The translations under genes were made by a program, and so were the position numbers. A stretch of 40,803 bases of DNA from Rhizobium sp. Q54 (GTDB lineage Bacteria; Pseudomonadota; Alphaproteobacteria; UBA828). The DNA lies in the NCBI GenBank assembly GCA_945892755.1, contig CAMDDO010000021.1, positions 1 to 40,803 of the forward strand, written 5' to 3'. How positions within the stretch are numbered: the stretch's first letter is position 1; each line of letters opens with the position of its first letter. Positions 1 to 40,803 of this stretch are shown here, piece by piece. The notes beneath the pieces are model-generated. The model made no database searches. It had not been told where the DNA came from and saw nothing but the letters and a program-made list of their open reading frames with translations.

Positions 1-159
1 CGTCGATTTGCCCGAGCCCGACGGGCCGGTCAGCGCGACAATCTCGCCGGGCCTGAGGGTGAACGAGACACCCCTCAGCACGTCGAGCGATTGGCCGCCC
101 TGCACGAAGGTCCGCCGCACGTCCTTGAGCTCGAGCACCGGGCCGGCGCGCTCACTCAT
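1..159 (-). CDS. lolD: LolD, lipoprotein-releasing ABC transporter ATPase (N-terminal part, cut by window edge)
   Basis: This is the first 53 codons of an ABC ATPase. The remainder lies beyond base 1. The translation opens [18 protein letters not shown] and reaches a Walker A motif, GPSGSGKST, at residues 45-53. The N-terminal sequence and length before Walker A fit the LolD/MacB class of ATPases. In that family the protein sits on the cytoplasmic face of the inner membrane and powers release of outer-membrane lipoproteins to the carrier LolA. The ATG lies inside the end of the permease gene (8-base overlap, 152-159), so the two are almost certainly translated together. Signature and Walker B motifs are outside the window. 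The identity rests on the partial sequence plus the neighbouring permease. Confidence 0.9.
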
Positions 160-1396
160 AGCGCAGCGCCTCGACCGGATCGAGCCGCGCCGCGCGCCAG
201 GACGGATAGATCGTGGCGAGCAGCGAGAGGCCGAGCGCCATGACCACGACCGTGATCACCTCGCCGGCCTCGATCTTGGCCGGCAATTGCGTGAGAAAAC
301 GGACCTCGGGCGCGAACAGCTCGGTGCCGGTCAGGCCCTCGAGCCAGGTCTTGATCGAATCGATATTCAGCGCGAAGGCAACGCCGAGCCCGAGGCCGAC
401 CATGGTACCGACAATGCCAATCGCCGCGCCGTTCATGAAAAAGATGCGCATGACCTGGCCGCGCGTGGCGCCCATGGTGCGCATGATCGCGATGTCGCGG
501 CCCTTATCCTTCACCACCATGATCAGACCGGCGATGATGTTGAACGCCGCGACCAGCACGATCAGCGCAAGAATGACGAACATGACATTGCGTTCGACCT
601 GGAGCGCGGTGAAGAAGTGCGAATTGGTCTGACGCCAATCGACCACCCGGTAGCCGATGCCGGCCGCCTCGCGCGCCGCCATGGCGTAGCGGCCGATCTC
701 ATCCGGATTGTCGGTCATCACCTCGATTCCGCTGACCGTGCCCGGCAGCTTGAAATAAAGCTGGGCCAGTTCGAGCGGCATGTAGACGAAGCTCGAATCA
801 TATTCGTACATGCCGACATTGAAGGTGCCGACCACGGTGAAGGCGCGCGCGCGCGGCACCGTGCCCATCACGGTCGGATTGCCTTGCGGCGAGATCAGCG
901 TGATCAGCCCGCCGACACCGATGCCGAGACGCCCCGCCAACCGGTCGCCGATGATGACGCCCTCGCCCGTCTCGAAGCCCTTGATCGAGCCGGCGTTGAT
1001 GCTGGCGGAAACCAACGGGTATTTGGCGAGGTCGGCGCCGCGCAGGCCCCGCACCAGCGCGCCGCCGGCGCCTCTTTGGCTGGTCGCCATGACCTGACCC
1101 TCGATCATGGGCGCCGCCGCGAGGACGCCGGGAATTCCCCCGAGCGCCTTGGCGACCTTGTCATAGTCGGTGAATTGCTCGGCCTCGGCGTAGATCATCA
1201 TGTGGCCATTCAGGCCGAGAATGCGGTCGAGCAGCTCCTCGCGAAAGCCGTTCATCACGCTCATCACGACGATCAGCGTGCCAACGCCGAGCGCGATGCC
1301 GACCAGCGAGAACGCCGCGATGACCGAGACGAAGCCCTCCTGCCGCCGCGCCCGCAAATAGCGGAACGCCACCATGCGCTCGAAGGCGGAGAACAT
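152..1396 (-). CDS. lolE: Lipoprotein-releasing ABC transporter permease, LolC/LolE family
   Basis: The 414-residue inner-membrane protein extracts mature outer-membrane lipoproteins from the inner membrane for hand-over to LolA, working with LolD. It shows the LolC/E layout. A short cytoplasmic N-terminus ([18 protein letters not shown]) is followed by a first membrane segment at about residues 24-48 ending in the family motif [10 protein letters not shown] large periplasmic domain follows, then three C-terminal membrane segments (about 270-295, 315-340, 375-400) and a C-terminal DPVEALRYE. Only one permease gene is visible. Many alphaproteobacteria have a single LolC/E-type permease, which may act as a homodimer, and that is inferred here. 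It starts 4 bases after proS and overlaps lolD by 8 bases. Whether to call it LolC, LolE or LolF is arbitrary. Confidence 0.93.
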
Positions 1397-1400
1397 TCGG

Positions 1401-2720
1401 CTAGGCCGCGCTCAAGCGAGCCAACAAGGCATCGGCGGAAAGCTCCTCGGCGCCGCCGGCCACGCCGCGCGCCTTGAGCTCGACCTTGCCGGCGGCCGCG
1501 CCGCGCGGTCCGATCGCGGCCTGCCAGGGCAGGCCGATCAGATCCATCGAGGCGAATTTGACGCCGGCGCGCTCGTCACGGTCGTCGTACAGCACATCGA
1601 TGCCGGCCCGCCGGAACTTGGCGTAGAGATCGCCCGCCATGGCATCGCACGCCGCGTCGCCATTGCGCAAATTGATCAGGCCGACCATGAAGGGCGCGAC
1701 CGGCGCCGGCCAGATAATGCCCTTGTCGTCGTGACTGGCCTCGATGATGGCGCCCGCGAGACGCGACACGCCAATGCCATAGGAGCCCATCTCGACGAAG
1801 ACCTCGGCGCCCTTCTCGTCGGTCACGCGCGCGTTCATCGCCTTGGAATATTTCGTGCCGAAATAGAAGATGTGGCCGACCTCGATGCCACGGCCCTGAT
1901 AAAGCCGCTCGGCCGGCACCGTGCAGGTCTTCGGGTCGTGTTTGTCGTCGGTCACGGCATAGAGGCTGGTCCAGCGCTCGACGAAGGGCTGCAAATCGGC
2001 GTCGTAGTCGATCGTTTCCTTGAGCGGGTCGGCGTCGAGCCAAGCCTTGTCGCAATAGACCGCGCTCTCGCCGGTCTCGGCGAGCACGATGAACTCATGG
2101 CTCATGTCGCCGCCGATCGCGCCCGAATCGGCGCGCATCGGAATCGAGGTCAGCCCCATGCGCCGGAAGGTGCGCAGATAGGCCAGGAACATCTTGTTGT
2201 AGGAGTGGCGCGCGCCGGCGAAATCGAGATCGAAGGAGTAATTGTCCTTCATCAGGAATTCGCGACCGCGCATGATGCCGAAGCGCGGGCGCACCTCGTC
2301 GCGGAACTTCCACTGGATCTGATAGAGATTCTTCGGCAGGTCGCGATAGCTCTTCACGCTCGAGCGGAACAGATCGGTGATGACCTCTTCGTGCGTCGGG
2401 CCGAACAGCATGGGCCGCTCGTGCCGGTCGGTGATGCGCAGCATCTCCTTGCCATAGGCGTCGTAGCGCCCGCTTTCCTGCCAGAGCTCGGCCGGCTGGA
2501 TCGAGGGCATGAGCAGCTCTTGGCAGCCGGCCGCGTCCATTTCCTCGCGCACGATCTGCTCGATCTTGCGCAGCACGCGATGGCCGAGCGGCAACCAGGA
2601 ATAAATGCCGGCGCTCGATTGGCGGATCATGCCGGCGCGCAGCATCAGCCGATGCGAGACGATCTGCGCCTCGGTCGGGTTCTCCTTCAAGAGCGGTATG
2701 AAATAGTTGGACAGCCGCAT
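1401..2720 (-). CDS. proS: Prolyl-tRNA synthetase, short alphaproteobacterial type
   Basis: The gene encodes a 439-residue class II aminoacyl-tRNA synthetase that charges tRNA-Pro in the cytoplasm. The N-terminus [19 protein letters not shown] and the class II motifs are visible: motif 2 around [20 protein letters not shown] and motif 3 around [16 protein letters not shown]. An anticodon-binding domain forms the last 100 or so residues ([11 protein letters not shown] onward). The roughly 180-residue INS editing insertion found between motifs 2 and 3 in E. coli-type enzymes is absent. That is normal for the alphaproteobacterial short form, and these organisms usually encode a separate trans-editing protein elsewhere. 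ATG at 2720. The gene ends 4 bases before the lolE start, so it belongs to the same transcription unit. Confidence 0.96.
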
Positions 2721-2816
2721 GGCGCTCCCCGCGTGGCGGACGATCCGGCCAACCCGGCCGGCAGGACTATATGCCCAAGGAAGCCCGCGCGCGCAACCGG
2801 CGGCGGGAGCGCCGCG

Positions 2817-3302
2817 TTACTTCGCGGCTTCGGCCTGGCGCATGGCGCAGGCCTGGGCGAGCGCGTGCGCGCTTTGATCGCCGATCAGCTGGCCGTCGAA
2901 ATAGACTTTGTTGTCGCGCACCGTGATCCGGCCGACATTGAAGTCGCTGTCGGCCACGCGTTCGGCGCCGGTGCCGGGCGAGGTATCGGTCACCTCGCTC
3001 AGGGGCATGGTCAGGTTGACTGAATATTCGTGGTCGGGCCCGAGGAGCGAAGGCGAACCGCCGTCGAGCTCGGCCGGCGCGACTGGGTTCCCCTCCGCAT
3101 CGACGCCCGGCTGGTAGGCGACGTCGGGCGCCGGCTCGTGAACGGTCAGCGCGTCGCACGGATCGCCGGCCGTGACCGTGCCATCGGGGCTGACCGAGGG
3201 ATCGCCTTCGCTCAGCAGGTCGACCGGCCGGTCATCGGCCAGGCCGACCGTCGGCGCCATCAAGGCGATCCAAACCAGTCCCGCGACGCATGATTGCCAC
3301 AT
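2817..3302 (-). CDS. Exported protein of unknown function
   Basis: The predicted 161-residue protein is not one I recognise. The start ATG at 3302 was chosen because it gives a clear signal peptide, MWQSCVAGLVWIALMAPT, with probable cleavage after GLA at residue 22. The reading frame is open further upstream to 3497, but that part overlaps tag and looks non-coding. No strong ribosome binding site is visible at 3302. The mature part is acidic and Pro/Gly/Asp-rich. It ends in a better-ordered segment around VGRITVRDNKVYFDGQLIGD and a helix (SAHALAQACAMRQAEAA). One cysteine follows at DPCDAL and one near the C-terminus, so a disulfide is possible. The gene lies between tag and proS on the same strand. 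It is probably periplasmic. No function is proposed. Confidence 0.7.
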   Translation of the reverse strand: MWQSCVAGLVWIALMAPTVGLADDRPVDLLSEGDPSVSPDGTVTAGDPCDALTVHEPAPDVAYQPGVDAEGNPVAPAELDGGSPSLLGPDHEYSVNLTMPLSEVTDTSPGTGAERVADSDFNVGRITVRDNKVYFDGQLIGDQSAHALAQACAMRQAEAAK

Positions 3303-3340
3303 CGCCCAAGGGTCGCCGCCGCGGGTTAAGGAAGGCTTAT

Positions 3341-3877
3341 TCAGGCGCGTGTCCAAGGCGGCTTGGCCTTGAGCGTTCGGGCATAGGCCGGGCAATCCGG
3401 CGCGTGGGCGCCCGGCAAATAGCCGGTCGAGACCAGGAATTCGCGCACGATCTCGCCGCCGGTGAAACGAAAGGTCTGTTTCATCAGCTTGGCCCAAGCG
3501 TCGAGCTCGCGCGGGTGATGGGCGTCGAGCCAGGCGGCGAACGAGCCGTGGCTCTCGCGGATCGCCTGGAGGCGCTTGGCGTTCTCGATCGCGGCGTCGA
3601 CCTTGAGCCGGTTGCGGATGATGCCGGCATCGGCCAGCAGGCGCGCGCGCTGCCGCTCGCCATAGCGCGCCACTTTGTCGATCTCGAAGCCGTCATAGGC
3701 GGCGCGAAACGAATCGCGCTTCTTCAGGATGGTGAGCCAGGAGAGCCCGGCCTGGTTGATCTCGAGCACGAGGCGCTCGAACAGGGCGGCGTCATCGCGC
3801 AGCGGAAAGCCATATTCGCGGTCGTGATAGGGCCCGTGAAACGGGTGGCCGGAAGCCGCGGCGCAATAGCTCGTCAT
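3341..3877 (-). CDS. tag: DNA-3-methyladenine glycosylase I
   Basis: The 178-residue base-excision repair enzyme removes N3-methyladenine from alkylated DNA. TAG family features are visible: an N-terminal zinc 'snap' with Cys5 and His18 (MTSYCAAASG and GPYHDREYGFP) completed by His158 and Cys162 (GAHAPDCPAY), and the catalytic Glu39 in LEINQAGLSW. The length matches E. coli Tag (187 residues). The start at 3877 is taken because the family N-terminus begins a few residues before the first zinc cysteine. The frame extends to 3943, but the extra residues are low-complexity and overlap the DUF1467 gene. It sits 4 bases after the DUF1467 stop and upstream of the exported protein. A repair gene here is not part of the usual nuo-proS gene order I know. 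Confidence 0.93.
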   Translation of the reverse strand: MTSYCAAASGHPFHGPYHDREYGFPLRDDAALFERLVLEINQAGLSWLTILKKRDSFRAAYDGFEIDKVARYGERQRARLLADAGIIRNRLKVDAAIENAKRLQAIRESHGSFAAWLDAHHPRELDAWAKLMKQTFRFTGGEIVREFLVSTGYLPGAHAPDCPAYARTLKAKPPWTRA

Positions 3878-3881
3878 CGCC

Positions 3882-4124
3882 CTACTCGGCGAAATCGTCG
3901 AGCGAGAGCCAGCCGAGCTCGACCACGCCGACGATCGCGCCAACCAGCACAGCCGTGATCGCGGTCGTGATCAAGGCCTTCTTGACCAGCCTCGGCTTGT
4001 CGGGGGCGCTCTTCGCGTGGCCGGTCTCGACCCGGGCCGGCGGCCGGTAGCCGAACGGCAGCGTCATGAACCAGACCAGCCACCAGACGATGACGAAGAT
4101 CATCGCGATTGCGGTCGGGCCCAT
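3882..4124 (-). CDS. DUF1467 family small membrane protein
   Basis: An 80-residue protein with two hydrophobic segments (about residues 3-24 and 50-73) separated by a basic, proline-rich loop (PPARVETGHAKSAPDKPRLVKK). The pattern of an N-terminal Trp-rich helix (IVWWLVWFMTLPFGYR), a loop containing PDKPRLVKKALITT and a second helix matches the DUF1467 family. That family is conserved in alphaproteobacteria and is commonly next to methylmalonyl-CoA epimerase and proS. Its function is unknown. It lies 2 bases after mce, so the two are probably translationally coupled. Inner-membrane location is inferred from hydrophobicity. Confidence 0.88.
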   Translation of the reverse strand: MGPTAIAMIFVIVWWLVWFMTLPFGYRPPARVETGHAKSAPDKPRLVKKALITTAITAVLVGAIVGVVELGWLSLDDFAE

Positions 4125-4126
4125 GC

Positions 4127-4531
4127 TCAGCGCTCCTCGAGCTCGATCAGCGTGCCGAGAAAATCCTTGGGATGCAGGAACAGCACCGGCTTGCCATGCG
4201 CGCCGAGCTTGGGCTCGCCATCGCCGAGCACGCGCGCGCCGCGCGCTTTCAGCCGGTCGCGGGCGGCGCGGATGTCGTCGACCTCGTAGCAGACATGGTG
4301 GACGCCGCCCGAAGGGTTGCGCTCGAGAAAGCTCGCGATCGGCGATTGGCCGCCGAGCGGATGCAGGAGCTCGATCTTGGTATTGGGCAGATCGACAAAG
4401 ACCGTGGTCACGCCGTGCTCTTCAAGCTCATGCGGCGCGGAAACCGTCGCGCCCAAAGTCTCGCGATAGAGCGTCGCGGCGGCCGCGAGGTCGGGCACGA
4501 CGATGGCGATGTGGTTCAATCGTCCGATCAT
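4127..4531 (-). CDS. mce: Methylmalonyl-CoA epimerase
   Basis: The 134-residue protein of the glyoxalase/VOC fold interconverts (S)- and (R)-methylmalonyl-CoA in the propionyl-CoA to succinyl-CoA pathway. Visible features are the opening MIGRLNHIAIVVPDLAAA with metal ligand His7, the central GGVHHVCYEVDDI (ligand His78 or His79) and the C-terminal FLGTLIELEE with Glu130. The length is typical for the bacterial enzyme. It lies between rnj (29-base gap) and the DUF1467 gene (2-base gap). Its presence in the same run as biotin ligase and pantothenate kinase fits a link to biotin-dependent propionyl-CoA carboxylation and CoA supply. The gene order itself is a common alphaproteobacterial arrangement. 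Confidence 0.94.
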   Translation of the reverse strand: MIGRLNHIAIVVPDLAAAATLYRETLGATVSAPHELEEHGVTTVFVDLPNTKIELLHPLGGQSPIASFLERNPSGGVHHVCYEVDDIRAARDRLKARGARVLGDGEPKLGAHGKPVLFLHPKDFLGTLIELEER

Positions 4532-4560
4532 GGCGGGGGGCTCGGGTCGAATGTGGTGTT

Positions 4561-6228
4561 CTACACCCGCGCGATCAGCACGTCGATCACCGGGCGCTTG
4601 CCGCGACGCGCCAGCACCTTGCGACGGACCGCGAGACGCGCCGCCTCGCGCACGATCTCTTCGTTGCGGCGCTCCTTGCTGTCGAGCTTGTCGACCGCGC
4701 TCTCGACCGCGTCGGCGATCTCCTGGTGCTCGGGGTCGGTATCTTCCTCGGCCGCGACGCCATGGCTCGAGACCTTGGGCTCGGCCAGAAGCGCGCCGCG
4801 CCCGTCGAGCACGAGCGACACGAAGACCGCGCCATTGTCCTTGAGCCGACGGCGCGCGCGCAGCGTCTCATGGTCGAGCGGCAGAAGTTGGGAGCCATCG
4901 AGCGCGAGCCGCCCGGCATGAACCGTGCCGATGATTCCCGCCCGCCCGGGCGCCAGCCTGACGACTTGCCCGTTGACCACGTTGATCGTCTCGGGCACCT
5001 GAAGGCTGCGCGCCAGCGCCGCGTGCTCGAACATATGGCGGGTCTCGCCGTGCACGGGAATCGCGATGCGCGGGCGCACCCAGCGATACATGTCGCGGAG
5101 CTCGTCCTGGCAGGGATGCCCGGAGACGTGCACCTCGTGATCGCGTTCGGTCAAGACCTCGATGCCGTGGGTGGCAAGGCGGTTGTGCATCCGACCGATC
5201 GCCAGCTCGTTGCCCGGAATGATCTTGGACGAGAAGATCACCCGGTCGCCCTTGCGAAGCTTGATGCGCGGGTGCGACTCCCCGGCGATGCGCGCCATCG
5301 CGGCGCGCGGCTCGCCCTGGCAGCCGGTGCAGAGATAGAGCGCCTGGCTGGGATCGAGCGCGGCGCCTTCATCCTCATTCAGAAACCGGACGTCCTCGCC
5401 GAGATACCCGACCGACCGCGCGGCGCGCACATAGCGCCAGAGCGACCGACCGACCAGGACCGGCTCGCGTCCGTTTTCAAGCGCGGCGACCGCGACGCTC
5501 GCGAGCCGCGCGACATTGGAGGCGAACAAGGTGACCGCGAGCCCGGCCTTGGCCTCCGCCACCATCTCGATCAATTTGCGCCGGACCTCACCTTCCGAGC
5601 CCGAGCGGCCGGGCGACAGCGCGTTGGTCGAATCGCAAATCATGGCCAGCACGTCGTCGCGCCCGAGCTCTTCAAGCGCGGCGCGGTCGGTCGGCTCGCC
5701 GATCATCGGTTCGGGGTCGATCTTCCAGTCCCCGGTATGTAGCAGCGTGCCGTAATCGGTTCGGATCGCGAGCGCGTTCGGTTCGGGGATCGAATGGGTC
5801 AGCGTGATGTATTCGAGATCGAACGGGCCGATCGTGAACCGGCTCGAAAGCGGCATTTCGATCAGCTCGACCTCGCCGGCGAGGCCTGCCTCGTTCAGCT
5901 TGTCGCGCAGCACGGCGGCGGTGAACGGCGTGGCGTAGACCGGGCAGCGCAAACGCGGCCAGAGATAGGCGACCGCGCCGAGATGATCCTCGTGCGCGTG
6001 CGTGAGCACGATCGCCAGCAAGTCCTCGCGCCGCTCCTCGATGAAGGCGGGATCCGGCATCAACACGTCGACGCCGGGCACCGTGTCGCCGGCGAAGGTG
6101 ATGCCGAGATCGACCATGAGCCATTTGCCGCGACAGGCGTAGAGATTGAGGTTCATGCCAATCTCGCCCGATCCCCCGAGCGGCAAGAAGTGCAGCGCGT
6201 TGCGTTCGATCCTGACCGGTTCAGTCAC
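4561..6228 (-). CDS. rnj: Ribonuclease J
   Basis: The 555-residue metallo-beta-lactamase/beta-CASP ribonuclease has 5'-3' exonuclease and endonuclease activity in RNA processing and decay in the cytoplasm. It opens with [19 protein letters not shown] and carries the zinc-binding motif HAHEDH at residues 77-82. Further metal-site segments are visible ([32 protein letters not shown]), as is the beta-CASP motif region [17 protein letters not shown] with IPVHGE. A C-terminal domain of about 100 residues follows. The length matches the family. The ATG overlaps the coaX stop by 4 bases (ATGA, 6225-6228), indicating coupling. Confidence 0.96.
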
Positions 6229-7004
6229 GCGCGCCGGCCCGCATTGCGCCGATGGATTTCATGAAGCCCGTTGATGGTGAGGTCGGGATCGACCTTGTCG
6301 ATCACCTTGGTGGCGTGAGCGAAAAGCGGCGCGAGACCACCGGTCGCGACCGTGGTCGAGGCCACGCCGAGCTCTTCCTTCATGCGGCTGACAATACCCT
6401 CGATCAACCCGACATAGCCCCAATAAATGCCCGATTGCATGGCCGGCACGGTCGATTTGCCGATCACCGTGGCGGGCGGCGCGACCGCAATGCGCGGCAA
6501 TTGCGCGGCGGCGCGATGCAGCGCTTCGAGCGACAGATTGATGCCGGGCGCGATCACGCCGCCCTCATAGGCGCCAGTGGCCGAGACCGCATCGAAGGTC
6601 GTCGCCGTGCCGAAATCGAGAATAATCAGCGCGCCGGGATAGCGTTTGTGCGCCGCGACCGCGTTGACCAGCCGATCGGCGCCGACTTCGCCGGGCCGAT
6701 CGACGTTGATCTCGAGGCCGAGCTCGACACCGGGCTCGCCCACCACCAGCGGCTCGCAATGGCAATAGCGCTCGCATAGATGCCGGAGCGCGAACAGGCT
6801 CTGCGGCACGACCGAGGCGATGATCGCCGCATCGACCGATTCGAGCGAGAGCGCCTCGCGACGCAGGAGTTGATCAAGCCAGACCGCGTATTCGTCGGCG
6901 GTACGCCGCGCATCGGTCGCCGCGCGCCACTCGCCGCGCAAACGCTCGCCATCGAACACGGCAAACACCGTGTTGGTGTTTCCGACGTCAATCGCCAGCA
7001 GCAT
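6225..7004 (-). CDS. coaX: Type III pantothenate kinase
   Basis: The 259-residue kinase of the ASKHA fold phosphorylates pantothenate in the first step of coenzyme A synthesis. The N-terminal phosphate-binding segment [19 protein letters not shown] is diagnostic. Further motifs are [15 protein letters not shown] and the second phosphate motif [12 protein letters not shown], with [11 protein letters not shown] after it. The start at 7004 is fixed by the conserved N-terminus. The frame continues upstream but that part overlaps birA and is not conserved in type. It overlaps birA by 17 bases and rnj by 4 bases. CoaX enzymes use pantothenate with a monovalent cation and are insensitive to CoA feedback (family knowledge). 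Confidence 0.96.
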
Positions 7005-7800
7005 GGCCCTCGCCCGCAGCGAAAAAAACGTCGCCGGCCGCGATTGCCCGCCGCGCGCCGGAGGCGAGCTCAAGCACCAGCGCGCCGCCGGCATCGAGAT
7101 CGACGAAGCGTCCTTCCGGGGTTTCGCGCTCGAGCTTGACCGTGACCGGGGCCCCCAACCCAAGCGCGCGCGCGAGCCACGCGGCACGCACCGGCGCGAA
7201 GCCCTCGACCCGCCAGCGGTCGTACCAGCCCGCCAGCGCGTCAAGATAGAGCGCGGCGACCTGTTCGACATCGGCCGAGTTCGCGCCCTCGTCATGCAGG
7301 CTGGTCGATGGATAGGCGCCGCCGACACCCGGATGATGCGCGACATTGACGCCGACACCGAGCACGAGCCAATCAAGCAGGCCGCCGGTCGTCGCCGATT
7401 CAAGCAGAATGCCCGAGACTTTGCGACCATTGAGGAGAACGTCGTTCGGCCATTTGCAGGCGATCGTCGTGCTCGAACCGACCAGGCGGCGCGCGGTGTC
7501 CGATACCGCGAGCGCCGCCAGAAACGAGACCTGAGCGCCGACGATCGGCGGGCAGGCCGGTCGTAAGATCACCGAGCTGTAGAGATTGCCCTTGGGCGAT
7601 GCCCAGGCGCGGCCGCGCCGGCCATGGCCCGCGCGTTGGGCGCCTGCGAGCACCACGGTGAACTCGGGCGCGCGCTCGGCGGCAAGGCGCTTCGCCTCGG
7701 TATTGGTGCTGTCGATCTCAGCGAAGCGGACCAGATGAAAGCGCGCGTGGATAGGGGCGTCTTGAGGTCCTGGACGCGCGCGCTCGCCCGCCGCCGTCAC
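6988..7800 (-). CDS. birA: Biotin--[acetyl-CoA-carboxylase] ligase, monofunctional
   Basis: The 270-residue biotin protein ligase attaches biotin to carboxyl-carrier proteins. Family features are [15 protein letters not shown], the adenylate-binding [17 protein letters not shown] (about residues 58-74), [19 protein letters not shown] and a C-terminal beta domain ending in [10 protein letters not shown]. There is no N-terminal helix-turn-helix, so this is a ligase without the repressor function of E. coli BirA. GTG start at 7800 overlaps the nuoN stop in a GTGA arrangement. The end overlaps coaX by 17 bases. Its place after nuoN is the usual alphaproteobacterial order. Confidence 0.94.
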
Positions 7801-9251
7801 GGGAAAAGCGCCGCCGCGGCGGCTTGGGCACCCGAGAGGATCGGCGCCGGATAAGCGAAGAAGAGCGCCGTGATGATGCCGCTGAGCACGAGCACCGCCA
7901 TCACCTCGCGCCCCACGGGGCGGTCGAACGCTTCGGTCGGCTCGTCGAAATACATCAGCTTCACGATACGCAGATAATAATAGGCGCCGACCGCGCTCGA
8001 CAACACGCCGGCGATGGCGAGGCCATAGAGGCCCGAATTGACCGCCGCCATGAAGACATAGAGCTTGCCGAAGAAACCGGCAAACGGCGGAATGCCGGCC
8101 ATCGAGAACATGAAGATGCCGAGCACGGCCGCGATCGCCGGATTGGTCTTCGAGAGGCCGGCAAGATCGGCGATTTCCTCGACCATCTGGCCCTTCTGGC
8201 GCATCGCGAGCACCGCGCCGAAGGTGCCGACCGTCATCACCATGTAGAGCGCCATGTAAATCAACACGCCGCGCACGCCCTCGGGCGTCGCCGTTGCCAG
8301 GCCGACCAGCGCGTAGCCGACATGACCGATCGAGCTATAGGCCAGCAGGCGCTTGATGTTGCGCTGGCCAATCGCGGCGAACGCGGCGAACGCCATCGAG
8401 GCGATCGAAATGAACAAGATGATCTGGTTCCAGCTCGATGCGAGTTCGCCGAACGGCCCAAGCAAGACGCGGAGCAAGAGCGCGAGGGCCGCGATCTTGG
8501 GCGCCGCCGAGAAGAACGCGGTGACCGGAGTCGGCGCGCCCTCATAGACGTCGGGCGTCCACATGTGGAACGGCACGGCCGAAACCTTGAAGGCCAGCGC
8601 GGCGGCGATGAAGACCAGCCCGATCAGCACGCCAAGCGGCAGATTGCCCGGTCCGTAGGCCTTGATGCCGGCGGCGATGGCATCGAACCCGGTGCCGCCG
8701 GTGAAGCCATAGACCATCGAGGAGCCATAGAGCAGCAGGCCCGAGGAGAGCGCGCCGAGCACGAAATATTTGAGGCCGGCCTCGGTCGAGCGCACGGCGT
8801 CGCGCCGGAACGCGGCGACGATATAGAGCGAGAGGCTTTGCAGCTCGATCCCGACATAGAGCGCCATCAGGTCGTTCGCCGAGATCATCAGCAACATGCC
8901 AAGGGTCGCGAACAAGATGAGGATCGGAAATTCGAAGCGGCTCATTTGCTCGCGCTTCACGTAGCCGAGTCCCATGACGAGCGTGGCGCCGGCGCCGATC
9001 AGCACCAGGCATTTCATGAAGGTGGTGAAGGTATCGGTCACGAACATGCCGCCGAAGCTGGTCTCGCGCGCGCCGTCCATGGCAAGCACGAGGCCAAGCG
9101 CGATCGCCATGGCGCCGACGCTGGCGAAGGTCAGCGGCACGGTCGAGCGGTTGCCGGTGAAGACGCCGACCAGCAGGAACACGCAGGCCAGGCCGGCGAG
9201 CATGATCTCCGGCAAGGCGAGCAGATAGTTCGGGGTGATGAACGCCGTCAT
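7797..9251 (-). CDS. nuoN: NADH-quinone oxidoreductase subunit N
   Basis: The 484-residue antiporter-like membrane subunit of respiratory complex I is one of three homologous proton-translocating subunits. It consists of many hydrophobic helices starting MTAFITPNYLLALPEIMLAG. Conserved segments include ELQSLSLYIVAAF (Glu of the TM5 region), KVSAVPFHMWTPDVYEGAPT (TM7 Lys and the broken-helix HMWTPDVY) and KRLLAYSSIGHVGY. The start at 9251 is 10 bases after the nuoM stop. An upstream extension in frame to 9332 would run into nuoM and lacks family similarity. It is the last nuo gene and overlaps birA by 4 bases. Confidence 0.96.
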   Translation of the reverse strand: MTAFITPNYLLALPEIMLAGLACVFLLVGVFTGNRSTVPLTFASVGAMAIALGLVLAMDGARETSFGGMFVTDTFTTFMKCLVLIGAGATLVMGLGYVKREQMSRFEFPILILFATLGMLLMISANDLMALYVGIELQSLSLYIVAAFRRDAVRSTEAGLKYFVLGALSSGLLLYGSSMVYGFTGGTGFDAIAAGIKAYGPGNLPLGVLIGLVFIAAALAFKVSAVPFHMWTPDVYEGAPTPVTAFFSAAPKIAALALLLRVLLGPFGELASSWNQIILFISIASMAFAAFAAIGQRNIKRLLAYSSIGHVGYALVGLATATPEGVRGVLIYMALYMVMTVGTFGAVLAMRQKGQMVEEIADLAGLSKTNPAIAAVLGIFMFSMAGIPPFAGFFGKLYVFMAAVNSGLYGLAIAGVLSSAVGAYYYLRIVKLMYFDEPTEAFDRPVGREVMAVLVLSGIITALFFAYPAPILSGAQAAAAALFP

Positions 9252-9261
9252 GCCGCGCGCC

Positions 9262-10803
9262 TCACTGCTTCGCCGCGAGCATCGGCACCTGCCCGGCCAG
9301 CTCAAGCGCCGCGGGCGAGACCACGCGGGCAAGCTGGGTCTGCGTCATCAGGTGCACGACCGAGGCATGAAGCACATCGAGGATCGGCTTCGGATAAAGG
9401 CCCATGAACAGCGCGAGCCCGATCAGCGGCACGAAGACGCCGACCTCGCGCCAATTGAGATCGGTGATCGACTTCAGATTTTCCTTGGTCAGCTCGCCGA
9501 AGATGACCCGGCGATAGAGCCAGAGCATATAGGCGGCGCCGAGAATGATGCCAATCAGGGCCGTGGTCGCGACCCAGCTATTGACCGCGAAGGCGCCGAC
9601 CACAGTAAGGAACTCACCGACGAAGCCGCCGGTGCCGGGCAGGCCGACCGAGGCCAGGGTGAACACCATGAAGACGGCGGCATAGACCGGCATCCGGTGC
9701 ACCAGGCCGCCATAGGCGGCGATCTGGCGCGTATGCACGCGGTCATAGACCACGCCGACGCAGAGGAAAAGCGCTGCCGAAACGATGCCGTGCGAGAGCA
9801 TTTGGAAGATGCCGCCTTCGATCCCCTGCTGGGTAAAGGTGAAGATGCCGATCGTCACGATGCCCATGTGGGCGACCGAGGAATAGGCGATCAGCTTCTT
9901 CATGTCCTCCTGCATCAACGCGACCAGCGAAGTGTAGATGATCGCGACGACGCTGAGCGAGAACACCAGCGGCGTGAAATAGTCGCTCGCCTCGGGCAGC
10001 ATGGGCAGCGAGAAGCGGATGAAGCCATAGCCGCCCATCTTCAAGAGAATGCCGGCGAGGATGACCGAGCCCGCGGTCGGCGCTTCGACATGCGCGTCGG
10101 GCAGCCAAGTGTGGAACGGCCACATCGGTAGCTTGACCGCGAACGAGGCGAACAACGCGAGCCAGAGCCAGATCTGCGCCTCGCGCCCGAATTCGTGCGC
10201 GGTGATGGTCGGAATGTCGGTGGTGCCGACCTGGAGGTACATATAGAGGATCGCGAGCAGGAAGAGCACCGAGCCGACCAGGGTGTAGAGGAAGAACTTG
10301 AAGGCCGAATAAACCCGTCGCTCGCCGCCCCAGACCCCGATGATCAGGAACATCGGGATCAGCTGACCCTCGAAGAAAATGTAGAACATCACGAAGTCGA
10401 GCGCGCAGAACACGCCGACCACGAGCACCTGCATGGCCAGGAAGGCGATCATGTATTCGCGCACGCGGTTCTGGATCGATTCCCAGCTCGCGATGATGCA
10501 GATCGGCGTCAGGAAGGTCGTCAGGACGAGAAAGAAGAGCGAAATGCCGTCGACGCCGAGGTGATAGGAAATACCGAACTCAGGCAGCCACGGCGCTTTC
10601 TCGACGAATTGATAACCCGGGTTCGCGGTGTCGAACTCGCCGATCAGGACGAGCGAGAGCGCGAAGGTGACGATCGATATCCAGAGCGCAACCTGACGCG
10701 AATTGCGCGCCACGGTCGCCGCATCGCCTCGGATCAGCACCAGGAAGAAGATCCCGACCAGAGGCAGGAAGGTAATGGTCGAGAGGATGGGCCACCCGCT
10801 CAT
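9262..10803 (-). CDS. nuoM: NADH-quinone oxidoreductase subunit M
   Basis: The 513-residue antiporter-like membrane subunit of complex I starts [20 protein letters not shown]. Visible family motifs are [39 protein letters not shown] (conserved Glu), [20 protein letters not shown] (Lys plus HTWLPDAH) and [13 protein letters not shown]. The ATG at 10803 lies 7 bases after the nuoL stop. The frame extends upstream into nuoL, but the extra residues are not family-like. Proton translocation through a Glu-Lys-Lys/His hydrophilic axis is established for the family, and the residues needed are present. Confidence 0.96.
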
Positions 10804-10810
10804 CGGCGCC

Positions 10811-12742
10811 TCACGGGCTGCTCGCGAAGAGGTACCAGGTGACGATCGCCGCGACGCCGACCAGCATGGCGAAGGCATAATGGTAGAGATAGCCGGTTTG
10901 CAGGCGCACCGCGCGCTGCGCGATCGTCCATGCCGCGCCGGCGATGCCATCCGGCCCGACGCCATCGATCAGGCCACCGTCGCCGCGCTTCCATAGACCA
11001 ACACCCAGGTATTTCGCCGGGCGCACGAACAGGAAATCGTAGAGCTCGTCGAAATACCATTTGTTGAACGAGAAGAGGTAAAGCGGCCGCAACGCCTTGG
11101 CGAGTTTCGCCGGCAGATCGGGCCTCGCCATATAGAGGAAATAGGCCGCGCCGATGCCGAGCACCGCCATGATGGTGGGCAGCGCCTTGACCCAGAACGG
11201 CGAGTGATGTGCCGCTTCGAGCGCGTTGTGATGCTCGAGCACCAGGATCGAAGCGCCGAACACACCGCCATGCTCGCCGACCATCGGCAGCAGCAAATAA
11301 CCGGTCACGATCGCGCCGATGGCCAAGACGATCAGGGGCACCGTCATCACCCAGGGCGATTCATGGACGTGTTCCATCGTGTGATGGTCGGCGCGCGGCT
11401 TGCCGTGGAAGGTCATGATCAGGAGCCGCCAGGAATAGAACGCGGTCAGCGCCGCCGCGATGATGCCGAGCCAGAAGGCGTATTCGCCAAGCCCGGTATG
11501 CGCGGCGAAGGCCGATTCAAGGATGATGTCCTTCGAGAAAAAGCCGGAGAAGAAGGGCACGCCGGCCAGCGCGAGGTTGCCGATCCACATCAGGATATAG
11601 GTCAGCGGGATCAGCTTCCATATGCCGCCCATGCGGCGCATGTCCTGCTCGTTGGACATGGCGTGGATCACCGAGCCGGCGCCGAGGAAGAGCAGCGCCT
11701 TGAAAAAGGCGTGCGTGGTCAAATGGAATATACCGGCCTGATAGGCCGAGACGCCGCAAGCGAAAAACATGTAGCCGAGCTGGCTGCAGGTCGAATAGGC
11801 GATCACGCGCTTGATGTCGTTCTGGGTCAGCGCGATGGTCGCGGCGAAAATCGCCGTGGTCGCGCCGAAGAAGGTGACGACCGAGAGCGCGGTCGGCGCG
11901 TACTCGAACAGGGGCGAACAGCGCGCCACCATGAAGACGCCGGCGGTCACCATGGTCGCGGCGTGGATCAACGCGGAGACCGGCGTCGGGCCCTCCATCG
12001 CGTCGGGCAGCCAGGTGTGCAGCAGGAACTGGGCGGATTTGCCCATCGCGCCGATGAACAAGAGGATGCACGACACTTCGAGGATGTCGAACTCGCCCGA
12101 GAGGAAATGGAAGGTCTGGCCGGCGAGCTCGGGCGCCTTGGCGAAGATCACGTCATATTCGATGCTGCCGAAACTCAGATAGATGGCGAGGATGCCGAGC
12201 CCGAAGCCGAAATCGCCCACGCGATTGACCACGAACGCCTTGATCGCCGCGGCATTGGCCGAGGGGCGCTTGTACCAGAAGCCGATCAGCAGATAGGACG
12301 CGAGGCCGACGCCCTCCCAGCCGAAATAGAGCTGGAGCAGATTGTCGGCCGTGATCAACGCCAACATGAAGAAGGTGAAGAGCGAGAGGTAGGCGAAGAA
12401 GCGCGGCTTGTGCTCGTCATGCGCCATGTAGCCGAGCGAATAGACGTGCACCAGGAACGAAACCACGGTGACGACGAACATCATCACGCCGGTCAGCTCA
12501 TCGATCCGGAACGCCCAGGCGGCCTGAAAGGTGCCCGAGCTGATCCAGTCGAACAGGAACGCCTTGCCCGGATTTCCGCCGAACGTGACGTCGATGAAGG
12601 TAATGATGCCCAATGCAGCGGACGTGCCCATGGCGGCCACGGTCACCAAGGGCGCCACGCGTTGGCCGAGCACGCGGCCAAACAGGCCCGCGATCGCAGC
12701 GCCGATCAGCGGCAGGAAGACGGCGGCAATAGCGAGCCCCAC
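10811..12742 (-). CDS. nuoL: NADH-quinone oxidoreductase subunit L
   Basis: The 643-residue distal antiporter-like subunit of complex I begins GTG at 12742 ([17 protein letters not shown]), 6 bases after nuoK. Motifs include [19 protein letters not shown] (conserved Glu), [20 protein letters not shown] (Lys and HTWLPDAM), [20 protein letters not shown] and [20 protein letters not shown]. The long amphipathic lateral helix expected after the antiporter core lies in the last third, ending in a further transmembrane helix near the C-terminus ([15 protein letters not shown]). The length is typical of alphaproteobacterial NuoL. Confidence 0.96.
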
Positions 12743-12748
12743 GGGCGC

Positions 12749-13057
12749 TCAGCCTTTCATCATGTTGACGTCTTCGACCGCGATCGAGCCGCGATTGCGG
12801 AAATAGACCACCAGAATGGCAAGCCCGATGGCGGCTTCCGCCGCCGCCACGGTGAGCACGAACATGGCGAAGGCCTGGCCGGTCATGTCGCCGAGATAGG
12901 ACGAGAACGCCACCAAATTGATGTTGACCGCGAGCAGCATGAGCTCGATCGCCATCAGAATGACGATGACGTTCTTGCGGTTCAGGAAAATGCCGAACAC
13001 GCCGAGCGTGAACAGAATCGCGGCGACGGTCAGGTAATGGCTCAGTCCGATTTCCAC
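12749..13057 (-). CDS. nuoK: NADH-quinone oxidoreductase subunit K
   Basis: The 102-residue three-helix membrane subunit starts with GTG at 13057 ([19 protein letters not shown]). This start was chosen because family members are 100-102 residues long and begin with this sequence. The longer open frame upstream overlaps nuoJ and is not coding. The conserved intramembrane glutamates are seen in [17 protein letters not shown] (helix 2) and in the helix [13 protein letters not shown]. It overlaps nuoJ by 16 bases and is followed by nuoL after 6 bases. Confidence 0.95.
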
Positions 13058-13671
13058 GTGGCGCCCTCCCCTGGCTTCACGTCGGTCAGCCGCACGACGT
13101 CCTTCGGCCGGCGCGCGACCTGCTCGGCGATGTTTTGACGGCGTACGCCGGTCCGCGCGCGATGCGTCAGCACGATGGCGCCGATCATGGCGACCAAAAG
13201 GATCAACCCGGCGATCTGGAACAAATAGCCGTAGTGCGTATAGAGGATGTTGCCGAGCGCCTCGGTGTTGGCGATTTGGGCGGGATCGGGCGTCGGCATC
13301 GCGACCGCATCGGGTTTCTTGATGTCGACCGAGCCCGAGGCAAACACCAAAATCAGCTCGGCCAAAAGGATCGCCCCGATCACCGAGCCGATCGGCAAAT
13401 ACTGCATGAAGCCGGCCCGGAGCGACGCGAAATCGACGTCGAGCATCATGACGACGAAGAGGAACAGCACCGCGACCGCGCCGACATAGACGATGATCAG
13501 GATCATCGCGACGAATTCGGCGCCCATCAGCACGAACAGTCCGGCCGAGCTGAAGAACGCGAGGATCAGGAACAGCACCGAATGGACCGGATTGCGCGAG
13601 CCGATCACGGCCATGCCGGCGCCGACCGTCACCGCCGCCAGAACATAAAAGACGATGGTCTGGATGATCAT
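13042..13671 (-). CDS. nuoJ: NADH-quinone oxidoreductase subunit J
   Basis: The 209-residue membrane subunit of complex I has five hydrophobic helices. It begins [22 protein letters not shown]. The family motif around helix 3, [21 protein letters not shown], contains the pi-bulge region of the E-channel (conserved Glu and Tyr). The C-terminal 40 residues form a polar tail rich in Arg and Lys. Overlap with nuoK is 16 bases, and a 24-base gap separates it from nuoI. Confidence 0.95.
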
Positions 13672-13695
13672 CGAGGGCGCCCGCTTGCCATGCGC

Positions 13696-14184
13696 TCAGC
13701 GATAGGGCGCATCGGCGGCGAGATTGGCGGCAATCTCGCGTTCCCAACGATCGCCATTGCCGAGCAGCTTGTCCTTGTTGTAGAGCAGCTCCTCCCGCGT
13801 CTCGGCGGCGAACTCGTAGTTCGGCCCCTCGACGATGGCATCGACCGGGCAAGCCTCCTGACAGAAGCCGCAATAGATGCACTTCACCATGTCGATGTCG
13901 TAGCGCGTGGTGCGCCGGCTGCCGTCGGCGCGCGGCTCGGCCTCGATCGTGATCGCCTGGGCCGGGCAGATCGCCTCGCACAGCTTGCAGGCGATGCAGC
14001 GCTCCTCGCCATTGGGGTAGCGCCGGAGCGCGTGCTCGCCACGAAAGCGCGAGCTGAGCGGCCCCTTCTCGTGCGGGTAGTTGACCGTCACCTTGGGCTT
14101 GAACATCTGCCTGAAGGTCAGCGCGAATCCGGTCGCGAGCTCGGTCAAGAAGAGCGACCGAAAGGTCCGATCGACGAAGGCCAT
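13696..14184 (-). CDS. nuoI: NADH-quinone oxidoreductase subunit I
   Basis: The 162-residue peripheral-arm subunit carries clusters N6a and N6b. Two ferredoxin-type 4Fe-4S motifs are visible: Cys63, Cys66, Cys69 and Cys73 ([12 protein letters not shown]), and Cys102, Cys105, Cys108 and Cys112 ([12 protein letters not shown]). The N-terminal helix and [17 protein letters not shown] are typical. ATG at 14184. A 74-base gap separates it from nuoH, the longest gap inside the nuo cluster, with no gene in it. Confidence 0.96.
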
Positions 14185-14258
14185 CCGCCCCTCCTACGCC
14201 GCTGGACCGGCGCAATGCGCGCCGGCCATATCACGGAGCCATGCCATGCCGCAACCGC

Positions 14259-15287
14259 TCACCCGCCGACCTTCTCAGGCAGCCAACCAAATAAGTGCAG
14301 CGCGCCCGCGACCAGCACGAGCCATGCCAGCGACGCCGGCAGGAAGACCTTCCAGCCGAGACGCATGAGCTGGTCGTAGCGGTAGCGCGGCAGCGTCGCG
14401 CGCGTCCAAGTGAAGGCGAAAATCACGACCGCGGTCTTGAGCAGGAACCAGACCACGCCGGGCACATAGGTGAACGGCTCGACGTGGAACGGCGGCAGCC
14501 AGCCGCCGAGGAAGAGCACGGTGCAGAGGCCGGACAACAGGACGATGTTGGCGTACTCGCCCAACATGAACAGCACCCAGCTGACCGACGAGTACTCGAC
14601 CTGATAGCCCGCCACCAGCTCGCCCTCAGCCTCGGGGAGGTCGAACGGCGTGCGGTTGGTCTCGGCCAGCGCCGAGATGAAATAGATGATGAACATCGGG
14701 AACAGCGGGATGAAAAACCACAGACCCTTCTGCGCCTCGACGATCGCATTCAAATTGAGCGAGCCGACACAAAGCAGCACCGAGACGATCACGAAGCCGA
14801 TCGAGACCTCGTAGGAGACCATTTGCGCGGCCGAGCGCAACGCGCCGAGGAAGGCGTATTTCGAATTGCTCGCCCAGCCCGCCACGATGATGCCGTAGAC
14901 GCCGAGCGAGGAGACCGCGAAGAGATAGAGGATCCCGACATTGAGATCGGCCAGCACCAGGTGGTGGTCGAACGGGATGACCGCCCAGCCGATGAAGCCG
15001 AGCGCAAAGGTGATGACCGGCGCGAGCAGGAACAGCGCGCGGTTGGCGCCGGCCGGGATGATGGTCTCCTTGAAGACCATCTTGATGCCGTCGGCCAGGA
15101 ACTGGAGAAGGCCGAACGGCCCGACCACGTTCGGCCCGCGCCGGAGCTGCATGGCCGCCCAGACCTTGCGCTCGACATAGCTGAGCACGCCGACCGTCAC
15201 CATCAGCGGCACCACGATCGCCAGCGTATAGCCGACCGTCAGCAGCAGCGGCAGCAGATAGTCGTGCCAGATGCCGGTCTCAGCCAT
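14259..15287 (-). CDS. nuoH: NADH-quinone oxidoreductase subunit H
   Basis: The 342-residue membrane subunit forms the quinone-binding junction with the peripheral arm. It has eight hydrophobic helices. Conserved stretches are [19 protein letters not shown] in the first loop and [19 protein letters not shown], whose acidic cytoplasmic loop is central to coupling quinone reduction with proton pumping in the family. ATG at 15287 lies within the end of nuoG (8-base overlap, 15280-15287). Confidence 0.96.
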
Positions 15288-17343
15288 GGGTACCGGTCTT
15301 GGTTTGCGCGGGCGCGACGAAGGCCTCGACGCACTGCGCCATGGTCGGCGACGCCCGACTGATCGGATCGGTCATGTAGTAATTGGCGATGGCGCTCTTG
15401 AACGGTTCCGAGCCGAGCGGCCCGGGCGAGCCGAAATTGCCGAAGGCCGCCGGCTCGACGCGGCCGAGCGCGCGGAAGCTCGGCGCCACCACGCCCAGGC
15501 GCTGGCGCACCGCCTCGACCGTGTCATAGGGCAGTTTGCGCCCGAGCGCCTCCGACAGCGCGCGGAGAATTTTCCAGTCCTCGCGCGCCTCGCCGAGCGG
15601 ATGGATGGCGCGCCGCGTACGCTGCGGCCGACCCTCGAGGTTGACATAGGTCGCGCTCTTCTCGGTATAGGCGGCGCCGGGCAGCACGACGTCGGCCCGG
15701 CTGGCACCGGCATCGCCGTGGTGGCCCTGGTAAATCACAAAGGCGCCGCCGAGCCGGGCGGTGTCGATCTCGTCGGCGCCGAGCAGATAGACGATCTCGA
15801 TTGCTCCGCTTTGCACGCCATCGAGGATGCCGGCGACATCGCGCCCGCCTTGCCCCGGCACGAAGCCAAGATCGAGCCCGCCGACGCGCGCCGCGGCGCC
15901 GTGCAGCACGTTGAAGCCGTTCCAGCCCTCGCGAACCAGGCCGAAATCGAGCGCGAGCTGGCGCGCGGCGGCGAGAATTTGCGCGCCATCGGGCCGCGCC
16001 AAGGCGCCTTGGCCGAGAATGAGCATGGGCGCTTTCGCGGCCTTCAGCGTGGCGGCGAAGGCGTGGCGATCATTGGCGATCTCGGCCAGCGTTTGCGGCC
16101 CGGCACCGAGTTGACTGTATTTGTAGGTCAGCTCGCGCGGCTCGCCGATCAGGCCGATCGCGAAGCCGCCGCGGCGCCAGCGCTTGCGCAGGCGCGCATT
16201 GACCAGCGGTGCCTCCCAGCGCGGATTGGTGCCGATCAAGAGGCAGGCGTCCGCCCGCTCGATACCGGCGATCGTGGTGTTGAACAAATAACCGGCGCGC
16301 GACGAGGCATCGAGCTTCGCGCCGTCCTGGCGACAATCCATGTGGGGCGAGCCGAGCGCCGTGATCAATTCCTTCAGGAGCAGCATGGCCTCGGCATCGG
16401 CGAGATCGCCGGCGAACGCGGCGATCCGGTTGCCGGCAACGCCCCGCAAGCGCTCGGCGATCGCCCCGAACGCCTCGTCCCAACTGGCCGGCTCGAGCTT
16501 GCCATGGCGGCGCACGAAACAGCGGTCGAGCCGGCGCTTCTTCAAGCCATCGCAAGCGAAGCGCGATTTGTCGGCGAGCCATTCCTCGTTCACGTCCTCG
16601 TTCAGGCGCGGCAGGATGCGCATGACCTCGGCGCCGCGCGTATCGACCCGGATATTGGCGCCGACCGCGTCCAGCACATCGATGCTCTCGGTCTTGACCA
16701 GCTCCCACGAGCGCGCGTGAAATTCATAGGGCTTGGAGGTCAAGGCGCCGACCGGGCAAAGATCGATGATGTTGCCAGAGAGCTCGGTGTTGACCACCGC
16801 CTCGACATAGGGCCCGACCTCCATGTGCTCGCCGCGGCCGGTCAGGCCGAGCACTTCGACGCCCGCGACCTCTTCGCCGAAACGAATACAGCGCGTGCAA
16901 TGGATGCAACGCGTCATGATGGTCTTGATCAAGGGTCCGATGTCCTTGTCCTTGACCGCGCGCTTGCCCTCGTCGAACCGGCTGGCATGCCGGCCATAGG
17001 TCATCGCCTGATCCTGCAAATCGCATTCGCCGCCCTGGTCGCAGATCGGGCAGTCGAGCGGGTGATTGATGAGCAGGAACTCCATCACCCCTTCGCGCGC
17101 CTTCTTGACCTGCGCCGTGTTGGTCTTGACCACCATGCCTTCGCTCGCCGGCATGGCGCAGGAGGCCACCGGCTTCGGCGACTTCTCGACCTCGACCAAG
17201 CACATGCGGCAATTCCCGGCGATCGAGAGGCGGTCGTGATAGCAGAAGCGCGGCACCTCGGCGCCGGCCGCCTCGCAGGCCTGCAACACGGTCGTGCCCG
17301 CCGGGACTTCGACCTCGATGCCATTGACGCTGAGCTTCGGCAT
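15280..17343 (-). CDS. nuoG: NADH-quinone oxidoreductase subunit G
   Basis: The 687-residue iron-sulfur subunit of the peripheral arm has an N-terminal 2Fe-2S ferredoxin-like domain with Cys34, Cys45, Cys48 and Cys62. The N5 cluster has ligands His94, Cys98, Cys101 and Cys107 ([14 protein letters not shown]). The N4 cluster has Cys146, Cys149, Cys152 and Cys196. A degenerate molybdopterin-oxidoreductase-like domain follows. The extra N7 cluster cysteines of E. coli NuoG are not seen after residue 200, in keeping with the alphaproteobacterial and mitochondrial form. It is 11 bases downstream of nuoF. Confidence 0.96.
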
Positions 17344-17354
17344 GGCGTTTCCCC

Positions 17355-18673
<1,319 letters not shown>

Positions 18674-18674
<1 letters not shown>

Positions 18675-19276
18675 CAGCCGCGCCCAATCTCTTTCAACGT
18701 GGTCGGACCCGAGGCCGGCGCCGAACATTGCCGCCCGGTCTTCGAGCCGATGGCCGGCGTCTCGCCGCGCCTGAGCGCGCGCAGCAGCTCGCGGAAACTC
18801 TCCGCGTCCAGGTCTTCATAGAAGTGGTCGTTGATTTGGACCACCGGCGCATTGACGCAGGCCCCGAGGCACTCGACCTCGACCAGCGTGAATTGACCGT
18901 CGGCCGTGGTCTGCTTGAGGCCAACGCCAAGCTCCTGCTGGGCGGCATAACGCAACTCTTCGCTGCCGCGCAGCCAGCACGGCGTGGTACGGCAAAGCTG
19001 CACCAAATGCCGCCCGACCGGCTTCAAATTGAACATCGTGTAGAAGGTCGCGACCTCGTAGACCTTGATCGGCGCCATCTCAAGCACTTCGGCGACGTGA
19101 TCCATCGCCGCGCGCGAGACCCAGCCGCCGTTCTGGCGCTGGGCGAGATCGAGCAGCGGCAACACCGCGCTGGCCTGCCGGCCGGGCGGATATTTGGCGA
19201 TGATCGCCTTGGCCCGCGCCATGACCTCGGGCGTGAAGGCGAAGGCCGCCCCGCCATTTGCCTCGCCGCCACTCAC
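18674..19276 (-). CDS. nuoE: NADH-quinone oxidoreductase subunit E
   Basis: The 200-residue thioredoxin-like 2Fe-2S subunit of the NADH dehydrogenase module binds cluster N1a through Cys95, Cys100, Cys136 and Cys140 ([11 protein letters not shown] and [10 protein letters not shown]). GTG start at 19276, overlapping the nuoD stop as GTGA. The open frame continues far upstream inside nuoD but is not homologous there. The C-terminal 40 residues after RRGETPAIG are a low-complexity extension common in alphaproteobacteria. Confidence 0.95.
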
Positions 19277-20451
19277 CGATCGATCTCCCCGAACACGATG
19301 TCCATGCTGGCAAGGTTCGCCACCGCGTCGGCCAGCATGTAGCCGCGGCTCATAAAGTCGAGCGACTGCAAATGCGCAAAGCCCGGCGCCCTGATCTTGC
19401 AGCGATAGGGTTTGTTGCTGCCATCCGATACCAGATAAACGCCGAACTCGCCCTTGGGCGCCTCGACCGCCGCATAGGTTTCGCCCGCCGGCACGTGGTA
19501 ACCCTCGGTGAAGAGCTTGAAGTGATGGATCAGCGCCTCCATCGAGTGCTTCATCTCGGCGCGGGAGGGCGGCGTGATCTTGTTGTCCTGCACCTTGACC
19601 GGGCCGGGCTCGATGCGCGCCAGGCACTGCTCGATCAGGCGCACGCTCTCGCGCATTTCTTCCATGCGAACGAGGTAGCGCTCATAGCAATCGCCATTGG
19701 TGCCGACCGGCACCTTGAACTCGAGCTCGCTATAGATCTCGTAAGGCTCGGCGCGGCGCAAATCCCAGGCGACGCCCGAGGCGCGCAGCATCGGGCCGGT
19801 GAAGCCCCAGTCAAGCGCTTCGGCCGCGCTGGTCTTGCCGATGTCGACGGTGCGCTGCTTGAAAATCCGGTTCTCGGTCAGGAGGCCGTCGATCTCGTCG
19901 ATCACCTTGGGGAATTTCTTGTTCCAGGTGCCAATATCGTCGAGCAGCTTCTGCGGCAGGTCCATCGCCACGCCGCCGGGCCGGAAATAGGCCGCGTGCA
20001 TACGCGCGCCGGACGCCCGCTCATAGAACTCCATGATCCGCTCGCGCTCCTCGAAGCCCCAGAAGAAGGGCGTCATCGCGCCGACGTCGAGCGCCGTGGT
20101 GGTGATGTTAAGCAGGTGGTTGGTGATCCGGCTGAGCTCGCTGTAGAGCACGCGGATCACCTGCGCGCGGCGCGGCACTTCGATGCCGAGCAGGCGCTCG
20201 ACCGCAAGCGCGAAGGCATGCTCCTGGTTCATCGGCGCGACATAATCGAGCCGATCGAAATAGGGCACGGCCTGAAGATAGGTCTTGTACTCGATCAGCT
20301 TTTCGGTGCCGCGGTGCAGCAGGCCGATATGCGGGTCGACGCGCTCGACGATTTCGCCGTCCATTTCGAGCACGAGGCGGAGCACGCCATGGGCCGCCGG
20401 GTGCTGCGGCCCGAAATTGATCGTCATGCTGCGGATGTGCCGCTCGCTCAT
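19273..20451 (-). CDS. nuoD: NADH-quinone oxidoreductase subunit D
   Basis: The 392-residue 49-kDa-type subunit forms part of the quinone pocket. It begins with the segment [38 protein letters not shown] and [16 protein letters not shown] follow, and the C-terminus ([19 protein letters not shown]) is the conserved family end. NuoC and NuoD are separate here, not fused as in E. coli. ATG at 20451 overlaps the nuoC stop by 4 bases. Confidence 0.96.
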
Positions 20452-21059
20452 GACTTGGCCGCCTTTTCATCGCCCGGCAGCACATATTGCGTGCCTTCCC
20501 AGGGCGACAGAAAATCGAAGCGGCGGAAATCCTGCGTCAGCTTGACCGGCTCGTAGACCACGCGCTTCTGCTCGTCGTCGTAACGCAGCTCGACATAGCC
20601 GGTCAGCGGGAAGTCCTTGCGCAAGGGGTGGCCGTCAAAGCCGTAATCGGTGAGGATGCGGCGGAGATCGGGGTGATCCGAGAAATAGATGCCGTAAAGA
20701 TCCCAGGTCTCGCGCTCGAACCAACCGGCACTGGAATAGAGGCCGGTGACCGAGGGCACCACCGCGCCTTCGCTGACCCTGACCTTGACCCTGATGCGCT
20801 GATTCCGGCTGACGCTCAGCAGGTGATAGACGACATCGAAGCGCGATTCGCGGTCCGGATAGTCGGCCCCGCAAATATCGACCAGCATTTCGAAGGCGCA
20901 TTGCGTGTCGCCGCGCAGGAATTTGAGCACGCGCAGAATGGCGTCGGGCCGGGCGATGACGATAAGCTCGCCGCGAACGACCTCGGGCGCGTCGACATAG
21001 TCCTTGAGCGCGGCGCCGATCCGCTCTCCAAGCTCGCGCAAGCTTTGCACGTCGGCCAT
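20448..21059 (-). CDS. nuoC: NADH-quinone oxidoreductase subunit C
   Basis: The 203-residue 30-kDa-type peripheral-arm subunit of complex I shows the family signature [20 protein letters not shown] and [18 protein letters not shown] near the C-terminus. A ribosome binding site (GAAGGGAA) precedes the ATG at 21059 by a short spacer. It is separated from nuoB by 24 bases and coupled to nuoD by an ATGA overlap. Confidence 0.96.
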
Positions 21060-21083
21060 GGCGTTCCCTTCCGAGCCCTGGTC

Positions 21084-21641
21084 CTAGCGCTCGATCGTAC
21101 CGACGCGGCGGATTTTCTTTTGCAACTGCATGACGCCGTAAAGCAGGGCCTCCGCGGTCGGCGGGCAGCCCGGCACATAAACGTCGACCGGCACGATGCG
21201 ATCGCAGCCGCGCACGACCGAATAGGAATAGTGGTAATAGCCGCCGCCATTGGCGCAGCTGCCCATCGAGATCACGTAACGCGGCTCGGGCATCTGGTCA
21301 TAGACCCGGCGGAAGGCAGGCGCCATCTTGTTGCACAGCGTGCCGGCGACGATGATCACGTCCGATTGGCGCGGGCTGGCGCGCGGCACCATGCCGAGCC
21401 GGTCGATGTCGTAACGCGCCGCGATGATGTGCATGAATTCGACGCCGCAGCAGGCGAGCCCGAAGGTGAGCGGCCAGAGCGAGCCGGTGCGCGCCCAATT
21501 GACCAGCTTGTCGAGCTTGGCCACCACGACGCCGCGCTCGGCCAGCTCATCGGTGACCAGTTTGAGCGCGGTATCCTGCGCTGGCCCGGGACCGAGCGCC
21601 CGGCCGGGCAAACCGACCGCGCTATCGCCGCTCACTCCCAT
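21084..21641 (-). CDS. nuoB: NADH-quinone oxidoreductase subunit B
   Basis: The 185-residue subunit carries cluster N2, the last iron-sulfur cluster before quinone. Ligands Cys64 and Cys65 (tandem, [11 protein letters not shown]), Cys129 ([10 protein letters not shown]) and Cys159 ([11 protein letters not shown]) are all present. The ATG at 21641 was preferred because an AAGGGAG ribosome binding site sits about 7 bases upstream. A GTG at 21635 and an open frame to 21662 are the alternatives. It overlaps nuoA by 10 bases. Confidence 0.95.
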
Positions 21642-22006
21642 TCCAGCGCTCCCTTCTTCCACTCGTAGATGAACCCAATGGTAAGAATGGCGAGGAAAAC
21701 CAGCATCGACCAGAAGCCATATAGCCCGATGCCGCTGAAAGAGTCCGCCCAGGGGAACAGAAACGCGACCTCAAGGTCGAAGATGATGAACAGAATGGCG
21801 ACCAGATAGAAGCGCACGTCGAACTTCATGCGCGCGTCCTCGAAGGCATCGAAGCCGCACTCATAGGCCGAAATCTTGTCGGCGTTGGGCTTTTGCGGCG
21901 CCGCCACATAGGACGCGGCGATCATGCCGACGCCGACCACCACGGCGATGCCAAGAAAAATCAGGATCGGCAGATATTCGAGCAGAAACGACGAAGAAGC
22001 GGTCAT
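21632..22006 (-). CDS. nuoA: NADH-quinone oxidoreductase subunit A
   Basis: The 124-residue three-helix membrane subunit is the first gene of the complex I cluster. The family motif [30 protein letters not shown] (about residues 44-73) is clear; its Cys lies in the flexible loop near the quinone site. ATG at 22006. No convincing sigma-70 promoter was found in the 165 bases between it and tRNA-Asp, so transcription may start with a weak or unusual promoter or read through from the tRNA. Confidence 0.95.
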
Positions 22007-22171
22007 CGGCGCGCGCTGTTCCGATTGTCCCTAAACCAGGGCCGCTGGCGCCGCGCAGAAGCCGCCCCGGCGTCAGGCGTCCGCGCCATTCAACTCACCG
22101 CCCGGGACGGCGCGTAGAGCTCGCGCTCCCGGTCGGCGTCGTGCCCGCGGGCCATGAGCCCGGTGGGAAGA

Positions 22172-22248
<77 letters not shown>

Positions 22249-22260
22249 GAATCCGCCCTT

Positions 22261-22286
22261 TCCGCCGCCCGATTCGAGGCGGCGGA
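22261..22286 (-). repeat. Perfect inverted repeat in the tRNA-Asp leader
   Basis: Arms TCCGCCGCC (22261-22269) and GGCGGCGGA (22278-22286) enclose an 8-base loop. If transcription starts about 7 bases after the -10 box at 22296-22301, this 9-bp hairpin would form the 5' end of the tRNA-Asp precursor. It may stabilise the leader or guide processing. That role is inferred. Confidence 0.5.
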
Positions 22287-22295
22287 GAGCGGCCT

Positions 22296-22324
22296 CATGT
22301 ACTGCACCGCACCTTGCGGGTCAA
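22296..22324 (-). promoter_or_regulatory. Sigma-70-type promoter for tRNA-Asp
   Basis: On the minus strand TTGACC (22319-22324) is followed after exactly 17 bases by TACATG (22296-22301). The tRNA 5' end is about 48 bases downstream. The -35 box is near consensus and the -10 is moderate, a pattern common for alphaproteobacterial tRNA genes. Confidence 0.65.
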
Positions 22325-22659
22325 GGAACTTACCCTTGGTTAATATAGAGCAACGGCGCGGTGTCGAAGGTAGCGGTCCGCCGTCGCCCATTGGGGCTGA
22401 GGCACGGCAGGCTTCGCTGCGCTCCACGAGCGAAGGGCGGTGGGCCGGCCAGAGCATCTCCGATCGCTGCGCCACTTGCATTCCTCGACCACGTTAGGGC
22501 AATCGTCCGAACGGGCACGAGTTCTTGGCCATCTTCAACGCCAGGAGTTGTTCGAACAAAGCCACCAACAACTTATTAACGAGCCGAGAATAGACTGCTC
22601 TCGGCCGCATCGGTGAGTTCGCGCAAGCCAGATTTTCAGTTCCGTTGATGGAGGGCTCG
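22325..22659. other. Non-coding interval upstream of the DUF2726 gene
   Basis: About 335 bases without a supportable gene. The base composition is visibly less GC-rich than the flanks in places (for example around 22330-22346 and 22540-22600), and short open frames here look random. No clear promoter for the rightward gene was identified. No direct repeat of either tRNA 3' end was found. Confidence 0.5.
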
Positions 22660-23247
22660 GTGCCCGAACTGGGATTGGAGGACGGGATCCAAGGCGGAGC
22701 GTGGCTGCTAATCCTTGCGCTCGCCATTCTATTAGCCACTCAGGCCAGGCGCCTTTTGCCGCCACGACGACGAGGCCGCTTTCACACTCTTCACCGGCAA
22801 TCGAGAGCCGATCAGGACCGAGCGCCAGACCTCAGCGATATCGGGCGGCAACTGAGCGCGGTAATGGCGGCATCATTCCAAAAGCGGCGCGTGCTTAGCG
22901 CCTCGGAATACCGCGTCTTCAAGATCATTGAAGACGACTTGGCCGCTTTTCGCAGGGGTTACCGCGTCTTTGGGCAGACCAGCCTTGGCGAAATTCTACA
23001 ATCACCCAGCGCAGACGCGTTTCATTCGATTAACAGCAAGCGAGCCGACATCCTTGTGGTCGATCGCGGCGGCTGGCCAATTCTAGCCGTGGAGTATCAA
23101 GGTAGTGGGCATTACCAAGGCACGGCTGCGGCCCGGGACGCGATCAAGAAAGAAGCCCTACGCAAGGCGGGGGTGCGGTATGTCGAGGTTTGCGAGGCCG
23201 ACAGCGACGACCAAATTCGGTCTCGGGTGCGCGAGCAACTGGGCTGA
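22660..23247 (+). CDS. Membrane-anchored DUF2726 domain protein (restriction-endonuclease-like fold suspected)
   Basis: The predicted 195-residue protein has an N-terminal transmembrane helix (about residues 13-30, AWLLILALAILLATQ), a basic stretch (RRLLPPRRRGR) and a C-terminal DUF2726 domain (from RRVLSASEYRVFKIIE to the end). Within the domain, RADILVVDRGGWPILAVEYQG resembles a PD-(D/E)xK-type core with Asp130, Glu145 and Gln147 in place of Lys. RDAIKKEALRKAGVRYVEV is the typical family end. The GTG start at 22660 is preferred because GGAGG lies about 5 bases upstream. The ATG at 22648 is the alternative. It is the only plus-strand gene among leftward genes here and lies between two tRNA genes. 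Nuclease activity is an inference from the fold, not shown. Confidence 0.82.
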   Translation: MPELGLEDGIQGGAWLLILALAILLATQARRLLPPRRRGRFHTLHRQSRADQDRAPDLSDIGRQLSAVMAASFQKRRVLSASEYRVFKIIEDDLAAFRRGYRVFGQTSLGEILQSPSADAFHSINSKRADILVVDRGGWPILAVEYQGSGHYQGTAAARDAIKKEALRKAGVRYVEVCEADSDDQIRSRVREQLG

Positions 23248-23367
23248 CCCTGCTTCCAATCCCTACCGCCAAAGCACAATCCGCGGATGACGTATGCGTA
23301 CCACACGATAGTGGCTCCAGCCCGTCTACGCTCCTAACCGAGCTACGGGGGATACTCCTACGCCTAA

Positions 23368-23423
23368 TCGCCTTCGGGTGTCATGCCCTAGGGTGGTGGC
23401 CTGCTACCCAAAGCCGAAGGCGA
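23368..23423 (-). repeat. 10-bp perfect inverted repeat immediately 3' of tRNA-Val
   Basis: TCGCCTTCGG (23368-23377) and CCGAAGGCGA (23414-23423) are perfect complements separated by 36 bases that contain smaller stems, including the palindrome CCCTAGGG. The element begins 4 bases beyond the CCA end of tRNA-Val. It could terminate or help process the tRNA transcript, or be the remnant of an inserted element. No run of T follows, so it is not a standard intrinsic terminator. Confidence 0.5.
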
Positions 23424-23427
23424 AGCG

Positions 23428-23503
23428 TGGTGGGCGATGACGGACTCGAACCGCCGACATTCTCGGTGTAAACGAGACGCTCTACCAACTGAGCTAATCG
23501 CCC
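23428..23503 (-). tRNA. tRNA-Val(TAC)
   Basis: The complete cloverleaf has acceptor GGGCGAT/ATCGCCC and D arm GCTC/GAGC. The anticodon stem TCTCG/CGAGA encloses the loop TTTACAC (anticodon TAC). The T arm is GGCGG/CCGTC with the loop TTCGAGT. The discriminator is A and CCA is encoded at 23428-23430. Length is 76 bases with CCA. No strong promoter of its own was seen. A TAGGAT -10-like box lies upstream at about 23540, just after the hupB terminator. Confidence 0.97.
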
Positions 23504-23550
23504 GATCCGATCGCGCACCGGCACGGCGGCGACGGTGCGATCCTACACCC

Positions 23551-23589
23551 AAAACGCCGATGCCGGCCACCATCCGGCGGCCGGCATCG
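23551..23589 (-). terminator. Intrinsic terminator after hupB
   Basis: Arms of 11 bp (23558-23568 and 23579-23589, CGATGCCGGCC with its complement) enclose a 10-base loop. On the minus strand the stem is followed by GCG and then TTTT (23551-23554). It begins 34 bases after the hupB stop. Confidence 0.65.
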
Positions 23590-23623
23590 TGTTCGAGCCG
23601 AGGAGCCCTCGGCGGCCTCGCCG

Positions 23624-23899
23624 CTATCTGTTGACGGCTTCCTTCAGCGCCTTGCCGGCGCGGAATTTCGGCTGCTTGGACGCCGGGATCTTGATCTCGG
23701 CACCGGTCTGAGGATTGCGCCCCTTGGTCGCCTTGCGCTTGACCACGACGAACGTGCCGAAGCCGACCAAGCGAACTTCATCACCCTTTTTCAGGGCACC
23801 TTGAATCGTATCGAAAACCGAATCGACGGCGCGTGCGGCCTGCGTGTTGGAAAGCTCTACGTCGCCTGCGACGGACTTGACGAGATCATTCTTGTTCAC
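23624..23899 (-). CDS. hupB: HU family DNA-binding protein
   Basis: The 91-residue histone-like protein bends and compacts DNA. The family core is clear: NKNDLVKSVAG at the N-terminus, the DNA-binding arm motif GFGTFVVVKRKATKGRNPQTG and the C-terminal KPKFRAGKALKEAV-type end (here KQPKFRAGKALKEAVNR). The GTG start at 23899 gives the usual family length and the usual N-terminus (NKNDL after the start). A GGGGGT stretch 4 bases upstream could serve as ribosome binding site. The in-frame ATG at 23911 would add four residues and has no visible binding site. The gene is monocistronic, with a strong promoter and terminator of its own. Confidence 0.95.
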   Translation of the reverse strand: MNKNDLVKSVAGDVELSNTQAARAVDSVFDTIQGALKKGDEVRLVGFGTFVVVKRKATKGRNPQTGAEIKIPASKQPKFRAGKALKEAVNR

Positions 23900-23977
23900 C
23901 CGTACCCCCATGTGTGTTGGCGTGGACGTGTCCGAACTGCGAGGTGTCGCCGACGCGACTCGGCAGCACTGGCGCGC

Positions 23978-24007
23978 AGTGTAGAGCGCGATTTTTCACG
24001 GCGTCAA
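23978..24007 (-). promoter_or_regulatory. Sigma-70-type promoter for hupB
   Basis: On the minus strand TTGACG (24002-24007) and TACACT (23978-23983) are separated by 18 bases that include an A-rich tract. It lies about 80 bases upstream of the hupB start, downstream of the lon terminator, so HU is probably transcribed independently of lon. Confidence 0.7.
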
Positions 24008-24087
24008 CGCGCGATGCGCCGGAAACCCAGGGCTACCGCGCGATTCACGACGATTATGCGATTTCGACTCGGGCCAGGCCCGGAATC

Positions 24088-24122
24088 AAAAGGCGCGCCG
24101 GACGAAATTCACCCGGCGCGCC
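24088..24122 (-). terminator. Intrinsic terminator after lon
   Basis: A 10-bp perfect stem (24092-24101 GGCGCGCCGG and 24113-24122 CCGGCGCGCC) with an 11-base loop is followed on the minus strand by TTTT (24088-24091). It starts 16 bases after the lon stop. This is the clearest terminator in the window. Confidence 0.8.
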
Positions 24123-24138
24123 CCATGATCGACAAGAC

Positions 24139-26553
<2,415 letters not shown>

Positions 26554-26661
26554 CAGGACCTCGCCACTCTTCGGCGCTCGGCCGACCGTGGGCGGAAGCG
26601 CCGCAAGGCCGGGAGCCGAATGGGTTTCAAGTGGGCGTGATACCCCCCACAATCAAGGGGG

Positions 26662-27930
26662 TCAGGAGGCGGTCGACGCTGCTTCCTCGCGGCGTTCCGC
26701 GTAGATCAGAAGAGGCTTGGCGCGGCTCTCCACCACTTCGCGATTGATCACGACTTCTTCGACTAAGTCGTAGCTCGGCAGCTCGAACATGGTATCGAGC
26801 AGGATGGATTCGAGGATCGAACGCAGGCCGCGCGCGCCAGTTTTCCGGGCGATCGCCTTCTGCGCGACCTTCTCGAGCGCGTCCTCGGTGAAGGTCAGGC
26901 GCACGTCCTCCATGTCGAACAGCTTCTGGTATTGCTTGACCAGGGCGTTCTTCGGCTTGGTCAGGATGTCGATCAGCGCCCCCTCGTCGAGATCGTCGAG
27001 CGTCGCGATCACCGGCAGGCGGCCGACGAACTCGGGGATCAGACCGAATTTCAGCAAGTCTTCCGGCTCGATCTCGCGCAGGAGCTCGCCCGTGCGGCGC
27101 TCCTCGGGCGCGCGCACGTCGGCGCCGAAGCCGATCGAGGTGCCCCGGCCGCGCGCGGCGATGATCTTCTCGAGGCCCGAGAAGGCGCCGCCGCAGATGA
27201 ACAGGATGTTCGTGGTGTCGACCTGCAGGAATTCCTGCTGCGGATGCTTGCGCCCGCCCTGGGGCGGCACCGAGGCGATGGTGCCTTCCATGATCTTCAG
27301 GAGCGCCTGCTGCACGCCCTCGCCCGACACGTCGCGCGTGATCGACGGGTTGTCGGACTTGCGCGCGATCTTGTCGACCTCGTCGAGATAGACAATGCCA
27401 CGCTGCGCGCGCTCGACGTTATAGTCGGCCGCCTGCAGCAATTTCAGGATGATGTTCTCGACGTCCTCGCCGACATAACCGGCCTCGGTCAACGTGGTCG
27501 CGTCGGCCATGGTGAAAGGCACATCGAGGATGCGCGCCAGCGTCTGCGCCAGCAGCGTCTTGCCACAGCCGGTCGGGCCGGCCAGCAATATGTTCGACTT
27601 CGCGAGCTCGACCTCGCTCGCCTTGCCGCCATGGGCGAGGCGCTTGTAGTGATTGTGGACGGCGACCGAAAGAACCTTCTTGGCGTGCTCCTGACCGATC
27701 ACATAGTCGTCCAATACGGCGCGAATCTCGGCCGGCACCGGCACGCCGTCCCGGCTCTTGACCCGCGTCGTCTTGTGCTCCTCACGGATGATATCCATGC
27801 AGAGCTCGACGCACTCGTCGCAAATGAACACGGTCGGACCCGCGATCAGCTTGCGGACTTCGTGTTGGCTCTTGCCGCAGAACGAGCAATAGAGCGTATT
27901 CTTCGAGTCACTGCCGCTGGACTTGTTCAT
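26662..27930 (-). CDS. clpX: ClpX, ATP-binding specificity subunit of ClpXP
   Basis: The 422-residue AAA+ unfoldase feeds tagged substrates to ClpP. An N-terminal zinc domain carries Cys15, Cys18, Cys37 and Cys40. Walker A is GPTGCGKT and Walker B is [10 protein letters not shown]. The pore loop GYVGEDVE, the RKH loop ([10 protein letters not shown]) and the IGF docking loop (GTSIGFGAD) that binds ClpP are all present, so the protein should be fully functional. ATG at 27930. A 226-base leader containing inverted repeats separates it from clpP on the same strand. Confidence 0.97.
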
Positions 27931-28053
27931 GTCCGCACCGTCACTACCTCAGACCGAAGATCGTCTCGACCGGCGCCGCCGGCTCGGTCGGGCCGCAAGG
28001 CCCGGAAACACCTTCGAATCTTGTCACAGTTGAAAAGCGTGGCATCCACTTTC

Positions 28054-28129
28054 GTTGGTGTCTAGCCAAATCTCCTGTCCGGAGGGTTTGACTTGATCCC
28101 GATTCAACCCTAGCAGGCGTCACACCAAC
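28054..28129 (-). promoter_or_regulatory. Nested inverted repeats in the clpP-clpX gap (possible structured leader)
   Basis: Outer arms GTTGGTGT (28054-28061) and ACACCAAC (28122-28129) enclose a second near-perfect stem, AGGGTT[T]GA (28083-28091) with TTCAACCCT (28103-28111), and a small CTCC/GGAG hairpin (28072-28084) that competes with it. The whole 76-base element lies in the 226-base gap and would be in the transcript upstream of clpX. It is AT-richer than its surroundings. A role in clpX expression is inferred only. Confidence 0.4.
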
Positions 28130-28156
28130 AAAACCTTACCCATTCATAGTTAACAA

Positions 28157-28801
28157 TTATTTCGGCTTTTTCTCAGCCCCCTCATCGACAGGGGCGCGCT
28201 TGAAGATGACTTCGTCGACCAGGCCGAAAGCCTTGGAATCCTCGGGCGTCATGAACTTGTCGCGCTCCAGACTGTCTTCGATCACGGCCATCGGCTGTTT
28301 GGTGTGGTGAACGTAGATTTCGTTCAGCCGCTTGCGCAGCGACAAGATTTCGCGGGCATGTATTTCGATGTCGGTCGCCTGGCCTTGGAAGCCGCCCGAA
28401 GGCTGATGCAGCATGATGCGCGCATTGGGCAGCGAGAAGCGCTGGCCGGCCGCTCCGGCGCAAAGCAGCAAGGATCCCATGGACGCCGCCTGACCGATCA
28501 CCAGCGTCGCGACCGCGGGGCGGATGTACTGCATCGTGTCGTAAATCGCGAGCCCGGCCGTCACCAAGCCACCCGGCGAGTTGATATAAACCGAGATGTC
28601 CTTGGTCGGATTCTCCGATTCGAGGAACAGGAACTGCGCCGCGATCAGGCTCGCCATTTCATCATGAATCGGCCCGGTGATGAAAATGATGCGCTCCTTG
28701 AGCAGCCGCGAGTAGATGTCGTAGGCGCGCTCGCCGCGGTTGGTCTGCTCGACGACCATGGGGACCAAGACGTTGCCATAGGTTTCGATGATGTCCGCCA
28801 A
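28157..28801 (-). CDS. clpP: ClpP, proteolytic subunit of Clp protease
   Basis: The 214-residue serine protease subunit forms the tetradecameric chamber used by ClpX. The catalytic triad is Ser107 ([10 protein letters not shown]), His132 (RIMLHQPSG) and Asp181 (SLERDKFM). The start is a TTG at 28801: AGGAG lies 8 bases upstream, and the residues it adds ([15 protein letters not shown]) match the family N-terminus, whereas the first in-frame ATG would remove them. It lies 70 bases downstream of tig, in the standard tig-clpP-clpX-lon order. Confidence 0.96.
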
Positions 28802-28871
28802 GTCGGTGTCTCCTGATGATTGAAGCGGGGAAGGCCGGCGCGTGAGTGGCGCGCGGTATTGGTCGAGCCGA

Positions 28872-30221
28872 TCAGGCGCCGGACGCGCCTTCTGCTTCGT
28901 CGTCGTCGGGGTCCTTCAAAAGCTCGGCCGGGCTGACCGGCTTGTCGGTCACCTTTGCCTGCTTGAACATATAGTCCACCGTCTTCTCCTCGAACACCGG
29001 CGCGCGGAAGCGATCCAAGGCGTTCGGGTTGTTCCGGTAGAAGTCGAGCACCTGCTTAGGCTGGGCGAACGCGCCCGCGCTCTGCATGGCGGCCTGCAGC
29101 AGGTCTTCCCGTTCGACCGTGATGCCGTTCTGTCGTCCAATCTCGGCAAGCAGAAGCCCAAGCCTCACGCGCCGCTCGGCGATCTGGCGATATTCCACCT
29201 TGCCAGCCTCTTCGGCCTTGCCGATCACGGCTTCAAAGCTTGACTTGTTGCGCTCGACTTCGGCCTTGATCTGGCCCCAGATTTGCTCGAACTCCTGTTC
29301 CACCATGCTGGCCGGAACCTGGAAGTCGTAGCGCCTCGCCAGCTCGTCAAGGAGCTCGCGCTTGAGCTTGGCGCGCGAGACGTTCTGATAATCGTGGGCC
29401 AGCCGCTCGCGGACAGCCTTGCGCATGGCCTCCAGCGATTCGTGCTTGAAGCGTTTGGCCAGTTCGTCGTCGATCTGGCTCGGCTCGCGCTCGCGCAGCT
29501 CCTTCACCGTGACGGCGAAGCTGGCGTCCTTGCCGGCATATTCCTTGGCCTGATAGTCGGCCGGAAAGCGCACGTTGACGGTGCGCGCGTCGCCCGCCTT
29601 GGCGCCGACCAATTGGTCCTCGAAGCCGGGTATCAGCGCGCCCGAACCGAGCACGAGCTCGAAATCACTCGCCGTGCCGCCCTCGAAGAGCTTGCCCTCG
29701 ATCGAGCCCTCGAAATCGATCACGCATTGATCGCCCGACGCGGCGGCGCGCGCCTCCTCGACCTTCCGATAGCGACGATCGGAATCGGCGACGCGCTGGA
29801 GCGCCGCCTCGATCTCGGCGTCGCCGGGCTCGGCGACTTCGCGGCTCAATGCGAGATCCGAGAAACTGCCAAGCTCGACCGCCGGCAGAATCTCGAAGCC
29901 CATCTTGAACTCGAGGTCCTTGCCCGAATCATAGCGCGTGATTTCGACGGTCGGCTGCGTCGCCGGACGAACCTTGCTGTCGGCGATCGCCTTCGCCGAA
30001 TTGTCCTGAATCTGCTTCTCGATCACCTCCGAGAGCACGGCGCCGTGGAAGCGCTGACGCACGACCGCGAGCGGCACCTTTCCAGGCCGGAAGCCCTTCA
30101 GCTTGACCGTCTTGCTCATCTGGACCAGGCGGCGCTCGACCGCGGCGTTCAAATCATTGGCCGGGATCACCACCTTCAGCTCCCGCTTCAGCCCCTCCGA
30201 CAGGGTTTCTGTCACCTGCAT
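28872..30221 (-). CDS. tig: Trigger factor
   Basis: The 449-residue ribosome-associated chaperone and prolyl isomerase has an N-terminal ribosome-binding domain whose signature is visible as [19 protein letters not shown] (about residues 39-57, containing the GFRxGKxP loop). An FKBP-type domain follows (about 160-245), then a helical C-terminal domain. The C-terminus ends in an acidic tail ([13 protein letters not shown]). ATG at 30221, with AAGGAG 11 bases upstream, a rather long spacer. It is the first gene of the tig-clpP pair. Confidence 0.97.
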
Positions 30222-30327
30222 AACGTCGCGCGCTCCTTGGACGATGTTTCGTTGATCCGCTCGAGCCGCCCGGTCGGGCGGGGCATCAATTGTCCGGCTT
30301 GACCGACAGGACGGGCGCCCAGGGATA

Positions 30328-30411
30328 TGGTGCGGGCGAAGGGACTTGAACCCCCACGACTTGCGTCACCAGATCCTAAGTCTGGCGTGTCTACCATTCC
30401 ACCACGCCCGC
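30328..30411 (-). tRNA. tRNA-Leu(TAG)
   Basis: The acceptor stem is GCGGGCG/CGCCCGC. The anticodon stem CCAGA/TCTGG encloses a loop holding TAG. A long variable arm (TGACGCAAGTCG) is as expected for a class II tRNA, and the T loop is TTCAAGT. The discriminator is A and CCA is encoded at 30328-30330. Length is 84 bases including CCA. It has its own promoter at 30511-30539. Confidence 0.96.
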
Positions 30412-30510
30412 TCCTTCTTCAGCCGCCGAGGTCGAACCCTCCCGCCATTGCCTTGCTCCATCGGCCCCTAAGGCCGCGACGCGGCCAGCGCGTCGAATTG
30501 CGAATCAGGC

Positions 30511-30539
30511 ACTTTACGTGGGGAACGCCAGCGGCTCAA
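30511..30539 (-). promoter_or_regulatory. Sigma-70-type promoter for tRNA-Leu
   Basis: On the minus strand TTGAGC (30534-30539) and TAAAGT (30511-30516) are spaced by exactly 17 bases. The box pair lies about 100 bases upstream of the tRNA, implying a leader of about 90 bases that must be removed. The element is close to the end of the malonyl-CoA decarboxylase gene (stop at 30582). Confidence 0.55.
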
Positions 30540-30581
30540 GAGCCAGCACGACGATACCTCCCGAAGGCGGAAAGCGGCACC

Positions 30582-32000
30582 TCATCCGATCAAGGCCTTC
30601 ACCGCCGGCGTGGCCGCGATGCGGCCCTCGCCCCGATAGGCCTCGTGATTGGCTTCGATCTCCTCCGGTCGATAGCGATAATTGACCATGACGCCGAAAG
30701 ATTGCTTAAGGCCGTTCGACGAGGTGTCAGCCAGCCAGTTCAGCCGCTCGACCCTTGCGCCATTGTTGAGGTGGAAGCGCGCCACACGGTCGACCGGCTC
30801 GTCGCCCTGCTTGGCGATCAGCAAATAACGCGCGGCCAGCCGCAGCATTACTGGTTGCAGGGCATCGGCCAAGTCGTGATCGCGCGGCCAGGCGCCATCG
30901 AGCAGTTTGCGCAACAGCTCGGCGCCAACCTCGCCGGTGCCAAAGCCGCGCAAGGCCTTGGCCGCTTGCGGGGTCAGCAGCGTGTCGTCGCCCGCGGCGA
31001 TGCGACGTTCGACCCAACTCCGAAAGCCCGGCAGCGGCGAAAGCGTGGCAAAGATCTTGAGCGCGGGCAGCTCGCGCGCCAGGTCATCGAGCACGCGTTT
31101 GATCAGAAAGGCGCCGAATGACAGGCCGATCAGGCCACGCTGGGCGTTGGAAATCGAATAGAAAATCGCGGTGTCCGCGCTTTTCGGATCATCCGGCGGG
31201 GCATCCTTGTCGAGCAACGCCTGGATGTTGTCCGCCATGCCGTCGACCAAGGCGACCTCGACGAAGATCAACGGCTCCTCCGGCATGCTCGGGTGAAAGA
31301 ACGCGAAGAAGCGCCGATCGGAGTCGAGGCGATTCTTCAGGTCCCGCCACGAGCGCACGCGGTGCACCGCCTCATAGGCGGCAAGCTTTTCCAGCAGCGC
31401 GGCGGGCGCCCGCCACGTGATGCGCTCCAGGCTCAAGAGGCCGATATCGAACCAGCCGGTCAGCAGCTCGCGCAGATTGTCGTCGAGCGCGTTCAATGCC
31501 GGGTCTTCGCCTATCACCTCGCGCAGCTCTGTCCGAAGATCGACAACAAACTTAACACCACTTGGCAATGCATTGAATTGCGCAAGTAAATTTACATAGG
31601 GCGGCATCAGGACCGCGCGCAGTCGTGCTTCGGCCTTAAGGCGGGCCTCCGGGTCAGCGCCGGCCTTTCCGAACGCCTCAATCATTTTATGTATCGCATT
31701 TGTGTCGGCCGTGAATTCATTGGCCAACAAGAAAAAAAATCGCTCGCGGCCGATCCGGCTAAGGGCCAGATAGGCGCGGCCAAGCTCGGCCGCCCGAGCG
31801 CGCGCCGATACCTCGCCGCCCTTGCCCTCGATGCAGGCGGCGATCTGGCACTTGAGATTGGCGATATCCTCGTCCGGCAAATCGGGCCGGAGCGGCGGTT
31901 GGCTTGGCAGGCGACCGGCCGACGTCAGGTCACGCCAGGCCGAGCGCACCCGGCTGAACACGCGCTCGAAGCGCGCCGTTCGTCCCTCATCGACCGCCAT
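30582..32000 (-). CDS. Malonyl-CoA decarboxylase
   Basis: The 472-residue enzyme converts malonyl-CoA to acetyl-CoA and CO2, lowering the fatty-acid precursor pool or allowing growth on malonate. Family features are an N-terminal helical domain (1-190) and then the catalytic domain with FFHPSMPEEPLIFVEVAL, FYSISNAQRGL (280-290, catalytic Ser region), FATLSPLPGF and RFHLNNGARVERLNWLAD with the probable catalytic His410. SFGVMVNYRY closes the domain. The ATG at 32000 is preferred for the GGAG 7 bases upstream. An ATG at 32021 gives seven more residues. It overlaps the end of nnr by 14 bases, so the two are co-transcribed. No malonate-uptake genes are nearby. Confidence 0.93.
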   Translation of the reverse strand: MAVDEGRTARFERVFSRVRSAWRDLTSAGRLPSQPPLRPDLPDEDIANLKCQIAACIEGKGGEVSARARAAELGRAYLALSRIGRERFFFLLANEFTADTNAIHKMIEAFGKAGADPEARLKAEARLRAVLMPPYVNLLAQFNALPSGVKFVVDLRTELREVIGEDPALNALDDNLRELLTGWFDIGLLSLERITWRAPAALLEKLAAYEAVHRVRSWRDLKNRLDSDRRFFAFFHPSMPEEPLIFVEVALVDGMADNIQALLDKDAPPDDPKSADTAIFYSISNAQRGLIGLSFGAFLIKRVLDDLARELPALKIFATLSPLPGFRSWVERRIAAGDDTLLTPQAAKALRGFGTGEVGAELLRKLLDGAWPRDHDLADALQPVMLRLAARYLLIAKQGDEPVDRVARFHLNNGARVERLNWLADTSSNGLKQSFGVMVNYRYRPEEIEANHEAYRGEGRIAATPAVKALIG

Positions 32001-33501
32001 GGGGCGTCTCCGTTTCGTCATGAAGCCCGCGCAGGACCGCCGGCAGGCCGTCGGACAAATCCTCCGCGATCAAACCCGGACCGAAGCGCCGGGCAATCTC
32101 GCCGTGGAGCCAAGTCGCCGCGCAGGCCGCCTCGAACGGCGCCATGCCTTGCGCGAGGAGGCCGAGCACGAAGCCCGCCAGAACATCGCCGGCCCCCGCG
32201 GTCGCCAGGTTCGCCGGCGCGTTGGCGTTGATGGCCGCCCGTCCGTCCGGCGCCGCGATCACCGTGTCGCCGCCCTTCAGGATGACCGCCGCACCGCTTT
32301 GCCGCGCCGCCGCGCGCGCACGTCCAAGTTTATCGCCCTCGATCTTAAACAATCGCGCGAATTCACCCTCGTGCGGCGTCAGGACGACCGGGCCCTTGAT
32401 GGCGCGAAACAGGCTCTCGGGCTCGGCCGCGAAGCTGGTCAGCGCGTCGGCGTCGAGCACGCAGGCCTTGTTGGCGGCGAGCGCCGCTTGCGTGCGCTCG
32501 GCGGTCCGCGGCCCGACGCCGCAGCCCGGACCGATCAAGAGGGCGTTCCGCCGCGGATCGGCCAGCAGAAGATCGAACTCGCCGAGCGGCGCGGTCATGA
32601 CCGCGAGCAGGCTCGCCTGATAGACCGGCAGGGCTTCGGCGGGTACGACCGCGGTAACCAGGCCGGCGCCGATACGGAGCGCGCCGCGCGCGGCCAGGCG
32701 CGCCGCGCCCGAGGTCTCGGCACCGCCGATCACCAGCGCATGGCCGCGATCATATTTGTGGCCGGCGAGGCTTGGCACCGGCAAGGCCGCGCGCCACAGC
32801 GGCGGCGCGTTCTCGTGCGCCGTGACGCCGAGGCGATCGACGATCGCATCCGCGATCCCGATATCGGCCACTTCGAGGTCGCCGCACAGAAGCCGTCCGG
32901 GCAACAGCAGATGACCCGGCTTCTTGCGACAGAAGGTCACCGACAAATCCGCCTCGATGGCGGCGCCCTGAATCGCGCCGGTATCGCCCGCGACGCCGCT
33001 CGGCACGTCGACCGCGACCTTGAAGAGGCCGATCGCGCCATTGGCCGCCTCGACAAAGGCGCGCGCGGCGCCAGCCAAGTCGCGAGACAGGCCGGCGCCG
33101 AACAATGCATCGACCAAGAGGGCGGCACCATCGAGCGCGGCCGGCGACAAGGGCTCGACCGCGCTCTCATAGCGCGCGGCGGCGAGCGCGGCATCGCCCT
33201 TGAGCGCGGCCCGCTCGCCGAGCAAGGCGACGCGCACCGCCCAGCCGCGCGCCGCGAGCAGGCGCGCGACCACGAAGCCGTCACCGCCATTATTGCCAGG
33301 ACCGCAGGCGATCAGCGTCGAGCACGGTGCATGGCGTCGCTCGATCGCGCGCACGATCGCGGCGCCCGCGGCCTCCATCAGCACGCTGCCGGGCGTGCCC
33401 GCCGCGATGGCCGCCGCGTCGGCGCGTGACATTTCGGCGACCGAGAGTAGCGCAAGCCGGCTCTCAGCCGTCGCGATCTCGCGGTTCCCCTGCACTGCCA
33501 T
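31987..33501 (-). CDS. nnr: Bifunctional NAD(P)H-hydrate epimerase / ADP-dependent dehydratase
   Basis: The 504-residue repair enzyme restores damaged, hydrated NADH and NADPH. The N-terminal YjeF_N epimerase domain (about 15-210) shows GPGNNGGDGFVVARLL (67-82), VDALFGAGL and VAVDVPSGVAGDTG. The C-terminal ribokinase-like dehydratase domain (about 225-500) shows HKYDRGHALVIGGA, LTPHEGEFARL, ILKGGDTVI and NLATAGAGDVLAG. The ATG at 33501 follows AAGGCGG. A GTG at 33519 is possible. The gene starts a leftward pair with malonyl-CoA decarboxylase and is divergent from the amidase gene. Confidence 0.94.
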   Translation of the reverse strand: MAVQGNREIATAESRLALLSVAEMSRADAAAIAAGTPGSVLMEAAGAAIVRAIERRHAPCSTLIACGPGNNGGDGFVVARLLAARGWAVRVALLGERAALKGDAALAAARYESAVEPLSPAALDGAALLVDALFGAGLSRDLAGAARAFVEAANGAIGLFKVAVDVPSGVAGDTGAIQGAAIEADLSVTFCRKKPGHLLLPGRLLCGDLEVADIGIADAIVDRLGVTAHENAPPLWRAALPVPSLAGHKYDRGHALVIGGAETSGAARLAARGALRIGAGLVTAVVPAEALPVYQASLLAVMTAPLGEFDLLLADPRRNALLIGPGCGVGPRTAERTQAALAANKACVLDADALTSFAAEPESLFRAIKGPVVLTPHEGEFARLFKIEGDKLGRARAAARQSGAAVILKGGDTVIAAPDGRAAINANAPANLATAGAGDVLAGFVLGLLAQGMAPFEAACAATWLHGEIARRFGPGLIAEDLSDGLPAVLRGLHDETETPHGGR

Positions 33502-33523
33502 TGCCGCCTTCGGGTTCACTCTT

Positions 33524-33539
33524 GCACGGTCCGCCGTGC
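33524..33539. promoter_or_regulatory. Palindrome in the divergent nnr/amidase promoter region
   Basis: GCACGG (33524-33529), a 4-base centre and CCGTGC (33534-33539) form a perfect 6-bp inverted repeat in the 96-base gap between divergent genes. A TATAAG box on the minus strand (33539-33544) and TATAGA/GACTAA on the plus strand overlap or abut it, positions suitable for an operator acting on both directions. No regulator gene lies next to it. Confidence 0.35.
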
Positions 33540-33597
33540 TTATAGACTAATGCACGCATGACGCGACAGGGGGCGCCGTTGGGGAGATGGTGGCGAG

Positions 33598-34932
33598 ATG
33601 ACTAGCGCCCGCGGCGTAACGCCTTCGACCTGTCCGAGTGCCGCCGAAACCGCCCAAGCGGTGCGCGCCGGCACGCTGACCGCCCGCGCGGCGACCGAAG
33701 CGGCGCTCGCGCGGATCGCGGCCCATGAGGCCGAGGTGCTCGCCTTCGAATATCTCGATGCCAAGTTGGCGCTGGCCTCGGCCGACGCGCTCGACGCGCA
33801 AATGCCGAAGGGTCCGCTCGCCGGCGTGCCGATCGCGGTCAAGGACATTATCGACACCGCCGACATGCCGACGCGCAATGGCTGCGCCCATGAGTTCGCA
33901 CGCCAACCGAGCGCGGACGCGACCGTCGTCAAGCGTCTGAGGCGGGCCGGTGCCCTGGTACTCGGCAAGACCACGACCACCGAGTGCGCCTATTACCACC
34001 CGACCAAGACACGCAACCCGCACGACCTCGCGCGCACGCCCGGCGGCTCATCGAGCGGCTCGGCGGCGGCCCTTGGCTCGGGCATGGTGCCGATCGCGCT
34101 CGGCACGCAGACCGCCGGCTCGATCATCCGCCCGGCCGCGTTCTGCGGCGTCTGGGGCATGAAGCCGAGCTTTGGCCTGGTGCCGCGCACCGGCGTGCTC
34201 ACGCTCGGCCATTCGATCGACCATGTCGGCACGCTGGCCGGGCGCATCGAGGATCTGGCGCGCACGATCGACCTGATGGCGGGCGATGATGGTCTCGACC
34301 CGGCAAGCTTCGGCGCGCGCCCGAGCCGGCTCGAGCACGCCCTCACCATGAAGCTCGACCGGCCGCGGCTCGGCTTCGCGCGGAGTTTCGCCTGGCCGGA
34401 GATGGAGCCGGGCGCGGCCGCGCGCTTCGAGGCACTGGCAAAGCGATTGGGCGCGGTCGAGCTCGACCTGGGCGCGGACTTCGCCGAGGTCATGGCACCA
34501 CATCGCTGCATCATGGCGCGCGAGATGGCGCACCATCTCTGGCCGAAATATTTGGCGGGCGGCGAGCGCCTTTCCCAGCCGCTGCGCGCGCTGCTGATCG
34601 AGGGTCGCGGCATCGGCGCCGAGCGATACTTCGAAGCGCTCGACCAAATCGCCCGTCTCAAGGCGATCGCCAACCGGCTGCTGAGCCCATTCGATGGCGT
34701 GATCACACCGGCCGCGCCCGGCGAAGCGCCGCTCGGCCTCGGCTTCACGGGCAGTCGCGCCTTTTGCTTCCTGTGGACCGTGCTCGGCGTGCCGGCGGTC
34801 AATGTGCCCGGCCTGCGCGGTGATGCCGGCCTGCCGCTCGGCGTTCAGGTCGTCGGCGCGTTCGGCACCGACGCCCAGACGCTGCGCGCGGCGGCCTGGG
34901 TCGGCCGCGAGCTTCAGGCGGCCCCGCCTTGA
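33598..34932 (+). CDS. Amidase signature family hydrolase
   Basis: The 444-residue protein belongs to the amidase signature family, which hydrolyses carbon-nitrogen amide bonds. The Ser-cis-Ser-Lys triad is present: Lys82 in PIAVKDIIDTADM, the serine-rich loop GGSSSGSAAA with the cis-Ser (151 or 152) and nucleophile Ser175 in GTQTAGSIIRPA. The latter replaces the more usual TGGS. The C-terminal LPLGVQVVGAFGTD is family-typical. The size and divergence from GatA make a role in Gln-tRNA formation unlikely. The substrate is unknown. It starts a rightward group with the FIST and sirtuin genes, 49 bases before the former. Confidence 0.9.
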   Translation: MTSARGVTPSTCPSAAETAQAVRAGTLTARAATEAALARIAAHEAEVLAFEYLDAKLALASADALDAQMPKGPLAGVPIAVKDIIDTADMPTRNGCAHEFARQPSADATVVKRLRRAGALVLGKTTTTECAYYHPTKTRNPHDLARTPGGSSSGSAAALGSGMVPIALGTQTAGSIIRPAAFCGVWGMKPSFGLVPRTGVLTLGHSIDHVGTLAGRIEDLARTIDLMAGDDGLDPASFGARPSRLEHALTMKLDRPRLGFARSFAWPEMEPGAAARFEALAKRLGAVELDLGADFAEVMAPHRCIMAREMAHHLWPKYLAGGERLSQPLRALLIEGRGIGAERYFEALDQIARLKAIANRLLSPFDGVITPAAPGEAPLGLGFTGSRAFCFLWTVLGVPAVNVPGLRGDAGLPLGVQVVGAFGTDAQTLRAAAWVGRELQAAPP

Positions 34933-34981
34933 TTGGCGTACGATCCAGTCATAGCACTGCTTGACGCAGAGGGCCGAGGTC

Positions 34982-36103
34982 ATGACGCCGTTTCGCTATG
35001 CCCACGCCGCCGGATCGAATGCCCGTCGTCTCGTCGACGCCTGCGCGGGGCCGCTCGCGCCAAGCGGGAACGAAGCGCGCGGCGGGCTCGGCTTTCTCTA
35101 TGTCTCCGAGCAGATCGGCGGCGAGCTGCCGGAAATCCTGACGCGCCTCAAACTCGCGACCGGCACGACCGACTGGGTCGGCTCGGTCGGCACCGGGGTT
35201 TGCGCGACCGGCCAGGAATATCATGGCGCGCCCGGCATGGTCGCGATGATCGCCGACCTCGCGCCCGCCGACTATCATCTGGTCGAGACCGTGCGCGACG
35301 ATCTTTCGGGCTTCAAGACGCACCACGAAAATTGGCGCCGACAAGCCGGCTGTCACTTCGGCATCGTCCACGCCGACCCGCGCAATGGCCATTTGCCGGC
35401 CATTGTCGAAGGCATCGCTGAGGCGATCGACGGCTTCCTGGTCGGGGCGATCTCATCGTCCAGGCGTCAACCGTTGCAGATCGCCGGGGAGATCATGATG
35501 GGCGGCGTCTCGGGCGTGCTGCTTTCGGAGCGAGTGCCGGTCGCGACGGCGCTGAGCCAAAGCTGCTCGCTGATCGGCGTGAAGCATCGCGTCACGCGCG
35601 CCGATGCCAATGTCATCCAGGAGCTGGACGGCCGGCCAGCGCTCGCCGTCTTCAAGGAAGACATCGGCGAGCTCCTGGCGCGTGACCTGAAACGCATCGA
35701 AGGCTTCATCTTCGCGGCGCTGCCGGTACGCGGCAGCGATACCGGCGACTATGTGGTGCGCAATATCGTCGGCATCGATGAGGGCGACGAACTGGTCGCG
35801 GTCTCGGACGAGCTGGAATTGGGTCAGTCGATCCAATTTTGCCGGCGCGACGCGCATGCCGCCGAGGAAGATTTGGTGCGCATGATCGGCGGGCTCAAGC
35901 AGCGCAGCAACACGACGCCGCGCGGCGCGGTCTATTTCAGCTGCGTCGCGCGTGGGCCCCATTTGTTCGGCGATGAATCGCGCGAGCTCAAACTGATCCG
36001 ACGCGAGCTTGGCGAGGTGCCGCTGGTCGGCTTTTTCGGCTATGGCGAAATCTCGCACCACCGGCTTTATGGCTATACCGGCGTGCTCACGCTCTTCCTT
36101 TGA
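34982..36103 (+). CDS. FIST domain protein (FIST_N and FIST_C)
   Basis: The 373-residue cytoplasmic protein consists of an N-terminal FIST domain (segments [36 protein letters not shown] and [17 protein letters not shown]) and a C-terminal FIST_C domain ([19 protein letters not shown] near the end). FIST domains are proposed ligand sensors, probably for amino acids or similar small molecules, and often act with signalling proteins. Here no signalling domain is fused. The ATG at 34982 has GAGGG about 9 bases upstream. An in-frame TTG at 34961 is less likely. The sirtuin start is 11 bases after its stop. Confidence 0.88.
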
Positions 36104-36114
36104 AGGGTCGGGCG

Positions 36115-36825
36115 ATGAACCACGATGGCCCGATCGTGGTGCTGACCGGGGCCGGCATCTCGAAGGAATCCGGGCTTCACACCTTTCGCGATGCCGACGG
36201 CATCTGGGCGCGACATCGGATCGAAGACGTGGCGACACCGGAGGCGTTCGCGCGCGATCCGGCCCGCGTCCATGCGTTCTACAATGCGCGGCGGCGCCAG
36301 CTCGTCAGCAGCGACATCGCGCCCAACGCGGCGCACCTCGCGCTCGCCAGGCTCGAGCGCGAATGGCCGCACGCGGTCCTGATCGTGACGCAGAACATCG
36401 ATGATCTGCACGAGCGTGCCGGCTCGAGCGCGCTCCTCCACATGCATGGCGAGCTGCGCAAGGCGCGCTGCGCGCGGTGTGAGGCGGTCCGTGGGCAAGA
36501 CGGCGACCTCGATACCACGCAACGCTGCGCCGCCTGTGGCGAGCGCGGCGGGCTCAGGCCGCATGTCGTCTGGTTCGGCGAAATGCCGCTTTACATGGAG
36601 GAGATCGGCGCCGCCATCGCGCGCTCTGCGCTGTTCCTCTCGATCGGCACCTCGGGCAACGTCTATCCGGCCGCCGGGTTCGTTCAAGAGGCGCGCCATC
36701 GGGCGGGCGCCCATACGGTCGAGCTCAATCTCGAGCCCTCGCTCGGCGAGAGCCTGTTCGACGAGAAGGTCTATGGCCCGGCGAGCCAAATCGTGCCGGC
36801 CTATGTCGAGCGCTTGTTGCGCTGA
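36115..36825 (+). CDS. cobB: NAD-dependent protein deacylase, sirtuin class III type (CobB/SIRT5-like)
   Basis: The 236-residue sirtuin removes acyl groups from lysines using NAD. Visible features are [15 protein letters not shown] (12-26), [12 protein letters not shown] (92-103), the catalytic His111 in HMHGEL, zinc ligands Cys119, Cys122, Cys138 and Cys141, and VVWFGEMP. Tyr56 and Arg59 (FYNARR) form the Tyr-X-X-Arg pair that in SIRT5 and CobB binds succinyl, malonyl or glutaryl lysines, so activity on acidic acyl groups is expected in addition to or instead of acetyl. Start at 36115, with AAGGG about 7 bases upstream. It is the last gene of the rightward group. Confidence 0.93.
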
Positions 36826-37030
36826 GGCGCATCGCCTTGTGCATGACCGGAATCGCCTCTCCGGGGCGCCCGGCCAGATCAAGCCAAGGCGACAAATTGG
36901 CGTGGGCGCCCGCCATGCTGGGCGCCAATTCGATCGCGTGCCGGCCATGCATGATGGCGTCTTCGTGCTTGCCATTGATAATCGCGGCCGTGCCGACCAG
37001 CAAACCATGGCGCCATGGCGGCGCGACCGA
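36824..37030 (-). pseudogene. Remnant of a tetratricopeptide-repeat protein gene
   Basis: The minus-strand frame from 37030 to 36824 carries about one and a half TPR units, recognisable as EDAIMHGRHAIELAP, AGAHANL and then [19 protein letters not shown]. The similarity stops at the sirtuin stop codon on one side and at the stop of the Lrp-domain gene on the other. The frame has no start and continues only as shadow of the sirtuin gene. The pattern resembles the TPR section of adenylate-cyclase-type or other large alphaproteobacterial TPR proteins. It is probably decayed. A short TTG-started peptide (37003) is possible but unlikely. Confidence 0.55.
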
Positions 37031-37272
37031 TCAGGAAAACGCCTTGAACGCGATCGTCGTGAAGGTGTCGCGCACGCCCGGAATGCGTTGCAGCTTCTCG
37101 GTCACGAAGTGACCGATGTCGATGTCCTCGTCGAGATAGGACTTGATCAGCAGGTCGTACTGGCCCGAGATCGAGTAGATCTCCGAGATCTGCTCGACCG
37201 TCTCGATCGCCTTGTTGGCCACGTCATAGGCGCGGCCCATCTCGCATTTCACCATCACGAAGATGGTCTTCA

Positions 37273-37273
<1 letters not shown>
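37031..37273 (-). CDS. Stand-alone Lrp/AsnC ligand-binding (RAM) domain protein
   Basis: The 80-residue protein consists only of the ligand-binding domain found at the C-terminus of Lrp/AsnC regulators (MKTIFVMVKCEMGRAYDVA, then the Gly-containing GQYDLLIKSYLDED turn and RIPGVRDTFTTIAF). There is no DNA-binding helix-turn-helix. Such RAM-only proteins form oligomers that bind amino acids, and their partners are mostly unknown. The ATG at 37273 shares one base with the helicase stop (TGATG), so the gene is translated with the helicase gene. Confidence 0.92.
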
Positions 37274-38697
<1,424 letters not shown>

Positions 38698-38899
38698 GGG
38701 GGATGAAATGGGGACTGTCCTCTCGCCACCGGGGCGTCAACGATGCGGCGCACGCCCGAAGGCCCGCATTCTCATCATCGCAAGTGTAACCGGAGATTTG
38801 CTCGCAGTCGCAGCAAAAATCAAGGTGCAAACAGCGTTAACAGGCGACATCGGAGCTCAAGACGATACTTCAAATTCATTAAGCGGCCGCGTCAAGCCG

Positions 38900-39502
38900 T
38901 TAGGGGCAGCTGGTACAGCCCGGCCCGATATTCGGATCGCGTTGCGGAAACAGGTCGATCATGACGAGCCGGACAAGCTCGTCGAACTTGGGATCGGCGG
39001 CGCCGGAGAGCGCGCCGGCCTCGCCCACCGTGCCGCTGAGCAGCCGCTGGCTGCTGCAAAAGGCCGCGACCACCCGGGTGGTGCCGTCCGGTCGCGCCGG
39101 GCCACCAGCACGGTCGGCACGGATCGGATCGCAGGCGGCCACGCTATCGAAGCTCGGGTCCGGGTTGAAAATCATCGAAACGAACAGCGGCGGCTTGTCC
39201 GAGGCGGGTGTCATGGCCTCGAACGAAATCGGACCGACACCGAGCGGCCGATCCTTCATCGCGCCGAGGACGCGGCCTGCGAACTCGTCGCCCTTCGCGC
39301 CGGAAACCGCCTCACCGCGAACCAGGGTCGGCAGGGAGCCTTTGCTAGCCGCATATTGCAAATAGGTCGGAGAATAGCCCGACCAATCGCCTCTGATCGT
39401 ACGCACGCCCGCATTGCCCGCGCAGGCGCCCACGGCCAGAGCCGCTACCAGCATGGCAAGAACCGATGCCATGTGCGTCGTCCGCGCTCGTCTTGAAGCC
39501 AT
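38900..39502 (-). CDS. Lipoprotein of unknown function
   Basis: The predicted 200-residue protein has a lipoprotein signal peptide (MASRRARTTHMASVLAMLV) with lipobox AVGAC, lipidated Cys27. The start at 39502 is chosen for this signal. An in-frame start at 39544 would place 14 extra residues before it. The mature part has a central region (VSMIFNPDPSFDSVAACDPI) and two further cysteines at the very end (GPGCTSCP), forming a CxxC that may be disulfide-bonded. I do not recognise the family. It should be carried by the Lol system, encoded at the other end of the window, if it reaches the outer membrane. It lies 94 bases downstream of parE on the same strand. Confidence 0.75.
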   Translation of the reverse strand: MASRRARTTHMASVLAMLVAALAVGACAGNAGVRTIRGDWSGYSPTYLQYAASKGSLPTLVRGEAVSGAKGDEFAGRVLGAMKDRPLGVGPISFEAMTPASDKPPLFVSMIFNPDPSFDSVAACDPIRADRAGGPARPDGTTRVVAAFCSSQRLLSGTVGEAGALSGAADPKFDELVRLVMIDLFPQRDPNIGPGCTSCP

Positions 39503-39596
39503 CGGCCGCCCTCGGGAAACCTGATCTCGCGTTGAGCAAGACATGGGGAGCGCCGCGCGCCGATCAAGACGCCGGGCGCCATCAACCCTCGGTCTT

Positions 39597-40803
39597 TCAG
39601 ACGTCGAGCTCGGCGACCAGCCCGGCGTGATCCTGGATGAATTTGAGGCGCAATTCGGGCTTCCGCCCCATCAGCGCTTCAACGCGCCCGGCGGTCGCCA
39701 CTTCGGCGCCCATCGGGATCGTGACTTGCAGGAGCGTGCGCCGCTTGGGGTCCATCGTGGTCTCGCGCAATTGGGGCGGCGGCATTTCGCCAAGCCCCTT
39801 GAAGCGACTGATCTCGACCTTGCCGCGCCCGGAAAATTCGCCCTTGAGCAGACGATCGCGATCGGCGTCGTCGCGCGCATAGGCGCTCCGCGTGCCCTGC
39901 GTGATGCGATAGAGCGGCGGCTGCGCGAGAAACAGGCGCCCGGCCTCGATCAATTGCGGCATTTCGCGATAGAAGAAGGTCATGAGCAGCGCCGCGATAT
40001 GGGCGCCATCGACGTCGGCATCGGTCATGATGATGACCCGCTCATAGCGCAAGGCATCGAGCGAAAAACGGGCACCCGAACCGCAGCCGAGCGCCAGCAC
40101 GAGGTCGCTCAATTCCTGGTTGGCCGAGAGCTTGTCCGAGGTCGCGCTCGCGACGTTCAGAATCTTGCCGCGCAATGGCAGCACCGCCTGTGTGGCGCGC
40201 TGGCGCGCCTGCTTGGCCGAACCGCCGGCGGAATCGCCTTCGACCAGAAAAACCTCGGTGCCGCTCGCTTCGTCGTTGCTGCAATCCGTCAGCTTGCCCG
40301 GCAGGCGCACTTTGCGATTGGATTGCTTGCGCGCGACTTCTTTTTCCTGCTTGCGCCGCAGGCGTTCCTCGGCGCGCTCGATGATGCGCAGCAGGAGCGC
40401 GCTTGCCGCCTGCGGATCGGCCGAGAGCCAGTGATCGAAGTGATCCTTGACCGCGTTTTCGACCAGGCGCGTGGCGTCGGCGGACGACAGGCGCTCCTTG
40501 GTCTGGCCTTGGAATTGCGGGTTCTTCAAGAACAGCGAGAGCACGACGCAGACGCCGCGCATGACGTCTTCGGCGATGATCTGCGCCGCGCGCTTGTTGG
40601 CGACCAGCTCGCCATAGCCCTTGAGGCTGCGCGCGAGCGCCGAACGAAAGCCCGCCTCGTGCGTGCCGCCTTCGGGCGTCGCGATGGTGTTGCAGTGCGA
40701 GGCGACGAAGCCCTCCTCGTCCTCCGGCCAGGCGACCGCCCATTCGACGCGACCCTGCTCGTCGGCGAACGCGACCTCGCCGCAGAATGGCTGCGGCGTG
40801 AGC
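39597..40803 (-). CDS. parE: DNA topoisomerase IV subunit B, C-terminal part (N-terminus beyond window)
   Basis: The last 402 codons of a GyrB/ParE-type ATPase subunit, open to the window end. It starts within the transducer domain (FVASHCNTIATPEGGTHEAG) and includes the TOPRIM motifs EVFLVEGDSAGGSAKQ (catalytic Glu region) and ERVIIMTDADVDGAHI (DxD magnesium site). GRKPELRLKFIQDHAG closes the protein. The short C-terminus without a gyrase-specific insertion, and the PEGGTHEAG/EGDSAGGSAKQ forms, fit ParE rather than GyrB. With ParC it decatenates replicated chromosomes. The assignment to ParE rather than GyrB is likely but made from the C-terminal half only. Confidence 0.92.
   Translation of the reverse strand, partial: LTPQPFCGEVAFADEQGRVEWAVAWPEDEEGFVASHCNTIATPEGGTHEAGFRSALARSLKGYGELVANKRAAQIIAEDVMRGVCVVLSLFLKNPQFQGQTKERLSSADATRLVENAVKDHFDHWLSADPQAASALLLRIIERAEERLRRKQEKEVARKQSNRKVRLPGKLTDCSNDEASGTEVFLVEGDSAGGSAKQARQRATQAVLPLRGKILNVASATSDKLSANQELSDLVLALGCGSGARFSLDALRYERVIIMTDADVDGAHIAALLMTFFYREMPQLIEAGRLFLAQPPLYRITQGTRSAYARDDADRDRLLKGEFSGRGKVEISRFKGLGEMPPPQLRETTMDPKRRTLLQVTIPMGAEVATAGRVEALMGRKPELRLKFIQDHAGLVAELDV

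What the first reader, a model, noticed from the sequence alone, without database searches (positions are those of the whole stretch)
22249..23427. Foreign-looking segment with a membrane-anchored DUF2726 protein between two tRNA genes
The only plus-strand gene among leftward genes sits between tRNA-Asp and tRNA-Val in sequence visibly lower in GC, with loose spacing on both sides. It lies on the 3' side of tRNA-Val, the side where integrating elements normally insert. The protein joins a transmembrane helix to a DUF2726 domain with a PD-(D/E)xK-like core in which Gln replaces Lys. It could be a single-gene cargo, possibly a defence or DNA-processing factor. No integrase or att repeat is left.
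Basis: partly seen in the sequence, partly recalled or inferred. Interest (0 to 1): 0.5.

Follow-up and report, generated by a model that had tools for sequence, protein, structure and literature searches.

The report
Dead tRNA-tail element beside membrane nuclease
The gap between two tRNA genes holds the wreck of a small, apparently undescribed kind of mobile element that sits on the 3' end of tRNA genes in many bacteria and carries its own tiny nuclease gene, next to a separately acquired gene for a membrane-anchored nuclease-like protein.

Summary
It is accessory: missing from this interval in the 9 relatives where both tRNAs could be read. "No att repeat or integrase left" missed the real find. 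Directly on the CCA of tRNA-Val lies a ~120-nt palindromic element followed by the first nine codons of a GIY-YIG nuclease gene. Sister genome G001 has the element intact, with the whole nuclease gene and other cargo; eight family members have a 92-182 bp gap. The window holds one dead copy of a widespread family: of 80 close nuclease relatives in named genomes, 64 lie within 600 nt behind a tRNA, as do 25 of 30 loci from a class-wide sample. In Bradyrhizobium, palindrome type and nuclease type switch together at one tRNA-Ala site (13 and 13, no mixtures), with about 12 switches on the host tree. I read it as a selfish tRNA-tail element spread by its nuclease. Association and turnover are shown; the copying mechanism and both nuclease activities are inferred. 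Nine paper searches on the element showed no description of it.

The parts
23428..23503 (-). tRNA-Val (TAC); its genome-encoded CCA end (23430-23428) forms the outer arm of the palindrome
   Evidence: ARAGORN; Rfam
23308..23427 (-). tRNA-tail palindromic element, decayed copy; covariance model R1 matches 23318-23430
   Evidence: 86% identity to the G001 copy L055:567-684, E 8.9e-33; 82-83% over about 100 nt to copies L174, L180, L189 of other alphaproteobacteria, E down to 2e-22; R1 36.2 bits against 87.4 for G001; fold z -1.96 against -7.70
23280..23306 (-). first nine codons of a GIY-YIG nuclease ORF (VWYAYVIRG), where the intact gene starts in G001; the rest is not recognisable
   Evidence: reading frame; G001 ORF L055:685-918, Pfam GIY-YIG E 2.2e-9; the short window ORF itself has no Pfam match even at E 10
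22648..23247 (+). DUF2726 gene, 199 aa (alternative TTG start at 22645); convergent with the nuclease remnant
22684..22740 (+). predicted N-terminal membrane helix (residues 13-31)
   Evidence: hydropathy; helix 14-35 in the AlphaFold2 model, low confidence there
22885..23226 (+). DUF2726 domain with nuclease-type fold (residues 80-193), with E87, D134, E149, H155, D164 invariant in 11 aligned sequences
   Evidence: Pfam; alignment A3; model pLDDT 70-92 per ten-residue block except 121-130 (53) and 151-160 (57); VIA-align
22374..22418 (-). possible second element fragment resembling Bradyrhizobium GCC-type copies; weak
   Evidence: blastn E 0.002, 81% over 43 nt; no unusual fold of 22370-22480, z +0.68
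22262..22348 (-). tRNA-Asp upstream region kept in sister genomes G001 and, in part, G002; marks the edge of the insertion
   Evidence: E 2.5e-15 with G001, 6.7e-10 with G002
22172..22248 (-). tRNA-Asp (GTC)

Best explanation
The tRNA-Val to tRNA-Asp gap is an insertion site used by a family of short selfish elements, here called tRNA-tail elements. A complete copy is usually about 320-480 nt (longest seen about 690). It starts at the 3' end of a tRNA gene with hairpins whose outer arm includes the tRNA's own 3' end (CCA where the gene encodes it), and it ends with a gene for a GIY-YIG nuclease of about 77-82 aa. Proposed mechanism: the nuclease cuts at or next to the 3' end of element-free or differently occupied tRNA genes, and repair copies in the palindrome plus nuclease gene while leaving a complete tRNA. 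Palindromes without the gene are non-autonomous copies or relics. In the window the copy on tRNA-Val is dead: its hairpins have decayed and the nuclease gene is lost after about nine codons. A DUF2726 gene for a membrane-anchored PD-(D/E)xK-type protein then took the space, probably arriving independently. Shown: position, structure, linkage of palindrome and nuclease type, rapid turnover at one site. Inferred: the cutting and copying steps, the order of events in the window, and nuclease activity of either protein.
For: Site occupancy: gap 92-182 bp in 8 family genomes, 1490 bp with a GIY-YIG ORF plus another ORF in G001, 1179 bp in the window. Position: a tRNA within 600 nt upstream on the same strand for 64 of 80 nuclease relatives in genome contigs; 7 of the other 16 have 300 nt or less of upstream DNA and one lies behind a tmRNA (L243). 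Class-wide sample: 25 of 30 loci (30 of the 51 matches became loci). Covariance model on six genomes: 25 of 30 loci abut a tRNA 3' end, 20 of 25 if the five loci used to build the model are left out. Structure: the G001 copy folds at -79.6 kcal/mol, z -7.70; 6 of 26 consensus pairs show changes on both sides; after an anchor motif, the complement of the three bases that follow CCA occurs in 83 of 110 distinct copies, against 54 of 1100 trials with the bases of other types. Unit: at a Bradyrhizobium tRNA-Ala-GGC site 13 of 13 CGC-type palindromes with a nuclease carry clade B and 13 of 13 GCC-type carry clade A. Turnover: the A/B label changes 12 times on the host upstream-DNA tree, at least 9 forced by well-supported branches. 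Palindrome type follows the nuclease tree (12 changes against 51.7 shuffled) while tRNA type changes 37 times against 62.7.
Against: No cleavage, homing or excision was observed. Selection: the alignments used to find nuclease relatives (A1, A2) were built mostly or wholly from tRNA-linked members, and the covariance model from tRNA-abutting copies starting with CCA, so the figures hold for this subfamily, not for GIY-YIG genes at large. Nine of the 80 loci have more than 300 nt upstream but no tRNA called; one is the tmRNA case and eight stay unexplained, though several show similar palindromes (by eye). Many copies have no nuclease gene: in G035 one nuclease of this subfamily against at least 14 palindromes. 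Of the 30 model loci one abuts RNase P RNA and one lies at neither. The covariation energy term of the consensus fold is only -0.04, and the TCC type has its partner in just 3 of 16 copies. The window's nuclease remnant is nine codons long. The nuclease tree has few columns and 70 of 118 inner branches are weakly supported. No clean element-free site was seen at the Bradyrhizobium tRNA: the one site without an element begins, by eye, with an integrase-like gene.
Confidence: 0.7

Rival explanations
1. The palindromes are ordinary tRNA terminators or 3'-processing signals of the host, and the GIY-YIG genes are neighbours that happen to sit behind them.
For: Strong hairpins directly behind tRNAs could end transcription; many copies lack the nuclease gene.
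Against: Only 3 of 39 tRNAs in G000 and at least 14 of 45 in G035 carry them (by eye; two more in G000 share only the first bases). Palindrome type follows the nuclease clade and is exchanged at one site about 12 times within a genus.
Confidence: 0.12
2. One reading: a single-gene genomic island put behind tRNA-Val by an integrase that has since been lost.
For: Location on the 3' side of tRNA-Val; lower GC and third-position GC; gap short in relatives.
Against: No ORF in the interval other than DUF2726 is longer than 118 aa. The only direct repeat that involves the tRNAs is their own mutual similarity, and the tRNA-Val 3' end has no second copy at 3 or fewer mismatches near the interval. None of 7 other DUF2726 loci has a tRNA within about 1.5 kb.
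Confidence: 0.08
3. The DUF2726 gene is true cargo of the tRNA-tail element and moved in with it, as the extra ORF in G001 may have.
For: Both sister genomes carry an extra ORF between element and tRNA-Asp; a weak element-like fragment lies on the other side of the gene.
Against: The two ORFs are unrelated by family search and stand on opposite strands. None of 7 other DUF2726 loci has a tRNA nearby. In many Bradyrhizobium copies the shared flank resumes soon after the nuclease stop codon (by eye), so cargo is not the rule.
Confidence: 0.15
4. The DUF2726 protein is an active single-gene defence or DNA-uptake nuclease held at the membrane. (Concerns function; compatible with the best explanation.)
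For: Fold match to I-Bth0305I, Vsr and restriction enzymes. DUF2726 is described as a restriction-fold DNase fused to an AbiJ-type domain (PMC3710099, passages read). Relatives below 60% identity occur in 127 plasmid records, 87 of them predicted conjugative, and on one phage-like contig between apparent portal and capsid genes (genes named by eye).
Against: No PADLOC match; no match in the phage records; no shared partner gene in the four plasmid regions read.
Confidence: 0.35

Closest known systems
SegB of phage T4, free-standing GIY-YIG homing endonuclease at tRNA genes
   Same: GIY-YIG nuclease gene inserted among tRNA genes and inherited at high frequency in mixed infections (PMC2988022, passages read)
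   Different: SegB lies between tRNA-Arg and tRNA-Ile of a phage; no repeat built on a tRNA CCA end is described in the passages read. The present family sits on many tRNA types in bacterial chromosomes and is a minimal domain.
REPtrons: REP palindromes with RAYT transposases
   Same: short imperfect palindromes, alone or beside a dedicated DNA-acting enzyme, with repeat-specific pairs (PMC3733652, passages read)
   Different: The enzyme here is GIY-YIG, not a tyrosine transposase, and the copies sit on tRNA 3' ends. In that paper's main text GIY-YIG does not occur and tRNA occurs only for synthetase and pseudouridine synthase genes.
Integrative elements that enter tRNA 3' ends by tyrosine recombinases (recalled)
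   Same: same target, intact tRNA after insertion
   Different: no integrase and no direct repeat of the tRNA end; element of a few hundred nt
UPF0213 small GIY-YIG proteins (PDB 1zg2, BH0048)
   Same: closest solved sequence relative of the nuclease profile A2, E 6.8e-12
   Different: nothing in my calls ties UPF0213 itself to tRNA genes
I-Bth0305I / Vsr nuclease fold
   Same: closest fold to the DUF2726 domain: Z 10.0 over 89 residues (2.6 A) and 7.7 over 90 (2.3 A)
   Different: 18-20% identity; the window protein has a predicted membrane helix and the E-x-Q motif

Membership tests
Pfam DUF2726 (PF10881) | profile score above the curated cut-off over the domain | tested here: met
   63.3 bits against 24.7, profile positions 2-122 of 126
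PD-(D/E)xK / Vsr-like nuclease fold | structural core shared with Vsr or I-Bth0305I | tested here: met
   VIA-align Z 10.0 (3r3p_A) and 7.7 (1vsr). Caveats: Foldseek alone gave no match at E 0.001; the model rests on two sequences; rank 2 (Z 8.2) is a mitoribosomal protein and the tool warns that Z under 8 may mean only a common arrangement
PD-(D/E)xK / Vsr-like nuclease fold | canonical D...E-x-K catalytic triad | tested here: not met
   D134 and E149 invariant, third position Q or H. Invariant E87, D134, H155, D164 would suit the EDxHD pattern, which is recalled only (paper not held)
PD-(D/E)xK / Vsr-like nuclease fold | metal-dependent nuclease activity | not testable with these tools
   needs the purified domain
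GIY-YIG nuclease | GIY-YIG domain in the element's intact ORF (G001) | tested here: met
   E 2.2e-9, 37.9 bits against 22.6
GIY-YIG nuclease | domain present in the window itself | tested here: not met
   only nine codons left, no Pfam match
Free-standing homing endonuclease | cuts element-free alleles and is copied into them | not testable with these tools
   only rapid replacement at one site was seen
REPtron (REP + RAYT) | tyrosine (Y1) transposase beside the palindrome | tested here: not met
   the ORF beside the palindrome in G001 is GIY-YIG
Integrase-type genomic island at a tRNA | integrase gene and direct repeat of the tRNA end | tested here: not met
   no other ORF over 118 aa in the interval; no second copy of the tRNA-Val end near it
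Known Rfam RNA family | element matches a curated family | tested here: not met
   in the window only the three tRNAs reach the gathering score; in six related loci at E up to 1, nothing covers the element except a sub-threshold sX4 hit (33.5 bits against 70) on a tRNA-Ser that runs about 30 nt into one copy

The most novel reading that the evidence does not exclude
A previously undescribed class of mobile element: a palindrome that builds on the 3' end of mature-RNA genes (mostly tRNAs; single cases at tmRNA and RNase P RNA) together with a matching minimal GIY-YIG nuclease that spreads it among tRNA genes and species, a nuclease-driven counterpart of REP/RAYT with the tRNA 3' end as a near-universal safe harbour, found from Alphaproteobacteria to Bacteroidota, Ignavibacteria, Verrucomicrobiota and candidate-phyla bacteria.
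Probability: 0.6. Interest if true: 0.85.

Novelty: new variant of a known kind. Interest (0 to 1): 0.7.

Why it matters
tRNA 3' ends are the classic landing sites of large mobile elements that bring an integrase (recalled knowledge). Here a few hundred bases with a nuclease gene of about 77 codons appear to use the same site in several phyla, and to replace one another within a genus so often that their type shows no host-tree signal. If the nuclease reads the junction of tRNA end and palindrome, it would be a very small enzyme with a near-universal chromosomal target, and it would explain a set of otherwise orphan GIY-YIG genes. It also shows that 'empty' tRNA neighbourhoods can hide element wrecks.

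Tried and rejected
Integrase island with att repeat: my first repeat search left out the tRNAs, so I repeated it with both tRNAs inside and searched the tRNA-Val end on its own; no repeat of the tRNA-Val end lies near the interval (one 3-mismatch match at 34277-34296). Vertical, ordinary gene: a match in 4 of 60 genomes including this one (2 of the other 3 are of the same family) and in 6 of 385 class genomes at E 1e-8, again including this one. Defence annotation: no PADLOC hit. Phage cargo: no phage record matched; a first viral-contig scan found no relative, a second with alignment A3 found one contig. Element or its nuclease on plasmids or phages: no match for the DNA on plasmids, none for the nuclease protein on plasmids or phages. 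The six-base partner test allowing one mismatch was useless because shuffles pass 61% of the time; the exact test in the same call gave 29 of 51 and 8 of 25 against 6.1% of shuffles; the anchored test followed. In one search, 121 copies were reduced to 110 distinct ones, and copies from G000 and G035 had been picked by a start motif. The one-sequence AlphaFold2 model was poor (mean pLDDT 48.3); the two-sequence model is better (65.7) but thin. A profile of A3 found no real PDB relative (best E 0.7). NCBIfam gave no name for the DUF2726 protein and only a match below cut-off for the nuclease (19.1 bits against 56.05). In VIA-align, families that did not appear are not excluded.

Looser control: of 18 further loci matching the G001 nuclease in 40 genomes (L082-L099), a tRNA lies just upstream on the same strand for 3 (L083, L086, L092); 13 have no tRNA, L082 lies near a contig end, and in L084 the only tRNA is on the other strand. 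The 13 match weakly (E 3.5e-7 or worse), but so does L086, and I sorted these after looking.

Full report
What is at the coordinates. The interval 22249-23427 lies between tRNA-Asp and tRNA-Val, both on the minus strand. The ORF 22648-23247 on the plus strand encodes 199 residues that match DUF2726 (E 2.4e-17). A hydrophobic stretch (residues 13-31) precedes the domain. GC of the interval is 0.605 against 0.652 for the window; 2.9% of windows of that size are as low. Third-position GC of the ORF is 0.65, against 0.75-0.88 in the four nearest leftward genes (families by Pfam).

The site is variable. I located nuoA and the HU gene in relatives, fetched the intervals and called tRNAs. In 8 family genomes (G005-G012) the tRNA-Val to tRNA-Asp gap is 92-182 bp; in sister genome G001 it is 1490 bp; in the window 1179 bp. 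In G002, of the same genus, the contig starts 154 nt before tRNA-Asp, so it cannot be scored; G003 is split over two contigs and in G004 only tRNA-Val was seen. The G001 interval carries a 77-aa GIY-YIG ORF and a second ORF without a confident family; G001 as a whole has no DUF2726 match to the window protein (the assembly is about 67% complete). The G001 contig has the length of, and a 100% match in, record SHWC01000003.1, a Lake Baikal deep-water alphaproteobacterial MAG.

A shared element on tRNA-Val. Window and G001 are alike through tRNA-Val and about 120 nt beyond it, then diverge. In G001 this stretch folds into strong hairpins (-79.6 kcal/mol, z -7.70, 0 of 200 shuffles as low) and leads straight into the GIY-YIG ORF. 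In the window the fold is weak (z -1.96), the covariance model score is 36.2 bits against 87.4, and the ORF is recognisable only as VWYAYVIRG, ending about 33 nt from the stop codon of the convergent DUF2726 gene. I read this as a dead copy.

The element family. The G001 element searched against 40 genomes gave 10 matches in four genomes, each next to a tRNA 3' end (G000 and G001). I then looked at the tRNAs found in G000 (39) and G035 (45): by eye 3 and at least 14 carry such a palindrome on the CCA end. In G000 the two copies other than the window's, on tRNA-Gln and tRNA-Leu, are each followed by a GIY-YIG ORF without a stop inside.

The nuclease follows the tRNAs. A scan of genome contigs with alignment A1 (five sequences, four of them tRNA-linked) gave 393 confirmed relatives, of which the tool kept the best 80. 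Of these 80, 64 have a tRNA within 600 nt upstream on the same strand, 42 of the 64 being tRNA-Ser. Of the 16 others, 7 have 300 nt or less of upstream sequence; of the 9 with more, one lies behind a tmRNA and 8 stay unexplained, although several carry similar palindromes by eye. By record title the tRNA-linked hosts include Alphaproteobacteria, Bacteroidota, Ignavibacteria, Verrucomicrobia and candidate phyla. With alignment A2 (16 sequences, all tRNA-linked), 45 of 385 genomes of the class have a match at E 1e-12; 51 matches were listed, 30 became loci, and 25 of those lie behind a tRNA; one of the other five is at a contig end. The two sets share a few loci, judged by eye. These figures describe this subfamily only; see the looser control under Tried and rejected.

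Where the palindromes sit. A covariance model from 14 copies, all on tRNA ends and starting with CCA, was run on six genomes chosen because they carry the element or nuclease; 38 matches were listed and 30 became loci. Of the 30, 25 abut a tRNA 3' end, one match begins 12 nt behind one, two are further copies 70 and 88 nt behind such tRNAs, one abuts RNase P RNA, and one (L353) is at neither. Five of the 25 were among the 14 training copies. Of the 8 matches without a locus, six are the opposite strand of listed sites and two are one further copy beside a listed one (coordinates).

Palindrome and nuclease move as a unit. At one tRNA-Ala-GGC site, 60 genomes of one genus were searched and the best 30 were given as loci; the genus is taken as Bradyrhizobium from 81-92% identity of G379 to named loci. 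Of the 30, 13 have a GCC-type palindrome with nuclease clade A, 13 a CGC-type with clade B, 3 a GCC-type start without nuclease and 1 neither. On a tree of 1500 nt of host DNA upstream, the A/B label changes 12 times, at least 9 forced by well-supported branches, no fewer than for shuffled labels (mean 10). Across 125 nuclease sequences, palindrome type follows the nuclease tree (97 rows labelled; 12 changes against 51.7 shuffled), while tRNA type changes 37 times against 62.7. That tree has only 81 columns and most inner branches are weak.

The DUF2726 gene. Close relatives are scarce: 4 of 60 genomes and 6 of 385 class genomes, this one included in both. None of 7 other loci checked has a tRNA within about 1.5 kb. 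127 plasmid records match at E 1e-5, each below 60% identity, 87 predicted conjugative. The four plasmid regions read show different neighbours. One phage-like contig carries a relative between apparent portal and capsid genes (genes named by eye). E87, D134, E149, H155 and D164 are invariant in 11 sequences and E-x-Q is the rule. The two-sequence AlphaFold2 model has mean pLDDT 65.7, 70-92 per block over most of residues 81-199. Foldseek gave no match at E 0.001, with BstEII first at 2.9e-3; VIA-align ranks I-Bth0305I first at Z 10.0 (89 residues, 2.6 A), a mitoribosomal protein second at 8.2 and Vsr fifth at 7.7. The tool's note says that Z under 8 may mean only a common arrangement, so the I-Bth0305I match carries the weight.

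How it most likely works. Shown: anchoring on tRNA 3' ends, conserved hairpins, linkage of palindrome and nuclease, rapid replacement at one site. Inferred: that the nuclease cuts tRNA 3' ends and that repair copies the element in. In the window the element is dead; the DUF2726 gene probably came separately. Whether either protein is an active nuclease is untested here.

Known or new. Ten searches of the held paper library were run: nine on the element and one on DUF2726; one search did not run. In their listings I saw no description of this element. I read passages of PMC2988022, PMC1564403, PMC3710099 and PMC3733652, no whole paper. Subscription papers and preprints are largely not held, so absence from print is not established. 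No Rfam family covers the element. I file it as a new variant of a known kind, free-standing selfish nuclease elements, because the copying mechanism is not shown; the bolder reading is given as the novel case.

Noticed in passing
L347 (G035:C1:2048224-2048314): A copy of the palindrome abuts the 3' end of RNase P RNA rather than a tRNA; by eye its arms read GCCTCCC and GGGAGGC instead of the usual CCACCC and GGGTGG.
   Followed up: partly
L243, nuclease match 3001-3231: A GIY-YIG gene with palindromes lies behind a tmRNA gene (2465-2864).
   Followed up: partly
L353 (G035:C1:3637072-3637146): A model match at neither a tRNA nor RNase P end; by eye its first hairpin seems to use the 3' end of an upstream coding gene as one arm.
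   Followed up: no
L055:1075-1857 (G001): Second ORF of the sister genome's interval, with a lipoprotein-like start by eye; no confident Pfam or NCBIfam family.
   Followed up: no
L125 and L146 (G000), L200, L260: A repeat like TGTCCGGCCCGGAGACATGGGTAACGG recurs near tRNA genes in G000, G002 and Bradyrhizobium jicamae; it may be the end of an insertion sequence (by eye).
   Followed up: no
L340 (G167): The tRNA-Val/tRNA-Asp pair of a genome of another family also has an element behind tRNA-Val.
   Followed up: no
L325 (IMGVR_UViG_3300003965_000004), 2785-3465: A DUF2726 relative sits between apparent phage head genes, like an accessory gene of a prophage.
   Followed up: no
window 28001-28500: Lowest-GC 500-nt block in the profile of the window (0.562), not examined.
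   Followed up: no
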